Positions 1 to 64,000 of a DNA stretch of 64,000 nucleotides are shown here, piece by piece (positions within the stretch are counted from its first letter, which is position 1; each line of letters begins with the position of its first letter). The stretch is taken from NCBI GenBank assembly GCA_026707585.1, contig JAPOWQ010000025.1, positions 62,001 to 126,000 on the forward strand. Reading direction: 5' to 3'. Below the pieces are notes generated by a model that was given only the letters and a program-made list of their open reading frames with translations, had not been told where the DNA came from and ran no database searches. The stretch comes from Chloroflexota bacterium (lineage in GTDB: Bacteria; Chloroflexota; UBA11872). Made by a program: the position numbers and the translations under genes.

Positions 1-451
1 GCTCCCCCGCTACCTGCACCAGGAACTCGCCGAGGTCGGTCTCCACGACCTCGATGCCGTTGTCCTCGAGGGCGGCGTTGAGTTGGATCTCCTCGGTGGC
101 CATCGACTTGCTCTTGACCACCATCTGGACCTCATGGTCGTGCAGCACCTGCAGGGCGGTCGCAACAGCGCCCGCGGCGTCGGTGGGTCCATGCACCACG
201 GTCCCCACGGCCTGCGCCGCGGCCGTGAACTCCTCCACCAACTCCGGCATTCGGTCCAGCGCGGCCTGGCGCCGGCCGCCCAGGTCGGCCTGGCTACCCT
301 CGAAGTCGCGAGCGCTGAAAGCCGCGTCGCGGCGCTCGCTGAGCTGCGGCAGCGAGCGGCCCAGGGCCACCGGCAGCGACTCTGATTCCAGCGCTTCCCG
401 TAGCCGCTCCTTGAACGGCGGGATCGTGTGCGCGGCGCTACCGGCCGCCAT
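1..451 (-). CDS. lutB: LutB-type lactate utilization iron-sulfur protein (N-terminal part, runs off the left edge)
   Basis: This is the first 150 codons of a minus-strand gene that continues beyond position 1. Near the edge the translation reads [20 protein letters not shown] followed by [20 protein letters not shown], which is the characteristic LUD-domain segment of LutB/YkgF. LutB is the [4Fe-4S] subunit of the LutABC system for oxidizing L-lactate to pyruvate. The helical N-terminus ([10 protein letters not shown]) also fits. The 4Fe-4S cysteine clusters lie in the missing C-terminal two thirds. The start is the ATG at 449-451, 42 bases after the stop of the upstream oxidoreductase on the same strand, so the two may be co-transcribed. 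The family call is firm; full length cannot be judged here. Confidence 0.85.
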
Positions 452-493
452 CAGGGCCTCGTCGCTTGCGGTACGGCGCGCACACGGGTGGGC

Positions 494-1498
494 TTACCAG
501 GGCATGCGGTGGTAGTCGGTCAGGTGCACCTCGCGGCCGGTGATGCTGGATGTCTCGGCGGCCTGCAGGATCTCGATGATGTGTCGGCCGTACTCGCTGC
601 TTGTCTGCGGCCGCATGCCCATCTCGATCGACTGCGCGAAGTGGCGGTACTGCTCGCAGAACCCGTGCCTGCCGTCGTGCTCCACCTCGCGCCATTCGTT
701 CTTCTGGCCGACGCGCACCGATCCGCGGATGGTGTACTGGATTTCGCCCAGCGCGCAGTGCGCCTCGATTCCGTCGGTCGCGCAGCCGTTGACGCTGCCC
801 ACCACCACCAGGAGGCCGGGAACCCCGTTGGCGTACTGCACGAACGCCGTGGTCACATCGTCGGCGCCCTGGTAGTGCATGGAGGTGCTCTGCTTGGCCT
901 TCACGGCCACGGCCCTCGACCCAATGCAGTGGGTCAGCCAGTCCACGGCGTGGACGCCGTTGCCCATCCACATGCCGCCGCCCATCCAGCGGGTGCGGTA
1001 CTGGTAGCGGCGTCCGCCGAAGCCCCAGTTCTTGTTGAAGCGCGAGAGGGCCGTGACCACCGGGCCAAGGTCGTTGGAGTCCAGGATTTCCCGCGCTTTG
1101 CGCGGCGCCGGGTGGAACCGCCCCGTCAGCCCGATTTGCAGGATATTGCCGGAGGCCTGTTCGGCCTCGATCATGCGGTCGCATTCCTCCAGCGTGTTGG
1201 CCATGGGCTTTTCGACCAGGACGTGACGTCCGGCGTTGAGCGCGTCGACGGTCAGGTCGGCGTGCAGGTGGTGGCCCAGGATGATGGCCACGGCGTCCAC
1301 GTTGGGGTCTTCCAGCAGCTTGTGGTGGTTGGGGTAGACCGCCGGGATTTCCCACTCCTTGCGGTGCGACTCGCGCAGATCCTCCACCAGGTCGGCCGCG
1401 GCCACGCAGCGCGCGAACCCCTCGTCCTCGGCGATCTTCAGCGCGGTGAGGTGCGCATTCGCGATTCCGCCCAGTCCGACCACTCCGATACCAAGCAT
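494..1498 (-). CDS. Gfo/Idh/MocA family NAD(P)-dependent oxidoreductase
   Basis: A 334-residue protein starting MLGIGVVGLGGIANAHL, a Rossmann dinucleotide-binding signature at the very N-terminus. It is followed by DAVAIILGHHLHADLTVDAL and the EKP motif (HVLVEKPMANTLEECD) that holds the catalytic lysine region of the family. The C-terminal half is the mixed sheet used for substrate binding and dimerization. Members oxidize or reduce sugars, inositols or related polyols; the substrate cannot be read from sequence. The start at 1498 is chosen over a 62-codon upstream extension because GGAGGG lies just before it and the Rossmann fold begins right there. lutB follows 42 bases downstream. Confidence 0.9.
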   Translation of the reverse strand: MLGIGVVGLGGIANAHLTALKIAEDEGFARCVAAADLVEDLRESHRKEWEIPAVYPNHHKLLEDPNVDAVAIILGHHLHADLTVDALNAGRHVLVEKPMANTLEECDRMIEAEQASGNILQIGLTGRFHPAPRKAREILDSNDLGPVVTALSRFNKNWGFGGRRYQYRTRWMGGGMWMGNGVHAVDWLTHCIGSRAVAVKAKQSTSMHYQGADDVTTAFVQYANGVPGLLVVVGSVNGCATDGIEAHCALGEIQYTIRGSVRVGQKNEWREVEHDGRHGFCEQYRHFAQSIEMGMRPQTSSEYGRHIIEILQAAETSSITGREVHLTDYHRMPW

Positions 1499-1987
1499 CG
1501 TGCCCTCCAGAATTCGGAACCCTGACCCTGGGCAACCATGGTGCCAGCGCCCCGCGCAGTCGGCATCCCGAGGCGGCGAATGGGGCTGCGAAGTGGGCGC
1601 CTTCGCGCACGTAAGAGTTTTTTCCAAAAAACTCTTGACCCGCGGCGGGGCACTTTCGGCCGGCATTTGGGGAGTGCCGGGCACGGCAGATTAGATGCCG
1701 ATCAGCGACGACCCGGAGTGATGCGAGCGGCACGCCGCCGGGCGAGGTGACGGCGGCGCGTCGCTTGACAGGCTCAGGACGAAGGGAGGGGTCGGCAGGC
1801 ATCCGGGAATGGGGTTGTGGAGACATCGGGAATAGTGTACTCTGAACGAGAACGCACGGCAAGTGCATTCCCGTCAAGCAGCCGGCGAGGTCTGCGAGCG
1901 GGGGTGACGACCAGGCTTCAACTCCCGCGACGATGAGCCGGCACCAGACAGCCCGTAGGGGCAGGCCAGCTCCTCGAATGCGTCCGG
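1499..1987. other. Intergenic stretch, no gene seen
   Basis: About 490 bases between the divergent-looking 5' end of the Gfo/Idh gene and the 3' end of nhaA. No frame carries a recognizable protein. The only structured element is the perfect inverted repeat at 1613-1636, described separately. The region presumably holds the promoter of the Gfo/Idh-lutB unit on the minus strand. Confidence 0.6.
1613..1636. repeat. Perfect 24-bp inverted repeat upstream of the Gfo/Idh gene
   Basis: The sequence reads AAGAGTTTTTT, CC, AAAAAACTCTT: two perfect 11-base arms around two bases. It is strikingly AT-rich in a very GC-rich context and lies about 115 bases upstream of the Gfo/Idh start. The two-base centre is too short for a hairpin loop, so a DNA-level site for a dimeric regulator is more natural than an RNA stem, though a 9-bp stem with a 6-base loop is possible. 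Confidence 0.5.
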
Positions 1988-3223
1988 TCAGGGGGTGGTG
2001 GCGGCCGTTCCTTCGGGCGAACGCCGGCAGCTCAGCCGTAGCACCACGTAGGCGGCTGCGGCCGATGCTAGCGATCCGGCGAGGATCCCCAGCCGGTCCC
2101 CGGCAAAGTAGTCGCCGCTGCCGTGCTCGAAGGCGAGGCCGGCGATGAACAGGCTCATGGTGAAGCCGATTCCGCAGGCAAAGGCGACGCCGGCAATCTG
2201 CGCCCAGGTGACGCCGCGCGGCAGGGTTGCCAGGCCAAGGACGGCGGCAATGGCCACAAAGCCAAGAATGCCGATCGGCTTGCCGAGGAAGAGCCCGGCG
2301 GCAACGCCCACCGTGACGGGATGCAGGAGCTCGTCCGGGCCGATTCCGGATAGCGCCAGCCCGGCGTTCACGAAGGCGAAGACGGGCAGGATGACGAACG
2401 CCACGGGCGTGTGCAGATCGTGCTCAAGCTTTCGCAACGGACATTCGCCCTGCGGGTCACGCATGGGAATGCAGAAGGCGATCAAGACGCCGGCCAACGT
2501 GGCATGCACCCCGGACTTCAGCACGGCGACCCACAGGACAATCCCGATGAGAAGGTAGGTGGACACGCGCGTCACACCCAGCCGGTTGAACAGGACCCCG
2601 GCCGCCAGCGCGGCCCCGCCGATCAGGAGCGCCGGAACGGCCAGGTCACCCGAGTAGAACATGGCGATGATCACGATTGCCGCCAGGTCGTCGAAGATGG
2701 CCAGGGTGAGCAGAAAGGTCTTGAGCGGCGTGGGGATCCGCCGGCCAAAGACGCTCAACAGCCCCAGGGCGAAGGCGATGTCGGTGGCGACGGGGATGCC
2801 CCAGCCATCCAGCGCGATGGGGTCCTGCCAGTTGAAGGCGAGGTAGATCGCCGCCGGCACCAGCATGCCGCCCAGCGCGCCGAATCCGGGCAAGGCAATG
2901 GCCCGCACGGACGAGAGCTCGCCTTCCAGGATCTCGCGCTTGACCTCCAGGCCGATGACGAAGAAAAACAAGGCCATCAGGCCGTCGTTGACCCACAACA
3001 GCAGCGGCTTGTTGATGACCAGGTCCGCGACCTGTACCGCAACGACGGTGTCCAGCAACGACGCATAGATGCCCGACAACGGCGAATTGGCGGCGATCAT
3101 GGCCGCCACCGCGGCCCCGAACAGCAGGATCCCGCCGGCCGACTCCAGCTTGATGAAATCGCGGATCGTAAAGGCCGGCCCGCCGGACGTGGCGTTCGGT
3201 TCGTCGGATGCGTGGACTGTCAA
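1988..3223 (-). CDS. nhaA: Na+/H+ antiporter NhaA
   Basis: A 411-residue polytopic inner-membrane protein of typical NhaA length. It exchanges internal Na+ (or Li+) for external protons and serves sodium and pH homeostasis. The functional signatures are visible: VATDIAFALG carries the aspartate equivalent to E. coli Asp133, TLAIFDDLAAI carries the Asp163/Asp164 pair, and LFLGKPIGI holds the lysine near Lys300. NPLSGIYASL-type N-terminal and GFTMSLFIAGLAF C-terminal motifs are also present. It is transcribed alone on the minus strand. A sodium antiporter agrees with, but does not prove, a marine habitat. Confidence 0.95.
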   Translation of the reverse strand: MTVHASDEPNATSGGPAFTIRDFIKLESAGGILLFGAAVAAMIAANSPLSGIYASLLDTVVAVQVADLVINKPLLLWVNDGLMALFFFVIGLEVKREILEGELSSVRAIALPGFGALGGMLVPAAIYLAFNWQDPIALDGWGIPVATDIAFALGLLSVFGRRIPTPLKTFLLTLAIFDDLAAIVIIAMFYSGDLAVPALLIGGAALAAGVLFNRLGVTRVSTYLLIGIVLWVAVLKSGVHATLAGVLIAFCIPMRDPQGECPLRKLEHDLHTPVAFVILPVFAFVNAGLALSGIGPDELLHPVTVGVAAGLFLGKPIGILGFVAIAAVLGLATLPRGVTWAQIAGVAFACGIGFTMSLFIAGLAFEHGSGDYFAGDRLGILAGSLASAAAAYVVLRLSCRRSPEGTAATTP

Positions 3224-3541
3224 ATTGTGTCCCTAAAGGTCTTAAGTCTCCGGCGAGCTTAGCCTCCGGCGCCTCGTGCGGCCCGGCCTGCCTCCCGCGC
3301 GCACGGGCAGGCCGACTGATCACCATCTGGCGTGAGGGGCCGCTCCGCCCGCTGTGTTGGGACGCCACATCGCTGCATTTGGACAGTTGCCGTCGGTTTT
3401 GCGTGAACGCGCCCCGGCCATACGAGACCCTTGCGTAACCCGAGTCTTGTGTGGCCTGCCGGAAGACCTGCACGGCGCCCGCTTGTCACAATTGGTCTGC
3501 CTTTCGGCGTGTGAGTGGCGTGAAACAAAGAGCGCAGAGAA
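3224..3541. other. Intergenic stretch, divergent promoters expected
   Basis: About 320 bases between the start of nhaA (minus) and the start of the DUF6226-like gene (plus). I see no convincing coding frame and no clear repeat; it presumably contains both promoters. Confidence 0.5.
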
Positions 3542-4147
3542 ATGGCCGGCTGGTATGGGTATGCGAAATCCCAGAACGCGGAATCGCCGGAGGATCCGGC
3601 CTACAGCCGCGTAACGAACCCCGAGCGCTTTCGGCCGTTGCATTCGGCCATGCTGGAGGTTCTGGCCCGGCTGGAGAACGATTTCGACGTCGAGCGCACC
3701 GAGGGGTACGGCCTGGACGCTGAACTGGAGCGGGGACTTAAGCCTGCACGTCCGCATGTGCGACTCGATCCCAGGGACCCCGAGGCCGCCCCAATTGTGG
3801 TGGTGTTCTCGACGTTTCCGGGACTTAACGTCCGATTCGGGCGGTGGTTCAGCGAACCATTTCCGAGCTGTGGCTGCGACGCGTGCGATGAGTCAGCAGA
3901 AAGCGAGATCGAACGGCTCAACGAGATGGTCGACGATGTCGTCGCCGGGAGGTTCCGCGAGGCGATCCGACGTCCGCTGATTTCCTTCAGGGGGACTGGA
4001 TGGAGGGAGACGAATTTCTGGTCGTCAGTCGGGAGACGCACGAACAGATCCCGCGTTGACAGTTTGCGTGCGCGTGAGATAAGCGGTGGGCGTCGGCGGC
4101 TGGACCTGAACTGGAAGCCGTGGCGCCGGAGACGGACCATCAGCTAG
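3542..4147 (+). CDS. DUF6226-like protein of unknown function
   Basis: A 201-residue soluble protein. Recognizable segments are RVTNPERFRPLHSAMLEVLA near residues 23-42, FDVERTEGYG, VVFSTFPGLNVRFGRWFSEP near residues 87-106 and the cysteine pair in SCGCDACDES. These are the conserved blocks I associate with DUF6226, a family seen mostly in actinobacteria; no activity is known. The CGCDAC segment could bind a metal, which is only a guess. The last 40 residues are very rich in arginine and serine. It precedes the GNAT/methyltransferase/DUF402 operon on the same strand, 111 bases away. Confidence 0.6.
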   Translation: MAGWYGYAKSQNAESPEDPAYSRVTNPERFRPLHSAMLEVLARLENDFDVERTEGYGLDAELERGLKPARPHVRLDPRDPEAAPIVVVFSTFPGLNVRFGRWFSEPFPSCGCDACDESAESEIERLNEMVDDVVAGRFREAIRRPLISFRGTGWRETNFWSSVGRRTNRSRVDSLRAREISGGRRRLDLNWKPWRRRRTIS

Positions 4148-4258
4148 CGTTTCGCCTGCGGCCACACGCCAGGCGAGCCTTCGAGTCTCACGAGGCACGG
4201 CGAAATGGAGAGTTTCAGCGTGGACTCTCCCCACAGAAAGTTTGCAGCACAGTCAGTC

Positions 4259-4945
4259 GTGAGTACGCCTGAGCTTCAGTTGCGGACGTTGTTTGTGTTG
4301 GATGGGGCGAGGCGGATTGTCGGGACGCGGGAGGCAGTGCCTGGGTTAGGGCCGTTGTTCTCGCTGATTCGGGATTGGGATAGTTGCGCGTGGGCGGTGC
4401 GGGCGGATGTGGATCGGGATGTAGCGGATGAACTGGATGGGCTGGCCGGGAACGAGCCGCCGGTGACGGATTTGCGGCAGGTGCCGGTGTATGCGGAGCG
4501 GTACAAGTCCCTGCTGGAAGGTCGAGTGGATTCAGGGCCTTCGTTCGCGTTCCCAGAGACGATCACCCGGCCTGCTGGCGTTGTTGTGATTGAGGACATT
4601 GACGTACTTTCCCGACATTTTTCGGGGTGGGCGGCGAGTGAGATTCCGGGGTGCGCGCCGATTGTCGGGGTGGTGGAGGACGGATATGCGGTGAGCGTTT
4701 GTTTCAGCGCGCGGCGCTCAGATGAAGCGGCAGAAGCGGGGGTTGAGACGGCGGTGGATTGGCGGGGGCGTGGGCTGGCGCCGCGGGTTACGGCTGCATG
4801 GGCATCGGCGGTTCGAGGGTCGGGGCGGATTCCGCTGTACAGCACGTCGTGGTCGAACGAGGCGTCGTTGGCGGTGGCGCGGAAGTTGGGACTGGTGGGG
4901 TTCGGGTGTGTGCGGAGTGTTTGGTGGAGTGTTTGGGCGCCGTGA
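4259..4945 (+). CDS. GNAT-family N-acetyltransferase-like protein
   Basis: About 228 residues when started at the GTG at 4259 (STPELQLRTLFVLDGARRI follows). An ATG at 4205 in the same frame would add 18 residues. The C-terminal 90 residues carry the acetyl-CoA-binding GNAT fold: VETAVDWRGRGLAPRVTAAW is the R/Q-x-x-G-x-G/A loop region and SWSNEASLAVARKLGLVGFG is the usual last helix and strand. The substrate is unknown. Its TGA stop overlaps the ATG of the methyltransferase (TGATG), so translation is probably coupled. Codons here favour G/T endings (gtgttg, gtgcgg) more than neighbouring genes, consistent with recent acquisition. Confidence 0.75.
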   Translation: MSTPELQLRTLFVLDGARRIVGTREAVPGLGPLFSLIRDWDSCAWAVRADVDRDVADELDGLAGNEPPVTDLRQVPVYAERYKSLLEGRVDSGPSFAFPETITRPAGVVVIEDIDVLSRHFSGWAASEIPGCAPIVGVVEDGYAVSVCFSARRSDEAAEAGVETAVDWRGRGLAPRVTAAWASAVRGSGRIPLYSTSWSNEASLAVARKLGLVGFGCVRSVWWSVWAP

Positions 4946-5676
4946 TGGTCGATCGCCTGTTTGCTGAGCCCAGCCTGGCCGCGTTGTATGACGCGTCTTG
5001 CGTAGGACGGCGGGACTTCGGGTTCTATCTTCCGCTGGTGATGTCAGCGAAGAGCGTGCTGGATGTGGGCTGCGGTACGGGTGAGCTCCTGCACATGGCG
5101 CGGCAAGCCGGGCATACGGGCCGGCTGTGCGGCCTCGACCCCGCCGCAGCGATGCTTGAGCAGGCACGGAAACGGCCGGATATCGAGTGGGTGCTGGGCG
5201 ACATGGCCTCGGTCGAGTGGTGTCGTGCGTTCGAGCTCGTCGTGATGACGGGTCATGCGTTTCAAGTGTTCCTCGACGACGACGAACTGCGAGCTTCGCT
5301 GGCCGCCATACGGTCGGCTCTCACCAGGAAAGGGCGCTTCGTATTCGAGACCCGGAATCCGCTGGCTCGGGCGTGGGAGACCTGGACTCCCGATCATGCG
5401 GTGGAGGTGGTGCATGAAGGCCGCGTCGTTCGAATGGCGCATCAAGTGGAGACGCCGATTTGCGGCGACCGTGTCTCGTTCACCATTACGTTCACAAGCC
5501 CAGCCTGGGAACAGCCGCAGGTCAGTCGAAGTACGCTGAGATTCCTCAGTGCAGACGCGCTGTCCTCGTTTCTGTCGGATGCGGGCCTGGAAGTTCAGGA
5601 GCAGTTTGGAGACTGGGACCGGAGCGCGCCGCGGGATACGAGTCCCGAGATCATCACGGTCGCAGGTCGGGGCTGA
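4945..5676 (+). CDS. Class I SAM-dependent methyltransferase
   Basis: A 243-residue protein beginning MVDRLFAEPSLAALYDASC. Motif I is SVLDVGCGTGELLHMARQAG (about residues 36-55), the acidic loop is LCGLDPAAAMLEQARKRP, and the motif IV/V area reads FELVVMTGHAFQVFLDDDEL. These place it in the Methyltransf_11/25 group acting on small molecules or lipids. The C-terminal half (VRMAHQVETPICGDRV onwards) resembles the beta-rich substrate domain common in this group. The start overlaps the upstream stop by one base, and the DUF402 gene starts 11 bases after its stop, giving a three-gene operon. Confidence 0.85.
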   Translation: MVDRLFAEPSLAALYDASCVGRRDFGFYLPLVMSAKSVLDVGCGTGELLHMARQAGHTGRLCGLDPAAAMLEQARKRPDIEWVLGDMASVEWCRAFELVVMTGHAFQVFLDDDELRASLAAIRSALTRKGRFVFETRNPLARAWETWTPDHAVEVVHEGRVVRMAHQVETPICGDRVSFTITFTSPAWEQPQVSRSTLRFLSADALSSFLSDAGLEVQEQFGDWDRSAPRDTSPEIITVAGRG

Positions 5677-5687
5677 CTTGGGCTTCG

Positions 5688-6368
5688 ATGCACTGGACGT
5701 CTGGCGATCAGATCGTTCTGTATGAGATGTGGGGGCGGGGCATTGCCGGCGCCCGGCCCGTGACGGTGGTTGAGGACATGCCGACTCACCTGGCGCTGTA
5801 CTCGCACCCGGGCGTGACGATTGCCACGCGAGGCAACGCACATTTCAGGTCTCTGAGCTTCTCGGACCGGATTGACCTGATGATTCGGGGGGTTGACCCG
5901 AACCTTGGAGAGTTCAGAGACGTCGTCACGCCGTTGCATAGCCACGTGCTGACGCTCACTCCTCCTGAGTCCGGGCATGCGGTGTGGCTGTTCTGGTCTT
6001 CGGATTGGGAGTTCAAGCGCTGGTACGTAAATCTGCAGTCGCCGCTGCGTCGCGTGCGTCACGGTGTTCAGCTTCACGACTATGTGCTGGACATTGTCGT
6101 GAGCCCGGATATGTCGTGGGCCTGGAAGGACACGGACGAGTTTGAGGCGTTGATCGCCCTCGGGTTCTTCAGTGCAGAGCAGGCAGCGTCGATACGAGAC
6201 GAGGCGGCGCGGGTGGTGCGCACTATCGAGAACGGCGGCCGACCGTTTTGCGACGGCTGGCCGGACTGGCGGCCGGATGCGAGTTGGGCTGTCCCGCGGC
6301 TACCGGACGACTGGTCTGATGTGGATGGCGGAGAGGCGGCACGAGGGACAAACACTGGGAAGCCATAG
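5688..6368 (+). CDS. DUF402 domain protein (FomD / nucleoside-phosphatase-like)
   Basis: A 226-residue protein starting MHWTSGDQIVLYEMWGRG. The DUF402 core runs from WYVNLQSPLRRVRHGVQLHD through LDIVVSPDMSWAWKDTDEFE, with the aromatic and acidic residues W-x-W-K-D-x-D-E-F that coordinate metal and phosphate in characterized relatives (FomD and bacterial nucleoside tri/diphosphatases). The tail holds RPFCDGWPDWRPDASW. The likely role is hydrolysis of a nucleotide-linked phosphate or phosphonate intermediate. Being last in an operon with an acetyltransferase and a methyltransferase hints at a small specialized pathway; the pathway itself is not identifiable. Confidence 0.8.
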   Translation: MHWTSGDQIVLYEMWGRGIAGARPVTVVEDMPTHLALYSHPGVTIATRGNAHFRSLSFSDRIDLMIRGVDPNLGEFRDVVTPLHSHVLTLTPPESGHAVWLFWSSDWEFKRWYVNLQSPLRRVRHGVQLHDYVLDIVVSPDMSWAWKDTDEFEALIALGFFSAEQAASIRDEAARVVRTIENGGRPFCDGWPDWRPDASWAVPRLPDDWSDVDGGEAARGTNTGKP

Positions 6369-6438
6369 GGTGACTCGTCCTGCGAGCGAAGGGCTGGGCC
6401 AGGACCTGTTCGGTGGAGGCAGTGGAATGAGGCGCCAG

Positions 6439-9267
6439 CTAATTTCGCCTGGGGAGCTTCTGGGTGTTGGTGCAGGGGTGGTCGGAGGCGAATTGGGTGC
6501 AGCCGAGGAAGCGGCCGGGGCGGCCCCGGCGGATGACCATGACGCCGGCGCGGCAGGTCTCGCAGACGGGCGGAGTGGCGTTGCACGAGGGGTTGGTGCA
6601 GCAGGACGAGCGGCCGGAGATAGTCACGAAACCGCGCCGGCAGGTCTGGCAGCGGGGGGCGCGGTAGCGGCAGAAGGGAGCGTTGAGGCAGGTCATGCTC
6701 TGGCCCGTACTGGACACGTCGAGCCTCCCGGTGCGGCAGCGGGGGCAGGTGGGCGTGCGATCCCGCTTGAACTCGCCGAGGCGGCGCAGGCCGGGGGATT
6801 CTCGAAGCAGTTCGTTGACGAACGCGGAGGGGCGCCGGGAGTCGGCCACCAGGTAGGTCCCTCGACGCGCGCGCGTCATGGCGACGTAGAAGAGGCGGCG
6901 CTCCTCGGCGTGGCGAAACGAGCCACCGGGCGGCGGGGGCAGCACGAGATCGAGCAGCGGATCTTCCTCGTGCTGGGCCGGAAAGCCGAGGCGCGCGTCC
7001 CTGAGGTCGAGCACGACCACGTAGTCGGCCTCGCGGCCCTTGGCGGCATGCACGGTGCTGAACTCGAGGCGCAGCCGCCCGCGACGTGACCCGGGGAGCG
7101 CGCCCTTGCTTCTGCGGTAGCGGCCGAGGACGAGCACGGATACCGGCGGGCCGCCGGCGTCCTCGCAGGCCTCGATGTCACTCAGGGCGTCCCGCAGTCC
7201 GGGGGCGGGGGCATCGCTGGCGATCACGGTGACGCCGCCGTCGCGCACGCCACGGGCCGGGCGCAGCGTGCGCTGTGTCTGCGCGGGGTTGCGCACCACG
7301 AAGGCGGTGCTGGGTTCCATGATGGCGCGGGCGAAGCGAAAGGTGCGGCTGAGCGCCCGCTCGCGTACGTGCCCGAGGAAACGCCCGCACTCGCGCACGA
7401 GGGCGACGTCGCTGCCGGCAAAGCGGTAGATCGACTGCCAGTCGTCGCCAACGAGAAAGTAGGCGACGCCAGGGCGCTTGAGCGCCTGGAGCAGCGCCAT
7501 GCGGCCCGCCGAGATGTCCTGAAACTCGTCCACCACCACGTAGCGGTAGGGCGACTGCCAGCGGCCGTTGCGGATGTGAGCGGCGGCGTGGTTGATCAGA
7601 TCGTGGAAGTCCTTGTCCTCTCCCAGCAGCCGGTCGTAGCGGGCGTTGACCTGCTCGAAGAGGTCAAGGAACGCCTCGCTGCGGGTGGGATCGCGCGACT
7701 CACGCGCACGTTTGCGGAGCGTCTCGGCGGAGACGCCGCTGGTCTTGACGTGGTTCAAGAACGTCGCGATCAGCTGCGCCAGCCATGAGATCAGCCAGCG
7801 TCCCAGTTCCAGGAGGAGCGTGCGGATCGGGACACGCTGGAAGGTGACACCCTCCTCCTCGAGCTGCTTGCGCAGGCTCAGGCGAAGCACGCCCTCGCGC
7901 TGCTGCCAGCTGTAGGTCTCAATCAGTTTCGTGCCGTACTGCTGGTGGATGTCGCGCTTCCAGCCGACGCCTTCGACGTATCCGGTCCAGCCCCCGGGCG
8001 CGCGGTTCTGACGGTCCAGAGCGAAGTGTTCGATGTAGATGTCGTGGTCCGGAAGGTAGAAGTCGGGCCGGTACTGGCGATGCCGAGGGGTGACGGTCTC
8101 GACGGGATAGGGCCGCTCGTATCGAAAGCTGATGCCGTTCTGGGTCAGGAAATTGGCGATTTCCAGTTCCTCGAAGCTCTTGACCAAGTCGCCGTTGAGC
8201 GTTCGCAACTCGGAGCGGCGGACGTGGTCGTAGTACTCGCCGGGGGTTTTGAAGTCGAAGTGCGAGCGGTAGTCGGCGCGGTGGCGCGTGATGAAGTCCG
8301 CGACCACTCGGCTCTGCCGTGGATCGTCGAGCAGGTCGACGAGGATGCGGTCGATGGCCACGGGGAGCATCGCCTCGTCTTCCGCCAGCCTTGAGATCGT
8401 CGGCGCGGCTTCGACGTCGGCGATGACGCGTCGTCCGAAGGCGTGGAAGGTGGAGACGTGGACGCCGGCGAGGTCGTCCGGCAGGCGCTCGCGAATCTCC
8501 TGGGCGGCCTTGCGGTTGAAGGCGAGCACGAGGATCTCGTACGGCGGGACGCCCCGGTTGCGGACGAGGTGGGCGATCTTGCCGGTGATGACGGCGGTCT
8601 TGCCCGTGCCAGCCCCGGCGAGCACCAGCGTGGCGTCCTCGTCAGTGGCGATGGCGGCCGCCTGCTCGGGCGTCGGCGGCGAGGCGAGCACGTCCAGGGC
8701 CGCACGGGCCACGGCGGGAGCGGCGGCGGCGACGAAGCGAGCGTTGGCGGCTTCCCTGGCCGCCTCGTACGCCTCAAGGCGCGCGACCGGCTGGAGGCGT
8801 GCGAGCGCCTCGGCCACCTGTGCGGGCAGGAAGCCTCGTGTCAGGGCGCCACCTCCGCGCTCGACGGTGCTGGCGATGTCCGCCTGGAGCCCGCTGGCCT
8901 GAGACTCGCGCGCATAGCGGCTGCTGGCGTGGAGACGGGTCAGGCGGTCATCAAGTTGAGTGAGTTGGGTTCCGAGCGCCCGGGCGACGCGGGCGACGTC
9001 CTCAAGTACCGCCGTATGGAGCCGTTCGGCCTCCTCACGGGCGAGCCCGCCGATGGAGTGCTCGGCGCCGGCGGCCTCGCGGACGGTGAGTCGCGTCCAG
9101 AACCATGAGCGGCGCGTCTGGATGCTGTCGATTGCGCCAACCGGCGTGCCCTGGGCGTCGCCGAAACGCAGCACGCCGTGGTCGAGCGAGACATGTGCTG
9201 GTCCGGTACCTAGCAGCCGAACGAGAGGTGCGCTGGTTGCAGTTACCGGGCCGGTGCTCTGTTTCAT
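6439..9267 (-). CDS. UvrD/HelD-like superfamily 1 DNA helicase with nuclease-like insert and zinc ribbons
   Basis: A 942-residue protein of the DNA helicase IV (HelD) type. Walker A AGAGTGKT lies at residues 217-224 and the DEFQD Walker B at 580-584; SRTFRF and FYVAMTRAR are late SF1 motifs. Between them residues about 365-450 contain SFEELEIANFLTQNG, YRPDFYLPDHDIYIEHFAL and YGTKLIETYSW, which match the E...PD...E-x-x spacing of a PD-(D/E)XK nuclease-like fold (D402, E413, K447). The last 80 residues carry three CxxC-type ribbons (CPRCRTG, CQTCRRG, CETCRAG) related to the topoisomerase C4 zinc finger. The expected role is DNA unwinding in recombinational repair. It stands alone on the minus strand. 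Confidence 0.85.
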   Translation of the reverse strand: MKQSTGPVTATSAPLVRLLGTGPAHVSLDHGVLRFGDAQGTPVGAIDSIQTRRSWFWTRLTVREAAGAEHSIGGLAREEAERLHTAVLEDVARVARALGTQLTQLDDRLTRLHASSRYARESQASGLQADIASTVERGGGALTRGFLPAQVAEALARLQPVARLEAYEAAREAANARFVAAAAPAVARAALDVLASPPTPEQAAAIATDEDATLVLAGAGTGKTAVITGKIAHLVRNRGVPPYEILVLAFNRKAAQEIRERLPDDLAGVHVSTFHAFGRRVIADVEAAPTISRLAEDEAMLPVAIDRILVDLLDDPRQSRVVADFITRHRADYRSHFDFKTPGEYYDHVRRSELRTLNGDLVKSFEELEIANFLTQNGISFRYERPYPVETVTPRHRQYRPDFYLPDHDIYIEHFALDRQNRAPGGWTGYVEGVGWKRDIHQQYGTKLIETYSWQQREGVLRLSLRKQLEEEGVTFQRVPIRTLLLELGRWLISWLAQLIATFLNHVKTSGVSAETLRKRARESRDPTRSEAFLDLFEQVNARYDRLLGEDKDFHDLINHAAAHIRNGRWQSPYRYVVVDEFQDISAGRMALLQALKRPGVAYFLVGDDWQSIYRFAGSDVALVRECGRFLGHVRERALSRTFRFARAIMEPSTAFVVRNPAQTQRTLRPARGVRDGGVTVIASDAPAPGLRDALSDIEACEDAGGPPVSVLVLGRYRRSKGALPGSRRGRLRLEFSTVHAAKGREADYVVVLDLRDARLGFPAQHEEDPLLDLVLPPPPGGSFRHAEERRLFYVAMTRARRGTYLVADSRRPSAFVNELLRESPGLRRLGEFKRDRTPTCPRCRTGRLDVSSTGQSMTCLNAPFCRYRAPRCQTCRRGFVTISGRSSCCTNPSCNATPPVCETCRAGVMVIRRGRPGRFLGCTQFASDHPCTNTQKLPRRN

Positions 9268-9564
9268 AACTGGGTGGGATTCAGAAACACTCGGAATGAC
9301 CGCGACAGCATAGTGAGGTCAGCGCGGGAAGGGCCGCCACGTTCAGTGCAGGGCCGGGCCGACCGCGAGCGCCTCGATCTCGGCTTGCGGGCTGCCGACC
9401 AGCGGCTCATGTCCGACAGCGAGCCGCCCAAGCCGAACCGCGACGCCGGCATGCGCTAGCTGGCGAAGAACGGGGTTGGAACTTCCGTTGGCGGCGACAT
9501 ATTTCGGCCACATTTCGTCCCTACCGTCATTCGTGTGAGAGGCACAGCACGAAGGCGGAGCGCG

Positions 9565-10653
9565 ATGACTGGAATGAAGCTGACGGCGAGGACGAAGCAG
9601 GTGTTGGCGGGGACGGTCCTGGGGGCCGTCCTCGGGGCCGGCGTCCTGGTGGGCTGCGGCCCGAACGGCGCCGGCGGGCAAGCGATCGCTGAGCGCGGTG
9701 GCGGCGAGGTCGCCGGGGAGCATGGCGCGGGCGGCGAAGGGTCCGGCGGCGAGGGTGGAGCCCCCGCCGGGGGCAGCGAGGAAGCCAGCGGCGCGGCGCT
9801 GGCGCCGGACGCGATGTTCGACGCGGTGCGCAGCGGGGCGCGGCTGATCCTGAGCTACGACGCGGCGCAGCAGGCGTTCACGGGAACGGTGGAGAACACG
9901 ACCAGCAACGTCCTGGGGCAGGTGCGGATCGAGGTGCACCTGTCGAACGGGGTGGAGCTGGGGCCGACGACGCCGGTGGACCTGCAGCCGGGCCAGGCGA
10001 TACCGATCGAGCTGCCGTCGACGACGGGGTCGTTTACGGGCTGGATTGCCCACGCGGAAGTGGGCAGCGGCGGCGAGGGCGGCCAGGCCGGCGGTGAGGC
10101 CCGGGGCGAAGGCTCGGGCGGTGAAGGCGCCGGGGGCGAGGGCCACGGGGCCGGCGGCGAAGGTGGCGGCGAAGGCGGAGCGGCCAGCGCGGAAGCCGCG
10201 CGGGAAGCCGCGATGTCGAGCCCGATCACGCCGCTGGACCAGCCCTGGACCGGAGTGCTGGGCGGGATCGCGGTGGACGCGCGCTACGACGCGGCGACGC
10301 AGACGATCCACACGACGGTGCGCAACACGCTGGGCCAGCAACAGTGCTACGTACAGGTGGAACCCCACCTGAAGGCGGGCGCGCCGACGGTCGGCGAGTT
10401 GGGGCCGGGGCAGGTGGGCGACCTCAATCCGGGCCAGCAGGCGACGTCGAGCCTGGGAGTGGCGAGTGAGCCGAACCTGGCCGGGGTGGCGTTCGACGGC
10501 TACGTGATCCACGTGGAAGTGTTCGACTGCGGCGGGCCGGGGCCGGTGCCGCACACGGGTGGTGGCGAAGGATCGGGCGGCGAGGGCGCCGGGGGCGAGG
10601 GCCACGGACCTGGCGGTGAAGGCGGGAGCGAACGCGGCTCGGGTCGTGGGTGA
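9565..10653 (+). CDS. Lipoprotein with two FxLYD-like domains and Gly-Gly-Glu-rich linkers
   Basis: About 362 residues starting MTGMKLTARTKQ, with a lipoprotein signal ending in the lipobox LVGC. GGCGGAG lies just before the chosen ATG. Two homologous beta domains follow (GARLILSYDAAQQAFTGTVE and IAVDARYDAATQTIHTTVRN), each with a PGQ turn, resembling FxLYD-type extracellular domains. The domains are separated and flanked by long low-complexity stretches built of GGEG, GGEGAGGEGHG and similar units. These occur three times: after the lipid anchor, between the domains and at the C-terminus. Function unknown; surface-exposed and flexible. The two-component genes downstream encode a sensor with a related GEHGGEG segment. 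Confidence 0.7.
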   Translation: MTGMKLTARTKQVLAGTVLGAVLGAGVLVGCGPNGAGGQAIAERGGGEVAGEHGAGGEGSGGEGGAPAGGSEEASGAALAPDAMFDAVRSGARLILSYDAAQQAFTGTVENTTSNVLGQVRIEVHLSNGVELGPTTPVDLQPGQAIPIELPSTTGSFTGWIAHAEVGSGGEGGQAGGEARGEGSGGEGAGGEGHGAGGEGGGEGGAASAEAAREAAMSSPITPLDQPWTGVLGGIAVDARYDAATQTIHTTVRNTLGQQQCYVQVEPHLKAGAPTVGELGPGQVGDLNPGQQATSSLGVASEPNLAGVAFDGYVIHVEVFDCGGPGPVPHTGGGEGSGGEGAGGEGHGPGGEGGSERGSGRG

Positions 10654-10724
10654 TTGTGAGTGTTCGATGACGAAGACCGCTTGCCCCAACCCTTTCCGCC
10701 AGGAAATGCGTTTGCTTAACTTGA

Positions 10725-10809
10725 GGGTGGTTGCCCGGAAGACCCCTCACCGATTTCGGCCGGGGACGGCCGAATCTGCCTCTCCCCTCGGAGAGGGTGA
10801 AGAAGGGCG
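10725..10809. repeat. Intergenic repeat, copy 1
   Basis: Begins GGGTGGTTGCCCGGAAGACC and contains two hairpin-forming units: TTCGGCCG/CGGCCGAA around GGGA (10755-10774) and CCTCTCC/GGAGAGG around CCTC (about 10779-10796). It ends in GGTGAAGAAGGGCG. The same order of elements returns about 150 bases later. It behaves like a dispersed intergenic repeat rather than coding DNA. Confidence 0.7.
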
Positions 10810-10875
10810 TCCCCTTGACGAAAGTGCGACCCAACAATGTTGCTCTCCGCCGAAGTGGCGCTTGCGGAACCCGAA

Positions 10876-10982
10876 GGGTGGTTGCCCGGAAGACCCCTAC
10901 CGGGTTCGGCCGGGGACGGCCGAACCCCGGCTCGAGTCCGGGGCAGGTTCTGCCTCTCCCCTCAGAAAAGGTGAAGAGCGCC
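10876..10982. repeat. Intergenic repeat, copy 2
   Basis: Shares the opening 23 bases, the central palindrome and the CCTCTCCCCTC...GGTGAAGA end with copy 1. The central palindrome is longer here (11-bp arms around GGGA, 10902-10927), and about 20 extra bases are inserted before the second element. It sits directly upstream of the response-regulator gene, so it may overlap that promoter or its leader RNA. Confidence 0.7.
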
Positions 10983-11032
10983 GTGCCCGATGAATGTGGG
11001 AGTCCGTCCGCCGGACTGCAGGAGGATCCGAC

Positions 11033-11710
11033 GTGGACCGCACCGTCCTGATCGTGGAAGACGATCCGCGTATCGCGCGATGGGTGCAGGTGTACTTCGA
11101 GCGCGCGGGGTTTGCGGCCGAGATCGCACAAGATGGGGCCGCCGGGTTGGCGAGCGCCCGCGAGCTGTCGCCGGACCTGATCATCCTGGACCTGATGCTG
11201 CCCCTGATTGACGGCGTTGAAGTGTGCCGAACCCTGCGCCGCGAGTCGGACGTTCCGATCATCATGCTGACGGCCAGGGAAGCCCATACGGAGCGGGTCA
11301 TCGGGCTGGACAGCGGCGCCGACGACTACGTCGTCAAGCCGTTCGATCCGGGCGAGCTGATTGCGCGGGCCGAAGCGGTGCTTCGTCGCGTCAAGGGCCG
11401 AGTCCAGCACGTGCTGACCCACGGCGATATCGCCCTCAATGAGACCACCGGTAGCGTGACTATCAATGGCGAACCGGTGTCGCTGAGCCGGCGGCAGATT
11501 TCGCTGCTGTCCACCTTCATGCGCCATCCGAACCAGGTGCTCACGCGGGAGCAGATCATCGAGCTGACGTTCGATCACGGATTCCAGGGGTTCGACCGGG
11601 CCATCGACAGCCAAATCACGCGCTTGCGAAAGCAGATCGCGCGAGACGGGCGCCAGCCCATCCAGACGGTCTACGGCGCCGGCTACAAGTTCGTGATCGA
11701 GGACGCGTGA
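11033..11710 (+). CDS. OmpR/PhoB-type response regulator
   Basis: A 225-residue DNA-binding regulator. The receiver domain (residues 1-120) has the acidic pocket VEDD (E9, D10, D11), the phospho-acceptor Asp53 in IILDLMLP, the conserved Thr in MLTAREA and Lys in VVKPFDPGE. The C-terminal winged helix (about 130-225) includes LSRRQISLLSTFMRHPNQVL and the DNA-contacting IDSQITRLRKQI with the terminal VYGAGYKF hairpin. The GTG at 11033 is chosen because AGGAGG lies seven bases before it. The stop overlaps the kinase start (TGATG), so both are co-translated. Targets are unknown; the adjacent lipoprotein gene is a candidate. Confidence 0.92.
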   Translation: MDRTVLIVEDDPRIARWVQVYFERAGFAAEIAQDGAAGLASARELSPDLIILDLMLPLIDGVEVCRTLRRESDVPIIMLTAREAHTERVIGLDSGADDYVVKPFDPGELIARAEAVLRRVKGRVQHVLTHGDIALNETTGSVTINGEPVSLSRRQISLLSTFMRHPNQVLTREQIIELTFDHGFQGFDRAIDSQITRLRKQIARDGRQPIQTVYGAGYKFVIEDA

Positions 11711-13116
11711 TGTCGCTGCGCTGGCGGATCATGGCGTCGATCGTCGCGGTGATCCTGCTGACTGTCGTCGTCAGCGTGGTGGTGGGCTATGTCACGACGC
11801 AGGCACGGCTGGGGGCGTTTGTGGAGGAGCTTGGCGATTCCCAGGCGAGCCGGCTGGCGCTGAACCTGAGCCGGGCGTACACGACGGCCGGCGGCTGGCA
11901 GACGGTGGATCGTCCCTTGTCCGAGGCCGGTTACCTCGCGGAGTCCGTCGCCCGGAGCGAACGATCCGGCGAGCATGGGGGTGAAGGCGCCGAGGCCGGC
12001 GATGACGATTCGCTGCGAGTGGTCGTTGTGGGCGTCGATGGACGAGTCGTGACGGACAACGCCGGCGAGCTATCGCCGGGCGCCACGGCGCCGGAGCTCG
12101 CCGGGCGTCGCGAGACGCTGGTCGATCTGGCGACGAATCAGCCGGTAGGCCACGTCTACGTGGACGTGAACCATGAGTTCCTATCGACCGAGTCGCACGG
12201 ATTCCTCAGCACGCTCCTGACCATCACCGGAATCGGCGGCCTGGTGACGGTTGGCGTTGGCGTTGGGCTGGCGGCCTGGCTGTCCAGGCGGATCACCGGC
12301 CCCGTGGCGGCCCTGACGAAGGCCACGCAAGCGATCTCTCGAGGCGATACGACCAACCTGCCGGTCACGTCCGGGGACGAGTTGGGGCAGATGAGCGCGG
12401 CCTTCAACCGCATGGCGTCCAGCCTGGCGACGCAGCGCGAACTGCGCCGGCGGCTGGTGAACGACGTGTCGCACGAGCTGAATACGCCACTGAGCGTGAT
12501 CCAGCTTGAAGCGCGGGGGCTGCGGGACGGCCTGCAGACGCCGGAGGCGACGTCCGACCACATCATCCAGGAAGTCGAGCGGCTGCGCGGACTGGTAACC
12601 GACCTGAACTCGCTGGCGGAAACCGAGCACGGGGAGTTGAGTCTCTCGCGCGAGGAGACTTCGATTCGCGATCTGCTGGCCTCCGAGATGGATCGCTGGC
12701 GGCCCCAGGCTCAGGCTCGCCAGATCGAGTTGTCGCTTGACGCGGGCCCGCAGCTGCCGGATCTGTGCCTTGACCGGATGCGGATGAGCCAGGCCCTGGG
12801 CAACGTCCTGGGCAACGCAATCGAGAGTGCGAAGGACGGCGGGGACGTGGTGGTGCGTGTGGCGCTGGAATCCGACGCAGTGATGGCTATCTCGATCATT
12901 GACGACGGGGTCGGCATCGATGCGGCCGACCTGGCCCACGTCTTTGACCGCTTCTACCGGACCGAAGACTCGCGCCTGCGCCGCAGGCAGGGTCGGGGGT
13001 TGGGGTTGTCAATTGCTCGATCGATTGTCGAAGCGCACGGCGGATCGGTTGACATAACTAGTGACGGGTCTGGGCAAGGCGCCACTGTCACGATTCGGCT
13101 GCCCATCGACAGCTGA
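11710..13116 (+). CDS. Membrane sensor histidine kinase
   Basis: A 468-residue kinase. TM1 is at residues 7-28, an extracytoplasmic sensor of about 140 residues follows, TM2 is near 165-190, then a HAMP domain and the HisKA domain with His255 in VNDVSHELNTPLS (Asn replaces the usual Arg of HELRTPL). The ATPase domain has the N box GNVLGNAIESAK, G1 DDGVGI, F box VFDRFYR and G2 GRGLGLSIA. The sensor contains the short acidic stretch SGEHGGEGAEAGDDD, which resembles the linker repeats of the lipoprotein encoded upstream. It phosphorylates the regulator encoded immediately before it. Signal unknown. Confidence 0.92.
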   Translation: MSLRWRIMASIVAVILLTVVVSVVVGYVTTQARLGAFVEELGDSQASRLALNLSRAYTTAGGWQTVDRPLSEAGYLAESVARSERSGEHGGEGAEAGDDDSLRVVVVGVDGRVVTDNAGELSPGATAPELAGRRETLVDLATNQPVGHVYVDVNHEFLSTESHGFLSTLLTITGIGGLVTVGVGVGLAAWLSRRITGPVAALTKATQAISRGDTTNLPVTSGDELGQMSAAFNRMASSLATQRELRRRLVNDVSHELNTPLSVIQLEARGLRDGLQTPEATSDHIIQEVERLRGLVTDLNSLAETEHGELSLSREETSIRDLLASEMDRWRPQAQARQIELSLDAGPQLPDLCLDRMRMSQALGNVLGNAIESAKDGGDVVVRVALESDAVMAISIIDDGVGIDAADLAHVFDRFYRTEDSRLRRRQGRGLGLSIARSIVEAHGGSVDITSDGSGQGATVTIRLPIDS

Positions 13117-13159
13117 GAGCCGTCTTGCTCAGCCCTTTTTGTCTGCTGTGTCGTTTAAG

Positions 13160-13185
13160 CCAATGATAAGCTGGGGAATCATTGG
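13160..13185. promoter_or_regulatory. Probable autoregulatory operator of the AbrB/VapC module
   Basis: CCAATGAT and ATCATTGG form perfect 8-base arms separated by 10 bases, ending 26 bases before the antitoxin ATG. AbrB-fold antitoxins, alone or with their toxin, commonly bind such dyads in their own promoter. The AT-rich arms stand out from the GC-rich surroundings. Confidence 0.55.
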
Positions 13186-13211
13186 TCGTCTCTTAAGGCA
13201 TTACCTGGCAC

Positions 13212-13481
13212 ATGAAGGAATACACCGCTACCACCACCCAGCGCAACCAGGTCACCATCCCGGCCGCGGTGCGACGACTGCTGGGCATCAAGCCCAGGGA
13301 CAAGGTCGCCTTCACCATCGACGACGCGGGCACGGTTCGGCTGGCCGCCGCTCAATTCACGCTGGAGTCCGCCTACGGCTCCGTCCGTCCAACCGCGCAG
13401 CCCGAGGACTTTGAGCAGTTGTCGCGAGACGCCAAGGACGAGAAGGCCATGGCCACGGCACGGGAATTGCGTGGGGAATGA
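13212..13481 (+). CDS. AbrB-family (SpoVT-AbrB domain) antitoxin
   Basis: An 89-residue protein. Residues 4-45 are the swapped-hairpin AbrB DNA-binding domain: TTTQRNQVTIPAAVRRLLGI followed by KPRDKVAFTIDDAGTVRLA. The acidic, flexible C-terminus (QPEDFEQLSRDAKDEKA) is the part expected to wrap around and block the toxin. The stop overlaps the toxin ATG by four bases (ATGA), the classic arrangement that couples synthesis of the pair. A dyad upstream (13160-13185) is the probable operator. Confidence 0.88.
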   Translation: MKEYTATTTQRNQVTIPAAVRRLLGIKPRDKVAFTIDDAGTVRLAAAQFTLESAYGSVRPTAQPEDFEQLSRDAKDEKAMATARELRGE

Positions 13482-13891
13482 GGTTCCTGGACACCAATGT
13501 CATCCTGCGATTCCTAACCCGCGACGATGAGGCGAAGGCTGCGGCTTGCTTCCGGCTGTTTCAGCGGGCGCAGCGCGGCGAAGAAGAGATCCTGACCTGC
13601 GAAGCGGTCGTCAGCGAAGTCGTTTATGTCCTGTCGTCGCGGCGTGCGGGCTATGGCCTCAGCCGCGAGGCCATCCGCGGCCGCCTGGAGCCCATTCTCA
13701 CGCTTCGAGGTCTCCGGCTTCCCCAGAAGCGTGTCTACCTGCGGGCGCTGGACATTTATGCGGCGTCGCCGTTTCTTGACTTCGAGGACGCCCTGGCAGC
13801 GGCTCACATGGAACGGCAAGGCATTTCGGAGATTGTGAGCTACGACCGGGGCTTTGACCGGGTGCCTGGCCTGCAGCGGGTTGAGCCCTGA
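13478..13891 (+). CDS. PIN-domain ribonuclease toxin, VapC type
   Basis: A 137-residue PIN-domain protein. Acidic active-site residues are visible in MRFLDTNVILRFLTRDD (Asp5), in the Glu of AVVSEVVYVL and in LDFEDALAAAHMERQG near residue 105, with a final conserved Asp in IVSYDRGFDRV. VapC toxins are Mg2+-dependent ribonucleases that cut tRNA or rRNA when released from the antitoxin. It forms a type II module with the upstream AbrB-type antitoxin. Confidence 0.88.
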   Translation: MRFLDTNVILRFLTRDDEAKAAACFRLFQRAQRGEEEILTCEAVVSEVVYVLSSRRAGYGLSREAIRGRLEPILTLRGLRLPQKRVYLRALDIYAASPFLDFEDALAAAHMERQGISEIVSYDRGFDRVPGLQRVEP

Positions 13892-14014
13892 AGTAGCACC
13901 GAATCTGCAAGTTGCAGGCGTGGTGACTTAGCGTCTTGATAGAGGCGGCAGGCGCGGTCGTGAACCGTGCCTTGTAGTCTCCCAACTCGGGGCCAAGGAA
14001 AGTGGGGGGAGCAC

Positions 14015-14791
14015 GTGATCGGGGCGATTATCGGGGACATCGTCGGGTCGGTCTATGAGTGGCGACGGATCAAGACCAAGTCGTTCGAGTTCTTCGTCGA
14101 CCAGTGCGAGTGCACCGACGATTCGATCTGCACCGCCGCGGTGGCCGACATCCTGATCCACGATCTCTCGCCGGCCCAAACGCTTCAGCGATGGTGCCGG
14201 GAGTACCCGCGCGGCGACTACGGGGGCAGGTTCGCGGAGTGGATCAAGATGGACCCGCCCCGGCCGTACGACAGCTTCGGCAACGGCGCGGCCATGCGCG
14301 TCTCGCCGGCGGCCTATCTGAACCGCAACGCCGACCTGTCGATTGCGCTGGCTGCTTCAGACCTGGTAACCGCCGTTACTCATGACCACCCGGAGGGACT
14401 GAAGGGCGCCCGCGCCACCGTGCACGCGATCTGGCTGGGCTTCCAGGGCGAGACCGTCGTCGGGATTCGGGCCGCCATCGCCGAGACCTACGGATACGAC
14501 CTTTCGCGCAGCGTCGACGACATCCGCCCCGGCTACCGCTTCAACGAGATCTGCCAGACGACGGTGCCGGAAGCCATTACCTGCGCCCTGGAGTCCAACA
14601 GCTTTGAAGACGCCATCCGCAATGCCGTTTCGCTGGGCGGCGACTCCGACACCCTGGCCGCCATCGCAGGTCCGATTGCGGAGGCGCTGCACGGGATTCC
14701 CGTCGGAATCCAGACGGAGGCCGAAGACGGGTACATCCCGAAGGACATTCTCCGCATCGTCCGAGAGCTCTACGAAGAGGACTGTCACTGA
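14015..14791 (+). CDS. ADP-ribosylglycohydrolase (DraG/ARH-like)
   Basis: A 258-residue protein beginning VIGAIIGDIVGSVYEW. The two metal-binding blocks of the family are clear: CTDDSICTAAVADIL (equivalent to TDDTxxT) near residue 36, and SLGGDSDTLAAIAGPIAEAL near residue 208. The loop YDSFGNGAAMRVSPAAYL (residues about 88-105) is the substrate-binding GNGAAMR motif. Such enzymes remove ADP-ribose from arginine or other acceptors, or hydrolyse ADP-ribosylated metabolites. The GTG at 14015 has GGGGGGA just upstream. Its placement between two toxin-antitoxin modules is notable, but nothing shows that it belongs to either. Confidence 0.88.
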   Translation: MIGAIIGDIVGSVYEWRRIKTKSFEFFVDQCECTDDSICTAAVADILIHDLSPAQTLQRWCREYPRGDYGGRFAEWIKMDPPRPYDSFGNGAAMRVSPAAYLNRNADLSIALAASDLVTAVTHDHPEGLKGARATVHAIWLGFQGETVVGIRAAIAETYGYDLSRSVDDIRPGYRFNEICQTTVPEAITCALESNSFEDAIRNAVSLGGDSDTLAAIAGPIAEALHGIPVGIQTEAEDGYIPKDILRIVRELYEEDCH

Positions 14792-14855
14792 CACCAAACG
14801 CGCGCTCGGGCTGCTTCAAAGATCCTTGAAGCGGGACAGCCTGGCGGCTCTCGGT

Positions 14856-15218
14856 CTACGTGGCCAGCGGCACCAGCTTCGATTCAAGGATGACCTGGTC
14901 GCGGGTCAGCAGGGGCACACCGTGAACCACGCTCGTCGCGGCGATGATTTCGTCCGCCGGATCGCTGCGGAAGTCGAGACGGGTCGACGCGCGGGCAACT
15001 CTCAAGTCAATTGGCCATCGGTGCAGGCGGCTCAGAACGCGAGTGACGTCCACGTCATCGAGGTCGATGTCCACTCGCTCAAGCTGCACGAGCTTGGCCA
15101 GTTCCCAGAGCACAATTGACGAGATTGACCACTTGTTTCGCGCCAGCAGTCGCTCTTCGGCAGGCCGAAGATCGCGCCGGACGGCATGGATGAGAATCTG
15201 GGTGTCAAGATTCAGCAT
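14856..15218 (-). CDS. PIN-domain toxin, VapC type
   Basis: A 120-residue PIN protein: MLNLDTQILIHAVRRDL holds the first catalytic Asp, SISSIVLWELAKLVQLERVD the Glu, and FRSDPADEIIAATSVVHGVP the C-terminal acidic pair, followed by LLTRDQVIL. It overlaps the 3' end of the upstream antitoxin gene by 14 bases on the same strand. The predicted activity is site-specific RNA cleavage, neutralized by the Phd-type partner. Confidence 0.87.
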   Translation of the reverse strand: MLNLDTQILIHAVRRDLRPAEERLLARNKWSISSIVLWELAKLVQLERVDIDLDDVDVTRVLSRLHRWPIDLRVARASTRLDFRSDPADEIIAATSVVHGVPLLTRDQVILESKLVPLAT

Positions 15219-15429
15219 CGGCGTTCCAGCGGACCCCTGTGGTCGAGATGTCGCCCTTGATCTTGATCTTGCCCCGCAGACTCCCGATCAGGTCCGCGTC
15301 GTGCTCGGGATAAGGTAGAACCCGCGCTACGGGTTTACCGTGCTTGGTGACTACCAAGCCATCGGCTTCGAGCTCGTCCAACAAGGCCAGACACTGGGCC
15401 TTGAACTGCGCCGCTCCGATCGTCCGCAT
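15205..15429 (-). CDS. Phd/YefM-type antitoxin
   Basis: A 74-residue protein: MRTIGAAQFKAQCLALLDEL is the N-terminal DNA-binding half and VVTKHGKPVARVLPYPEHD is the signature HGKPVA strand. The tail (GKIKIKGDISTTG) is the toxin-binding segment. The ATG at 15429 is preferred to a GTG four codons earlier because AAGGAG is correctly spaced for it. The palindrome at 15462-15476 lies 33 bases upstream. Confidence 0.87.
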   Translation of the reverse strand: MRTIGAAQFKAQCLALLDELEADGLVVTKHGKPVARVLPYPEHDADLIGSLRGKIKIKGDISTTGVRWNADAES

Positions 15430-15461
15430 GCTGTTTCGCACTCCTTGAGATGGGGTCTATG

Positions 15462-15476
15462 GTCATACAGTATGAC
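15462..15476. promoter_or_regulatory. Palindromic operator candidate of the Phd/VapC module
   Basis: GTCATAC-A-GTATGAC is a perfect 7+1+7 palindrome just upstream of the antitoxin start on the minus strand. Its position, where a -10 region would be, and its AT-rich sequence fit a Phd-family autorepression site. Confidence 0.6.
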
Positions 15477-15642
15477 TAGTCGCAAATGCTGTCCATAGCG
15501 CTGTAGCTTCGCGTGGACGGCCACTCGCGCCGGCAAGGGGTGACGACAGCCACAGCTTCTCGCATCCGCGCGAGGAGAGCGCTAAGTCACGGCCCTGATT
15601 GCCCGCGAAGCCCACGGGCTTCCGATCGAGTTCCGCGTCTGG

Positions 15643-17190
15643 CTACTTCCCCAGCTCGTCCAAGACCACGTGCGCCGCGTTGTGCCCGGGGGCGCCGGTG
15701 ACCTCGCCGCCGGGGTGGGTGCCGGCGCCGCAGAGGTAGAGGTTCTTGATGGGGGTGCGGTAGTCGGACCAGCCGGGGAGCGGGCGGCGGGACATCATTT
15801 GTTGGGGGATCATGTCCACGTGCCGGATGTTGCCGTCGGTCAGGCCGATGCGGTCTTCGATGTCCTCGGGCGTGAGCATGGTCCAATCGATGATGGCGTC
15901 CCTGAAGTTGGGGGCGTAGCGGCAGAACTCGTCGATCAGCTTTTCGCCGAACTCCTGCCGCTTCTCCGACCACGTGCCCTCCTTGAGGTGCGCCGGCACG
16001 AAGAACACCCACATGGACAGCACGTGCTGTCCCTCGGGCGCCACGGATGGGTCGTACACGGTCGGAATCTGGACCTGGATGACCGGCGTCTCGGGGAGCC
16101 GCCCGTTCGTGGCGTCGAACCAGCTCGACTCGCAGTAGTCGGTTGAGGGGGCGAGATTGATCATCGAGAGGTGTTTGGGGTCGTAGTCGTCGCCCAGGTG
16201 GCGTGAGAAATCGGGCAACTCGCGTAGCGAGCAGAGGAACTTGACCGAGGCGGACTGCGTCTTCAGCGATTCGACCTCGTCCACGACGTCCTGTTCTACG
16301 TCCGACCCGTCCAGCAGCTTGGTGAACGTGCGCTTGGGGTCGGCGTTCGAGAGCACCAGGTCGGCCTCGATCACCTCGCCGTTGGCCAATTCCACGCCGG
16401 TGGCCTGGCCGTTCTCGGTCAGGATGCGGGCAACCTCTGCGCCGGTCCGGATCGACACGCCGGCCGACTCGGCGGAGCGGGCCATGGACTGAGTGATGGA
16501 CCCCATGCCACCGCGCACGATGCCGTAGTTCTCGGTGTCCTCGCGGTAGGCACTGAACCGGTAGAGCGCCATGATGTAGGCGCTGCCGGGGGCGCTGAGG
16601 TTGCCCATGTCGATTGCGCCGATGCTCGCCATCGCCCGCATCTCGTCCGAGACGAAGGTGCGGTCGATCAGGTCGCGCACCGGGACGGTGAGCAGCGTTT
16701 CCAGCAGTTCTTCTTCTTCCTCGTCCTTGAACCGCTCCGTGAGCTCGGCCAGGGAGGGAGGCGGCTGCAGGTAGTAGTCGCTCAGAATCCGCACGGCGCG
16801 GTGCCAGAAGTTGGCCCAGTCCAGCCAGGCCTCGGCGTCCTCGGGCGAGAACTGGCGAATCTCTTCCGCAGTCTTCTCGTCGTCGTGCCACAGCCTGACG
16901 GCGCGCCCGTCGGGAAACGGGTGCAGGCGGCCCGGGTCCAGCGGGTAGACGTGAAACCCGTGGTTCCGCAGCTCGAGTTCGTCGATCACCTTCTGCTGCA
17001 GGATGTGGCACACGTAGGAGCAGGTGGAGATGTGAAAGCCGGGGAACCACTCCTCGGTCACGGCCGCGCCGCCCACCACGTCGCGCCGCTCCAACACCTG
17101 CACGTCCAGCCCGGCCCGACCGAGATACCCGGCGGCTACCAGCCCGTTATGCCCGCCGCCGACGATCACGACTTTCTTGTTCTCGGCCAT
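15643..17190 (-). CDS. FAD-dependent oxidoreductase, PYROXD2 / phytoene-desaturase-like
   Basis: A 515-residue flavoprotein. It opens with KKVVIVGGGHNGLVAAGYLG (the ADP-binding GxGxxG variant seen in PYROXD2-like proteins), then LERRDVVGGAAVTEE. A second conserved block near the C-terminus, LYLCGAGTHPGGEVTGAPGH, completes the FAD site. Relatives are annotated as NAD(P)/FAD oxidoreductases or carotenoid-desaturase-like proteins; the true substrates are mostly unknown. It is transcribed alone. No carotenoid genes are nearby, so a carotenoid role is not supported. Confidence 0.88.
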   Translation of the reverse strand: MAENKKVVIVGGGHNGLVAAGYLGRAGLDVQVLERRDVVGGAAVTEEWFPGFHISTCSYVCHILQQKVIDELELRNHGFHVYPLDPGRLHPFPDGRAVRLWHDDEKTAEEIRQFSPEDAEAWLDWANFWHRAVRILSDYYLQPPPSLAELTERFKDEEEEELLETLLTVPVRDLIDRTFVSDEMRAMASIGAIDMGNLSAPGSAYIMALYRFSAYREDTENYGIVRGGMGSITQSMARSAESAGVSIRTGAEVARILTENGQATGVELANGEVIEADLVLSNADPKRTFTKLLDGSDVEQDVVDEVESLKTQSASVKFLCSLRELPDFSRHLGDDYDPKHLSMINLAPSTDYCESSWFDATNGRLPETPVIQVQIPTVYDPSVAPEGQHVLSMWVFFVPAHLKEGTWSEKRQEFGEKLIDEFCRYAPNFRDAIIDWTMLTPEDIEDRIGLTDGNIRHVDMIPQQMMSRRPLPGWSDYRTPIKNLYLCGAGTHPGGEVTGAPGHNAAHVVLDELGK

Positions 17191-17365
17191 GGCTTTCTCC
17201 CTTTCCCGCTGCCCCGAAAGCTCGCCGCCGTACGCTCTGAGCGCCAGTCCAAACGGCCGCAGGACGCCTGCGCCCCTCGTACCTGATGCAGCGCTGGGTT
17301 ACGCGCCACCTCAGCGGGGCCACCGGGCTAGAATCCCACGCCGTTCGGAGGACGGGTCTGAGCTT

Positions 17366-18481
17366 ATGACACGGGACTCCAGGAAGCCGCTTGGGCTTGA
17401 CGATGTGTTCATCGTCGACTGCGACGTGCATGCCAACGAACCGCCCGAGGCGCTTGCGCCGTACATCGACATGCCCTGGCGCCGTTCATTGGAGCTGTTG
17501 GGCCGCGGGCCGCAGCGCTACCTGGACATTCCCGGCTACGCGCCGATCCTGAACATCGATCCCCCGTTTCCGGATCGCGGGCTGGGCAACCGCACCGTCG
17601 CCACGGCCCGGCAGATGCGTGACGAGTTGGACGAGTTGTCCATCGATGTCGGCATCCTCTTTCCCGACAACCTGCTGAAGATCGCGGTGTTCCCGCACGT
17701 CGACTACGCGGCGGCGCTGGGGCGTGCCTATAACGCCTGGCTGGCGGATGCGTGGGTGAGCCGCGAAACCGGCTTGTACGGCGCCGTGCTGGCCGTGCCG
17801 CAGGACCCTAAGGACGCGGCCGACCAGATCCGCACCTATGGCGCCGACGACAGGTTCGTGGCCGTCTATCTGCCCGTCGCGGGCCTGCGCCCGCTCTGGG
17901 GCGACCGCATGTACGACCCGATCTACGAAGCGGCGGAGGAGATGGGCCTGCCGGTGATGCTCCACAGCGTCGGCATCATCCACCCGCACTTCCCGTTCAA
18001 CCTGGAGCACGTGGAGTCGCGCATCGTCCGCCATCCCATCAACCACGAGTTCGCGCTGATGGCCAACCTGTTCACCATGCTCACGTCCGGCGTGCCGGTC
18101 AGGTACCCGGACCTGGAGATCGTCTTCACCGAGGGCGGCGTGTCGTGGGTGCCCTTCTGCATGTGGCGGATGGATAAGGAATACGCCGAGATTCCCACCG
18201 GCGCTCCCTTCCTGGAGCGTCCGCCGAGCGACTACATCAAGGAGATGTATTTCTGTACCCAGCCGATCGAGGAGCCGGAACGCTCCCGCGATCTGCTGAC
18301 CATGATCGACCTGTTCGATGGGCGCGATAAGGTCATCTTCGCTTCCGACTGGCCGCACCACGACTTCGACCATCCGCGCACGGTGCTGAACATGCCGTTC
18401 GACGCGGAGCTCAAGCGCAACATCATGGGCGAAACCGCCCGCCACCTCTTCAAGCTGCCGGTCCCCGTTCCCGTCGCCTGA
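17366..18481 (+). CDS. Amidohydrolase-2 family metal-dependent hydrolase or decarboxylase
   Basis: A 371-residue TIM-barrel enzyme. Metal ligands can be read: VDCDVHANEPPEALAPYI gives the D-x-H start, LPVMLHSVGI a barrel histidine, and KVIFASDWPHHDFDHPRTVL the late Asp with adjacent histidines. The subgroup (PF04909) includes decarboxylases acting on aromatic acids as well as hydrolases. The last base of its TGA is the first base of the next gene's ATG, so it is translationally coupled to the Rieske protein; the two probably act in one oxidative degradation step. Confidence 0.88.
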   Translation: MTRDSRKPLGLDDVFIVDCDVHANEPPEALAPYIDMPWRRSLELLGRGPQRYLDIPGYAPILNIDPPFPDRGLGNRTVATARQMRDELDELSIDVGILFPDNLLKIAVFPHVDYAAALGRAYNAWLADAWVSRETGLYGAVLAVPQDPKDAADQIRTYGADDRFVAVYLPVAGLRPLWGDRMYDPIYEAAEEMGLPVMLHSVGIIHPHFPFNLEHVESRIVRHPINHEFALMANLFTMLTSGVPVRYPDLEIVFTEGGVSWVPFCMWRMDKEYAEIPTGAPFLERPPSDYIKEMYFCTQPIEEPERSRDLLTMIDLFDGRDKVIFASDWPHHDFDHPRTVLNMPFDAELKRNIMGETARHLFKLPVPVPVA

Positions 18482-18867
18482 TGCCGCGCATCCGGGTGCG
18501 GCCGGCGGATGAGATCCAGCCCGGCCAGCCGGCCTTCGTGAGTCATGGCGATATCGAAATCGCGGTCTTTCGCGTGGACGACGGCTTTCGCGCCTACCGC
18601 AATCGTTGCCCCCACCAGCAGGGCCCGGTGTGTACGGGTCCCGTCAGCGGGACCCTGGTCGCGACGGCCGACACCGACTGGCGCCTGGCCTGGGTGCTGG
18701 ACGGCCGGGTGCTGATCTGCCCCTGGCACAGCATGGAGTTTGACCTGGACAGCGGCCGGCGCATTCGCGCCCGTACCGAACGGCTGCGAGCGTTCCCCGT
18801 AGAAGTCGACAATGGCGAGGTATTTGTCCAGATCGGCCCGCGTGCCGCTCCAGCGGCTACGGGTTAG
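18481..18867 (+). CDS. Rieske [2Fe-2S] ferredoxin-like protein
   Basis: A 128-residue single-domain Rieske protein. The cluster ligands are in NRCPHQQGPVCTG and LICPWHSMEFDLDSG (C-x-H and C-x-x-H). The spacing between them is longer than in most ferredoxins because of an inserted segment around TLVATADTDWRLAWVLDG. It has no mononuclear iron domain, so it is an electron carrier or the small part of a split oxygenase. It is coupled to the upstream amidohydrolase, and its 3' end overlaps the convergent membrane-protein gene by 11 bases. Confidence 0.87.
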   Translation: MPRIRVRPADEIQPGQPAFVSHGDIEIAVFRVDDGFRAYRNRCPHQQGPVCTGPVSGTLVATADTDWRLAWVLDGRVLICPWHSMEFDLDSGRRIRARTERLRAFPVEVDNGEVFVQIGPRAAPAATG

Positions 18868-21397
18868 CGGGGCTGACGATCACCTCGATCTCGACGGGAT
18901 CGTTGTCGAACCATCCCACCAGTTCCGCCAGCATGGAGACTCGCACGACATAGCGACCCGGCTCATCGGGCGCGCGCAAGTGTCCGGTGAAGGCATAGCC
19001 GAGCCCCGGCGGAATGTCACGGAAGATGTGGCCCAGCAGGACGACCCGGCCTTCGTACCTCGGCTGTTCAGTCTCGCTGCCGTCGTCGTTGACCTTCCAC
19101 CAGCGCCAGCCCAGGCGAATGTTGGCTTCGTCGGTCCAGCTCTTTTGCCCGATATTGAGGGCGTCCACATGCAGCGGGAGCAGCTCCGAGGGCGTCGTGC
19201 GGAAGCTGGCGGAGGTACGCAACGCCAGGCTGGCCAGCATCCCGTCAGCGTGGCCCCCGAAGGCGGCGGGTAGCACCGGCTCGACTCGGACGTGGCGTTC
19301 GAACAGTCGCTCGCCATCCGCGGTCGCCCGCAGGGTGTAGCTGCCAGGGGCGCGCGGCGAAAACTGATGGACGGGGATCGCGTACACCTGCCCCGGTCGC
19401 AAAAACGGCGGCGGAAGCGCGTCGGTTTCGTAGGAGGTTTCGACCTCTCCGTCGTCCCGGATCCACTCCATGTACAGGCGGCGCACGCGGGAGTCGCCCG
19501 GCGGCAGCCAGGGCGCCGGCGTGGGATTCCGCATGACCATGGTGCTGATAAAGCCCGCGTCCGGATTGACGACGTCGGCCAGCGCGGTGACGTGCAGGTC
19601 GGCCCACCGGTCGGCAGGCGAGTTGCGGCGTTCGCCGAGCGTGATGAGCAAGCGGTCGCCGGATGTCCGGCTGTCTTCGACCTGGGGGCTGCGCGCAAAG
19701 GCTTCCCAAAGCACGCTGCGGCCGCCAATCATCCCGAGGTCGACTGCGACCGTACGGATCCCATAGGCCTGTAATCCGGCGGCCAGGCCCTCCAGTTCGC
19801 CGGCCATCAGCGGCTGGGTCATTTCCTTGAAGTACCAGTACTGCTGCCAGATATGTCCCGAGTAGCCATTGACGATGGGGCCAACGCCGGCTTCGGTGGC
19901 CATCCACATGCGCCAGACTTCTTCGCCTGCCGAGACCGGAACCAGGAGCATGGGGCCGGTGGCGGATTGGCTCAGGTCGGCTCGCAGGCGTTCGTCAGTC
20001 GGGATTGGGAATGTCGCCAGCGGTGTGGGGAACGCCTCCAGCACGACCAGGACGCTGGCAAGCAGGCCGAGCAGTGGGGCGGCCAGCCATCGGCGGGCGA
20101 GCCGGCGCCGCATGGCGTACACGCCGATGCCACCGAGCACGGCCAGCGCAAAGTGCCCGAGCAGCGAAAAGCGCGCCACCACGCGGATGGCGCGAAACAC
20201 CGGCACGTGCTCGAACAGCAGGAGATAGGGCAGCTGGTGCTCGCTGACGATCTCGTTCCGCTTCCAGTGAGTTCCCAGCGAGAACAGCACGGCAACGGCG
20301 ACAAGCGCGAGCAGGAGCGCACAGACCCTTCGCAGCTCGCGGCGTCGTTCGGTCCAGCCCAGCAGACCGGCTGCCAGCCCCAGGACGGCGAGCGTGGGGG
20401 GCCCAACGCCCGGAAAGACCCGCCGCTCGCCGCTGGGGACGGGAAAGCGATCCATCAGTGCGCCGTACCACTGCAATCGTCCGTTGGGCGAGAGGTAATC
20501 GCGCAGTTGCGGCGCATAGCTCTGAACCTCGGTAATGTCGCGGTTCGCCCGCCAGGCGTCCGAAAAGCTGAGGTAGCCGTGCACGATGGGAAGAAACGGC
20601 AGGCTGGCCACGATTCCGGCGCCGGCCAGGGCCAGCCCCATCCGCAGGTCGCGGGCGGCCAGGACCCGGTACACGGCCGGGGGTACGACAAACGCGGCGT
20701 AGACCATGGCCGCGATGACGCCCAGGTGCACCGCCGTCGATAGCTGGATCCACACCATCAGGGTCGCCAGCCCGAAGTCCAGCCAGCCGCCGCCGCGCCA
20801 GAGGCGAATCCCGAACAGCAGCACCAGCGGCAGGTACCACGCGCCCAGGAACTGGAAGTGGTTCGCGTATGCCAGCTGCAATGGCCCGAACGCGTATACC
20901 GTCCCGGCCAGCAGGGCCGCCGGCCGGGAGCGGGTGAGCCCGAGGACCGTCGCGTACATCGCACCGGCGTTCAAGGCGAAGGCCGCGATGTGGGTGAGGC
21001 TGTAGGCAAGCACCGGGCTCTGGGTGATCCACGCCAGCGGGCCGTAGATCGGGAGGAACCCGAGCAGTAGATCCGACCCGAACAGCGCCCCGCCGGACCC
21101 GTAGTAGAAGTTGCCTACGAAAAAGTCGCCGGGCTTCGAGAACAGGGCCGTACGGCTCCATTCCAGGATGCTAAGCAGGAATAGCTGATCGCCGCTCGGC
21201 TTGTAGGTGATGTGCGTCCCGGCAACCAGTAGCAGCGGGTGCGTGAAGAGAACGGCGGCGGCCAGATAGAGCAGCGCGGCTACGGCGTGCCACCAACGCT
21301 GATCGTCAACCCACCACGCCGCGGCCGCGGCCCACCATCCCCGCGTGGTCGAGGCCACGCGCGGTCCGGGCGTGGTCGGGGCGGCCGCCTCAGTCAC
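18857..21397 (-). CDS. Large polytopic membrane protein, GT-C / YfhO-like, with C-terminal beta domains
   Basis: About 846 residues. The first 470 hold around a dozen hydrophobic helices (for example AVAALLYLAAAVLFTHPLLL, LAVLGGIGVYAMRRRLARRW), with the acidic loop GDQLFLLSILEWSRTALFSK after TM1, typical of GT-C lipid-linked sugar transferases. The C-terminal 300 residues are soluble and beta-rich (YTLRATADGERLFERHVRVE; PGRYVVRVSMLAELVGWFD), like Ig-type domains outside the membrane. The GTG at 21397 has a better ribosome site (GGGGA) than the GTG at 21433. The likely role is glycosylation of a lipid or surface polymer; substrate unknown. Confidence 0.75.
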   Translation of the reverse strand: MTEAAAPTTPGPRVASTTRGWWAAAAAWWVDDQRWWHAVAALLYLAAAVLFTHPLLLVAGTHITYKPSGDQLFLLSILEWSRTALFSKPGDFFVGNFYYGSGGALFGSDLLLGFLPIYGPLAWITQSPVLAYSLTHIAAFALNAGAMYATVLGLTRSRPAALLAGTVYAFGPLQLAYANHFQFLGAWYLPLVLLFGIRLWRGGGWLDFGLATLMVWIQLSTAVHLGVIAAMVYAAFVVPPAVYRVLAARDLRMGLALAGAGIVASLPFLPIVHGYLSFSDAWRANRDITEVQSYAPQLRDYLSPNGRLQWYGALMDRFPVPSGERRVFPGVGPPTLAVLGLAAGLLGWTERRRELRRVCALLLALVAVAVLFSLGTHWKRNEIVSEHQLPYLLLFEHVPVFRAIRVVARFSLLGHFALAVLGGIGVYAMRRRLARRWLAAPLLGLLASVLVVLEAFPTPLATFPIPTDERLRADLSQSATGPMLLVPVSAGEEVWRMWMATEAGVGPIVNGYSGHIWQQYWYFKEMTQPLMAGELEGLAAGLQAYGIRTVAVDLGMIGGRSVLWEAFARSPQVEDSRTSGDRLLITLGERRNSPADRWADLHVTALADVVNPDAGFISTMVMRNPTPAPWLPPGDSRVRRLYMEWIRDDGEVETSYETDALPPPFLRPGQVYAIPVHQFSPRAPGSYTLRATADGERLFERHVRVEPVLPAAFGGHADGMLASLALRTSASFRTTPSELLPLHVDALNIGQKSWTDEANIRLGWRWWKVNDDGSETEQPRYEGRVVLLGHIFRDIPPGLGYAFTGHLRAPDEPGRYVVRVSMLAELVGWFDNDPVEIEVIVSPANP

Positions 21398-21596
21398 GCA
21401 GTCCCCGCATCCTTCGTGGGTGGCCGGGTCCACGCTCCGCCGACTTCAACCCTGAGCGCACCATACTGACAGACGTAGTCGTGGGTCCCAGCCGACGGGC
21501 GTTTCCGCCGCGGCCAGCGGCGATTCCCGGGCCGCGGGCGGCCACGGCCCTGGCATGTAGGCTTGACAAAACGAGGGCTGCGGGGGGATGCGCCGG

Positions 21597-22751
21597 ATGC
21601 AATTCGTCTCCGCCATCTCGCTCGAGGTGGATCCCAGTCGCATCGCCCAGGACATTCACGACCAGCTTGGCGCCGACGGCCCCTTCGATCTGGTCGTCGT
21701 CTTTGTTCGCCCGCAGACCGATCCGAGGGGCGACGAAGTCCTCTCGGGTTTGTACGAGCAGCTGACGCCCGGATGCTTCATCGGCTGTACCGCCGGCGGG
21801 GTGGTTGGCGCCGGCCGCGAGATCGAGGATGACACGGCAACCGCCGTGCTGGCCGCTCGCCTTCCGGGCGTCAGGGTCGATCCGCTGCCCGACCTGGATG
21901 ACGACGCCGTGAGCCTGGAGACGGACGACTTGCAGGCGTGCATCGTGCTGGTCGATCCATTCTCCACGGCAACCGAAGCCCTGCTGCATCGGCTGGACCA
22001 GTTGGCGCCCGGCATACCGGTGATAGGGGGCGTGGCCAGTTGGGCTTCGGCGCCGGGACGCAATCGCCTGGCGCAGGACGGCGCGGTTGCGAATACGGGC
22101 CTTGTCGGAGTCACGCTGCGCGGCAATGTGCGGGTCAGCACCATCGTTTCCCAGGGTTGTCGACCCGTGGGGGATTGGTTCACGGTCACCAGCAGCCGCA
22201 GCAACCTGGTCCAGGAACTGGACGGGAAGCCGCCGCTTGAAGTCCTCCAGCAAGTCTTTAGCGAAGCCAGCCCGGATGACCAGAAGCTCATGCGCTCCGG
22301 CATCCTCCTCGGGCGAGGTGTGGCCCAGCAGCCGGATGATCTCGGCCACGGATCCTTCATCATCCGCGTCGTGCTGGGCGCGGACCGGGAGTCCGGCGCG
22401 ATCAGCGTGGCCGACCGGGTGCGTGAGGGCGAGTTCGTGCAGTTCCACGTGCGCGATGCGCAGAGCGCCCGCGACGACCTGGAAATGCTGCTGACGCCGC
22501 AGGTCTTCGAGGAGACCGCCGCCGGCGCGCTGCTCTTTACCTGCAACGGCCGCGGCGAACGCTTCTTCGAGGAGCGCGACGCCGACATCGCGATCATCAG
22601 CAACGCCCTTGGCGAGCACGTGCCCGTGGCCGGATTCTTCTGCGGCGGCGAAATCGGGCCGATCGGCTCGGCCAACTTCGTCCACGGCTACACCGCCAGC
22701 CTGGCGGTCTTTCGCCCTGCGTCCAGTCCTGGGCCGACTGCCGAGGTCTGA
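21597..22751 (+). CDS. FIST (N and C domain) sensory-type protein
   Basis: A 384-residue soluble protein. The FIST_N part contains GCFIGCTAGGVVGAGREIED and IPVIGGVASWASAPGRN; the FIST_C part has GALLFTCNGRGERFFEERDA and VPVAGFFCGGEIGPIG. FIST proteins are proposed small-ligand (amino-acid-like) sensors, often linked to signalling, but this one carries no output domain. The ATG at 21597 is preferred to the one at 21588 because GGGGGG touches the latter. The nearest genes are transporters on the opposite strand. Confidence 0.87.
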   Translation: MQFVSAISLEVDPSRIAQDIHDQLGADGPFDLVVVFVRPQTDPRGDEVLSGLYEQLTPGCFIGCTAGGVVGAGREIEDDTATAVLAARLPGVRVDPLPDLDDDAVSLETDDLQACIVLVDPFSTATEALLHRLDQLAPGIPVIGGVASWASAPGRNRLAQDGAVANTGLVGVTLRGNVRVSTIVSQGCRPVGDWFTVTSSRSNLVQELDGKPPLEVLQQVFSEASPDDQKLMRSGILLGRGVAQQPDDLGHGSFIIRVVLGADRESGAISVADRVREGEFVQFHVRDAQSARDDLEMLLTPQVFEETAAGALLFTCNGRGERFFEERDADIAIISNALGEHVPVAGFFCGGEIGPIGSANFVHGYTASLAVFRPASSPGPTAEV

Positions 22752-22790
22752 ACCTGCACCGTCGGCATCCGCCGACCAGCCGACCGTCGC

Positions 22791-24305
22791 CTAAACCTGC
22801 GCTAGTTCTCCGCTCACGACCCGGTCAAACTCGCGCGCGCTCTCCTCGGCCGGGGGCGAGGTCAAGAGCGAACCGAGCACGGCCGCCGCGGATCCGGCAA
22901 CGAATCCCGGCAGCGCCGGCATGATGTCGAACATTCCCTGGGGACCGCCCGCCAAGACGAACTGCCACAGCGACGCCACCACGAATCCAACCACCACCCC
23001 AGCCATCGCCCCGCCCAGATTGAACCGCCGCCAGTACAGCGCCAGGATCACCGTTGGACCGAACGTCGCGCCCATCCCGCCCCAGGCATAGGCGACGAGA
23101 TTCAGCACGGTGTCGGGAACGGCTATGGCCAGGACTGCCGCCAGCGTCCCGATCAGAATCAGTAGCCCACGCCCCAGCCAGACCCGTCGCGACGCGCTGA
23201 GCGAACCGGCGAACCGGCGCAGCAGCGGCAGATCTCCGGCCGCGATGGCCGACGACAGCAGCAACTGCGAATCCGCCGTGCTCATCACCGCCGCGATGAC
23301 CGCCGTTAGCAGCAGGCCCCCGATGACCGCGGGAAAGAAGTGCTCCGCCACTAGGAAATACACCCGCTCCGCGTCAAGGGTGGTGACTCCGGCTTCGTCG
23401 AGCGCGGGCCGCGCGAACAGTCCCAGCAGGAAGCTCAGCGAATAGACCAGGCACAGCCACAGCGTCGAGAGATTGCGGCTCTGCTTGATCATGTCTTCCC
23501 GTTCCACGGCCATGAAGCGCTGCAATACGTGCTGCGCGCCAAAGAATCCAAGCCCCCAGCCCATCATTCCGATCACGAACACCGGCGTGACCGCCTGGCC
23601 CTGCGTGTCGGTCAACGGGTTCATGAAGCCCTCCACGCCGCCGCCCACACCTCCAAGGGGATCCTCGGCCGCAATGATCACGGTCGCCAGCATGATCACG
23701 AAGCCAACCAGGATCAGCAGCGCCTGGAATACGTCGGTCCTGGAAACGGCCAGGAAACCGCCGATGAAGGTGTACGACGAGACGGCGATCAGCGTGAGGA
23801 TCAGTCCCAGGGTGGCGTCCAGTCCGAATTGCGTGTTGAGCAGCTTGGACCCGGCGACCAGGCCTGACGTGATGTAGAAAACGATGAAGAAGATGGTGAA
23901 GGCCGCGCTGATCGCACGGAGAACTCGCGTTTCGTCCCGCAGCCGGCGTTCCAGGAACTCTGGCAGCGTCAGCGAGTCGTCCATCGAAATGGTGTAGCGG
24001 CGCAGGCGCTTCGCGACGATCGTCCAGTTGATCCAGGCGCCGATCACCAGGAAAACGACAATCCAGAGCTGATTGGCGCCGCTCGTGAACGCGAGCGCTG
24101 GAAACACCAGCATCGTCCAGCCGCTGGTGGTCGACGAGCCGGCGCTCAGCGCGGTCGTGAAGCTGCTCAGCCGCCGCCGACCGAGCACGTAGTCGGACAT
24201 GGCCGACATGCTTCGAACGCGGACGATGGCGATTCCAATCAGGATCGCGAAGTACGCCACGAAGACGAAGACGATCCAGGCGTTGTGCAGGACCTCGCCT
24301 GTCAC
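22791..24305 (-). CDS. Sodium:solute symporter, PutP-like
   Basis: A 504-residue protein with 12-13 predicted membrane helices, the same length as E. coli PutP. The SSS signatures are SAGSSTTSGWTMLVFPALAF (TM2, equivalent to the Na+-binding region of PutP), IGGFLAVSRTDVFQALLILV (TM6) and MSTADSQLLLSSAIAAGD (TM9). It imports proline or a related small organic solute with Na+. It follows the lipoprotein binding-protein gene by 27 bases on the same strand, and the four transport genes up to 29.7 kb share orientation. Confidence 0.88.
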   Translation of the reverse strand: MTGEVLHNAWIVFVFVAYFAILIGIAIVRVRSMSAMSDYVLGRRRLSSFTTALSAGSSTTSGWTMLVFPALAFTSGANQLWIVVFLVIGAWINWTIVAKRLRRYTISMDDSLTLPEFLERRLRDETRVLRAISAAFTIFFIVFYITSGLVAGSKLLNTQFGLDATLGLILTLIAVSSYTFIGGFLAVSRTDVFQALLILVGFVIMLATVIIAAEDPLGGVGGGVEGFMNPLTDTQGQAVTPVFVIGMMGWGLGFFGAQHVLQRFMAVEREDMIKQSRNLSTLWLCLVYSLSFLLGLFARPALDEAGVTTLDAERVYFLVAEHFFPAVIGGLLLTAVIAAVMSTADSQLLLSSAIAAGDLPLLRRFAGSLSASRRVWLGRGLLILIGTLAAVLAIAVPDTVLNLVAYAWGGMGATFGPTVILALYWRRFNLGGAMAGVVVGFVVASLWQFVLAGGPQGMFDIMPALPGFVAGSAAAVLGSLLTSPPAEESAREFDRVVSGELAQV

Positions 24306-24332
24306 GTCAGGCGCCCGGCGAGATTCGTGCCG

Positions 24333-25514
24333 CTACGAACGCGGCGCCGGCCCGAGCACCACGTACTTCCGGTCCTCCGTCCGCTCGGCCGTCGGCAACA
24401 CCTCTACCACGACTCGCGACAGGCCCACGACCTCGCCCTGCTCGTCAAAGCTGTAGTTGTCGCCGATGGCGCCGCTCCAGGTGATGTCGTACATGCAGTC
24501 GCGGAAGCCGTCGGCGTCCTGATCGTCGCCGGTCCGCTTCAGGCACTCCGCGGCGATATACACGTCGTCGTAGGCCGACCCCAGGTGCCAGGGCAGCGTG
24601 ACGTAGTCGTAGCGCTCCCTGAAACTGGCGAGCACGTCCTGACCCTTTTGGTTATCGGGGTCCAGGTCGGCCGTGATCGCCTTCATACCCGTCGCCGCGT
24701 CGCCCGCGATTTCCAGTGCCGTCGCGCCCACCGAGATGGTCTCCGCATAGATCGGACCCTCGTAGCCCAGCTCGCGCGCCTGTTTGATGATGGTCCCAGC
24801 CGCGAATTCCGACTGCGGCGCGATGTGCAGCGCGTCCGGACTCGTGGCCAACAGCTTCTCGAGCTGCGACCGGAAGTCCGTCACGTCCGTCGCGTAGTAC
24901 TCCTCGGCCACGATCTGGCCGCCGCGCTTTTCGAATTGGGCCGCCGTCGTTCGCCGCACGCCCTCGGCGTAGTCGGTCGTCTCGGTGATTGTGGCCAGCG
25001 CGCGAATCCCGTCCGCCCACAGTACGTTGCCCGTGCCGATGCCGACCTGGATGTCGCTGATCTGGGTGCGGAAGATGTAGTCGCCGGCGTTGGCAATGTC
25101 GGGGTTGCTGGCCAGGCCGGAGAAGAGGATGACCCCGTCCGCCTCGGCCAGCGGCGCGACGCCCAGCATGGCGCCGCTGCACGAGGTGCCCAGGATGATC
25201 TTTATTCCGTCCACCTCGGTCAGCTTCCGGTACGCGGTGATGGCGTCCTGCGCGTTGCACTTGGAGTCCTCCACGATGAACTCCAGCGGACGCCCGTTGA
25301 CCCCGCCGGCGGCGTTGATCTCGTCCAGCGCCATCTGCTTCGCCTGGCTGGCCACGGTGCCGTAGGTCTCGCCGGCGCCGGTTAGCGACTCCATGACGCC
25401 GATGCGGAAGGGCTCCGACGAATCGCTCGCGTCCTCGCCGCAGCCGTGGAGCGTCAGCGCCAGGACCGTTAGCAGTCCAAGGACTAGCAGACGCCGCCAA
25501 TACGGTCGGCGCAT
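24333..25514 (-). CDS. Branched-chain amino-acid-type ABC solute-binding lipoprotein
   Basis: About 393 residues with a signal peptide MRRPYWRRLLVLGLLTVLAL and lipobox LHGC. The mature part begins FRIGVMESLTGAGETYG, the start of Peripla_BP_6 (LivJ-type), and continues AKQMALDEINAAGGVNGRPL and LFSGLASNPDIANAGDYIFR, all typical. It binds an amino acid, amide or similar ligand outside the membrane. No LivHMGF permease or ATPase genes are next to it, so it is either an orphan binding protein or works with components elsewhere. The ATG at 25514 is preferred since the signal peptide begins there; 25583 is possible. Confidence 0.85.
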   Translation of the reverse strand: MRRPYWRRLLVLGLLTVLALTLHGCGEDASDSSEPFRIGVMESLTGAGETYGTVASQAKQMALDEINAAGGVNGRPLEFIVEDSKCNAQDAITAYRKLTEVDGIKIILGTSCSGAMLGVAPLAEADGVILFSGLASNPDIANAGDYIFRTQISDIQVGIGTGNVLWADGIRALATITETTDYAEGVRRTTAAQFEKRGGQIVAEEYYATDVTDFRSQLEKLLATSPDALHIAPQSEFAAGTIIKQARELGYEGPIYAETISVGATALEIAGDAATGMKAITADLDPDNQKGQDVLASFRERYDYVTLPWHLGSAYDDVYIAAECLKRTGDDQDADGFRDCMYDITWSGAIGDNYSFDEQGEVVGLSRVVVEVLPTAERTEDRKYVVLGPAPRS

Positions 25515-25607
25515 GGTGCGCTTCAGTGGGCTACGCGCAGCTGGCCTGCGAACCTCTGCGGCGCCGCCCTTGGTGAATCCCATTTCAGAAACGCCGGGAC
25601 GCTGCCG

Positions 25608-27344
25608 TCAGCCCTGCTGATCCACGGTTACCGTGACGATATCCACGCCGTGATATTTCTGGTGCTGGACTGAGGCCGCGTAGTGCCACAACAGCCTGAA
25701 CGACACCTCGCGCTCGTCCGGCGCGGGCGGCATTTCGTTCAGGTAGGCGAGCTGGTCTTCCATGTTTGCGCCTTCCAACGCCGTCACGAATTCCATCTCG
25801 GCCGTGCGGTCGTTCATCTGCGTGGAAATGGACAGCTGCCGCCCGTGCTCGGCCGCATCACCGCTTTCCTGCAGCAGGATAGACAGCGTCTCCTCGCCGG
25901 CCGAAGCCAGTCGATCCGCTGAAGCGGTGTTCCATCCGTGCTTCGCCGCGAAGCCGCGCAGGAACTCGTCTATTTGCGGCAGCGCGTCCATTCCCAACGC
26001 CACCTGCAACCGCCGGCGCCGCGGGCTGGTCAGCTCCATGAACACCATCATGATGATGGCCACCAGCGCGCCGGAGGTCATTCCGTTGCCGAGCAGGACT
26101 CCAATGAACCCGTCGCCAAGCAGGTCGGGAAAAATCAGCTGACTCTGAAAGCCCGCACCGATCCAGAACGACAGGCCGACTATTGCCGCTGTCCGGTGAT
26201 TGACCCCGCCCTGCACAACGATCCGCATGCCCTGGACGAAGAGGATCCCGATCAGGAAGGCGATGTACGCGGCCGCAACCGGGGCGGGAATCGCGATCAA
26301 AAGGGCCGCCACCTTGGGCAGGAACGCCAGCGCCACGAAGATGGCGCCAATCACGACGCCCACCCGCCGCGCCGCGATGCCGGTGACCTCGGTGAGCGGG
26401 ATGCTGCTGGAATAGGTGGTGTTAGGCAGCGTCCCCAGCAAGCCGGAGAGCAGGTTGCCAACGCCGTCCGAGTTCAGGGCGCCCTGCACCACCCGGAAGT
26501 CCGTCGCTCGCGGCCGTCGACGCGAAACCCGCTGGATGGCCACGCTGTCGCCGATCGTCTCGATGGCGCCCACGATCGTCACCATCACAAAGGCCGGGAG
26601 CAGGGCCCAGAACTTCACGTCCGGGGTCACGTCGAATCCCGGCCAGGCGCCCCACGGAATGCCGATCCAGTCGGCGTCCAGCACGCCGCTCAGGTCGTAG
26701 ATGCCAAAGAGCGCCGACACCACGCATCCCACCACCAGGGCGATCAACGGGGACCACAGGCGCCAGGCCGGCGGCGCGCGCAATACCAGCGCGACGACCG
26801 TTGTCAGCGTCAGCAGGGCCGCCACCGGCGCGGCTGCGTCCGGCGATCCTTCGGGCACGTCGGCCAGGGCATCGAAGAGCAGCGGCACGATCGTCACGGC
26901 GATCAACATGATGACCGTGCCGGTTACCGCGGGCGTAAAGATGCGCCGCAGCAGCGCCAGGCGCGACGCCAGCAGAAACTGGATGAGCGACGAGATGACG
27001 ACAAGGCTCGCCATGGTGGCCGGACCGCCGACCGACAGCGCGCCGATGCAGACGGCGATGAATGCGCCGGACGTTCCCATGAACAGGATGTGCCCGGACC
27101 CGATCCGTCCGACCCGAACCGCCTGCAGAATCGTCGAAACCCCGCTCACCAGCAGCGCCCCAAACACGGCCCACGCCGTGTATTCCGCGGGCTGCCCGGC
27201 AATCTGGAGCACGATGACGACGCCCAGGACCACCGGGGCCAGCATGATCAGGGCGGCCTGAAACCCGGCGCCAATGGCCAGCGGTGCGGGCGGCTGCTCG
27301 TCCGGCTCGTAGCGGATGTTTTCGTTTACATGCTCTGTCGCCAT
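25608..27344 (-). CDS. NCS2-family nucleobase permease fused to a GHKL/RsbW-like C-terminal domain (copy 1)
   Basis: A 578-residue protein with a 14-helix NCS2 (xanthine/uracil permease) core over residues 20-440. IVGAIETIGDSVAIQRV keeps the TM8 glutamate used for substrate binding, and VGNLLSGLLGTLPNTTYSSS is the GNxxxGxxGxxPxTxY signature. Beyond the core, about 120 cytoplasmic residues follow: FAAKHGWNTASADRLASAGE, ETLSILLQE, and VSFRLLWHYAASVQHQKYHG then VDIVTVTV. Their order matches an HATPase_c_2 (RsbW-type) fold whose N box has lost the usual asparagine. The start 27344 has GGTGG in place. The substrate is likely a purine or pyrimidine. Confidence 0.82.
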   Translation of the reverse strand: MATEHVNENIRYEPDEQPPAPLAIGAGFQAALIMLAPVVLGVVIVLQIAGQPAEYTAWAVFGALLVSGVSTILQAVRVGRIGSGHILFMGTSGAFIAVCIGALSVGGPATMASLVVISSLIQFLLASRLALLRRIFTPAVTGTVIMLIAVTIVPLLFDALADVPEGSPDAAAPVAALLTLTTVVALVLRAPPAWRLWSPLIALVVGCVVSALFGIYDLSGVLDADWIGIPWGAWPGFDVTPDVKFWALLPAFVMVTIVGAIETIGDSVAIQRVSRRRPRATDFRVVQGALNSDGVGNLLSGLLGTLPNTTYSSSIPLTEVTGIAARRVGVVIGAIFVALAFLPKVAALLIAIPAPVAAAYIAFLIGILFVQGMRIVVQGGVNHRTAAIVGLSFWIGAGFQSQLIFPDLLGDGFIGVLLGNGMTSGALVAIIMMVFMELTSPRRRRLQVALGMDALPQIDEFLRGFAAKHGWNTASADRLASAGEETLSILLQESGDAAEHGRQLSISTQMNDRTAEMEFVTALEGANMEDQLAYLNEMPPAPDEREVSFRLLWHYAASVQHQKYHGVDIVTVTVDQQG

Positions 27345-27531
27345 TGACACCACCTGAGCATTCTTTCGGCCCGGTAATGCTGCCACACACGCGCTGGCCG
27401 TCCACTCACGGCTTTCGGCCTCAGGTGTCGCGCCCCAAACCGTCGTCGTTTCGCCTACCCCTTGCCGGTGGTAGGGTGAGCGCCTTTTTCTCAGACTCTC
27501 GCGCCACGATGGCGCGAGCGTAGATCAAAAT

Positions 27532-27933
27532 ATGCCGGACAAGCTTCGAGACCGGGCGACTTGTGTCCTGATCCGAGACGGAAGAGTGCTCCTGGTCGCG
27601 GACGCCGGGTGGAAGTACATGCTTCCAGGAGGCGGCGTCGATCGCGGCGAAACGATCGAAGCCGCCGCCGTGCGTGAGCTGTGCGAAGAGACGGGGCTCG
27701 TCGCAACCCACATTCAATATCTCTACTCGTTTGACACCGTAAGCAACCGGCACCACGCCTTCGCGGTCGAAGCCGAAGGAGTGCTGGACGAAGACGGGGT
27801 CACGTCGACTGGCGAAATCCACGGCTTCCTGTGGTGGGACGTGCAATCCGACGTGCCGGTGTACCTACACGTCACAGCGGTACGAGACTGGCTGCGCATC
27901 TCAGGTTTGGGGTCCTTCCAACCCGAGAGCTAG
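27532..27933 (+). CDS. Nudix hydrolase
   Basis: A 133-residue protein with an intact Nudix box spanning residues 36-58: GGGVDRGETIEAAAVRELCE followed by ETGL (G-x5-E-x7-R-E-x-x-E-E). It hydrolyses a nucleoside diphosphate linked to another moiety; the substrate cannot be told. The gene lies alone on the plus strand between the two NCS2 genes. A sanitizing or salvage role next to nucleobase permeases would be sensible but is only inference. Confidence 0.9.
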   Translation: MPDKLRDRATCVLIRDGRVLLVADAGWKYMLPGGGVDRGETIEAAAVRELCEETGLVATHIQYLYSFDTVSNRHHAFAVEAEGVLDEDGVTSTGEIHGFLWWDVQSDVPVYLHVTAVRDWLRISGLGSFQPES

Positions 27934-27968
27934 ATCTGGCAGCCGTCGCCACCAGCGAGTGGCCGACC

Positions 27969-29696
27969 CTAGCGCGAACCCTTGACCTGCACGGTCACGA
28001 TGTCGATGCCGTGGTACTTCCGGTGGCGCACGGCGGCTGCGTAATGTCGCAGCAGGCGCAGCGAAATCACCTCTTCGTTCAGCGTTTCGGCCTGATCACC
28101 CAGGTGCGCCATCCAGTCCTCGATGTTCTGCTCCTCAAGGACCGCCAGGAACTCCATTTCCACCGCGCCGTCGCCGGGACGCGCCAGCACAATCAGGCGC
28201 GGGGCGTTTGCCGTCTCGTCGGGGGTGTGAATTTGCGAAAGGCTGGCTAGGGTTTCTTCGCCGGCGGCGCGCAGGCGGTCCCGCGACGCGTCGTTCCAAC
28301 CGATCCTTGCGGCGAGTTCGCTCAGAAACGTATCGACCGCCGGAAGCGCGGCGGCCGATACCTCAGCGTCCAGCCGTCGGACTCGCGGGCTAGTCAATTC
28401 GATAAACGCGGTCAGCAGAATGGCCGCCACGATGCCGACCGTCATGCTGTTGCCGAGCGACGCGCCCAGCGTTTCGCCCAGCAGTTCCGCGGCCACGTTC
28501 CGATGCTGGAGTCCCACGCCCAGCCCCAGCGCGACGCCCGCGACCAGCGCCTTGCGGTGATCCAGCCCGTCCTGCACGACCATCCGCATGCCTTCCACGA
28601 AGAGCAGCCCCATGATGGTCAGCAGAAAGACCCCCATGACCGCGCTGGGAACGGCCAGCAGGATCGCGGCAATTTTGGGCAGGAACGCCAGCCCGACCAG
28701 CATGATCCCGATCGCATAGCCAACGCTGCGCGCCGCTACCCCGGTGAAGTTGATCAGCGAGATGCTCGACGGCGAATACGCCACAGTCGGCGGCGTCCCC
28801 GCCAGGCCGGCGAGCAGGCTGCCGACCCCGTTGGCGTTGAGCGTGCCTTGAACCACGCGAAAGTCGATGGCGCGCGGCCGGCGCCGTGAGACGTTCTGGA
28901 TGACCACGCCGTCGCCACTCGTCTTGATCGCCACCACCAGGGTCACCGCCACAAACACCGGCAACAGCGCCCAGAACTGCTCGGTCGGCCTCAGGTCCAG
29001 CCCCGGCCACGCGCTGACGTCCGGCAGGGCAATCCACGGGGCGTCGAGCACGCGCTGGGCGTCATACAGGCCGGCCAGGGCGGCGGCCGCGCTCCCAACC
29101 GTGATGCCGATCAGCGGCGCCCACAAGCGCCAGACGCCGGACGCGCGCATGGCCAGCGCCGCGCTGGTCGCCAGCGTCACGCCGGCCACGGCCAGGCTCG
29201 CGCCAAGCGACTCGCCCTCGTTGACCTCGGTCAGCCGGTTGAACGCCACCGGCATGACCGTTAGTGCAATCAGCATCAGGGAGGTCCCCGCCACCACCGG
29301 CGTGATGATCCGGCGCAGCCGCGGCAGCCAGGCCGCCAGGGCGAACTGAAATAGTGACGAGACCACGATCAGCAGCACCAGCAGGGATTGCCCGCCCTTG
29401 GTCAGCGCCAGGACGGAGATGGCGACAAAGTGCGGACTGGCGCCCGACATCAGGATGTGTCCGGCCCCCAGCCGCCCCAGCCGCGCCGCCTGCAGCGCGG
29501 TCACAAGACCGCCGATGATCATGGCCGCAAAGACCGCCCAGGTGAGGTAGCGCTCGCTCTGGTCGGCCGCGCGGGCGGTGATGGTGACCATCAGCACCGT
29601 GTTGGCCAGGACCAGCATGATCCCCTGCAGCGCCACCCCGATCGTTACGACCGGCGGACACCGCTCGTCCGGCTCGTAGCGGATGTGCTCGTTCAT
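27969..29696 (-). CDS. NCS2-family permease fused to a GHKL/RsbW-like C-terminal domain (copy 2)
   Basis: A 575-residue paralogue of the 25.6-27.3 kb gene, sharing the N-terminal EHIRYEPDE tag, the permease core (FRVVQGTLNANGVGSLLAGL) and the same C-terminal domain (RDRLRAAGEETLASLSQ; SLRLLRHYAAAVRHRKYHGI then DIVTVQV). The TM8 motif reads LVVAIKTSGDGVVIQ, so the nucleobase-binding Glu of copy 1 is Lys here, and the TxY segment reads TVAYSPSS. It may carry a different substrate or be a transceptor. The gene ends 35 bases from the convergent Nudix gene. Confidence 0.82.
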   Translation of the reverse strand: MNEHIRYEPDERCPPVVTIGVALQGIMLVLANTVLMVTITARAADQSERYLTWAVFAAMIIGGLVTALQAARLGRLGAGHILMSGASPHFVAISVLALTKGGQSLLVLLIVVSSLFQFALAAWLPRLRRIITPVVAGTSLMLIALTVMPVAFNRLTEVNEGESLGASLAVAGVTLATSAALAMRASGVWRLWAPLIGITVGSAAAALAGLYDAQRVLDAPWIALPDVSAWPGLDLRPTEQFWALLPVFVAVTLVVAIKTSGDGVVIQNVSRRRPRAIDFRVVQGTLNANGVGSLLAGLAGTPPTVAYSPSSISLINFTGVAARSVGYAIGIMLVGLAFLPKIAAILLAVPSAVMGVFLLTIMGLLFVEGMRMVVQDGLDHRKALVAGVALGLGVGLQHRNVAAELLGETLGASLGNSMTVGIVAAILLTAFIELTSPRVRRLDAEVSAAALPAVDTFLSELAARIGWNDASRDRLRAAGEETLASLSQIHTPDETANAPRLIVLARPGDGAVEMEFLAVLEEQNIEDWMAHLGDQAETLNEEVISLRLLRHYAAAVRHRKYHGIDIVTVQVKGSR

Positions 29697-29866
29697 GGGC
29701 GCTGCGCCCGCTGCGTCTTAGGCAACGGTTTGGTTATGAGGTCTGAATTGGGGCGCGCCGGCCAACCAGCATCCAATCGCCTGGAGTTGGTGGCACCTCG
29801 CAACGCATCCGTCGGCATCGGCGAGGCTGCCGGCGGCGCCGAACGCGTCGTCCCGCAGTCCCGGGG

Positions 29867-30154
29867 CTATACGCCCTCCACGACGATCACGTTGGCCGTG
29901 GCCGACCTGTGCCGAATCTCTCGGAGGTCGGTGAATTCGGGCGAGGCGAGCCACGTCTTGATCTGCGCCACGCTGTCGAATTCCATCACGATGAGCCGCT
30001 CCGGCGCCCAGTCGCCCTCGATGGTCTCGGCGGACCCGCCGCGCACCAAATACCTACCGCCGTGAGCCTCAACGGTCCCCGCCACCCGTTCGCGAAATTC
30101 GGCGTAGACCTCCGCGTCCGTGATCTGAAGATCCACAATCACATAGCCAGCCAT
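29867..30154 (-). CDS. DUF1330 protein
   Basis: A 95-residue dimeric alpha-beta barrel protein: MAGYVIVDLQITDAEVYAEF, then GGRYLVRGGSAETIEGDWAP and RLIVMEFDSVAQIKTWLASP are the standard DUF1330 blocks. The family is related to ABM/EthD-like folds and has no settled function. It is divergent from the enolase-superfamily gene, 125 bases away. Confidence 0.9.
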   Translation of the reverse strand: MAGYVIVDLQITDAEVYAEFRERVAGTVEAHGGRYLVRGGSAETIEGDWAPERLIVMEFDSVAQIKTWLASPEFTDLREIRHRSATANVIVVEGV

Positions 30155-30279
30155 TTAGCCCTCCACTCACGACATTTGCTTGGATTCGACCCGCTCGATC
30201 TTCCCAGAGGCGAAAGTACGGTCGCAACCGGCGTATTGCTGACCGGTGGGTTCCATTGCGGCGGTAGGCTGACCGGACC

Positions 30280-31422
30280 ATGGCCGAGAGCGTCACCCTT
30301 GCCTCGCTTCGATACGCCTCCGTCACCGTCAACACCCGCACCGAATGGAATTTTGCGGAGATCGGCGACGATCAGGGCCTGCACGCCATTGTCGAAATCA
30401 CGTCCGGCGGAAACGTCGTGGGCCGACTCACGCCCCTCATGCAGGCTGTCACGGGCTGCCCCATCCATGACGAGGCAGACGTCGTACAAATCGCCGGACT
30501 CACCCCGCACCAGATTACGCGAGACTTTGCGCTGGCCACCGCCGTCAGCGCCCTGCGCAGCGCCATTGTCGACATCCAGGCACAGTGCGACGGCCTCTCG
30601 CTCACCCAGGCCCTGGGCGGTCAGCCCGTCCGAAGCGTTGAGCTCTACGCCAACACCAATCGCTACCTGCTGACCACCGACCGCCGCCCCCGCGACTTCG
30701 CCGCCGTCGCGGAACGCGCCGCTCGCGACGGTTTTTGCACCGTCAAATGCACCCCGTTTGACGAAGTCGATCCCAGAGATCCCGGCGCCAATCTTGTGGA
30801 GTTGGCCCGCCGCGGTCTCGACCGACTGGCCGCCGCCCGCCGCGCCATCGACCCCGACATCACCCTCCTGGTCGACTGCCACAGCCGCTTCGACCTCGCG
30901 TCCGCCCCGGCCGTGGCCGAGAAACTGGCGAAGCTCGACGTTGGCTGGTTCGAGGAACCCGTCAATCCGGAACGAGATCCGGAAGACCTTGCCGAGATTG
31001 CTTCGCGTGTTTCCATGCCCGTCGCCGGGGGCGAACACGCTTACGGCGCCGAGTTTTTTCAGAGTCTGGTCGCCTCGCGCGCCTTCAACGTGGCCATGCC
31101 GGACATCAAGTACTGTGGCGGGGTTTCCGAAGCGGTCAGGGCGGCCCGGCTGGTCGCACGCCAGGGCGGCCGGACCTCGCTCCACGGCCCCACCGGCCCC
31201 GTCTCCATCCTCGCCGGCGCCCACGTCACCGCCGCCATGCCCGCCGCGCTTCCGCTGGAGTTCGGCGTCTACGAGTGCCCCTGGCGTGCCGATCTCATCG
31301 ACCCGCCCGAACACGTGCATAACGGTCGCCTGCATCTCCCCACCGGCCCCGGACTCGGTGCTCGGCTCAACCCATCAGTCCTTCAGACCCACGGCCACGG
31401 CTGGAGTCCCGCCTCACTCTGA
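30280..31422 (+). CDS. Enolase-superfamily enzyme (mandelate racemase / muconate lactonizing type)
   Basis: A 380-residue enzyme with the N-terminal capping domain and a modified TIM barrel. Metal ligands appear in order as LLVDCHSRFD (Asp), VGWFEEPVNPE (Glu) and VAGGEHAYGAEF (Glu). The second-strand lysine is in GFCTVKCTPFDEV, where the usual K-x-K is K-x-T. A histidine in SLHGPTGPVS could be the opposite acid-base. It probably dehydrates or epimerizes a sugar acid. The loss of the second Lys separates it from classical racemases. Confidence 0.87.
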   Translation: MAESVTLASLRYASVTVNTRTEWNFAEIGDDQGLHAIVEITSGGNVVGRLTPLMQAVTGCPIHDEADVVQIAGLTPHQITRDFALATAVSALRSAIVDIQAQCDGLSLTQALGGQPVRSVELYANTNRYLLTTDRRPRDFAAVAERAARDGFCTVKCTPFDEVDPRDPGANLVELARRGLDRLAAARRAIDPDITLLVDCHSRFDLASAPAVAEKLAKLDVGWFEEPVNPERDPEDLAEIASRVSMPVAGGEHAYGAEFFQSLVASRAFNVAMPDIKYCGGVSEAVRAARLVARQGGRTSLHGPTGPVSILAGAHVTAAMPAALPLEFGVYECPWRADLIDPPEHVHNGRLHLPTGPGLGARLNPSVLQTHGHGWSPASL

Positions 31423-31507
31423 GCCGCAGTCGCTTCCTCGACTCTCAGCCGATAATGCTGCTTTCAGCTAGGAGCGACGCTGTTTCAAGTGGATGTGAGG
31501 CATCGCA

Positions 31508-31536
31508 TGAGTCACAATGACTCACACGATGACTCA
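31508..31536. promoter_or_regulatory. Three TGASTCA half-sites upstream of the third toxin-antitoxin pair
   Basis: TGAGTCA (31508), TGACTCA (31518) and TGACTCA (31530) are spaced 10 and 12 bases apart. The first two form a perfect 7-bp inverted repeat around CAA. They end 14 bases before the antitoxin start codon. Regular half-sites about one helical turn apart are typical of cooperative antitoxin binding. Confidence 0.6.
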
Positions 31537-31550
31537 CGGGGAGGATGATC

Positions 31551-31814
31551 GTGCGGCAGTTGACTGTCCGCGGCTTTGACGACGAACTGAGCTCGGCAAT
31601 CCAGGGGCTCGCCCAGCGCGAGGGAATCTCCCTCAACAAGGCCGCCCTGCGGCTCCTGCGCAAGGGCGCCGGGCTGGCCGACGACGGCGCAGGCCGTCCG
31701 AGGATTGGCGACTCCCTGGACCATTTCTTTGGATCATGGACCCAAGACCAGGCTGACGAGTTGGGCGCCGCACTCAAGGAATTCGACACGATCGACGAGG
31801 AAATGTGGAAGTGA
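31551..31814 (+). CDS. Antitoxin, ribbon-helix-helix-like
   Basis: An 87-residue protein starting VRQLTVRGFDDELSSAIQGL, then REGISLNKAALRLLRKGAGL. A short strand followed by two helices with SLNKA is the ribbon-helix-helix DNA-binding fold. The C-terminus (FGSWTQDQADELGAALKEFD) should bind the toxin. The GTG at 31551 is six bases after GGAGG; an ATG at 31545 touches that site. It overlaps the toxin gene. Confidence 0.8.
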   Translation: MRQLTVRGFDDELSSAIQGLAQREGISLNKAALRLLRKGAGLADDGAGRPRIGDSLDHFFGSWTQDQADELGAALKEFDTIDEEMWK

Positions 31815-32209
31815 GGCTCCTGCTCGACTCCAATGCCTATTCCCACCACTTCGCAGGACACTGGCAAGTCGGTGAGCTTGTAGGACGGGCCGAAGAGGTC
31901 CTTCTCTCGGCAATCGTCGTCGGCGAGTTACTCGCCGGGTTTCGCCGCGGCTCGCGCTTCGAGCAAAACCTTGCTGATCTGCGAGCCATGCTGGACAGCC
32001 CGCGCGTGACCTTCGTTCCCGTTGGGTCGGTCACGGCTGATCGCTACGCCCGGATCGTGGCTTCCCTGCGAGACAAAGGCCGTCCCATCCCAGCAAACGA
32101 CGCGTGGATCGCCGCGCATGCCATGGAAACCGGCGCCGATCTCGTCTCCGCCGACCGCCATTTCGAGCATGTCGATGGCATCGCCTGGGTACGCTTGGCG
32201 GCGACCTGA
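31811..32209 (+). CDS. PIN-domain toxin, VapC type
   Basis: A 132-residue PIN protein: VRLLLDSNAYSHHFAGHWQV carries the first Asp, VLLSAIVVGELLAGFRRGSR the Glu, and PIPANDAWIAAHAMETGADL with VSADRHFEHV the C-terminal acidic residues. The complete PIN set N-D-x-W-I-A suggests an active RNase. The GTG at 31811 gives a four-base GTGA overlap with the antitoxin stop; a GTG two codons earlier is also possible. Confidence 0.87.
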   Translation: MRLLLDSNAYSHHFAGHWQVGELVGRAEEVLLSAIVVGELLAGFRRGSRFEQNLADLRAMLDSPRVTFVPVGSVTADRYARIVASLRDKGRPIPANDAWIAAHAMETGADLVSADRHFEHVDGIAWVRLAAT

Positions 32210-32390
32210 CTAGGCGGCTCCCGGCGTACTCCAGGCCAATCGCGCGGAGTCTCCAACTCGCCGGCGTCGCAAGGCGTCGTTCCTCGAAATCAATAGCGAT
32301 GATCCCAGGTCGGCAGTCCAGGACCCGCGCGTTGTCGGGATCGCAGGTCAGAACTGAGTGGCTGCCGGCAACTCCGTCCTGCCCCTCGGT

Positions 32391-32657
32391 TCAGGCCGCT
32401 GGCGGGGCCAGGCGCTCAAGGATGCGCTGCACGTCCCGGCGCACCTCGCGCACATCCTGCCGAACGTCCCGAACATCCCTTCGCACCTCGCGAATGTCGG
32501 CGCTCAGCCGCTGATCGAGAGCCCGAATATCGGCTCTGATCTGCTCATCGGCCTCTTCCAGGTTCGCGATGCCCTTCTCGACCTTCCCGAACCGCCACGC
32601 CGCCCCAGCCACGATTCCGATCAACCCGAGCATCAGGCCAAGCATTGCCCAATCCAT
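32391..32657 (-). CDS. Small membrane-anchored coiled-coil protein
   Basis: An 88-residue protein with one N-terminal membrane helix (MLGLMLGLIGIVAGAAW), then a continuous charged coiled coil (LEEADEQIRADIRALDQRLS; IREVRRDVRDVRQDVREVRR) of 7-residue and 11-residue character. No enzymatic motif. Such proteins are common beside unrelated genes; the regular V-R-x-D-V-R repeat makes a random frame unlikely. Function unknown. Confidence 0.65.
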   Translation of the reverse strand: MDWAMLGLMLGLIGIVAGAAWRFGKVEKGIANLEEADEQIRADIRALDQRLSADIREVRRDVRDVRQDVREVRRDVQRILERLAPPAA

Positions 32658-32887
32658 TGCGTTCCCTCAGATCGCTCGTGCTCGGCAGCCGCCCTCCAAC
32701 CGATAGAAATACCCTGTGTCTACCGTAGTCTGCACGCGCGGGAGCATCAAGTGCCCGTTGGCCGGCAGACGAGCGCAACCGACGGCGGCACCGGCGGCGT
32801 CACGTACCGCGGCCGGATGTACTTGCCAATCCGTAGCGCGCCAGCGGCGACAACAAGGGAATCGCTCATTGGGAGGCGGGCCGGAAT

Positions 32888-33706
32888 TTGTCTGGCCCTC
32901 GGCTAAAGAAGCTGTTCGACGGAGTCGACCTGCACATCCAGGATCTCTACCTGCTCGAACCGTTCCAGATCGAGTACTTCCCCGGCTGGATCCCGGAGCG
33001 CGAGCTTGCCGCGGTGCTCCGGGCGTATCCCGCCATTGACCGCTTCCTCAGAACCAGCGCGCCGGCAGTCGCAGCGTTCCTGGACGCAACCAAGGCCCGC
33101 TATCCGGCGTCAGCCGACCGGAGCGATCTTGCTCAATCCGAGGACACGGTGATTTGGACGATTGCCGACCTGGTCGTCTACAACAAGTGCCCCGAGGTCT
33201 ACGACCGCCTGGAGTTCCATAACTGGGACTTCGCCGAGGTGACGAACATCACGCCGCTGGAAGGTCGGGTGGTCGTCGACGTCGGTTCCGGAACTGGTCG
33301 CGTAGCCCTGGAAGCTGCCGCGATCGCAACAGCCGTCGTTGCCGTGGAACCTGTCACCCGGCTGCGGCACTTCATCCGCGACAAGGCGGCGCAAGCGGGT
33401 CGGCGCAACGTCCGCGTCGTGGCTGGATTCGGCCACGCCATACCGCTGCCCGATGGGTCCGCCGACGTACTCATAACGTCGCACGCCCTCGGCTGGCGCC
33501 TTGAAGACGAGCTGACTGAGTTCGAGCGAGTCGTAGCCCCCGCCGGCCACATCATCCACTGCCCGGGCACGGCCGAGATCGCCGCCGAAGAGCAACAGCA
33601 CAGGCGCCTGATCGAGCCGGCGTGGAACTATCGGTTCGCCAGGTTCCGTGAAGCCGACGGCTGGAAGCGCAAGTACTGGAAGAACTGTCGGCGACTGGGT
33701 CAATAG
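32888..33706 (+). CDS. Class I SAM-dependent methyltransferase
   Basis: A 272-residue protein. The catalytic domain begins at about residue 118 with VVVDVGSGTGRVALEAAAIA, followed by VVAVEPVTRLRHFIRDKAAQ, FGHAIPLPDGSADVLITSHA and PAGHIIHCPGT. The N-terminal 115 residues (DLYLLEPFQIEYFPGWIPER; LVVYNKCPEVYDRLEFHNWD) are a less familiar lid or substrate domain. The start is a TTG at 32888 with GGGAGG upstream. No partner suggests the substrate. Confidence 0.78.
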   Translation: MSGPRLKKLFDGVDLHIQDLYLLEPFQIEYFPGWIPERELAAVLRAYPAIDRFLRTSAPAVAAFLDATKARYPASADRSDLAQSEDTVIWTIADLVVYNKCPEVYDRLEFHNWDFAEVTNITPLEGRVVVDVGSGTGRVALEAAAIATAVVAVEPVTRLRHFIRDKAAQAGRRNVRVVAGFGHAIPLPDGSADVLITSHALGWRLEDELTEFERVVAPAGHIIHCPGTAEIAAEEQQHRRLIEPAWNYRFARFREADGWKRKYWKNCRRLGQ

Positions 33707-33792
33707 GGCGACCGGCTCCATAGCGTGGGTCGTCGCTCCGCCTTCAGGCTCTCCGCATTCGATAATCCGCCAGGCAACGCAGGGAGAAACGC

Positions 33793-34434
33793 ATGCATTT
33801 CAACGTCGAGGGGAACCTGGGCGCGGTCGATCGCTCCGTGAGGTCGCTTGAGCGCGATGGGCAGCCTGCCCACGCGGTCATGCTGGCCCGCACCTACGCC
33901 ACCACGCATGAGGACCTGTGGGACGCCGTGACCAGCGCCGACCGCATCCCACGCTGGTTCTTGCCGATCACGGGCAACCTCGAGCTCGGCGGCAGCTACC
34001 AGTTGGAAGGCAACGCCAACGGACGCGTTACGGCCTGCGAGCCGCCTTCGAGCTACGCCATCACCTGGGAATTCGGCGGCTTCGTGACCTGGGTGGACGT
34101 CCGGGTATCGGCCGAAGGCACCGGCCGCGCCCGTCTCACCGTCACGCACACCGCCCATCACTCCGAGCACTGGGACACCTTCGGTCCCGGCGCAACGGGC
34201 GTCGGTTTCGAGATGGGGTTGCTGGGGCTCTACATGCACCTCACGGACCCTGACCAGCCCAGGCCCGACCCCATGGAGTTCGCCATGTCGCCCGACGGCA
34301 AGGCCCTGCTCACCGGCAGCGGCCACGCCTGGGGCGAAGCGGACATCGCGGCCGGTGCCGACCCGGAACCCGCCCGCGCTGCCGCCGCGCGCACGATCGG
34401 CTTTTATACCGGCGAAGACGTCGATGCCGACTGA
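33793..34434 (+). CDS. SRPBCC / AHSA1-like protein
   Basis: A 213-residue START-like protein. AVMLARTYATTHEDLWDAVT and SADRIPRWFLPITGNLELGG, then YQLEGNANGRVTACEPPSSY and ITWEF are the classical AHSA1/ActA-homologue blocks, forming a hydrophobic ligand cavity. The final helix contains WDTFGPG. It may bind a small hydrophobic ligand or act as a co-chaperone; neither is shown. It stands 87 bases after the methyltransferase on the same strand. Confidence 0.88.
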   Translation: MHFNVEGNLGAVDRSVRSLERDGQPAHAVMLARTYATTHEDLWDAVTSADRIPRWFLPITGNLELGGSYQLEGNANGRVTACEPPSSYAITWEFGGFVTWVDVRVSAEGTGRARLTVTHTAHHSEHWDTFGPGATGVGFEMGLLGLYMHLTDPDQPRPDPMEFAMSPDGKALLTGSGHAWGEADIAAGADPEPARAAAARTIGFYTGEDVDAD

Positions 34435-34477
34435 CCTGGGGCGGTTAGCAAAGTCGCGACCGGAAACGGGATAGCCG

Positions 34478-34846
34478 ATGCGAATCGTCATGCTCGTGCT
34501 GGCCTTCGTCTATGCGGCCCTGGCCATGCTCACCGCGGCCGTGGGTTCCTTCGCCGACGGGGGCGACGTCTGGTCGCGGCTGGTGCTGGTTCTGCTCCAT
34601 CCCCTGGCCGCCGGTGCGCTGCTGCTGTTGGTTTTTCGACCCACGGCCTCGCGAACGCTCGTGCTGGCAATCGCCGCGCTGCTGCTGGCCACCGTGGCCG
34701 CGGACCTGTCGCTGGCCGCCGCGATTGCCGGCGGCGCGATGAGGGGCGACTGGGAACTCCCCGTAATCTTCGCCGTCATCCCCGCCTTTGGTCTGCTCTA
34801 TGCCCTGGGACGTGCGATGACGTCCACCCGACCAAATCCGCGCTAG
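34478..34846 (+). CDS. Small integral membrane protein
   Basis: A 122-residue protein with four hydrophobic helices: MRIVMLVLAFVYAALAMLTA, LVLVLLHPLAAGALLLLVF, LVLAIAALLLATVAADLSLA and LPVIFAVIPAFGLLYALG. No known family recognized. It follows the SRPBCC gene by 43 bases and its last four bases overlap the convergent TIMP-like gene. Confidence 0.65.
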   Translation: MRIVMLVLAFVYAALAMLTAAVGSFADGGDVWSRLVLVLLHPLAAGALLLLVFRPTASRTLVLAIAALLLATVAADLSLAAAIAGGAMRGDWELPVIFAVIPAFGLLYALGRAMTSTRPNPR

Positions 34847-35430
34847 CGCCGCCGTCGGCTCGCGTACGCCAGGGTCCCGCCCAGTAGCAGCACCGCTACG
34901 ACGGTCACCAGCAACGCCACCCCGAGGCCCGTGGCAAACGAGTCCTGTGACTGTTCGGGCTGCGGTCCCGCCGTGCCTGCCCGCGGCGCCCGGCCCTCGC
35001 CCAGCGCGTCCAGGTCGGCCTGCGCTTGCCCGAGCAGAGCGGTTCGACTGCAGATGCTCGCCTGGTAACCACCGTCCTCTGACGCGTTCGTCGAGGCGTA
35101 CACGATGTACTGCTCGCCTTCGCTGAAGGCAGACCCGCAGCTTCCGCCTGTCGGCGGCGTGGTGATGTACATGCGCTCGTGCACCACGCCCTTCCACACC
35201 GTGCTGACGTCAAGACCAACGGTGGTTCGATCGCCCGGCTTGTAGGGCGTCACGTTCGGGTCGAAGGAATGGCTGACTGAAACGACGTGCCCGGCAAACA
35301 CCGCGTCAAACTTCGCCATCTCTTCAGTCGGGGAACCTGGCACCACGCACTTACAGGCCTGGACGCTGCCCAGGCTGCCGATGAACCACACGGCGCCGAG
35401 CAGCAGCGCGACACCCACGACGCGTGTCAT
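34843..35430 (-). CDS. Secreted, membrane-anchored TIMP-like protein
   Basis: A 195-residue protein with an N-terminal signal (TRVVGVALLLGAVWFIGSLG) ending before ACKCVVPGSPTEEMAKFDAV and FAGHVVSVS. The C-x-C just after cleavage and the following FAGxV strand are the start of a TIMP/NTR-like OB fold. GGSCGSAFSEGEQYIVYAST and ICSRTALLGQA hold further cysteines for disulfides. A C-terminal helix (LGVALLVTVVAVLLLGGTLA) with YASRRRR anchors it to the membrane. Bacterial relatives have no established protease target. Confidence 0.75.
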   Translation of the reverse strand: MTRVVGVALLLGAVWFIGSLGSVQACKCVVPGSPTEEMAKFDAVFAGHVVSVSHSFDPNVTPYKPGDRTTVGLDVSTVWKGVVHERMYITTPPTGGSCGSAFSEGEQYIVYASTNASEDGGYQASICSRTALLGQAQADLDALGEGRAPRAGTAGPQPEQSQDSFATGLGVALLVTVVAVLLLGGTLAYASRRRR

Positions 35431-35473
35431 CGAACCCGTCACCTTCGCGATCCCTACTTGGCTGGCTGAAGGA

Positions 35474-36880
35474 TCAGTCGATTATCGGCCACGCCCCGGC
35501 CAGGTCGACGCCCAGCCGCTGCGCCCGCCCGGCCACCGACGTCGACGCGGTCCGGCAGACCTCCGGTTCGTCAACCCTGGTCGAGCGTCCGCCGCTGAAC
35601 ACGACCTCGCCGTTCACCAGCACCGTGTCCACGCTGCCGCTCCCCATCGTCAGCGCCAGCTGATGCACCGGATTGTTGTCGGGATAGGCCTCCGCCGCGG
35701 CGGGGGACCGCACGACGACGTCGGCTCGTTTCCCCGGTTCCAGGCTTCCCAGCTCAGCCTCCAGACCGGCTGCCGCCGCCGCGTTGACGGTCTGCATCTC
35801 CAGCAAGGCCTCCGCCGAAATCGGATTCGCGTACGTCTGTGCCGCGAAGTGCGCGGCTTGCATCGTGTCCCCTGGGGTGCCGTCGAAGGCCCCGTCCGTG
35901 CCGAGCGACAGGCGCACGCCCTGGCGCATTCGCTCCGCCATCTTGAAGCGCGAGCGCCCGCCGATCCCCAGCGAGAAGAACGCCGTCGGACACCAGACGA
36001 TCTGGCAGCCCGACTCGCGAACCGCCGCTTCCTCGGCGTCATCCAGCGCGTTGGCGTGCACCACCACGGTGTGCTCGTCCAGCACCCCGAGCCCGCGCAG
36101 ATGCACCAGTTGGCAGGCGCCGTTCAAGGCCCGATAGATCTCGGCTTCCTCGGGCACGTATCCGGCGTGCAGGTGCAGGGGCACATTGTAGCCCCTGGCA
36201 CAGGCATGGGCCGCCTGCAGCAGCTCCGGCGAGCCGGTTCCAACCCCATACACGAAGACGTACCCGCGAACCAGCGCGTTGGGGTCATCGTTACGGTGAA
36301 GCTCAGCGTCCAGCTGCTCCAAGCAGCGCGCGCGGTCGATTGGCGCGCGAGCCATCAGGCTTTGGCTCTCCAGGGCAGGCATCGCGTCAAAGCACTCCCG
36401 CCGGTCCCAGAGGTACGTCGGCGCAACCAGCGCCCGCAGGCCCACCCGCTCGATCGCGGCCGCGGCCGCCACCGTCGAAAACAGCGACCCCGGTTCGATG
36501 AACATCGTGAAGCCGCACCGCAGCATCTCCACGCACGCCAGCGCCGTGGCCGCGGCTTCGTCGGCCTCGGTTACCCCGGCCTTCCAGTCCGCGAAGTTGA
36601 TCGGCGACGAGCCCGTGTCATGAATGCTGCCGAACACCCCCCGGCAGGACGTGTGAACGATGTGGTTGTGTGCGTCGATGAACCCCGGATGCACGATTCC
36701 GCCCTCGGCATCCACGGTCAGCCTGGCGTCAAAGCGATCCTTCAGGTCGGAACTTCGTCCAACCGCCACGATGCGAGAGCCCGCGATCGCCAGCGCGCCT
36801 TGGCGATGGATCCTGCGTTTCGAGTCCATCGAGAGCACCAGGCCGTTGTGAATCAGAACGTCGCAGGTGCCGCCGTTCAA
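35474..36880 (-). CDS. Amidohydrolase of the TrzN/SsnA/cytosine-deaminase type
   Basis: About 468 residues. DVLIHNGLVLSMDSKRRIHR begins the small beta domain; the metal site is in IVHPGFIDAHNHIVHTSCRG (H-x-H), NVPLHLHAGY, VVHANALDDAE and LSLGTDGAFDGTPGD. It hydrolyses an amine, halogen or amide group on a heterocycle or guanidino compound. A TTG at 36880 preceded by AGGAGG at a 10-base distance is preferred to another TTG at 36940. The selenocysteine-redoxin gene is upstream on the same strand, 106 bases away. Confidence 0.87.
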   Translation of the reverse strand: MNGGTCDVLIHNGLVLSMDSKRRIHRQGALAIAGSRIVAVGRSSDLKDRFDARLTVDAEGGIVHPGFIDAHNHIVHTSCRGVFGSIHDTGSSPINFADWKAGVTEADEAAATALACVEMLRCGFTMFIEPGSLFSTVAAAAAIERVGLRALVAPTYLWDRRECFDAMPALESQSLMARAPIDRARCLEQLDAELHRNDDPNALVRGYVFVYGVGTGSPELLQAAHACARGYNVPLHLHAGYVPEEAEIYRALNGACQLVHLRGLGVLDEHTVVVHANALDDAEEAAVRESGCQIVWCPTAFFSLGIGGRSRFKMAERMRQGVRLSLGTDGAFDGTPGDTMQAAHFAAQTYANPISAEALLEMQTVNAAAAAGLEAELGSLEPGKRADVVVRSPAAAEAYPDNNPVHQLALTMGSGSVDTVLVNGEVVFSGGRSTRVDEPEVCRTASTSVAGRAQRLGVDLAGAWPIID

Positions 36881-36986
36881 AGGAGACGCTCCTCCTGGCC
36901 GCACGCTGGGTTGAACGCCGGCGGGAATCGGCAGATCCAAACGGATACCGCGGATTGTCGCGGGCGTTTGGCGGTATTGCTCCGGT

Positions 36987-37703
36987 CTATCGTCCCTGGG
37001 CCATCTGTTCGCGCTGCCAGGCGTAGTCCACGTCGCTGTCGTAGAACCGCTCGGGGTGCTCCACGGCCCAGATCTGCTTGCGGATCAGATAGTTCTCGGG
37101 GTTCAGTTGCATTCCCCGGCGCCAGAGCGCCAGCGCATCCTGGATCTTCCCGGCCCGGTACAGCGCCTGGCCTTCGCGGAAGAGGGCATTTGCCTCGGCG
37201 TGCTCGCCGCCGAGAACGCTTTCAGGCGACGTCCCGTCCGCCGGCTTGATTTGGTCCGATAGCCAAGCGTGCAGGATCTCGACCGTATCCTGCCGCCCGA
37301 TGTCGAAGCCGCCGAGCCGGCTGTAGTTCACGATGCCCGCTTCGTCGATCAGGAATCCGTTAGGTACCGCCTTGAACCCGTAGAGATCGCTCAGAACGTT
37401 CGCCTGGTCGACCAGCGTGGTGAACGTCGCACCCGCCGCTGCCACGAATTGGCGTGGCCGGTCCGGTGACTGTGCGTCGATGGCTACGGAAAGAACCTCG
37501 ACGCCGCGATCCCGGTTCTCGTCGCTAAATCGCTGCCAACCTGGCAGTTGTGCCCGGCACCCTCACCAGGAGGCCCACATGAACAGAACGACCTTCGTGC
37601 CCCGGTAGTCGGAGAGCCGAACCGGTCCGCCGGCCAGCGACGGCAACTCAAAGTCCGGCGCCGCGTCCCCCGTCGCAATCGGTCGGTTAGCTATTCGTTG
37701 CAT
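36987..37703 (-). CDS. Predicted selenoprotein: thioredoxin-like (redoxin) domain plus TPR, with in-frame UGA as selenocysteine
   Basis: Read through one in-frame TGA at 37563-37565, the frame gives 238 residues. The N-terminal redoxin fold runs APDFELPSLAGGPVRLSDYR, GTKVVLFMWASW, then U47-G-C-R and AQLPGWQRFSDENRDRGVEV. The UGA falls exactly at the first redox cysteine of the family's WASWCGCR motif, leaving a UxC pair (U47, C49). The C-terminal half (FKAVPNGFLIDEAGIVNYSR; EANALFREGQALYRAGKIQD) continues the fold and adds a TPR-like pair. ATG 37703 has AGGAGG nine bases upstream. A SECIS-like hairpin sits right after the UGA. A loss-of-function TGC-to-TGA change is the alternative; selA/B/C/D are not in the window. 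Confidence 0.78.
37533..37565 (-). promoter_or_regulatory. Bacterial-type SECIS element at the in-frame UGA
   Basis: On the minus strand the UGA (37565-37563) is followed by 15 bases and then CUGCC-AGGUU-GGCAG: a perfect 5-bp stem with a 5-base loop. The loop begins 20 bases after the UGA and has G at its second and third positions. The known bacterial consensus asks for an apical loop with an early G placed roughly 16-37 bases past the UGA, as in the AGGUC loop of E. coli fdhF. This fits well. Confidence 0.72.
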
Positions 37704-38247
37704 CGCCAATTGCCTCCTCGCGCGCGTCCAGACTTGGGCTCGCGTCGGCGTGCGGATCAGCCGCCGCAGCCGTCGGCCGGAATCCAGGTGGCGCCATGCC
37801 GGGCTACGGTAGCACCGACCCCTTGATCCGCCGCCGTCATGCTGAGTGACTCGAGGTCTACCGTCTGGTCTTGGCGCCGAACGCTCCGGTCTCGTGCCGG
37901 CCGGTCACGAGCGACGCGGTGCGAAGCGTCCCCTCCCGGCGGTCGCACCGCGAGCGCGACCGCCGCCACCCTGGAATGGCTCGCCACAAAGGGCCTGTCG
38001 GGTTCTGGTAACCCGGTGGCTGGCGGCATCAATGTGAACGCACCGCTGTCGACGACGTATGCTGACCGCGGAAAATCATCGGGCGGATTGAGATGCCGGG
38101 CTGGGATCGCAGCATTGTCGCCGTCTCCGCTGAGATGAGAGTACGCGTTATGGCCTTTGGCGCCGCGAGATTTCGTGAATCGCTGACCCCCGTGCCCACC
38201 GGACCCGGCACCGCCGCCGGGATCGGCCCCGCTGACGGCCGCTCAGC
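37704..38247. other. Intergenic stretch of about 540 bases, no gene supported
   Basis: Lies between the divergent redoxin and RND genes. Open frames here are GC-driven and resemble nothing. A 38-codon frame at 38135-38251 overlaps the RND start by four bases but lacks a ribosome site. The promoters of both flanking genes must be here; no strong motif is seen. Confidence 0.5.
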
Positions 38248-40725
38248 ATGAACCAGGTACTCACCAGATTCAGTTCGCTGGTCACGGCTCGCCCCTGGAT
38301 CACCCTTCTCGTCATAGTCATCCTTACCATCGCCCTCGGTGCCGGTGGCGCCGTTCGCGCTCCGCTCCCATCAACGGCGGAAACGCTGCCTGACGACAGC
38401 CCTATCGCCGACGCAATGGACGAGATCAACGAGCTGTTCGGCGACCACGGTGAAATCAGTGCCTCGACTCTGCTTTTCCGGGGCGATGCGCTTACGCCGT
38501 CCGGGCTGGTCCAAATGGACGCCCTGCTCAATGACATAGCCAGCGACCCGGGTGTGCAGCAACTGCTGGCCCCCGAGAATCCGGTCTTTTCGCCCGCCAC
38601 GCTGATCAAGTTCGCGCTTCAGGTCCAGAGCCTTGAAGCGGTCACGCAGGCCCAGATCGATGCGGTGCGCGTACTTCCGGAAGTCCAGCCGCTCCTCGCC
38701 CTCATGACTGGAACTGACGCGGACGGCACCAAGATTGCGATCGGCAACATTCGCCTGCTCGATACCGGCGACGAGCGAATTGCGAACGCTGAACGGACGA
38801 TCAACGCATTGGCTGCCGCCTCGGACGGACCGCTGCAGGCAACCAGCGTGTCGTTCTATGTCATTGAAGACGCCTACAAGGCCGGTATCGAGGAGGGCAT
38901 GCTGCCGCTGATCGGGGTGGCTTTCCTGCTCATTGCGCTGCTCCTGCTGCTCTTCACGCGCGCGCTGTCGGATATGTGGCTGACGCTCGCCGGCCTCCTC
39001 ACCTCCATCATCTGGATCATCGGCGCCGAAGGCTGGCTGGGCCCGAACGCGCTGGGTCTGATCGGCCCACCGAACTCGCTGACCTCACTGGTCCCGATCA
39101 TCGTGATCGGGCTCACGGTGGACTATGCGATCCAGACCATCTCGCATTACCGCGAGCAGCGGGTCGAGGGTCAGGACGTGCTCACGGCCATTCGCCGGGG
39201 CCTCAGCCACGTCACGGTTCCCCTGGTCCTGGCCGCCGTCACCACCATCGTGGGCATGCTGGCCAGCCTGTTCTCCCCAATCGGCATCGTTCGCGACTTC
39301 GGAGTTGTCGCCGGCATTGGTGTCGGCATGAGCCTGATCGTCATGCTGACGCTGGTCCCGGCCAGCCGGGTAATCATTGACCGGCGGCGCGAGGCTCGCG
39401 GCAAGCTGAAGCCCGCCCGCCCCATTGTCAATGCGCTGCCGGGCATCCAGGGATTGGCCGGCGTGATCGGTCGCAGCGTGACCCGCTGGCCCCTGCCGTA
39501 CATCCTCGCCGTGCTCGCGATCACCGTGGGACTGGGGATTGCGGCCCGTGGGCTGAAGTCGGAATTCAGCATCAAGGACATCCTCCCCAGGGGCGGCGCC
39601 GTGCACGCGGACATGGACACCCTTGAGGCGGCCGTCGGCGGCTCGGCCGAGATCACCAGCGTGCTGATCAAGGCCGAGGCGACGCAGACCCGCACCCTCC
39701 TCAATGTGCAGGACCTCACGAACGCCTTTGAAGACGAGACCCGCCGTCCGCCCACCGCGGCAGGTCCCATCCAGGCCTCGTACGAATTGCTGGTGCGTGA
39801 CTGGACCACCCAGAGCGGCCAGCCCGGCGACAAGTACGATCCCGAGATCGCGGCCCTTTTCCAGGAGGCTTCGGCGGGGGTGCGACTCGACCCGCACTTG
39901 ATGCAGGAAGTCCTCGACCGGATTGAGGCCCAGGACCCCGCGCTCTCACGCCTGCTCGTCAACGACCCGCAGGGCATCGACACCATGCTGCTTCAGTTCC
40001 AGAGCTATGGCGGCGATACCCAGGCAACCAAGGTACTGCAGCAGGAAATTGAGGAACTCTGGGCCGGCGACGACGACGCAATTACGGCAACGTCGCAGAG
40101 CATCATCTCGATCACCGTCACCGACTCGATCACCGCGCGCCAGACGGAAGCCATCGCCACCACGGTCGCGGCGGCATTGAGTGTCCTGGCCATCTTCTTC
40201 TGGCTGACGCTTCGCCAGCCGGCGCTGGCGATCGTCGCCGTGGGTCCCATCGTGCTCGTGCTCATCTGCGTGCTTGGAACGATGGCGCTGCTCGGAATCC
40301 CCTACACGATCATTACGTCGATCATCACGGCTCTCTCGATCGGTATCGGCGTTGACTACACCATTCACGTCATCCATAGATACCGGGAGGAATTCGCCCG
40401 CCTGCGCAACCCGGAGGAAGCCGCCGTGCGGACGCTGGCCACCACCGGATCGGCCCTGTTGGGATCGGCGATGACTACGGCCCTCGGCCTGGGCGTACTG
40501 GCGGCGTCGCCCCTGGCCGGGTCGCAGCAGTTCGGCATTACCGCGGCGATCACCATTGCGTACTCGCTGATTGTTGCCGTCGTGTTGGTGCCGCCGGCCA
40601 TGACGATCTGGGGCGCCTACCAGAACATGCGTCTGCGCTCCATGGTCGAACGCGAATGGACCGACCTCGACATCGCCATCGACGACGTGTACCGGCGCCA
40701 CGAAGAGGAACAGGCCTCGGCCTAA
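38248..40725 (+). CDS. RND/MMPL-family transporter (candidate sterol or lipid exporter)
   Basis: An 825-residue protein with the two-fold RND plan: one helix (ARPWITLLVIVILTIALGAG), a periplasmic domain, six helices (from GMLPLIGVAFLLIALLLLLF), a second single helix near residue 415, a second periplasmic domain and six more helices. Repeated motifs VIGLTVDYAIQTISHYRE and SIGIGVDYTIHVIHRYRE hold the TM4/TM10 Asp used for proton coupling. It belongs with the hydrophobe/amphiphile MMPL and HpnN-like exporters rather than AcrB. It precedes the sterol methyltransferase by 190 bases on the same strand; a role in moving sterols, as for BstA or HpnN, is inference. Confidence 0.85.
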   Translation: MNQVLTRFSSLVTARPWITLLVIVILTIALGAGGAVRAPLPSTAETLPDDSPIADAMDEINELFGDHGEISASTLLFRGDALTPSGLVQMDALLNDIASDPGVQQLLAPENPVFSPATLIKFALQVQSLEAVTQAQIDAVRVLPEVQPLLALMTGTDADGTKIAIGNIRLLDTGDERIANAERTINALAAASDGPLQATSVSFYVIEDAYKAGIEEGMLPLIGVAFLLIALLLLLFTRALSDMWLTLAGLLTSIIWIIGAEGWLGPNALGLIGPPNSLTSLVPIIVIGLTVDYAIQTISHYREQRVEGQDVLTAIRRGLSHVTVPLVLAAVTTIVGMLASLFSPIGIVRDFGVVAGIGVGMSLIVMLTLVPASRVIIDRRREARGKLKPARPIVNALPGIQGLAGVIGRSVTRWPLPYILAVLAITVGLGIAARGLKSEFSIKDILPRGGAVHADMDTLEAAVGGSAEITSVLIKAEATQTRTLLNVQDLTNAFEDETRRPPTAAGPIQASYELLVRDWTTQSGQPGDKYDPEIAALFQEASAGVRLDPHLMQEVLDRIEAQDPALSRLLVNDPQGIDTMLLQFQSYGGDTQATKVLQQEIEELWAGDDDAITATSQSIISITVTDSITARQTEAIATTVAAALSVLAIFFWLTLRQPALAIVAVGPIVLVLICVLGTMALLGIPYTIITSIITALSIGIGVDYTIHVIHRYREEFARLRNPEEAAVRTLATTGSALLGSAMTTALGLGVLAASPLAGSQQFGITAAITIAYSLIVAVVLVPPAMTIWGAYQNMRLRSMVEREWTDLDIAIDDVYRRHEEEQASA

Positions 40726-40915
40726 TCGACTCCCGCGGGCTTTGCGGACAGGCGATTCCGCCATCGTGCGGTTGGCGGACGCGGAGTCGGTGGTTTCGAT
40801 GCCGCTGAGGAAAGTCTACGGAGCTGACCGAAATAACACTCTAAACGGCATGATATACATACACTAAGCAGGTACTACGTGTGCACCCCGACTCTGAGAT
40901 TCCCCTAAGCTAGGT

Positions 40916-41980
40916 ATGCGATTCCCGCTGTCAAGGGAGCTTGCGCAGCTCCGCAAACTATCCAAGGGGCTGAAGGCCGCCTACCGTGGGTCGGATCCGC
41001 AGCGGCGCGTGACGCACTTTGATGGATGGACGCGCAGAGCAGCGGCAGAGGGCGCCGGCGCGGCGGACTACGACCACGCCCAAACCGTCAGGGAGTACTA
41101 CGACCTTTGCAGTGAGTTCATGGTGTTCGGGTGGGGCGCCTCACTCCACTTCGCGCCGCTGTCGCCCCACGAGAGCCTGGAAGAATCCAAGATCCGGCAC
41201 CAGCGACTGATGATTGCCAAGCTGGGATTGTGCAAGGGCATGACGGTGATCGACGTCGGCTGCGGAATCGGCGGCCCCATGCGTCGGGTCGTCCGCGAGG
41301 CTGGCGTCAGAGTCATCGGGGTCAATAGCAGTGAGGTCCAGCTGGACAAGGCGAAAGCGCTAAACGTTGAGGCGGGACTCGACCACATGGTCGACTACCT
41401 GGCGTGCAGCTTCATGGACATGCGCGCCATCGCGGACGACACCTGCGACCGGGCCTATGCAATCGAATCGACCTGCCATGCGCCGGACAAGGCGGGAGCC
41501 TTCGCCGAGATCTACCGCGTGCTGAAGCCCGGCGCCCTCTTCTGGGGACAGGAAATGTGCCTGACGGAGCGGTTCGATCCTGGCGACGACCGGCACCGGG
41601 CCATCAAGCAGGAGCTCATGCACGGCATCGCGCTCAAGGACATCGCGACGATGGATGAGGTGAACCGAGCCCTTGAATCGGCGGGCTTTCAGGTCATCGA
41701 GGGTAGCGACCGGGCCGTTGCGGAGAACAGTCCAACCACTCCCTGGTATCAGCCAATGCTGACCCGGCGGAGCACGCTGGGTAACGCCCTGCGCAGGACG
41801 CCTCTGGGCCGCAAGGCGTTCATCGAGGCATCCCGCCTGGCCGAAGTGTTGCGGGTGTTTCCGAGGGGCTCCGCCGACGTCGTTGGCCTGATGGATCGCA
41901 CCGCCAACGCTTATGTCGACGGCGGCAGGACCGGGATATTTACGCCCTTGTACTGTTTCCTGGCACGCAAGCCTCGCTAG
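40916..41980 (+). CDS. Sterol C-24 methyltransferase (SMT/Erg6) homologue
   Basis: A 354-residue SAM-dependent methyltransferase. Residues 61-80, YYDLCSEFMVFGWGASLHFA, match the sterol-binding region I of plant and fungal SMTs (YEYGWGxSFHFA). Motif I is VIDVGCGIGGPMRRVVREAG (111-130). AYAIESTCHAPDKAGAFAEI with YRVLKPG corresponds to the YAIEATCHAPxxxxCYKEIYRVLKPG block. SPTTPWYQPM and GIFTPLYCFLARKP match the conserved end. SMTs add a methyl to the C-24 double bond of the sterol side chain. An AT-rich segment at about 40830-40875 is a likely promoter. gamma-Tocopherol or CFA-type methyltransferases lack region I, so SMT is favoured. Confidence 0.85.
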   Translation: MRFPLSRELAQLRKLSKGLKAAYRGSDPQRRVTHFDGWTRRAAAEGAGAADYDHAQTVREYYDLCSEFMVFGWGASLHFAPLSPHESLEESKIRHQRLMIAKLGLCKGMTVIDVGCGIGGPMRRVVREAGVRVIGVNSSEVQLDKAKALNVEAGLDHMVDYLACSFMDMRAIADDTCDRAYAIESTCHAPDKAGAFAEIYRVLKPGALFWGQEMCLTERFDPGDDRHRAIKQELMHGIALKDIATMDEVNRALESAGFQVIEGSDRAVAENSPTTPWYQPMLTRRSTLGNALRRTPLGRKAFIEASRLAEVLRVFPRGSADVVGLMDRTANAYVDGGRTGIFTPLYCFLARKPR

Positions 41981-42019
41981 GCTCGATCTGGCCCGGGCGC
42001 CCGGGCGCTCCTGGGCTCC

Positions 42020-44047
42020 TCAGACGTTGAGTGCGCGCCGCTGTTCGGCAATGCGGAACTTCAGCTTCTTACTCGGCTTCATCGAGGGCAGCGGGTTGAA
42101 CCCGAGCTTGAAGTTCGGCGGGGACACTTCGAGCGTGAAGTGATGCGCCACCAGGAGCACGTTGACGGCCAACTGCAGTTCCATCCACCCCACGCCAAGG
42201 CACCGGTGCGTACCCAGCCCGTACGGGGCATACCCGGAACTGCGATGCTCGTTGCGCGGAGGCAGATAGCGGTCGATATCGAATTTCAAGGGGTCGGGGA
42301 ACACGTCGCTCATGTAATGCGCGGCCGTCTGGGCAATGTAGACCTGTGACCCGATGGGTATTCGGTAGCCCTCGACCACGCACGTATTCATCACGGTCCG
42401 CAACGACACCGGGACGATCGGGTACACCCGCAAACATTCCATCAGGAATCGGTGCGTGACGTCGATCGCTTGCGGTCTGAAGGCCCCCGCCTCAGGATCG
42501 CCGTCGGCGAACAAGGCGTCGGCTTCGGCACGGATTTCCTTGTAGAGATCCGGCTGCGACGCCATGGCGTACAGCACGAAGCTGAACGCATCGCCAAGGT
42601 AGACGCTGGCAATCAGCGCGGCTGAGAGGACGAAGCGCAGATTCGTCTCCGGGACGAACTGCGGATCGCTGGCGTGCAGGCTCAGCAGGTCATCCGCCAG
42701 GTCCCGCGGACTTCCAGCCCGCTGGGCCGGCGTATGCCCGCTTTGAACCTTCTCCACCAGTTGGTCCAGGATCTTCAGCCGGCGTTTCATGCTCGGCGTC
42801 TTCAACATGAACTTGGGTAGGACTTTCAGTATGTGAACGTTGAGCGCCCGTTCCTTGAAGACCGTCAGGTCGTCAAAGATATCCTGGGAATCAATGCTGA
42901 TCATCAGCGGCGAGAGTTGCGCATTTATCATTCGCCGGCACATGCGCGTGGCGGGGTAGGAATCTCCCACCGTCCAGTCCGCCATATGAGTCCGCGCATC
43001 CTTGTAGACTTGATCCAGTTGCCCCATCAATCTTCCGCGGGAATACGCTGGACCCAACGACTTACGAAGCCGGAAGTGATCCGCGCCGTCCAGGGACGGC
43101 AATACGCCCGAGGCGCCGTAAACCTTCTCGAAGTCTGAAAAATAGTCCTTGGTTCGGAGGTACATGCGCCCGTTCCGATGGACCCAGCGATTCGTCTCAG
43201 AACCAGCCAGGAAGATCATTGGATCCTGAAAGGGAGGGCGGAGCTCGAACACCGGGCCGTATTCTTCGGCCAGATCCGCGAAGAGCGCGGGAAAATTGCC
43301 GCTGCGAAGATTCCGATTAAACACCAACTTGCGCAGCGAGGCAACCGGAATCTTCTTGGTCAAGGCTGAACGTTGAAGCAATGGTCCGGCGAGACTCTCG
43401 GAAACCGCGGCGGCGATGGCCCGGCCGATCAATTCCATGTTGCAAATGAAATTAATGCGCTCCTCATCCTGGTCTTCGAGCTGGAACATGAAGCGAAATA
43501 CATCGCATGTGTTGACCAGGCAGATGATGATGACATCGCGCGGATCAGGAATCTCGTTGTTGAAGATGGCTTTACCGATGCGCGTCCTGACGAATTGAGC
43601 CGCCGTGCCTTCGGTGGGACCGCTTGAGAGTTCAGACTGCCAGGCAGTCCGGGACAGCGTCCAGAATTCACCCTCGTGGTATTCCAGGATCTTGCGCTTG
43701 ACCAGTCGGTCTAGTGTGGAATCTACGATTGATTCCGCACGCGGGGCCAGACGTTCAATCCAGTATTGAGCGTTGCGCTGATCGGAGGCGTCGGCAATAT
43801 CCTTCAGGATCGAGTCGAGGATTGGATTGCCTGTATCTGAGGAGTCCAGGAGAAACAAGGAGTCCATGTCCGTGTCGATACGTGATAAGAGTGAGAGTTC
43901 GGCAAGAACCGCGCCCACGACCGCGCAGTTCAGGTGCCAGCCGGGCACCTGGTAAAAGTAGCCGGACTCCTCATTGAGAAGCATAAGCACGAGCTCGTCG
44001 GACAAGGTTAGCTGCTGGGTTTCGACGGAATCTGAAGTCAGGGTCAT
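42020..44047 (-). CDS. GPP34 (GOLPH3/VPS74-like) domain fused to cytochrome P450
   Basis: A 675-residue fusion. Residues about 10-220 are a GPP34 domain: LTLSDELVLMLLNEESGYFY, VVGAVLAELSLLSRID, LDRLVKRKILEYHEGEFWTL. In eukaryotes this fold binds phosphoinositides at membranes. Residues about 240-675 are a P450: FRLRKSLGPAYSRGRL, K-helix E-C-L-R (537-540), and the haem ligand Cys616 in YGLGTHRCLG, where Tyr replaces the usual Phe. The I-helix (ALIASVYLGDAFSFVLYAM) lacks the standard A-G-x-D-T. It is convergent with the sterol methyltransferase, 39 bases apart. An inverted repeat lies just upstream, and GGGGAG precedes the ATG by eight bases. The substrate is probably a sterol or other terpenoid, by context. 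Confidence 0.82.
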   Translation of the reverse strand: MTLTSDSVETQQLTLSDELVLMLLNEESGYFYQVPGWHLNCAVVGAVLAELSLLSRIDTDMDSLFLLDSSDTGNPILDSILKDIADASDQRNAQYWIERLAPRAESIVDSTLDRLVKRKILEYHEGEFWTLSRTAWQSELSSGPTEGTAAQFVRTRIGKAIFNNEIPDPRDVIIICLVNTCDVFRFMFQLEDQDEERINFICNMELIGRAIAAAVSESLAGPLLQRSALTKKIPVASLRKLVFNRNLRSGNFPALFADLAEEYGPVFELRPPFQDPMIFLAGSETNRWVHRNGRMYLRTKDYFSDFEKVYGASGVLPSLDGADHFRLRKSLGPAYSRGRLMGQLDQVYKDARTHMADWTVGDSYPATRMCRRMINAQLSPLMISIDSQDIFDDLTVFKERALNVHILKVLPKFMLKTPSMKRRLKILDQLVEKVQSGHTPAQRAGSPRDLADDLLSLHASDPQFVPETNLRFVLSAALIASVYLGDAFSFVLYAMASQPDLYKEIRAEADALFADGDPEAGAFRPQAIDVTHRFLMECLRVYPIVPVSLRTVMNTCVVEGYRIPIGSQVYIAQTAAHYMSDVFPDPLKFDIDRYLPPRNEHRSSGYAPYGLGTHRCLGVGWMELQLAVNVLLVAHHFTLEVSPPNFKLGFNPLPSMKPSKKLKFRIAEQRRALNV

Positions 44048-44064
44048 TGCGCTTGCTCCCCGTG

Positions 44065-44099
44065 CCTAACCATGTTCAACGTGCTAAACTATGGTTAGG
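44065..44099. promoter_or_regulatory. Long-armed inverted repeat upstream of the GPP34-P450 gene
   Basis: CCTAACCAT (44065-44073) and ATGGTTAGG (44091-44099) are perfect 9-base arms with a 17-base AT-rich spacer, starting 18 bases before the P450 ATG. A centre-to-centre spacing of 26 bases puts the two arms on nearly the same face of DNA. It is a strong candidate operator for a dimeric or tetrameric regulator. Confidence 0.55.
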
Positions 44100-44299
44100 A
44101 TGGGTCGGCTATCACGTTGTGCAGTCTAGCACGCGTGGCAAGGATCGGGCCCGAGGCCGTCTCGGGGAGTTGGTTGAATTCCTTTAATTGGGGAGTAACT
44201 CTTTTGGACCTGGTGGATACTCCGGCCGGCCGGATCGTTCCCGTTACACGGACGATTGTCTGAGGTCAACCTGTCTCGAGGGCCTGTACCAGAGCGCCT

Positions 44300-45628
44300 G
44301 TGAGGGGGCGTAGAGCGCTGCCAGGCGTGTGGGCCGCTGCGCTGATCGCCGTCATTGCGTTCTGGTGGGGCGCGTACGTGGCACCACAGTTGGTGAGCAT
44401 TGCCTTCCCCGGCGTTCTGCCCACGGATCGAATTCCCGCGTGGCTCGATGCCGAGGAGAATGACACGCTGACAAACTCCCTGTCCGCCGCGCTGCTGGCT
44501 GTGGCTGCCGCACTCCTGGCGGCAAACGCTGGCCGCGCATTTCGGGCATCTGCCAGCCGGATCGGCACCACCGGATGGGCCATCCTTGCGGGCGTCACGC
44601 TGCTGGTCTGTATCGCTGAATTAACCGAGGCGCATATCGCCGCGCCTGAAGCTCTTGGGTATGTGGTATTTGGGCGACAGGCGTTGCTGCCTTCGTGGCC
44701 CATCCTGCTAGCTCCGCTGATCGCTGCCTTCGTGGCTCTTATGGTGTTGTTTATGTGGCGAGTCGATCACCCGCCATCGGTTCGTCGGTGGCTTGGCCTG
44801 GGATTCGGCCTCTGGATCATGGTCTTGGCGCACGAGGTGATCCAACCATACGCATTGCTCAGGTTCGGATCGTCACTGCCACGAGTCCTCGAAGAGACAT
44901 TGGAAATAAGCGGCACGATGTGTCTAATCGTTGCCTCCATGGCAACGCACAAGGGCGCGACGCCCGCGCCGCGCTGGCGTAACCCGTTCGTACGATCCGT
45001 GCTGTTGGTTGCGGGCCTGAGCGCAATCGCCGTTGCATATCTCTACCACGCTCCGGTGTTCGACACGCGAGCACATTCGGCGCCTGGGACGTTCCAGATC
45101 ATGCTCCAGGACCAGGGATCGATAACGCAGGAACTCGGTGGGCCCCGGTTTCCGACGGATCGCATCGACGTTCGTATGGCAACGCGGGATCCGAACGGCA
45201 CGTCGACCACGGTGGCCTGGCGCATTCGTAGCGACGATACGCCAATTCGTGAGGGGCATGTGCAGGTCAAGAGTCAACCGCAGCACCTGTCGATGTACCA
45301 GCTGATCTTCGCTCCGCTGATTCAAACCGCGGACTAGGATCTGAGTCTTCAGTTGGTTGCCGAGGCTTCCGAAGGCGCTCACCTGCATATTGGGGCGACC
45401 AAGCTCAACTCCGACGATGGGCTCCGCTTATGGACGAACGGCGACATTCAACCGCCTGGCCACCGCATTGATTTCGTCGTGTTCAGCACGCCCGAGCCGA
45501 CGCAAGCGAAACTTGCCGCGCTGTGGCATGCGGTGTCCGGGGATTGGCGATACCCGGTAACGATGCTTTATTTTGCCGTGAGCCTCGTGCTACTCGTGTT
45601 TACACCGCTGGTTCTCGTGCGCTCCTAA
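44300..45628 (+). pseudogene. Polytopic membrane protein interrupted by an in-frame amber codon
   Basis: One continuous frame of 443 codons containing a single TAG at 45335-45337 (residue 346). Upstream are seven or so hydrophobic helices (GVWAAALIAVIAFWWGAYVA; WPILLAPLIAAFVALMVLFM; WLGLGFGLWIMVLAHEVIQP) and then a beta-rich extracytoplasmic part. After the TAG the same frame continues DLSLQLVAEASEGAHLHIGA and ends with a last membrane helix, YPVTMLYFAVSLVLLVFTPL. The downstream part thus completes the topology. Options are a recent nonsense mutation (one base from GAG, CAG or AAG), a sequencing error, or readthrough. No family recognized. It lies between the P450 and Rieske genes of the sterol region. 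Confidence 0.65.
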
Positions 45629-46031
45629 CGGAGGCTGTTCCGCTCGGCAATCGCGGTCCAACTGGCGCCAGCCAGCCTGCGCCACGCGCGACCGCGAGGC
45701 CACGGGAAACTCCTCGGCAGCGGCGGCTGTCGAGCCGACGCGCCGCCGGCCAGCCGTCGGCCTGTTCGCCTATTCGTGCTGTCTGTGAGGTCCATCCCCG
45801 TATTCAAGCCCCGCCGATCACGCCGTGGCCGGGCAGACGGGATGGGGGGATGCTGCGGATGGCCGGGCCGAATCAGTTGGACGATGGCCGCGGCAACACA
45901 CGCGGCACCGTGGTGCCGAACGGCGATGGATGGCGCCGGAGCATCCAGGCGACTCGCTATGTCGCCGCCGTTTGGTCGCCTTCCTACGTCATAATGACGA
46001 AGTGCCGGTTCAATGAAGGCTTCTGGCTTAG
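45629..46031. other. Intergenic stretch of about 400 bases, no gene supported
   Basis: Between the amber-interrupted membrane gene and the Rieske oxygenase. Frames here are compositional; I see no motif, repeat or RNA gene. The Rieske promoter is expected in its last part, where an AT-richer patch occurs at about 45985-46025. Confidence 0.45.
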
Positions 46032-47135
46032 ATGGAATCCCAGGAAGCGGGCGGGCAGGCAGGACTGCGGGTGATGCGACCTGAAGAGGCGACAGCAGCC
46101 CGACGCCGACTACCCTTGAGCAATCGACTGCCGTCCCCATTCCCCGAGGGTTGGTACTTCCTCGCGACCCGCAAGGCCGTGGAGAAGGGCGGGCTGATCC
46201 AAAAGACATGGATGGGCGAGAACATCGTCATCTGGTCCGACGCTGAGGGCCGCATCTGTGTCGCCAAAGCCATCTGCCCCCATCTGGGCGCCGATCTCGG
46301 GCCTGCCGCAGGTGGCCAGATCTGCGAAGGTCGACTTGTCTGCCCGTTCCATGGCTATGAGTTCGACGTCACCGGCCAGTGCGTCGCCACCCCCTTCGCA
46401 CCAGCGCCCAGGACCGCCAAATTGCGAGTCTTCGAAACTCACGACATCCATGGCCTGATCTTCGCCTGGTGGGGTGTCGACGGCCGCCCGCCGCAATGGA
46501 CGCTGCCAACCGAGCCGTTGGAGCAGGACGGCTGGTGCGACTACGAGATCGATACGCTTCGCTTTCCCGGCCATCCCCAGGAGACGACCGAGAACTCGGT
46601 CGACCTGGCCCACCTGCGCTATGTCCACGGCTACGACAACGTCGACCGCCCTGAGCGAATGTCGGTGGATGGCCATCGTCTCCTGAGCAACTTCAACTTC
46701 AGGCGCGTTCGTACGATCGCAAAACTCGCCAGACTGACCTTTAGCGTCTCAGCCAAAACCCACATCTACGGACTCGGCTACTCGTTCGTCGACATCCGCG
46801 AGCACTCCATCGGCATGAACATGCGGCTGTGGGTCCTTGCCACGCCCGTCGACGGCAAGCTCATCGACATGACACTGGTCTCGCAGGTACGCGAGATCCG
46901 AAATCCCAGGCGCCTGTTGGTCGGCCTGGGATTCCTCCCGCCAAAGCTTCGCGCCCCCCTCATCAACAAGTTCATGGCGCTTCAGCAGAGAGAGGATGTG
47001 CTGCAGGACGTGGTCATCTGGGGGCGCAAGCAATACACCAGCCGGCCCCGCCTCTGCCGCTCCGACGGCGAGATCATGCCCTTCCGGTACTACTGCGCGC
47101 AGTTCTATCCCGAACCCGGCAACGGCGCCCCGTAG
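46032..47135 (+). CDS. Rieske non-haem iron oxygenase, Neverland/DAF-36/KshA/SdmA-like
   Basis: A 367-residue oxygenase. The Rieske cluster is bound by C82-x-H84 in ICPHLGADLGP and C104-x-x-H107 in LVCPFHGYEFDVTG. The catalytic iron site is in TTENSVDLAHLRYVHGYDNV (D191, H194, H199). LPSPFPEGWYFLATRKAVEK at the N-terminus and the layout fit the sterol/steroid branch that includes cholesterol 7-desaturase, KshA and the bacterial C-4 demethylase SdmA. An internal ATG at 46074 is an alternative start. A reductase partner is not adjacent. Given the neighbours, a sterol ring (C-4 or C-7) reaction is the leading guess; exact regiochemistry cannot be read. Confidence 0.8.
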   Translation: MESQEAGGQAGLRVMRPEEATAARRRLPLSNRLPSPFPEGWYFLATRKAVEKGGLIQKTWMGENIVIWSDAEGRICVAKAICPHLGADLGPAAGGQICEGRLVCPFHGYEFDVTGQCVATPFAPAPRTAKLRVFETHDIHGLIFAWWGVDGRPPQWTLPTEPLEQDGWCDYEIDTLRFPGHPQETTENSVDLAHLRYVHGYDNVDRPERMSVDGHRLLSNFNFRRVRTIAKLARLTFSVSAKTHIYGLGYSFVDIREHSIGMNMRLWVLATPVDGKLIDMTLVSQVREIRNPRRLLVGLGFLPPKLRAPLINKFMALQQREDVLQDVVIWGRKQYTSRPRLCRSDGEIMPFRYYCAQFYPEPGNGAP

Positions 47136-47179
47136 AAATCGCTACGTCCGTTCGCTGGGACTCCGGGCGGTCCTTGGCG

Positions 47180-48535
47180 CTACGCCTTCCTGAACCCCAA
47201 GCCGTACATGATGCTCCCGTAGTAGTTGAACGCCCGCCTGGCTTCCGCGTTGCTGAACGGGTAGTCGGCCCCTATCTGCCGCGCCGTGGCCAGGCCGCTG
47301 ACAAAGCAGGTCTCCTGGCTGTTGACCAGCGTGTGCGCCCCGCAGTGCCAGGTTCGCCGCCTGCCCTGGATGAACTGGAACAGGTTGATCAGCAACGCCA
47401 TGTGCTTCACGTCATGCACGATGTGCTGAAACCACCACCGCTTGATGACCTTGGCGTCATCGATGGGACTGACCGCGTTGTAGGTCACCAGGCACGGCTT
47501 GTCCGACCCGCTTGCCCACGGCTGCTGGTTATGCATGATGTACGTGATTTCGTAGTTGTCCGGCCTGGCCCCGTACTGCTCGATGTGGTTGCTCCGCGTC
47601 TCCAGCGGCTTCGCTTCGTTCTCGGGTAACACCGAGGCGTCCCAGTGCACCACGGCATGGTTATGCAGCTCGCTCTCGTAGCGTATCGATGAGAGCATGA
47701 AGCGTTCCAGCATCGTCGGCTTGTCCAAGATCATCAGCGTCTGGTTCGCGTTGCACGCAAGGATCACGTCGTCAAACGTCTCGCGTTCACCGGCCTCGTC
47801 TTCAACCTCCACGTGTGACGCCCGCCGATATACCCTTCGCACAGGTCGGTTGAGATAGATCTTGTCTCGAAAGCCGTCCGTCAGGTTCTCGTAGATGCGG
47901 CGCGTGCCCCGGTCCCATGTCTGCATCGGCGTTGAGCGTTCGATGTCGAAGAATTCCAGGTACCGGCTGAAGAGCGCGGCCGGCATGTCGAACACGTTTG
48001 TCGCCATCAGGAAATTCACGAACATTGGCTTCAGGATCTTGTACCTGAAGTCCCCCGAGAATCCGCCCAGGTTCAGCACCGTCCCCATGCTGATGTAGTT
48101 GAACGGGTTCAGCGCATTTAGCAACTTCGACTGCGAACGCGTCAGCCAGCCAATCCCATGCAGTCGACGCAAGAGTCGCTGGAATTTCCTGATCTCGGGT
48201 TGCAACTGCTCTCGTATGTCGGAGTCGAAGTCATGGGCGTACACGCGGCCCTGGTACTTCACGCTGTAGCTGAACTTGGTGTCGATCAGCTCAATGCCAA
48301 ACGTCTCCATCAACAGCAGGATGTGGTGATAGACCGACGGGATACACGCGGTTACGGAGATGTCAAAAGGAATCGAGCTACCGTCGTCCTGCCGCATGTC
48401 GGCGGTAATCGCGTTGCCGCCAACCTGTGCGTTGGCTTCGAACAGCCGGAAGTCAAAGCGATCGGGATGCCGATGCAGCGCCCAGGCGGCGCCCAGCCCT
48501 GCAATGCCCCCGCCAACAATGGCAATGCGCCTCAG
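47180..48535 (-). CDS. FAD-dependent amine-oxidase-like oxidoreductase, probable CTG start
   Basis: About 451 residues. The Rossmann motif RRIAIVGGGIAGLGAAWALH and the FEANAQVGGNAITADM loop lie upstream of the first ATG (48397), so the true start must be earlier. The frame is open only back to a TAG about 90 bases upstream of 48525 and contains no ATG, GTG or TTG there. A CTG at 48533-48535 follows GGGGGAG at four bases and is the best candidate. The C-terminal FAD motif is CFVSGLATARQIGADYPFSN. It falls in the flavin amine oxidoreductase group (PF01593-like); a desaturase or reductase role on sterols is possible from context only. Confidence 0.75.
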   Translation of the reverse strand: MRRIAIVGGGIAGLGAAWALHRHPDRFDFRLFEANAQVGGNAITADMRQDDGSSIPFDISVTACIPSVYHHILLLMETFGIELIDTKFSYSVKYQGRVYAHDFDSDIREQLQPEIRKFQRLLRRLHGIGWLTRSQSKLLNALNPFNYISMGTVLNLGGFSGDFRYKILKPMFVNFLMATNVFDMPAALFSRYLEFFDIERSTPMQTWDRGTRRIYENLTDGFRDKIYLNRPVRRVYRRASHVEVEDEAGERETFDDVILACNANQTLMILDKPTMLERFMLSSIRYESELHNHAVVHWDASVLPENEAKPLETRSNHIEQYGARPDNYEITYIMHNQQPWASGSDKPCLVTYNAVSPIDDAKVIKRWWFQHIVHDVKHMALLINLFQFIQGRRRTWHCGAHTLVNSQETCFVSGLATARQIGADYPFSNAEARRAFNYYGSIMYGLGFRKA

Positions 48536-48620
48536 TGCTCTCCCCCGCGGCCTCTGCCCCGACCTCCGGCGAAACTACCATCGCTCCCGTCTGTCCGGCC
48601 GCGACGTCCAAGTATTCCGC

Positions 48621-49064
48621 CTAAGCGTCCCCCATTTCAGCCAGCCGCCGCGATAGCTCGTCCATAGGCACGTCTTCAACGTGGCAGGCAATTGACCAAA
48701 CGTTGCCCGACGGATCGGACACACGGGCAACCCGGTCGCCGTAGAACTGATCGGCAGGTTCCGCGATCGAAGTTGCACCCGCCTTCACCGCCTGCGCGTA
48801 GACCGCGTCGACGTTCTCCACGTAGAGATGCATCTGCGAACTGGTGACCGGGAAGTCCGGCGGGGCGGCGTCCGACAGCATCACCACCGCACCCCCAATC
48901 TCCACTTCGGCGTGCCCGATCAGCCCCTCCCCCATCGGGATCCGCGTCCGCTCCACGGCCCCGAACGCGTCCGCCAGGAAATCCAGAAAGCCGGCCGCGT
49001 TCTCGACGATCAGGTAGGGCGTGACGGCCGTATATCCGTCCGGAATCGGCTTTACCTCTGGCAT
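48621..49064 (-). CDS. VOC-family protein, PhnB/glyoxalase-like
   Basis: A 147-residue protein: VTPYLIVENAAGFLDFLADA and FGAVERTRIPMGEGLIGHAE start the first beta-alpha-beta-beta-beta module, then MHLYVENVDAVYAQAVKAGA and RVARVSDPSGNVWSIACHVE the second. It is typical of PhnB/YdcE-like dimeric VOC proteins. Metal ligands (His in GHAE, Glu positions) are only partly apparent, and no substrate can be assigned. It is divergent from the polyphosphate kinase gene. Confidence 0.88.
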   Translation of the reverse strand: MPEVKPIPDGYTAVTPYLIVENAAGFLDFLADAFGAVERTRIPMGEGLIGHAEVEIGGAVVMLSDAAPPDFPVTSSQMHLYVENVDAVYAQAVKAGATSIAEPADQFYGDRVARVSDPSGNVWSIACHVEDVPMDELSRRLAEMGDA

Positions 49065-49143
49065 TGGATCTCCTCTCTGTCTGACGGCGCATTCTCCCAG
49101 TCCTGGGTTCCGTTCCCAAACGAGCCTGCATGGCAGTACCCTA

Positions 49144-50073
49144 ATGGACGCGGCCGGGGCGCTTTCGTACGGTATGTCCGTGGCAGATGCAACGGCGGTT
49201 CAAGAAAGTTCCGGGATTCTGATTCCAACAGACGGAATCCCCCGGAAAGTCCTGCGAAAAGTCGGAAAGGCCGGCCGCAGACAGATCATCAGCGACTCCT
49301 ATCCCTACCGAACCAAGATGGGGCGGCGAACTTACGAGGCCCGGAAGGCCGAGCTTCAGGTCGAGTTGCTGAAGCTCCAGAATTGGGTCCAGGAGTCCGG
49401 ACAGCGCATCGTCTTGCTGTTCGAAGGGCGGGATGCCGCCGGCAAGGGCGGAACCATCAAGCGCTTCATGGAACACCTCAATCCTCGCGGCGCCACCGTC
49501 GTTGCGCTGCCGGCTCCCACCGAGCGCGAGCGCGGCCAGTGGTACTTCCAGCGCTACGTCCAGCACCTGCCGACCAACGGCGAGATCGTGTTCTTCGACC
49601 GCTCCTGGTACAACCGCGCGGTCGTTGAGCCGGTCATGGGCTTCTGCACGCCGGCCGAGACCGTGCGCTTCCTCCGCGACACCGTCCTCTTCGAGGAAAT
49701 GCTGATCAACGAGGGCCTCCGGCTCTTCAAGTTCTGGTTCTCGGTCAGCCAGGAGGAGCAACTCCGGCGCGTCATGTCGCGCGCCCAAGACAGCCTCAAG
49801 CAGTGGAAGCTCAGCGATGTGGACCGCCGGGCGCTACCCCTCTGGGACGAATTCACCGAGGCCAAAAAACTCATGTTCGCCGCCACCGACACCAGGGCGT
49901 CGCCCTGGGTGGTCGTTAAAGCGGACGACAAGAAGCGCGCCCGCCTCAACTGCATGGGCTACGTGCTGCGCAGCTTTGAATACGATGCCTGGGTTCGTCA
50001 GCGCGTGCCCAAACCGGATCCCAAGCTGATTGGACCCGCGAAATCTCTCTACGCCAAGGACGAAGTCTGGTAG
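49144..50073 (+). CDS. ppk2: Polyphosphate kinase 2
   Basis: A 309-residue class I PPK2. Walker A is FEGRDAAGKGGTIKRFMEHL, the lid and Walker B region is NGEIVFFDRSWYNRAVVEPV, and LSDVDRRALPLWDEFTEAKK with SPWVVVKADDKKRARLNCMG are family blocks. It transfers phosphate between polyphosphate and nucleoside diphosphates (usually making GTP or ATP). ATG 49144 is used; ATG 49174 is an alternative and neither has a strong ribosome site. No exopolyphosphatase or ppk1 is nearby. Confidence 0.92.
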   Translation: MDAAGALSYGMSVADATAVQESSGILIPTDGIPRKVLRKVGKAGRRQIISDSYPYRTKMGRRTYEARKAELQVELLKLQNWVQESGQRIVLLFEGRDAAGKGGTIKRFMEHLNPRGATVVALPAPTERERGQWYFQRYVQHLPTNGEIVFFDRSWYNRAVVEPVMGFCTPAETVRFLRDTVLFEEMLINEGLRLFKFWFSVSQEEQLRRVMSRAQDSLKQWKLSDVDRRALPLWDEFTEAKKLMFAATDTRASPWVVVKADDKKRARLNCMGYVLRSFEYDAWVRQRVPKPDPKLIGPAKSLYAKDEVW

Positions 50074-50160
50074 CGCGCACCGGGATTGGCCGCAGCGATC
50101 GCCGGATTCTCGAGAATCAGAGCCTGCAGGCCACCAAATGAGCGTGGGTGTGGGGATGGC

Positions 50161-50559
50161 CTAATGGCACCCACACGCCGACTCGTTTCCGCTTCCTGAT
50201 TGTGATCGGTGCGTCGCATAGCCGTCCCGCTTCCACCAGTCCAGCCCACCGATCAACTCACGAACCTCAAGTCCAAGCGTGAGCAGCTTCAACGCAGTCT
50301 TCGTCGACGCATTGCAGCCGATGCCGTCGCAGTAGCAGACGTACAGCGCGGACGTGTCCAACGATGCTGTTGAATTGGCGCTGATTTCCCGATGCGGAAG
50401 GCTGATGGCGCCAGGAATGTGCTCCTGTTCGAAGGCGCCCGCCGAGCGTCCGTCAACCACCACGATCGGCTCGCCATTCTCCAGCGCCTCGTAGAGGTCC
50501 GCCGAATCCATTTCGTAGGCGAGCTTGCTCTGGTAGTGACGAATCTGGTCGAGACTCAC
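50161..50559 (-). CDS. Rhodanese-like sulfurtransferase
   Basis: A 132-residue single rhodanese domain. IVVVDGRSAGAFEQEHIPGA and ISLPHREI are the CH2A region. The active-site loop is VCYCDGIGCNASTKTALKLL, with the cysteine in the C-x-G-x-G-C-N variant, followed by VRELIGGLDWWKRDGY. The GTG at 50559 has GGAGGAG correctly spaced; 50604 is an alternative ATG. It would transfer sulfane sulfur or act in redox signalling. The tail ends ACGCH. Nothing nearby suggests a partner; a link to the selenoprotein is not supported. Confidence 0.85.
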   Translation of the reverse strand: MSLDQIRHYQSKLAYEMDSADLYEALENGEPIVVVDGRSAGAFEQEHIPGAISLPHREISANSTASLDTSALYVCYCDGIGCNASTKTALKLLTLGLEVRELIGGLDWWKRDGYATHRSQSGSGNESACGCH

Positions 50560-50799
50560 GCTGCCGTCTCCTCCGGTCGCGCGTCCGCGCAACAAGCATT
50601 TCATCGACCTCCAGCGTATGGCAGGTGGCCTGGTCGGGCCATGCGTTGGCGCAATGCGCGCCGGCGCCGACGGACTCCAACGCTGATCCAGTCTGCCGCC
50701 GAAAGGCCTGGCGAAGACCTCACTGCCGTCGCGTCTGATTGACCGTCTCCCGCCCCATGTCCATACTTACTGCATCGCTGGAGGGCGGGACTTTCAGTC

Positions 50800-51939
50800 A
50801 TGATTGATTGGCTCGGAATCGAACACCTCTTTGAGCTTACCCCGACGGAAGCGGTTCTCGGCTTCTTCACCCCGCTGATTATCTTTGCCGTACTCTTTGT
50901 CGTGCAGCTCATCCTTCCGGGAATCCGCGTTACCGGCTACGTCACTAATCCCGAGACCGGCACACCGCGCAACTACCGGCTCAACGGACTCCTGGTGTAT
51001 GCAATTGCGGTCATCGTCTGGGCGTTCGAGCTCACTGGAATGCCGCGTGAGTGGTTCTATCAGTCCTCCGTCTACGCCGTCGCCGGCGGAACGGTGGTCG
51101 TCGCCATAGCTACCCTCATAGCCGTCTTCAGCCAGCCGAAGGACGAAACCGACAACCCCATTGCCGCGTTCTGGCTCGGGCGCGTCCAGGAACTCTCGTT
51201 CTTGAAGGAGCGCATCGACCTGAAAATGTACTTCTACGTCGTCGGCGGAACCATGTTTTCGCTCAACGCCCTGTCCGCGGCAGCCTGGCACCTGGAGCGC
51301 TTTGGCGAAAACGCCAATCCTGGGGTTTTCCTGGTGGCCGCGTTCTATACGTATTACGTAACGGACTACTTCATCTTTGAACGTGTCCAACTCTATACCT
51401 TTGATGTGATCTACGAGAAGCTCGGCTTCAAGATGTTCTGGGGCGGCCTCATGGTCTACGGCTGGGTCTACATCCTCCCCCTCTGGGGCATGGCCGCGCA
51501 TCCCAGCCCTGGATTCTCCACGGTCTGGACGTACGTCTGGCTCATCGCGGCGGCGGCCGTGTACTTGACCGGGTGGGTGATTTCCCGTGGCGCCAACATG
51601 CAGAAATACACCTTCAAGCGCTGGCCCGATCGCAAGTTCCTTGGGCTCATCCAGCCGGAGTACATCCAGGCCGGCGACCGCAAGATCCTGGTCAACGGCT
51701 TCTGGGGCGCGTCCCGCCACATGAATTACCTCGGCGAGTGGTTCCACTCCTCCGCCATCGCGCTGGCCTTCGGCCACTTCACCAATCTCTGGGCCTGGAC
51801 CTACTTCATCTGGATCGTCACCCTCTTCGTCATCCGCCAGCGCGAGGACGACCACTACTGTGCCCAGAAGTACGGCCCTGAGAAGTGGGCCGAATACCAG
51901 GCCCGCGTCAAATACCGCATCTGCCCCTGGATCTACTGA
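50800..51939 (+). CDS. ERG4/ERG24-family sterol reductase, copy 1
   Basis: A 379-residue membrane protein with eight to ten helices. Family hallmarks are RNYRLNGLLVY (residues 57-67, the YxLNG motif), ERIDLKMYFYVVGG (the IDLKM block), ILVNGFWGASRHMNYLGEWF (296-315, the LLxSGxWGxxRHxNYxGE motif) and DDHYCAQKYGPEKWAEYQAR followed by VKYRICPWIY at the end. These NADPH-dependent enzymes reduce C14, C7 or C24(28) double bonds of sterols (delta14-reductase, DHCR7, ERG4). Which bond is reduced cannot be told from sequence by eye. A paralogue of identical length follows 124 bases later. Confidence 0.88.
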   Translation: MIDWLGIEHLFELTPTEAVLGFFTPLIIFAVLFVVQLILPGIRVTGYVTNPETGTPRNYRLNGLLVYAIAVIVWAFELTGMPREWFYQSSVYAVAGGTVVVAIATLIAVFSQPKDETDNPIAAFWLGRVQELSFLKERIDLKMYFYVVGGTMFSLNALSAAAWHLERFGENANPGVFLVAAFYTYYVTDYFIFERVQLYTFDVIYEKLGFKMFWGGLMVYGWVYILPLWGMAAHPSPGFSTVWTYVWLIAAAAVYLTGWVISRGANMQKYTFKRWPDRKFLGLIQPEYIQAGDRKILVNGFWGASRHMNYLGEWFHSSAIALAFGHFTNLWAWTYFIWIVTLFVIRQREDDHYCAQKYGPEKWAEYQARVKYRICPWIY

Positions 51940-52063
51940 GCCAAGACCTAGTGAGTACCGAAAGGCGTGCCGCCGACCCTGCGAGGAGAGGCTGGCCACT
52001 CATTGACCGCTTCCATCCTCGTCTCCATAATCGCTGCGGCACTGGAAGTTGGGGGAACCGATC

Positions 52064-53203
52064 ATGATTGAATGGCTGGGTATCGAACACCTTTTCGAGC
52101 TTTCCCCCACCGAAGCGATCCTAGGCTTCCTGACTCCGCTCGCAGTCTTCGTTGTGTTCTTCATCGCCCAGGTCGTTCTTCCGGCCCGCCGGGTTCCCGG
52201 CTACGTCATCAATCCTGAGACGGGGCAACCCCGCAACTATCGGCTTAACGGTCTCCTCGTCTTCATCATCGCCATCGTCGTATGGGCGACCGAAGTCACC
52301 GGCATGCCACGCGATTGGTTCTACCGATCCTCGGTCTACGCTGTGGCCGGGGGCACCGTATTCGCAGCGCTCATTGCACTCGTGGCCATGCTCAGCCAAC
52401 CGCGAGGCGAGATCAAGAATCCGCTGCATGCCTTCTGGACCGGCCGCTCCCTCGAGCACTCGCTGATCAATGAACGCTTTGATCTGAAGATGTACCTCTA
52501 CGTCGTCGGCGGCACCATGCTGGTGCTCAATGCCCTCTCAGGCGCCGCGTGGCACTACGAACGCTTCGGTGACAACTTCAATCCCGGCGTCTTTCTGTAC
52601 ACCGCGTTCTTCACGCTCTACATCTTCGACTACTTCATCTTCGAACGCGTCCAGCTCTACACCTACGACCTGATTCACGAAAAGCTCGGCTTCAAGTTGA
52701 TCTGGGGCGGACTCATCATCTACGGCTGGATGTACATCCTCCCGCTCTGGGGCATGGCCGTCTATCCGAACCCCGAGTTCCCGACGGCCTGGACCTACGT
52801 GTGGCTCATCGGAACGGGCCTGCTCCTCGTCTTCGGCTGGTCCATCTCGCGCGGCGGCAACCTGCAGAAATACTGGTTCAAGCGCTGGCCCGACCGCAAG
52901 TTCCTCGGGATCATCGAGCCCGAGTACATCCAGGCCGGCGACCGCAAGATCCTCTGCAGCGGATTCTGGGGCGCGGCCCGCCACTTCAACTACATGGGCG
53001 AAGGATTTGCCTGCTTTGCCATCGGCCTGTCGTTCGGTCACTTCACCAATCTGTGGGCCTGGACCTACTTCATCTTCATCGTCTCGCTGTTCACCTGGCG
53101 ACAATGGGACGACGAGGCGCACTGCGCCGAGAAGTACGGCGAGGAAAAGTGGGCCGAATACAAGGCCCGGGTCAAGTACCGCATCTGCCCCTGGGTCTAC
53201 TGA
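52064..53203 (+). CDS. ERG4/ERG24-family sterol reductase, copy 2
   Basis: A 379-residue close paralogue of the preceding gene: MIEWLGIEHLFELSPTEAIL versus MIDWLGIEHLFELTPTEAVL at the start, and the same RNYRLNG, FDLKMYLYVVGG, GFWGAARHFNYMGEGF and EKWAEYKARVKYRICPWVY motifs. The replacement of H-M-N-Y-L by H-F-N-Y-M beside the invariant Arg-His is in the cofactor/substrate region and could alter specificity. ATG 52064 follows GGGGGA; the leaders before both copies are also alike, indicating a tandem duplication that included the promoter. Confidence 0.88.
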   Translation: MIEWLGIEHLFELSPTEAILGFLTPLAVFVVFFIAQVVLPARRVPGYVINPETGQPRNYRLNGLLVFIIAIVVWATEVTGMPRDWFYRSSVYAVAGGTVFAALIALVAMLSQPRGEIKNPLHAFWTGRSLEHSLINERFDLKMYLYVVGGTMLVLNALSGAAWHYERFGDNFNPGVFLYTAFFTLYIFDYFIFERVQLYTYDLIHEKLGFKLIWGGLIIYGWMYILPLWGMAVYPNPEFPTAWTYVWLIGTGLLLVFGWSISRGGNLQKYWFKRWPDRKFLGIIEPEYIQAGDRKILCSGFWGAARHFNYMGEGFACFAIGLSFGHFTNLWAWTYFIFIVSLFTWRQWDDEAHCAEKYGEEKWAEYKARVKYRICPWVY

Positions 53204-53253
53204 ACCGGGCGCTCCGCGCACTCCAGATAGCGTGCCGCCCGCGGTCGCTGCCC

Positions 53254-54126
53254 TCAGATCCGGTAAATCTCCTCCGCCGTCCCCGAGAACAGCCGGATCT
53301 GCTCGTCCCGGCTGAAGTCGGCAACGATCTCCGTGTAGGCGTCGATCACCGCGTCGTAGGTGCTCCACAGCCAGTCCACCGGCCAGTTGGTGCCGAAGAA
53401 GCAGCGCTCCACGCCCACGGTCTCGATCGAAGCCAGCACGTAGGGCCGAATGCTGTCGACCGTCCAGTCGTGGTCGCCCATGCCCAGGCCCGAGATCTTC
53501 CAGCGGACGTTGTCGCAACTGGCCGCGATGGCCACGCCGCGTTTCCAGTTCTCGAAGTACTCCGCCGACCGCTCATCGGGATATCCGGTGTGATCCACCA
53601 CGATCGTGATGTTCGGAAACTTATGGGCCAGATCCCGCACCTTCTCCATGTCCTGCCACTGGGCCGGCATGCTCGACACCAGGTTAAACTGCTCAAAGAG
53701 CGCAAAACCCCGGTGGTAGTCGGGCTCAACCAGGTAGTCCCCATGCGAGAAGTCCCGGATCCCCCGCATGTTCGGCGACTGGCAGTGACGCTCCAGCAAC
53801 TCGCCCACGCGGGGATCCCGCAGGTCCGCGTGCGCCACGATCCCATGCGGAAAGCCGGTCCGCTCCGCCGCCTCCTGCAGCCACTCCGTCTCCGTCACCG
53901 GATCCGGGCTGCCGATCGCCGCCTGCACGTGCACCGCCTTGGTAACGTTCGCGTTTCGGGTCTCGGCGATATAGTCCTCGGCGACGTAGTTCCGCTCGGC
54001 GAGTTTCTGAATCTGCCACCCCAGCGTGTGATGCGGAACTCCCGGCTGCCAATGGCCGTACACCAGCTCCGGGTGCTGCATGTCGTAGAGGTGAATGTGC
54101 GTATCGACGAACGCCAGCTTGTCCAT
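53254..54126 (-). CDS. Amidohydrolase-2 family (lactonase-like) enzyme
   Basis: A 290-residue TIM-barrel protein: AFVDTHIHLYDMQHPELVY (D-x-H-x-H), GFPHGIVAHADLRDPRVGEL, ITIVVDHTGYPDE and VERCFFGTNWPVDWLWSTY in order. This pattern matches the PF04909 subgroup containing sugar lactonases and 2-pyrone-4,6-dicarboxylate hydrolase-like enzymes; members with GTN/GSN instead of GSD in the last motif are common. The ATG at 54126 has AGGAG upstream. It is convergent with the sterol reductase gene. Confidence 0.87.
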   Translation of the reverse strand: MDKLAFVDTHIHLYDMQHPELVYGHWQPGVPHHTLGWQIQKLAERNYVAEDYIAETRNANVTKAVHVQAAIGSPDPVTETEWLQEAAERTGFPHGIVAHADLRDPRVGELLERHCQSPNMRGIRDFSHGDYLVEPDYHRGFALFEQFNLVSSMPAQWQDMEKVRDLAHKFPNITIVVDHTGYPDERSAEYFENWKRGVAIAASCDNVRWKISGLGMGDHDWTVDSIRPYVLASIETVGVERCFFGTNWPVDWLWSTYDAVIDAYTEIVADFSRDEQIRLFSGTAEEIYRI

Positions 54127-54203
54127 GAGCGTGTCTCCTGCCTCGAACGTCAGCACGGCACCGCTTGTGCTCTGGCTCCGTTGCCATTCGGAGGCCTGGG
54201 GCC

Positions 54204-54851
54204 GTGATCCCGGCGACGGATCCAGAGGCCGACTACCACGCGTTGGTGAGACGAGGATATGACGCCTGCGCCCGGTCGTACCACGAGGCTCGCAAGACGC
54301 AGGCTCCGACCGAGTTGCAAGAACTAATGGATCGGCTGGACGACGCTGCCGCAGTCCTGGATCTTGGCTGCGGCGCAGGCATTCCGATTGCCAGGTCGCT
54401 TGCCGCACGTCACCGCGTGACCGGGGTCGATATCTCGCAGGCGATGGTCGACATGGCCCGGCGCAACGTACCCGCCGGCGACTTCATATGCGCCGACGTC
54501 GCGTCGATCGGCTTCGACCCGTCCAGCTTCGATGCCGTCGTCGCCATCTGCTCCATCTTCCACCTGCCTCGAGAGCAGCAGCCGGCGCTATTCCAAAGAC
54601 TTCACCGCTGGCTCAGGCCCGGCGGATATCTCCTCTGCACCCTGAGTCACCACAACGAAGCGGGCTACACCGAGGATGACTTCTTCGGAGTGACCATGTA
54701 CTGGAGCAACTACAGCCTCGACGAATACTTGGAAACTCTGGCCGGCGTTGGATTCAACGTGCTTGAGACTTCGTCAACGGCCCGCGGCATTGAAGAAACT
54801 ACGCTGGAAGTCACCAAGGACCATCCATTAGTCCTTGCCCAAACGCGCTGA
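54204..54851 (+). CDS. Class I SAM-dependent methyltransferase
   Basis: A 215-residue methyltransferase: ADYHALVRRGYDACARSYHE, then AAVLDLGCGAGIPIARSLAA (motif I), VTGVDISQAMVDMARRNVPA, FDAVVAICSIFHLPREQQPA and LRPGGYLLCTLSHHN. It belongs with UbiE/MTase_11-type small-molecule methyltransferases. The GTG start at 54204 has GGAGG nine bases earlier. The substrate is unknown; proximity to the sterol region is suggestive only. Confidence 0.87.
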   Translation: MIPATDPEADYHALVRRGYDACARSYHEARKTQAPTELQELMDRLDDAAAVLDLGCGAGIPIARSLAARHRVTGVDISQAMVDMARRNVPAGDFICADVASIGFDPSSFDAVVAICSIFHLPREQQPALFQRLHRWLRPGGYLLCTLSHHNEAGYTEDDFFGVTMYWSNYSLDEYLETLAGVGFNVLETSSTARGIEETTLEVTKDHPLVLAQTR

Positions 54852-54867
54852 CGCTTTCCGCTCAGCC

Positions 54868-55935
54868 CTACTCAGCTGCCGTTCCCCGCCGATTCGCCAT
54901 CGACCTCGGCGTCAACTCGAACAGCGGCTCCTCGCCTTCGAAGAACCGCTCCAGCTCATCCACCATCAGGCTGACAAAGCGATGCCGGCTCGCCAGCGTC
55001 ACTCCCGCGATGTGCGGGCTCAGGAAGACGTTCGGCAGCGCGACGATCTCGCTGTCCGGCGGAATTGGCTCCGGGTCGAACACGTCCAGCCCCGCCACGA
55101 TGTCCCCGCGCTTGAGACGCTCGATCAACGCGTCGCTGTCCACCACGACACCGCGCGATACGTTCACAAACACCGCGTCTGGAGGAATCAGGTCCAATTC
55201 CCGCTGCCTGATCATTCCCTCAGTTGCGGGCGTCTGCGGCGCCAGGCAGACGATCACGTCGGACTTGGAGAGCACGTTGTCCAGCGACGTCTTCACCACC
55301 CCGATTGCATCCGGCATCTCGCTCGCCAGGTACGGGTCGTGAACCCGAACCTCCACCTCGAACGGTTCCAGCAGCTTCACCAGCCGCCGCCCGATGTGCC
55401 CGCACCCGATCAGCCCAACCCGCTTGCCGGTCAGCTCGCCATGCACGAACCCAAAATCGTCGCGTGCCGGCTTCGCCGTGTCTCCCGCCAGGATGTTCCT
55501 GAAGCTCTCGCCCGCATTCCGCAGCGAAATCAGGATCAGCCCCAGCGCCCACTCCGCCACCGGGTATGACGACCCATGCGTCGTATCCACCGTCCGTATC
55601 CCCCGCGCCCACGCCGCCTCCACGTCAATCCGGTACGCAAACCGGTCCCCCTCCAACTCACCGACGATCTTCAGCTTCGGCGCCGCGTCCATAACCTCCG
55701 CACTGACCCTCGGCGACCCATGCGACACCACCACCGCGTCCACCTCGCCCACCTTCGCCATCAGCTGCCTGATCGCCCGCGCATCCTCATTCGCCCCAAA
55801 CGCCTCCCCGCCCTCCAGCTCCAACCACTCCCACTCCGCCACCGCCGACAACCGCTCCAGGTCCTCCGCCAGAAAACTCAGGTCGCGCACCTCGCGGCTG
55901 CACACGAGTAGAACCTTCGGCCGGGGTCTCGTCAT
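54868..55935 (-). CDS. D-isomer-specific 2-hydroxyacid dehydrogenase
   Basis: A 355-residue enzyme. The NAD-binding motif is GKRVGLIGCGHIGRRLVKLL. Catalytic Arg is in AVFVNVSRGVVVDSDALIER, Glu lies in the GLDVFDPEPIP region, and His is in VFLSPHIAGVTLAS. It reduces 2-keto acids to D-2-hydroxy acids or the reverse, with the substrate set by the less conserved N-terminal domain. It is convergent with the methyltransferase (16 bases apart). Confidence 0.92.
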   Translation of the reverse strand: MTRPRPKVLLVCSREVRDLSFLAEDLERLSAVAEWEWLELEGGEAFGANEDARAIRQLMAKVGEVDAVVVSHGSPRVSAEVMDAAPKLKIVGELEGDRFAYRIDVEAAWARGIRTVDTTHGSSYPVAEWALGLILISLRNAGESFRNILAGDTAKPARDDFGFVHGELTGKRVGLIGCGHIGRRLVKLLEPFEVEVRVHDPYLASEMPDAIGVVKTSLDNVLSKSDVIVCLAPQTPATEGMIRQRELDLIPPDAVFVNVSRGVVVDSDALIERLKRGDIVAGLDVFDPEPIPPDSEIVALPNVFLSPHIAGVTLASRHRFVSLMVDELERFFEGEEPLFELTPRSMANRRGTAAE

Positions 55936-56006
55936 GACTCTTCCTTCTACCTTCGACGCACTTCAGCGGGCCACGCTTCGCACCCGCAACCCTGCCCCAT
56001 CCGCTC

Positions 56007-56765
56007 TCAGCGCACCACGCCCACCGTCAGCGACACCACGTACCCATCGCCTGTCGACGTCAGTTTCCCCGTCAGCGCTTGCAGTGCGGTGTCGTTTCGC
56101 CCGACTGAATCGTTCGTATTCCTCGTTCCGCGAGGCCCGCGCGCGGAATAGGGCTCGGACTCGAATACGTCGTCGGAGACCTCATCCGGAAAGTACAGCT
56201 GCGACGCGATCAGCCGCCCTTCGCTCGTGAACGCCCTGAAGTGAATGTGAACCGTCCGACCCGGATACCACCCCGGATAAATCGTCTCGAACTCCACCTG
56301 CCCCTCGGCGTCCGTCACTTGCCGCCCGCGCAGGAACGTCTCGCCCGAGGTATCCGCGCGATCGTCGCCCTGTCCCGGATACCCCGAGTACTGCCCCGCC
56401 GCATCCGTATGCCAGATATCCACAAACACGTCGCGAATCGGCTCACACGAACCCGCCGCCACAAACCGCAACGCCACCAGCAACGGCGTCCCCGGTTTCC
56501 CTTCCGTGATCTCCCGCCGCATCTCACCGATATCGAAATAGAAAGGCCCCTCCGTCTGCCGCGGCGACGCCTCGCAGTTGGTCAGGGGAACCTCGGCAAC
56601 GGCCGCCGCGCCAGCCGTAGGCGCAGAGGCCGGCTCCGTGAAGGCTTCGCCTGCCGGTGTCGTAGCAACGCCGCTGATCGGCGCCTCGCTGTCGGTATCG
56701 CACGCCGCCAGGACCACGCAGGACGCCAGGACCGTCGCCAGTATCAAGCCTCTAACCAACTTCAT
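56007..56765 (-). CDS. Secreted lipoprotein with intradiol ring-cleavage dioxygenase-like domain
   Basis: A 252-residue protein. The signal is MKLVRGLILATVLASCVVLA with lipobox LAAC, so the mature protein is lipid-anchored outside the cytoplasmic membrane. The dioxygenase core begins SPRQTEGPFYFD and holds likely Fe(III) ligands Tyr in AAGQYSGYPGQG and Tyr/His/His in YPGWYPGRTVHIHFRAF. Classical family members (protocatechuate, catechol dioxygenases) are cytoplasmic, but exported versions of unknown substrate are common. The ATG at 56765 starts the signal peptide. Confidence 0.87.
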   Translation of the reverse strand: MKLVRGLILATVLASCVVLAACDTDSEAPISGVATTPAGEAFTEPASAPTAGAAAVAEVPLTNCEASPRQTEGPFYFDIGEMRREITEGKPGTPLLVALRFVAAGSCEPIRDVFVDIWHTDAAGQYSGYPGQGDDRADTSGETFLRGRQVTDAEGQVEFETIYPGWYPGRTVHIHFRAFTSEGRLIASQLYFPDEVSDDVFESEPYSARGPRGTRNTNDSVGRNDTALQALTGKLTSTGDGYVVSLTVGVVR

Positions 56766-56947
56766 GGCTTCTCCACGCGCGTCGCCTCTCGCCGTTCCTA
56801 GCAGCCGGTCCGACCAATGCCTGAGCGCAGCGCAATGGCCGCTCTTCAAGACTAGCCTGCGCTACCCGCGTCCCCGGCCGGAGATCTCGTCCAGTTGCCG
56901 AGTCCTAGGACGGCGATGTCGCGTCCCTGGCCGCAGCTCCAATCAGG

Positions 56948-57574
56948 TCAGCCGCTTTCTCCAGTTCGTGAATTGACTTTGAGCCCGCTCCAGATCGTCT
57001 CCACCGTCTGCTCGATCCGCTGCCTTGGATCGCCGGAGGCCATGACGTGATTGGCCAGCACCGACCCGATTAGCGCGTCCACGGCAACATCCAGGTCGGC
57101 GTCGGCCCGGATCTCCCCCCGCTCCACGCCACGTTGAAGGACCTTGATCGCTTCACGTCGACGCGGCCGGAAGATTCGCTTTCGGAACGTCTCCAGGAGA
57201 CCGGGATTGCGACGCTCCTCGATCAAGAGCGCGCCGATCATGGCGAATCCGGCGCGCTGGAGGGCGGGCTGGAAGCTCGCCAGCATTTCAATGATGTCGG
57301 TGCGTGCGCTGCCGGTGTTCGGCAGCGGCCCAAAGTCCCCCCGCAGAGAGCGCACGGCTGCGGCCGCCAGTTCGGCCTTGGACGGGTAACGCCGATAGAT
57401 CGCCGTCTTGCCCACGCCGGCGGCGGCTGCCACGCCCTCAACCGACATGCCGGCGTAGCCGTGGGCCGTCAGCAGCCGGAGCGTGGCCTGCAGTATCGAT
57501 CGATCGACATCCGGATCGCGCGGCCGGCCGGGCCTGGCGCTCTTTCGACGCGAGGTGTCGTCCGCTACCGTCAA
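56948..57574 (-). CDS. TetR-family transcriptional regulator
   Basis: A 208-residue repressor. The helix-turn-helix is in ILQATLRLLTAHGYAGMSVE and GVAAAAGVGKTAIYRRYPSK (residues about 27-66), followed by an all-helical ligand domain with VDALIGSVLANHVMASGDP. The ATG overlaps the stop of the MFS exporter gene by four bases (ATGA), so it is the second gene of that operon and likely represses it through the dyad at 59207-59222. Confidence 0.9.
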   Translation of the reverse strand: MTVADDTSRRKSARPGRPRDPDVDRSILQATLRLLTAHGYAGMSVEGVAAAAGVGKTAIYRRYPSKAELAAAAVRSLRGDFGPLPNTGSARTDIIEMLASFQPALQRAGFAMIGALLIEERRNPGLLETFRKRIFRPRRREAIKVLQRGVERGEIRADADLDVAVDALIGSVLANHVMASGDPRQRIEQTVETIWSGLKVNSRTGESG

Positions 57575-59178
57575 CTTGGCGACACCGTCGGGGCTTCGCC
57601 AACTTCGGAATCGGCGCCACGGTGTTCCGATTCCACGGGCGTCACGCTGGGAAGATGACGTGCCGGCAGATACCGCGCGATAAGTACGGACCCGGCCACC
57701 GCCACGCCCGCCGACACCAGCACCGCTATGCCAAGCGCGTCGGTGAACGCCACGTCCGCTGCGGCCGCCAACTCCGCACCAACCGGGTCGGGCAGCATCG
57801 ATGCAATCCGGGATGCCGCGCCAACGGAGTCGCTGGCGGCTTCGGCCGCTTCCGGCGGAAGACCCGCCACCGCGGCATCCATGCGTCCGCTGTAAGCCGT
57901 GTTGATCACCGAGCCGATCACCGCCACGCCAAAGGCGCCCGACACCTGGCGCGTCACATCGTTCATGGCCGAGGCAATGCCGGCGTTGGCCTCCGGCACA
58001 GCCCCCATCACGGCGTCGGTCGACGGCGCCATCACGTTTCCCATGCTCAGCGCCAGGCAGAAAAAGGTCACGCCAATGACCACGTAGGACGTGTCGGGCT
58101 GCCAGAGCGCGATCGTCGCCATGATTCCCCCCACGAAGACGAGGCCCGTGGCAACCACGCGTTTGCTACCCACCCTGCCGACGATGCGATGGCTCAGGCC
58201 GGCGCCCATGGCCATGCCCACGGCCACCGGCAGCATCCGCAGGCCCGCCTCCAGCGGGGTAAACCCCTGAACGAACTGAAGGTATTGCGTCAGGCCGAAC
58301 ACCATGCCGAAAAGGGCGAAGAACCCGATCGAAATCGCGCCAGCCCCGGCGGAGAAGCGGGGATTTTTGAAGAAGTCGAGATTCAACATCGGGTGGTCGG
58401 TCTTGATTTCCCAGGCGATGAACGCCCCCATCAGCGCCGCGCCAACGACGAATCCGGCGATCACCAGGCCGTCGGTCCACCCGCGTACCGGCGCCTCGAT
58501 GATTGAGAAGACCAGCACCGTGACGGCCGAAATGGACAGCACGGCGCCCAGGATGTCGAGGGATCTTGGGTGCGGATCCCGGCTCTCCGGAACCAGCACG
58601 AGTCCCGCCAGCAGCGCTACCGCAACGATCGGCACGTTGATGAAGAACACCGAACCCCACCAGAAGTACTCGAGCAAGAGGCCGCCGGTGACGGGTCCCA
58701 GCCCGATCCCCAGGCCGGCCACCGCCGCCCAGATGCCGATGGCCTTGCCGCGCTCCTCTCGCGGGAATACGTGGGTCAGGATTGACAGGGTCGACGGCAT
58801 GATCAACGCGCCCCCGATTCCCATCACGGCCCGCGCGGCAATCAGCTGTTCGCTCGACTGCGCGAATGCCGCAAAGAAGCTCGCCAGGCCAAACACCACC
58901 AGCCCGACCTGCAGCGCCCGCTTGCGCCCGTACCGGTCCCCCAGCGAGCCCATCAGCAGCAGCAGGCCGGCGAACACCAGGATGTACGCGTCCACCATCC
59001 ACTGCAGCAGCGTCGCGGTTGCGCTGAACTCGCGCTGCAGCGTCGGGATGGCGACATTGAGAATCGTGTTGTCCAGCCCGATGATCAGCAGGCTCATTGA
59101 CAGAATGCCCAGGGTCCACCAGCGCCGCCGGTAGGTGGCTGACGCCGGAGAGGCTGGCGGCAATTCGACCGCTCCCAT
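57571..59178 (-). CDS. MFS drug exporter, DHA2 (14-TM, EmrB/QacA) type
   Basis: A 535-residue protein with 14 predicted helices. Motifs: LLIIGLDNTILNVAIPTLQR (TM1, motif D1), LLMGSLGDRYGRKRALQVGL (motif A), ARAVMGIGGALIMPSTLSIL (motif B) and GIWAAVAGLGIGLGPVTGGL (motif C). It is a proton-driven exporter of hydrophobic compounds. The ATG at 59178 follows GAGGAG; an upstream ATG at 59229 lies inside the probable operator and is disfavoured. Its regulator is encoded directly downstream. Confidence 0.92.
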   Translation of the reverse strand: MGAVELPPASPASATYRRRWWTLGILSMSLLIIGLDNTILNVAIPTLQREFSATATLLQWMVDAYILVFAGLLLLMGSLGDRYGRKRALQVGLVVFGLASFFAAFAQSSEQLIAARAVMGIGGALIMPSTLSILTHVFPREERGKAIGIWAAVAGLGIGLGPVTGGLLLEYFWWGSVFFINVPIVAVALLAGLVLVPESRDPHPRSLDILGAVLSISAVTVLVFSIIEAPVRGWTDGLVIAGFVVGAALMGAFIAWEIKTDHPMLNLDFFKNPRFSAGAGAISIGFFALFGMVFGLTQYLQFVQGFTPLEAGLRMLPVAVGMAMGAGLSHRIVGRVGSKRVVATGLVFVGGIMATIALWQPDTSYVVIGVTFFCLALSMGNVMAPSTDAVMGAVPEANAGIASAMNDVTRQVSGAFGVAVIGSVINTAYSGRMDAAVAGLPPEAAEAASDSVGAASRIASMLPDPVGAELAAAADVAFTDALGIAVLVSAGVAVAGSVLIARYLPARHLPSVTPVESEHRGADSEVGEAPTVSPS

Positions 59179-59206
59179 ACCTTGCTGGCTCCTCTGATAT
59201 CGAAAC

Positions 59207-59222
59207 GATACCGTCTCGTATC
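59207..59222. promoter_or_regulatory. Probable TetR operator of the MFS exporter operon
   Basis: GATAC-CGTCTC-GTATC is an inverted repeat lying 29 bases upstream of the exporter ATG. The flank GATATCGAAAC extends the symmetry partly. On the minus strand TTGACA occurs about 25-30 bases further upstream and TATA-like bases overlap the dyad, which fits repression by occlusion of the promoter. Confidence 0.6.
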
Positions 59223-59382
59223 TATACATTGCGAGGCCGGCCGTGTCGTGTCAAGGCGAAGCAATTGACGCCGCCGACGGCCGTCCCAGCTATCGGCGCC
59301 GCGAGTTCCTCGTCAGGCGGTCACTGACGGATCGATCGTCCCGGCCTGTCGCCCCGGCGCCCGGGACTCGACGAACCAACGC

Positions 59383-60201
59383 TCATATCGTGTCGAAGCC
59401 ATACCACCCCGGCACCGCCGCCGCCTGGCGCACCCAGGTCTCCATCTGCGCCTCGTCCAGTTCGCCCTCGTGGATGTTGATCCAGCGCGAATCCGGGTCC
59501 TTGGCCTCGCCGGGTGGCAGCGGGTCCAGCCGCATGCCGTTCGTAAATGTCACTTTCACGTAGCGCGTGAACACGTGGTAGCTCAGGAACCAGCCCATCC
59601 CCTCGATCCCGTACCACGGCGAGTTCCACCGCACCGCCTTCCGCACGTCCGGCACCGTCCGCTCGATCAGCGCGTCCAGCCGCCGCCCGACGTCGTGCTT
59701 CCACTCCGGCATCGCCGCGATATACGCCTGCACCGGCGCGTCCCCGTCCGCCTTCGCAATCTGCGGATTGCCGCCCGACAGCAACATTGGCTTGTCGCCA
59801 GAGCGGGTCCTGCGCCGTTCGTAGGAATTCTCGATGTTGTATTGCACCGCCTCGCGCAGCAGCGTCTTCAGCGCCTCCCGGTCGATCTCGTCGCCCGCGT
59901 GAATGTCGATCGACCGCCACTGCTTCCCGCCCAGCCCCGCGTTGAACACCTTGCCGGGATCCTTCAGCTGCGCGCCGTTGATAAACCTGATCTTCACCTT
60001 GTCCTTCTGCGCGTTGCCCACGGCCAGCGTCCCGTCGCGCGACCACACCGGGCTTCCCCGGTATTTCCACTCCTCCACCACCTCCGGGTCCACCTCGTGA
60101 ATCAACGCCCGAACCTCCGCCAACCGCTCCCCGCGCCAATTCCCCAAATCAGCGATCGCTTTGTCGATCAATTCGGATGCGCTCAACTCGTCTCCCGACA
60201 T
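59383..60201 (-). CDS. DUF1801 protein, two tandem domains
   Basis: A 272-residue protein with two copies of the DUF1801 (YdhG-like) fold. The first is LAEVRALIHEVDPEVVEEWK through VKIRFINGAQLKDP; the second is LDALIERTVPDVRKAVRWNS, PWYGIEGMGWFLSYHVFTRY and VKVTFTNGMRLDP. The family is widespread and functionally uncharacterized, likely binding small ligands or iron. It is divergent from the GH32 gene. Confidence 0.87.
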   Translation of the reverse strand: MSGDELSASELIDKAIADLGNWRGERLAEVRALIHEVDPEVVEEWKYRGSPVWSRDGTLAVGNAQKDKVKIRFINGAQLKDPGKVFNAGLGGKQWRSIDIHAGDEIDREALKTLLREAVQYNIENSYERRRTRSGDKPMLLSGGNPQIAKADGDAPVQAYIAAMPEWKHDVGRRLDALIERTVPDVRKAVRWNSPWYGIEGMGWFLSYHVFTRYVKVTFTNGMRLDPLPPGEAKDPDSRWINIHEGELDEAQMETWVRQAAAVPGWYGFDTI

Positions 60202-60266
60202 CTTCCCCGCACTCCGCTCGGCAGTTCGCTCTACATTAAGCCACGGTCGACAGCGGAGCGACGCCA

Positions 60267-61790
60267 GTGCAGGACTTCGACGACTACCTCATGCAGTCCT
60301 ACGAGCTCCGCGAAAAGCTCGTCGCCGACAAGCACCGCCCCCGCTATCACTTCGTCCCGCCCGAAGGCCGCTGGAACGACATCAACGGCGCCATCTACTG
60401 GAACGGCCGCTACCACCTCGGCTACCTCCAAAAGATCCCCAACGCCGGCAGCCGGGTCGACTTCTCCAGCTGGCAGCACATCAGCAGCCGCGACCTGCTC
60501 CACTGGCGCTACCACCAGGCCTCCCTGCGCGAACCGTTCGAGGGCGCCAAGGGCGACTACTTCAACAGCGGCGACGTCATGGAAGGCATGCCCGTCCCCA
60601 CCATCATCACCAACATGCCCCGCCACGGCATCTGCATCTACCAGTCCCACGACCCCGACCTCGACCGCTGGGTTCCCCTGCCCCAGAACCCCGTCATCCC
60701 CCTCGACCCGGCCCCCGAAGGCTGGCCAACCAGGTCCAACAGCCGGCTCCCCGAGTGCGTCATTTTCGACCCCAGCGGCTGGAAAGAGGGTGACACCTAC
60801 TACGCCCTCATCGGGAACAAGAACCACCGCCCCGGCTACCAGGGCGACTCCACCAGCCTCTTCAGGTCCACCAACCTGGTGGACTGGCACTACCTCGGCC
60901 CCTTCTACAAGTCCGACCGCCAGTGGACTGATGAGATCGAGGACTGCGCCTGCTCCAACTTCTTCCCCTTCGGCGACAAGCACATGCTTCTCATGCACAC
61001 CCACCAGCCCCACGGCCGCGCCCAGTACTACATTGGCCGCTACGAGAACGAGCGGTTCCACCCCGAGGCCTACGGCCGTCTCAGCCACCTCGGCAGCCTG
61101 CTGGCGGGCCCCGAAACGCTGATTGACGATAGGGGTCGGAGACTCTTTTGGGGCTGGATCCGCGAAGCCCGCCGCGACTGGGTCGACACCGGCTGGAGCG
61201 GCGTCATGTCCCTCCCCTGGCACCTGACCCCCGCCCCCGACAACTCCCTCCGCATCGACCCCGTAGACGAACTCCGCAATCTCCGCTACGACCAACGCCG
61301 CCACCCGGATCTCACCCTCGCACCGGGTGAGGAGCGCACCCTCCGCGGCTTCGAATCCGATTGCATGGAGCTACAACTCACCATCCACCCTGCCCGTGCC
61401 ACCCGCTTCGGCCTCAAGCTCCTCTGCTCAGCCGGCTGTCAGGAAGAAACCGTTGTCACCTACGACACCCGGCGCCAGCACGTCATCGTCGACTTCGACC
61501 GCGCCAGCCTGGACCCCAACCTCACCTACGGACGCAACCCCCGCGACACCAGCAGTGCCACCCGCCGACAAATCGTCCCCCTCGCTCTCCAGCCCAACGA
61601 ACCCCTCCATATCGACTGCTTTATCGACCGCTCCGTCATCGAAATCTTCGTCAACTCCCGCACCTGCATCACCCAACGCGTTTACCCCACCCGCCCCGAC
61701 AGCCTGGAAACCAGGCTCTTCACCCGGGACCACCCCATCACCGCCCAGAATCTCGTCAAATGGGAGATGGACGCCACCAACCCCTGGTGA
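60267..61790 (+). CDS. Glycoside hydrolase family 32-like protein with altered motifs
   Basis: A 507-residue protein with a five-bladed propeller and a C-terminal beta sandwich (CFIDRSVIEIFVNSR is the usual GH32 sandwich motif). The nucleophile block reads RWNDINGAIYWNGRYHLGYL (Asp38; classical WMNDPNG). The RDP motif is ECVIFDPSGW, so its Arg is Phe, and the acid/base EC motif appears as IEDCACSNFFPFGDK with two extra residues. Propeller matches such as GWSGVMSLPWHLTP support the family. It is probably a fructan- or fructoside-active enzyme or a catalytically altered relative. No signal peptide, so cytoplasmic. Confidence 0.82.
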   Translation: MQDFDDYLMQSYELREKLVADKHRPRYHFVPPEGRWNDINGAIYWNGRYHLGYLQKIPNAGSRVDFSSWQHISSRDLLHWRYHQASLREPFEGAKGDYFNSGDVMEGMPVPTIITNMPRHGICIYQSHDPDLDRWVPLPQNPVIPLDPAPEGWPTRSNSRLPECVIFDPSGWKEGDTYYALIGNKNHRPGYQGDSTSLFRSTNLVDWHYLGPFYKSDRQWTDEIEDCACSNFFPFGDKHMLLMHTHQPHGRAQYYIGRYENERFHPEAYGRLSHLGSLLAGPETLIDDRGRRLFWGWIREARRDWVDTGWSGVMSLPWHLTPAPDNSLRIDPVDELRNLRYDQRRHPDLTLAPGEERTLRGFESDCMELQLTIHPARATRFGLKLLCSAGCQEETVVTYDTRRQHVIVDFDRASLDPNLTYGRNPRDTSSATRRQIVPLALQPNEPLHIDCFIDRSVIEIFVNSRTCITQRVYPTRPDSLETRLFTRDHPITAQNLVKWEMDATNPW

Positions 61791-61887
61791 CACCGCACGG
61801 GTCGCTGGGCGTGGGACCGACCAGCCGCCTGCGCCCTCCCGCTCTCCCGCGGTCCCAACGCCCGTCCCCCTGCTTGAGAGGCCACCA

Positions 61888-62228
61888 CATTAGTCATAAC
61901 CTTAGCCAAGCAAACGGGTCAGGCGCCCGGGGAGTCGGAAATGCCAACGGTCAACGTCCACGAAGCCAAGACCCACCTGTCCCGCCTGCTGGCGCAGGTC
62001 GAGGCGGGTGAAGAAGTCACCATCGCCCGCAACGGCAAGCCCGTGGCCCGGCTGATACAGGCGCGCGACCAGGGCCGTCCCCAACCCGACGTATTCAAGG
62101 GAAAGGTCGTCGTTCCCGACAGCTTTTTCGACCCGCTTCCCGAGGAGGAGTTGCGCCTGTGGGAAGGCGGCTGACCCGTGCGGTCGCTGCTGGACACCCA
62201 CGCGTTTCCGTCGTGGTCCACGGATAGC
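61888..62228 (+). repeat. Tandem duplication, unit 1 (antitoxin plus truncated toxin)
   Basis: Starts TTAGTCATAACCTTAGCCAA, matching TTAGTCATGCCCTTAGCCAA of unit 2 at 62292. Similarity continues through the promoter, the antitoxin gene and the first 17 or so codons of the toxin. Unit spacing is about 404 bases. Confidence 0.75.
61941..62174 (+). CDS. Phd/YefM-type antitoxin (unit 1)
   Basis: A 77-residue antitoxin: MPTVNVHEAKTHLSRLLAQV and EAGEEVTIARNGKPVARLIQ are the DNA-binding half with the signature NGKPVA. The tail DPLPEEELRLWEGG is the toxin-binding segment. Its own toxin gene directly downstream is truncated, so this antitoxin may now act only as a regulator or as a second shield against the intact toxin of unit 2. 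Confidence 0.87.
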   Translation: MPTVNVHEAKTHLSRLLAQVEAGEEVTIARNGKPVARLIQARDQGRPQPDVFKGKVVVPDSFFDPLPEEELRLWEGG

Positions 62229-62279
62229 CTGTGGCAGCCGCTATCCGCCCAGCCGCGCCACGGCCACCTCGCTTCTTGA
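62178..62279 (+). pseudogene. Truncated PIN toxin remnant (unit 1)
   Basis: A 33-codon frame, GTG start, reading VRSLLDTHAFPSWSTDSLWQ and ending at a TGA. Its first 17 codons match the intact toxin of unit 2 (LRILLDTHTFLWWLTESSRL), after which the sequence is unrelated. The catalytic Asp is retained but the rest of the PIN fold is gone, so it is a dead toxin gene. Confidence 0.75.
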
Positions 62280-62291
62280 ACAGTCCCTGTG

Positions 62292-62648
62292 TTAGTCATG
62301 CCCTTAGCCAAGCACACGGCCGAGGCGCCCCGGGGGAGTCGGCAATGGCAATGGTGAACGTGCACGAGGCCAAGACCCACCTGTCCCGCCTGCTGGCGCG
62401 GGTCGAGGCGGGTGAAGAAGTCACCATTGCCCGCAACGGCAAGCCGGTCGCCCGGCTCGTGCGCTACAGAAGGCGCGGCAAGCGACAGTTTGGCTCGATG
62501 AAGGGGAATAAGGAATGGGAGGAGCTAAGCGACCTTGTCTTGCTGCCACTACCGCCGGAGGAGTTGGCCTTGTGGGAAGGCGGCCCGTAGTTGCGGATAC
62601 TGCTGGACACCCATACGTTCCTCTGGTGGCTCACGGAAAGCAGCCGCC
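62292..62648 (+). repeat. Tandem duplication, unit 2 (antitoxin and start of intact toxin)
   Basis: Second copy of the block described at 61888-62228. The shared leader ends in GGGGAGTCGG-AATGnC just before each antitoxin ATG. Divergence in the middle of the antitoxin genes shows that the duplication is not recent. Confidence 0.75.
62345..62590 (+). CDS. Phd/YefM-type antitoxin (unit 2)
   Basis: An 81-residue antitoxin starting MAMVNVHEAKTHLSRLLARV, nearly the same as unit 1 over the DNA-binding half. It differs in the middle (YRRRGKRQFGSMKGNKEWEE) and ends LPLPPEELALWEGGP. Its stop directly abuts the TTG start of the toxin gene, so the pair is co-translated. Confidence 0.87.
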   Translation: MAMVNVHEAKTHLSRLLARVEAGEEVTIARNGKPVARLVRYRRRGKRQFGSMKGNKEWEELSDLVLLPLPPEELALWEGGP

Positions 62649-62977
62649 TGTCCGAGACGGTACGCCGGACAATTTTTGATCCATCAGTCGAAAAGCTGAT
62701 CAGCGCTGCCACGGCTTGGGAAATCACTACTAAGCACCGGTTGGGCAAACTACCGGACGCCGACCCTATCGCTTCCGACATTCCCGGAGCCATTGCAGCC
62801 CAGGGCTTCCAAGAACTGCCACTATCTGTCGCCGACGCCGCCCGCGCCGGGGCGCTGCCAGGTCCCCATCGCGACCCCTTTGACCGCATGCTCATCGCCC
62901 AGGCGCTCTCCCGCGACCTCGTGGTTATATCCAACGACGCCGCCTTCGATCGCTACCCCGTCCGCCGGCTCTGGTGA
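62591..62977 (+). CDS. PIN-domain toxin, VapC type (unit 2)
   Basis: A 128-residue PIN toxin with a TTG start: LRILLDTHTFLWWLTESSRL, then LISAATAWEITTKHRLGKLP (with the Glu), GPHRDPFDRMLIAQALSRDL and VVISNDAAFDRYPVRRLW. All expected acidic residues (D6, E46 area, D97 area, D114 area) are present, so it should be an active ribonuclease held by the adjacent antitoxin. Confidence 0.88.
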   Translation: MRILLDTHTFLWWLTESSRLSETVRRTIFDPSVEKLISAATAWEITTKHRLGKLPDADPIASDIPGAIAAQGFQELPLSVADAARAGALPGPHRDPFDRMLIAQALSRDLVVISNDAAFDRYPVRRLW

Positions 62978-63032
62978 CGCCCAAGTTCCGCCCGCGCCGC
63001 CGCATCTCTCTTCGCTAATCACGAGCCGCTAG

Positions 63033-63415
63033 CTACGTCCTAACGTCCCCTATTACCTCCTCAAACGACCTCTCCACGTCCACCGCCTCGAAGAAGACCA
63101 ACCGATACCCATCCGGATCCACCACCACGATCTCCCGTGTATTCCACGCTCGCGTCACCGGCCCCTCATCCAACTCCACCCCAAGCCCCGCCAGCCGCTC
63201 CGCCATCGCATCAACGCTCGAATCCCCCACCAGGAACGACAGCGACCCCCCTTACGACCCGTGGACTCCGCCGCATCCGGCACCAGCAATACATCTGCAT
63301 TCGTCCGCCACCGCGAAAGACCCGACACCGGCGCCCCATCCGGCCCCGGCAGCACAAACACCGTCCCAAGCCCCAAAACCTCTAACTGCCACCAGGCCGA
63401 CCCCCGGCCGGGAGC
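63033..63415 (-). pseudogene. Glyoxalase/VOC gene with frameshift
   Basis: Two frames on the minus strand together make a VOC protein: FVLPGPDGAPVSGLSRWRTN and ADVLLVPDAAESTG in the first, then SLSFLVGDSSVDAMAERLAG, EIVVVDPDGYRLVFFE in the second. The switch is at a run of six G (about 63246-63251); one more G would restore the frame. No start codon precedes LEVLGLGTVF before a stop, so the N-terminal strand also seems missing. Either a decayed gene or a homopolymer sequencing error plus another indel. Confidence 0.6.
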
Positions 63416-63454
63416 CGGTCACCTGGGTCACCCGCGGCGCCGGCCAGTTCCTGG

Positions 63455-64000
63455 CTACTCAGACCCCCGCCGTCGTCGCTGCACCTTCCGCCACAACTCC
63501 CGCTCCTCGCCGTCTCCCTGCCCGTCATAGAACCGCTGCTTGCCGGACATATACGCTTGCGCCACCCAATTGCCGGGATAGTCGTGCGGATACCGGTAAC
63601 CCACGCTCTGGCCGTGGGCCTCGGCCAGGCCTGGATGCGCGGCGCCGCGCAGGTGCAGCGGGACTTCAAGGTTCGCACCGTGGCGAATGGCCTGTTCCGC
63701 CGCCGCCAGGGCCCGTCCAGCCGCATTGCTCTTGGGTGCCGCCGCCAGGTAGATCGTTGCTTGCGCCAGCGCGTAGCGCGCCTCCGGCAGACCCAGCCGT
63801 TCCACCGCCCCGGCCGCCGCTACGGCCAGCGGCAGCGCGTGGGGATCGGCGTTGCCAATGTCCTCCGAGGCCAGGATCACGATCCGCCGCGCAATAAACT
63901 CCGGCGCTTCGCCCCCTTCCAGCATCTTGGCCAGCCAGAACAGCGCGGCGTCGGGATCCGATCCCCGCACGCTCTTGATATACGCCGAAATGGTGTCGTA
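63455..64000 (-). CDS. rarA: Replication-associated recombination protein A (RarA/MgsA), C-terminal part
   Basis: The last 181 codons of a gene that starts beyond the window: YDTISAYIKSVRGSDPDAAL, then FWLAKMLEGGEAPEFIARRI and VILASEDIGNADPHALPLAV are the MgsA_C block of the AAA+ clamp-loader-like ATPase acting at stalled replication forks. The conserved LRGAAHPGLAEAHGQSVGYR and YPHDYPGNWVAQAYM follow. The ATPase domain is outside the window. The frameshifted glyoxalase lies just downstream. Confidence 0.92.
   Translation of the reverse strand, partial: YDTISAYIKSVRGSDPDAALFWLAKMLEGGEAPEFIARRIVILASEDIGNADPHALPLAVAAAGAVERLGLPEARYALAQATIYLAAAPKSNAAGRALAAAEQAIRHGANLEVPLHLRGAAHPGLAEAHGQSVGYRYPHDYPGNWVAQAYMSGKQRFYDGQGDGEERELWRKVQRRRRGSE

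Follow-up and report, generated by a model that had tools for sequence, protein, structure and literature searches.

What can a bacterium do with a cytochrome P450 that is joined in a single frame to a GPP34 (GOLPH3/Vps74-like) domain? The question was raised by a 675-residue protein encoded in the window, i.e., the whole 64,000-nucleotide stretch of a Chloroflexota contig that was analysed (Table 1). Our interpretation, held with moderate confidence, is that the protein is a steroid-tailoring haem-thiolate enzyme of bacterial symbionts, mostly those of sponges, encoded in a sterol-modification cluster and acting on sterols that most of these genomes would have to import. The more general statement, that the fusion has a role in steroid chemistry, is likely to be right.

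The fusion is encoded by one open reading frame on the minus strand (the original prediction had named no strand) with an ATG start and no internal stops, preceded by a Shine-Dalgarno-like GGGGAGC sequence. Both Pfam domains scored well above their cut-offs (GPP34 PF05719, 104.9 bits against 29.1; p450 PF00067, 116.2 bits against 22.8), and the GPP34 profile fell within residues 10–220, where the original prediction had placed it, so that the one-frame combination of the two domains is real. The AF2 model of the whole protein (pLDDT 81.8, pTM 0.69) consisted of two folded domains separated by a weak linker at about residues 220–229, and with such a pTM the mutual placement of the domains is unsure. 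The GC content of the gene was 0.58 compared with 0.651 for the window. Just upstream of the start, at 44065–44099, an inverted repeat CCTAACCAT...ATGGTTAGG was observed, a possible candidate operator; this palindrome was not visible in the homologue upstream regions that were inspected.

Table 1. Coordinates of the fusion gene, its parts and the neighbouring genes in the window.
Feature	Position	Strand	Evidence or occurrence
GPP34-P450 fusion gene, 675 aa (P0001)	42020..44047	minus	ORF and Pfam
GPP34 domain, residues 15-217	43397..44005	minus	Pfam E 7.7e-30; fold match to GOLPH3/Vps74 only
Linker, residues 218-248, low pLDDT at 220-229	43304..43396	minus	Pfam limits and AF2
P450 domain, residues 249-645	42113..43303	minus	Pfam E 2.2e-33; Foldseek P450 matches
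Altered I-helix A-S-V-Y-L-G-D, residues 480-486	42590..42610	minus	alignment; one residue shorter than relatives
ExxR, E537..R540	42428..42439	minus	alignment
Haem loop YGLGTHRCLG with Cys616	42194..42223	minus	alignment
MMPL/HAE3 RND transporter, sterol-sensing-like domain	38248..40725	plus	in 27/81 loci
Sterol methyltransferase-like gene (Methyltransf_11 + Sterol_MT_C)	40916..41980	plus	in 32/81 loci
KshA_C-domain Rieske oxygenase, found together with the fusion	46032..47135	plus	domain match; locus counts
FAD amine-oxidase-like protein	47180..48397	minus	in 32/81 loci
ERG4/ERG24-type sterol reductase 1	50800..51939	plus	E 7.5e-40
ERG4/ERG24-type sterol reductase 2	52049..53203	plus	E 8.9e-38

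A family search covering one genome per species revealed, besides the window, 80 further loci, mainly on MAG contigs, with products 53–95% identical and mostly full-length fusions. Such a set, which includes single-contig chromosomes, ruled out an assembly artefact at the junction. The MAGs carried the labels Chloroflexota, Gemmatimonadota, Actinomycetota, Pseudomonadota, Latescibacterota, Binatota, Verrucomicrobiota and others. Because single-contig chromosomes labelled Longimicrobiales (L017), Binatia (L019), Dehalococcoidia (L021, L035) and Acidimicrobiales (L038) also carry the family, its spread over four phyla is independent of binning. The family tree tracked phyla only partly, with 14 changes of phylum label where the minimum was 8; this partial tracking and the low GC of the gene agree with transfer without amounting to proof. 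Identical fusion proteins were encoded in bins of two phyla (RHO2_bin_60, L026, and RHO3_bin_58, L027), probably due to a contaminating contig in one of the bins.

The P450 part has the features of its superfamily: the fold detected by Foldseek, the ExxR motif and the haem-loop cysteine, the latter two (E537/R540 and Cys616) as originally claimed. Cys616 was kept in 46 of the 47 aligned copies, the exception being L044, in which Arg replaces it in what is either a decayed gene or an altered protein. The acid–alcohol pair of the I-helix, usual in P450s but not universal and not decisive for membership, was absent from the window protein and from the family. The alignment to canonical relatives bore out the predicted loss and revealed that one helix residue was gone as well: the family reads A-S-[VM]-Y-L-G-D where the nearest relatives have A-G-x-D-T-[SV]-[SA], and acid and threonine were kept in all the relatives' motifs (AGADTS, AGLDTS, AGLDTV and GGMETA). 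Y483, G485 and D486 were invariant in the 47 aligned copies, and a pattern search found Y-x-G-D in 79 family copies.

These relatives were unfused Chloroflexota P450s (38–39%), a second GPP34-P450 subfamily (subfamily II, fused, 33–35%), another Chloroflexota family (32–34%) and one Planktothrix P450 (30%). In the tree, the window family formed its own 100/100 clade inside a 100/100 clade shared with them, away from the CYP51s of the same clusters. The suggested kinship with CYP51 was therefore not borne out; the separate clade and an I-helix unlike AG-x-H-T-S ruled out that the fusion P450 is a CYP51. Judged from these alignments, the clade-wide loss of the acid–threonine pair together with one I-helix residue, with canonical nearest relatives, appears to be a new point. 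Subfamily II (L142 8284–10290, L143 1272–3314, L144 8002–10035) has the canonical AGADTS motif and is followed by an Acyl_transf_3-type gene, and its L144 copy is interrupted by a stop. GPP34 may have been joined to a P450 once or twice: a single fused P450 clade is compatible with the data (AU p 0.157), and the GPP34 tree, which is unrooted, had three clades. The related Planktothrix gene (L103 5878–7248) lies on a plasmid between squalene cyclase- and squalene synthase-type genes; the plasmid search for the family returned distant unfused P450s only.

The surroundings of the fusion point to sterols. A core sterol gene, i.e., one for a Rieske/KshA-type oxygenase, a sterol methyltransferase, an SdmB-like dehydrogenase, a steroid 5α-reductase, an ERG24-type reductase or an oxidosqualene cyclase, was found within 8 kb of the fusion in 71 of the 81 loci (window included), which supports a sterol-type role, and in 74 of the 81 a gene of sterol type lay no more than two genes away. 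The counts, taken over loci that are not independent of one another, were 42 for the Rieske gene, 32 each for the sterol methyltransferase and the FAD protein, 27 for MMPL, 26 for the SdmB-like protein (E 1e-58) and 10 for the steroid 5α-reductase (E 2.5e-51). In NCBIfam, the SdmB-like protein was near SdmB (199 bits, below the cut-off of 600) and HpnA. The nearest PDB entry to the FAD amine-oxidase-like homologue in L003 was LkcE, followed by a 'putative aminooxidase'. The window genome has two Sterol_MT_C genes, and both its ERG4/24 genes lie inside the window. Alternatively, the sterol genes around the fusion could be passengers on a transferred cassette that the loci have in common.

A close association was found with the Rieske oxygenase that has a KshA_C domain. 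In a class panel of 41 genomes, it was present in 22 of 23 genomes with the fusion and in none of 18 without it (Fisher p 9e-11, a test that ignores relatedness). The same pattern held inside three genera (10/10 vs 0/3, 5/5 vs 0/1 and 5/5 vs 0/1). The sole exception, G288, is an 84% complete genome in about 510 contigs. The Rieske gene lay within 6 kb of the fusion in 21 of the 22 panel genomes, usually at 0.6–4 kb. Among genomes of the loci, a set that overlaps the panel so that some genomes occur under two handles, it was present in 27 of 28 over several phyla. The gene was absent from all three genomes tested that carry an unfused canonical relative. Evolutionary distances of the fusion and Rieske proteins were correlated (rho 0.58; cross-phylum 0.46), as were those of other cluster proteins. 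The Rieske protein is KshA/SdmA-like, with KshA the nearest by sequence at a distance too great for a function call. This near-perfect pairing seems to be a second new point. Between the two genes in the window, a GTG-started ORF of 345 aa without a Pfam match was noticed (44300–45337). Here, the fusion and the KshA_C match are 2.4 kb apart, whereas in eight genomes of the same genus the spacing is about 0.57 kb, which suggests an insertion in the window or a deletion in those genomes.

Since the Rieske enzyme is expected to oxygenate the steroid and the P450 is without proton delivery, the P450 is proposed to complete the step that the Rieske enzyme begins, a division of labour that we put forward tentatively, as it may well be wrong. 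The Rieske enzyme would activate O2 and oxygenate the steroid, and the GPP34-P450, with the proton-relay residues of its I-helix gone, would then carry out the next step outside the usual monooxygenase cycle. This could be either the attack of a ferric-peroxo species on an aldehyde (deformylation, with C–C cleavage) or a non-oxidative rearrangement. Precedents exist for both: P450s without proton delivery, such as threonine mutants, favour the aldehyde-cleaving ferric-peroxo state, and CYP74/CYP8A1-type enzymes perform chemistry that needs no O2 activation.

The function of the GPP34 part was considered separately. Its AF2 model alone (pLDDT 83) gave significant PDB matches to GOLPH3/Vps74 only (8 matches, best TM 0.73). 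In GOLPH3, we take W81, R90, R171 and R174 to be phosphoinositide-binding positions, a feature of eukaryotic members. According to a weak alignment (30 bits), W81 corresponds to W37, kept in 47 of 47 copies, and the arginines are replaced by V/I/A (R90), E/D (R171) and I/V (R174) in the family. The net charge of the domain was −19 in the window protein, with a family mean of −18.6 and a mean of −13.9 for stand-alone GPP34 proteins of the same class, and a transmembrane stretch was not seen. Docking to PI4P through conserved residues was not supported, with only the W81 equivalent surviving. The original suggestion that GPP34 may dock the oxygenase to membrane lipid is thus not supported as far as the known mechanism is concerned: with these positions not basic, a charge of −19 and no transmembrane stretch, docking to lipid head groups is unlikely, and the acidity argues against binding of anionic lipids. 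Membrane contact by other means, e.g., a hydrophobic hairpin, is possible. Most likely, the acidic domain is not a phosphoinositide anchor but an adaptor that connects the enzyme with a redox partner or with other proteins of the cluster; GOLPH3 itself serves as a protein adaptor for Golgi enzymes. Bacterial GPP34 proteins are mostly stand-alone, as had been stated, with 28 such copies in the class panel. One stand-alone gene (G000:C23:91373-91963; L001, L140) encodes a protein 36% identical to the GPP34 domain of the fusion, and most genomes of the class that have the fusion family also carry such a gene.

An ordinary sterol P450 monooxygenase, e.g., a side-chain hydroxylase or desaturase, with Tyr483/Asp486 or a substrate hydroxyl in place of the relay and with GPP34 only tethering it near the membrane, would fit the retained haem Cys, ExxR and overall fold as well as the sterol neighbours. 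Close to the lost pair, the invariant Tyr and Asp could take over the proton relay and so still permit ordinary monooxygenation, and threonine-less P450s that still hydroxylate exist (CYP107A1, CYP176A1). However, acid, threonine and a helix residue are all gone, in this clade only, and the absent basic residues and the charge of the domain speak against the tether. We consider this explanation rather unlikely.

The KshA-like Rieske protein and the transporters (MMPL and AcrB/HlyD/TolC) that adjoin the fusion in many loci could also be taken as signs that host sterols are broken down, detoxified or exported and that synthesis or tailoring is not involved. However, an HsaC/BphC-like ring-cleavage enzyme was not found in the window genome, none scored over the cut-off in 16 genomes, and the methyltransferase and reductases are building-type enzymes, which makes this reading distinctly improbable.

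The steroid-tailoring role that we prefer requires a source of sterol. Five of the 30 fusion genomes had an oxidosqualene cyclase (OSC), and in three of these five the OSC gene lay no further than 11 kb from the fusion. The contigs of the window genome (95.6% complete) encode a squalene-hopene cyclase (SHC) but no OSC and no P450 other than the fusion; the OSC–CYP51–ERG24 core was not found in this genome, and linked sterol-pathway genes were. No triterpene cyclase was found in 14 of the 30 fusion genomes, including two single-contig chromosomes of 4.1–4.2 Mb (L017/G008 and L019/G009), although in some MAGs the cyclases could have been lost with missing contigs. Given the lack of OSC in the window genome and the cyclase-free single-contig chromosomes, import is the simpler reading, and the bacterium of the window probably takes up its sterol from outside, with a sponge as the presumed source. 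A hopanoid or other home-made terpenoid as the substrate, as the SHC of many Chloroflexota hosts and the cyclase- and synthase-type neighbours of the Planktothrix relative might suggest, is very improbable against these cyclase-free genomes, the steroid enzymes in the neighbourhood and an adjoining cyclase that is an OSC (encoded by an epoxidase-OSC gene), not an SHC. The bin series other than jk18x we take, from their names alone, to be probable sponge symbionts; a literature search on the bin names returned nothing useful. The jk18x bins are Ircinia MAGs according to the text of PMC9531527, and judging by this series and the bin names the hosts of the fusion appear to be mostly sponge-living bacteria.

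A Rieske and GPP34-P450 pair that recurs in several phyla, mostly in genomes unable to make sterols, would point to symbionts editing the sterols of others, and would provide a definite enzyme candidate for symbiont-driven sterol change in sponges. Whether the unusual sterols of sponges come from the host or from its symbionts is a matter of dispute, and some of these compounds serve as the oldest animal biomarkers. The family is also a natural P450 clade with a fixed loss of the acid–threonine pair that can be compared with close relatives retaining it. One may speculate, with considerable doubt, that the P450 lineage gave up its own O2 activation and became paired with the Rieske enzyme, and that the two perform an undescribed steroid-rewriting step common to unrelated sponge symbionts, a possible source of odd sponge sterol skeletons.

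Among known systems, GOLPH3/Vps74 shares with the fusion the fold (TM 0.73), the Pfam family and the W81 equivalent, whereas the fusion has no R90/R171/R174 equivalents, is strongly acidic in this part and is joined to an enzyme. The GPP34+P450 order is shared by subfamily II, and its P450 part, like that of unfused Chloroflexota relatives, is 33–39% identical to the window family; however, both keep AGxDT in a full-length I-helix, and the sterol set was not among the neighbours seen, which for subfamily II were an acyltransferase gene and otherwise different genes. A literature search for GPP34 combined with P450, with most subscription papers outside its scope, returned nothing relevant. Sterol clusters of sponge symbionts were already known (Kelly 2022 PMC9531527, Mohanty 2020 PMC7074536, Brown 2023 PMC10070321); in the passages covered by the search, a GPP34-P450 was not mentioned. 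These papers describe an overlapping set (SMT, SdmA/SdmB types, ERG24, CYP51 and a fused epoxidase-OSC) and also suggest cross-phylum transfer. In contrast to those clusters, most fusion genomes are without the OSC core. True CYP51s keep AG-x-H-T-S, form a separate clade and stand as separate genes in the same clusters (CYP51-type genes of genomes G018 and G024; locus L136). CYP51 was among the top fold matches, and against PDB sequences the family profile scored highest (97.9 bits) with the Methylococcus capsulatus CYP51 (PDB 6mi0/6mcw), which is likewise a bacterial sterol P450 with an extra fused domain, in its case a ferredoxin.

Follow-up and report, generated by a model that had tools for sequence, protein, structure and literature searches.

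Paired ERG4/ERG24-type reductases as candidate sterol-tailoring enzymes in a Chloroflexota bacterium

The window analysed here, a stretch of 64,000 nucleotides from a Chloroflexota bacterium, carries two neighbouring genes for reductases of the ERG4/ERG24 type, raising the question of why both copies are kept and on what they act. The initial annotation regarded them as duplicates specialised for different double bonds, for example C14, C7 or C24(28), and proposed that, together with a sterol methyltransferase (SMT), they would allow a complete saturated, alkylated sterol to be made. The two genes and their leaders are arranged as follows.

50730..50799, + strand: leader of A, sharing 43 of 70 bases with the leader of B
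50800..51939, + strand: copy A, ERG4/ERG24-type reductase of 379 residues with RHMNYLGEW; the diverged copy (H205Y, G314W)
51994..52063, + strand: leader of B
52064..53203 (from the ATG), + strand: copy B, ERG4/ERG24-type reductase of 379 residues with RHFNYMGEG; the conservative copy

Both open reading frames are present and intact, in tandem on the + strand with a gap of 124 bases, and their motifs are as annotated. We took the start of copy B at the ATG at 52064; the open reading frame list starts it at a TTG, at 52049. The proteins are 70% identical (267 of 379 residues, ungapped). The similarity claimed for the leaders holds at the DNA level, with the 43 matching bases upstream of the ATGs lying in register and ungapped; of the last 45 bases, 26 agree. 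Among the 63,955 + strand positions of the window, 2 match this well, a count accounted for by the A leader itself and the B leader. The identical length was also correctly noted, but it is nothing special to the pair, since 89 of the 109 relatives kept are likewise 379 residues long. These relatives were drawn from 139 distinct open reading frames by requiring the motif R[HK]x[NH]Y; L024 was restored later, and short rows were excluded from the trees.

Membership in the ERG4/ERG24 family, as first proposed, is borne out by profile and fold. The PF01222 (ERG4_ERG24) profile scores 137.4 bits in A and 130.5 bits in B, with a cut-off of 27, and matches all 52 members of the subfamily alignment that was scanned (best E 8e-41). 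The predicted model of A (pLDDT 87, pTM 0.88) has as its best PDB match the Δ14-sterol reductase MaSR1 (4quv; E 6.7e-16, TM 0.78), which it matches across its whole length (Z 33.7, 352 aligned, rmsd 3.2). The next structural matches of this model are a steroid 5α-reductase (Z 11.3) and an isoprenylcysteine methyltransferase (ICMT; Z 10.8), both with E of about 0.08. The presence of ICMT among these lower matches, along with a weak DUF1295 match in 48 of the 52 members, might suggest that A and B are ICMT/DUF1295-type methyltransferases and not reductases, an identity that the initial annotation had named as fatal to its proposal. We rejected this reading as extremely improbable: PF01222 and 4quv lie far ahead, with DUF1295 scoring 29.8 bits in A and ICMT reaching a third or so of the structural score of 4quv.

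Residue numbers for MaSR1 were taken from the accessible parts of PMC12489058 and PMC4951196, which give Asn359 and Arg395 as NADPH-site residues (PMC4951196) and Tyr241 and Asp363 as predicted catalytic residues (PMC12489058). Although A and B are only ~30% identical to MaSR1, they share with it the whole-chain fold (model of A), the cofactor residues and the positions of Tyr241 and Asp257. Residues Tyr241, Asp257, Lys319, His357, Arg395 and Asp399 are retained in both copies, and all 31 A and B rows have Asn359 and Arg395. The Tyr241 position is Tyr in all 107 subfamily rows, and the Asp363 position is Glu in all 107. We considered this Asp-to-Glu change as a subfamily hallmark and dropped it; the cyclase-operon ERG24 described below has the same Glu, so the change is no sign of a new activity. 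MaSR1 differs further in its LNPR stretch, which is lost in A and B, and in Arg398, which they do not retain.

A genome scan returned 170 related loci, the best 80 of which are 65-96% identical. The record names of these best 80 span Chloroflexota, Acidobacteriota, Binatota, Latescibacterota, Dadabacteria, Nitrospirota, Nitrospinota, Actinomycetota, Gemmatimonadota and Pseudomonadota, a reach of about ten phyla. In the trees, the 379-residue subfamily is a single clade to which neither MaSR1 nor operon ERG24 nor the ERG4-type genes belong. The branches that connect its phyla are short and weakly supported, in keeping with a horizontal spread of the subfamily. Judging from the record names, the window bacterium and the subfamily MAGs are probably sponge-associated; the isolate prefixes RHO and COS would fit Rhopaloeides and Coscinoderma, both named as hosts in the available portion of PMC8163846.

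The accessible text of PMC9531527 reports the sponge-symbiont sterol operon ERG24-CYP51-LSS in 115 of 537 MAGs and mentions scattered ERG24 copies; in the portions of the literature available to our search, no paper was found that separates the 379-residue subfamily. By sequence, these reductases appear to be a divergent, previously unseparated subfamily of a known kind of enzyme. As far as the available part of that paper goes, operon ERG24 shares with the subfamily PF01222, RHxNYxGE and an occurrence in many symbiont phyla. However, it is 358-379 residues long as read here, shares ~30% identity with A and B, and forms a separate clade with which they do not group; it also co-occurs with an oxidosqualene cyclase, whereas the 379-residue subfamily is mostly without one. 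Of 73 genomes, 8 have an operon-type ERG24, and these are also the eight with the oxidosqualene-cyclase motif (the locus search behind this type and the 360-residue type below covered 49 of 50 loci, L062 being left out). A third type, found in G019, G027 and G035, has RKxHYTAD (RKxHYTxD), and from this motif we take it to be an ERG4-type C24(28) reductase. It too matches PF01222, and in G019 it adjoins an SMT; in contrast to A and B, which both carry RHxNYxGE, it falls in a clade of its own.

The initial annotation had asked whether both copies occur in related genomes, and A and B are both carried by 16 of the 19 sampled genomes of family f1, the others being G002, G003 and G005; in G008, copy B is cut by the contig end. 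In our careful tree, the f1 A copies (100/100) and B copies (100/99) form separate clades, so the A/B split is older than the two sampled genera. Both copies are under purifying selection: relative to the window copies, dN/dS ranges from 0.067 to 0.137 in A and from 0.051 to 0.103 in B (12 comparisons each), with A exceeding B in all 12. There are 34 fixed differences between A and B, of which 7 lie inside 33 positions around Tyr186, Asp202 and Glu313 (p 0.019). Conservation in 95% of 88 other rows holds for 157 sites, and A deviates at two of them, H205Y and G314W, changes at otherwise family-invariant residues that occur in A alone and sit beside active-site residues within the same windows (p 0.011). 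Both p values are Fisher values that ignore kinship, with windows picked after the alignment had been viewed.

How the pair arose is less clear-cut. The quick trees placed A and B apart, without full support, and our reading that they are not sisters was withdrawn, because an AU test did not reject their sisterhood (p 0.736) and gave a better tree with both together. The careful tree also has A and B apart, with no starred branch. A simple local duplication is unproven. The gene pair of family f4 has an independent origin (96/90, starred, careful tree). The proposal of duplicated and specialised reductases is supported by paralogy, by the long retention of both copies and by active-site changes that would fit different specificities.

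Position 314 adjoins the predicted catalytic Glu and is Gly in 85 of 107 subfamily rows. The other residues found there are Trp in A (16 rows), Val in the second f4 copy (3), Phe in one G019 copy (1) and Met in two gammaproteobacterial copies (L076 and L102); G142 has one Trp copy and one Gly copy. A pairing of Gly in one copy with a bulky residue in the other is seen in four of ten two-copy lineages (f1, f4, G019 and G142). We rejected it as a general rule, as Gly is the residue of both copies read in each of the other six (L095, G110, G133, G145, G148 and G149).

The genes upstream of the pair include several with sterol-related features.

38248..40725, + strand: MMPL transporter with matches to the sterol-sensing domain and to Patched
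40916..41980, + strand: methyltransferase with a sterol methyltransferase C-terminal domain (SMT)
42020..44047, - strand: GPP34-cytochrome P450 fusion whose P450 portion has solved CYP51 chains as its closest matches
46032..47135, + strand: Rieske oxygenase with a KshA_C domain (3-ketosteroid 9α-hydroxylase type)
47180..48397, - strand: FAD amine-oxidase-like protein, with a GGGIAGLG motif in the upstream open frame

The frame of the amine-oxidase-like gene extends upstream through the FAD motif without an ATG, GTG or TTG, so its start is probably a rarer codon. The GPP34-P450 fusion occurs in other phyla at nearly full length and 60-66% identity; a literature search on GPP34 and P450 found no bacterial fusion of that kind. 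Between the P450 and Rieske genes, 44300-45337 (+) encodes a 345-residue protein with no Pfam or NCBIfam match and no counterpart in the related loci. Most of the neighbourhood genes recur beside the pair in near same-genus relatives, and some recur beside a single reductase gene in Dadabacteria. In most other phyla, the reductase gene lacks the window's sterol neighbours inside the flanks examined, which makes the cluster weaker evidence there.

The suggestion that a complete saturated, alkylated sterol is made finds no support in the genome. The sole cyclase found carries DVDDTA, which we take to be the hopene-cyclase form, and neither the oxidosqualene-cyclase DNA pattern nor a match to squalene epoxidase (PF08491) was detected in the genome, which is 95.6% complete, a figure at which these gaps might reflect binning loss. 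We therefore rejected de novo synthesis for this genome, in which neither marker of a sterol producer was detected. Across the 73 genomes, a set that includes G035, whose sole PF01222 match is an ERG4-type fragment, the oxidosqualene-cyclase motif occurs in 8 and an SMT match in 62; no SMT match was found in 10 of the 72 subfamily genomes. Among 41 relatives, an SMT match is present in 21 of the 24 whose PF01222 match is strong, versus 1 of the 17 others, kinship being ignored. The window's own genome has two SMT matches, and the second (L164; G000:C25:442-1641) is without sterol neighbours across the 16 kb that were read.

With de novo synthesis unsupported, the remodelling of imported sterols fits better, and it is the most likely interpretation in view of the fold, the conserved residues and the genes present. 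We think it probable that the cluster is a sterol-tailoring set, in which A and B would serve as NADPH-dependent reductases of a symbiont that produces no sterols and remodels those of its host, diet or neighbours. Such a bacterium would make no sterol nucleus; it would import sterols from these sources and alter them by transport, C24 methylation, oxidation and saturation. A and B, probably membrane-embedded and with the MaSR1 fold (as predicted for A), would reduce sterol C=C bonds with NADPH. Copy B may retain the general function of the subfamily, and A may owe its retention to another substrate or double bond, reached by its changes beside the predicted catalytic Tyr186 and Glu313. Points against this reading are the Glu at the Asp363 position throughout the subfamily, though operon ERG24 shares it, the CYP51-like P450, the ten subfamily genomes in which no SMT match turned up and the gene's lack of sterol neighbours in most other phyla. 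Our best guess for the reduced bond is a ring bond such as Δ7, or a side-chain bond. Of the bonds offered as examples by the initial annotation, C7 falls within this guess; C14 is less likely, because in other genomes the published operon comes with an ERG24 of its own, and C24(28) is less likely, because A and B have RHxNYxGE and not RKxHYTAD and ERG4-type genes are separate in relatives.

A Δ14 role nevertheless has its own arguments. In a pathway split between symbionts, A and B could act as Δ14 reductases after the cluster's CYP51-like P450, using lanosterol-type intermediates from neighbours with the cyclase operon; such a P450 would leave a Δ14 bond to be reduced, MaSR1, the best structural match, is itself a Δ14 reductase, and in some other genomes, for example L174, L175, L182 and L192, the surroundings of the cyclase operon include relatives of the window's GPP34-P450, SMT, Rieske or amine-oxidase genes. 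We consider this unlikely, as all eight genomes with operon ERG24 also have a 379-residue gene, the two clades being deeply split at ~30% identity. Somewhat less doubtful, though still not probable, is a division of labour in which one copy is a side-chain reductase (Δ24, Δ24(28) or Δ25) completing the product of the neighbouring SMT and the other a ring reductase. The SMT inside the same cluster, the SMT matches in 62 of 73 genomes and the ERG4-type reductase adjoining an SMT in G019 speak for it; however, A and B lack the ERG4-type motif, and of the three genomes with an ERG4-type gene, two (G019 and G027) also have the pair. Rather unlikely, finally, is that the copies share one specificity and are redundant, maintained for dosage or with one decaying. 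Their 70% identity and identical cofactor residues are what redundancy would predict, but both are intact in the aligned relatives with dN/dS far under 1, and the fixed A-specific changes adjoin the active site.

Returning to the remodelling of imported sterols, we tentatively speculate, at a confidence short of even, that a horizontally shared subfamily lets non-producing sponge symbionts of many phyla rework host sterols, and that its duplicates are repeatedly retuned for new bonds by exchanging the Gly that follows the predicted catalytic Glu for Trp, Val or Phe. If true, symbionts would be co-authors of the sponge sterols that serve as fossil biomarkers. Who makes the unusual, C24-alkylated sterols of sponges bears, according to the available part of PMC10070321, on 24-isopropylcholestane as evidence of early animals. 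Symbiont methyltransferases are already active in vitro, and a reductase subfamily that is widespread in the absence of the cyclase would contribute additional steps, acting on sterols of foreign origin.

Two minor observations concern the margins of the subfamily. The nearest clade, 39-41% identical, is a distinct 360-residue type with RH[VI]NYLGE and Ile or Met at position 314 (L177, L180, L183 and L184), from gammaproteobacterial and acidobacterial records. Within the subfamily itself, one copy (L018; G029:C9:929392-930489) has an in-frame TAA, possibly a sign of decay or an assembly error.
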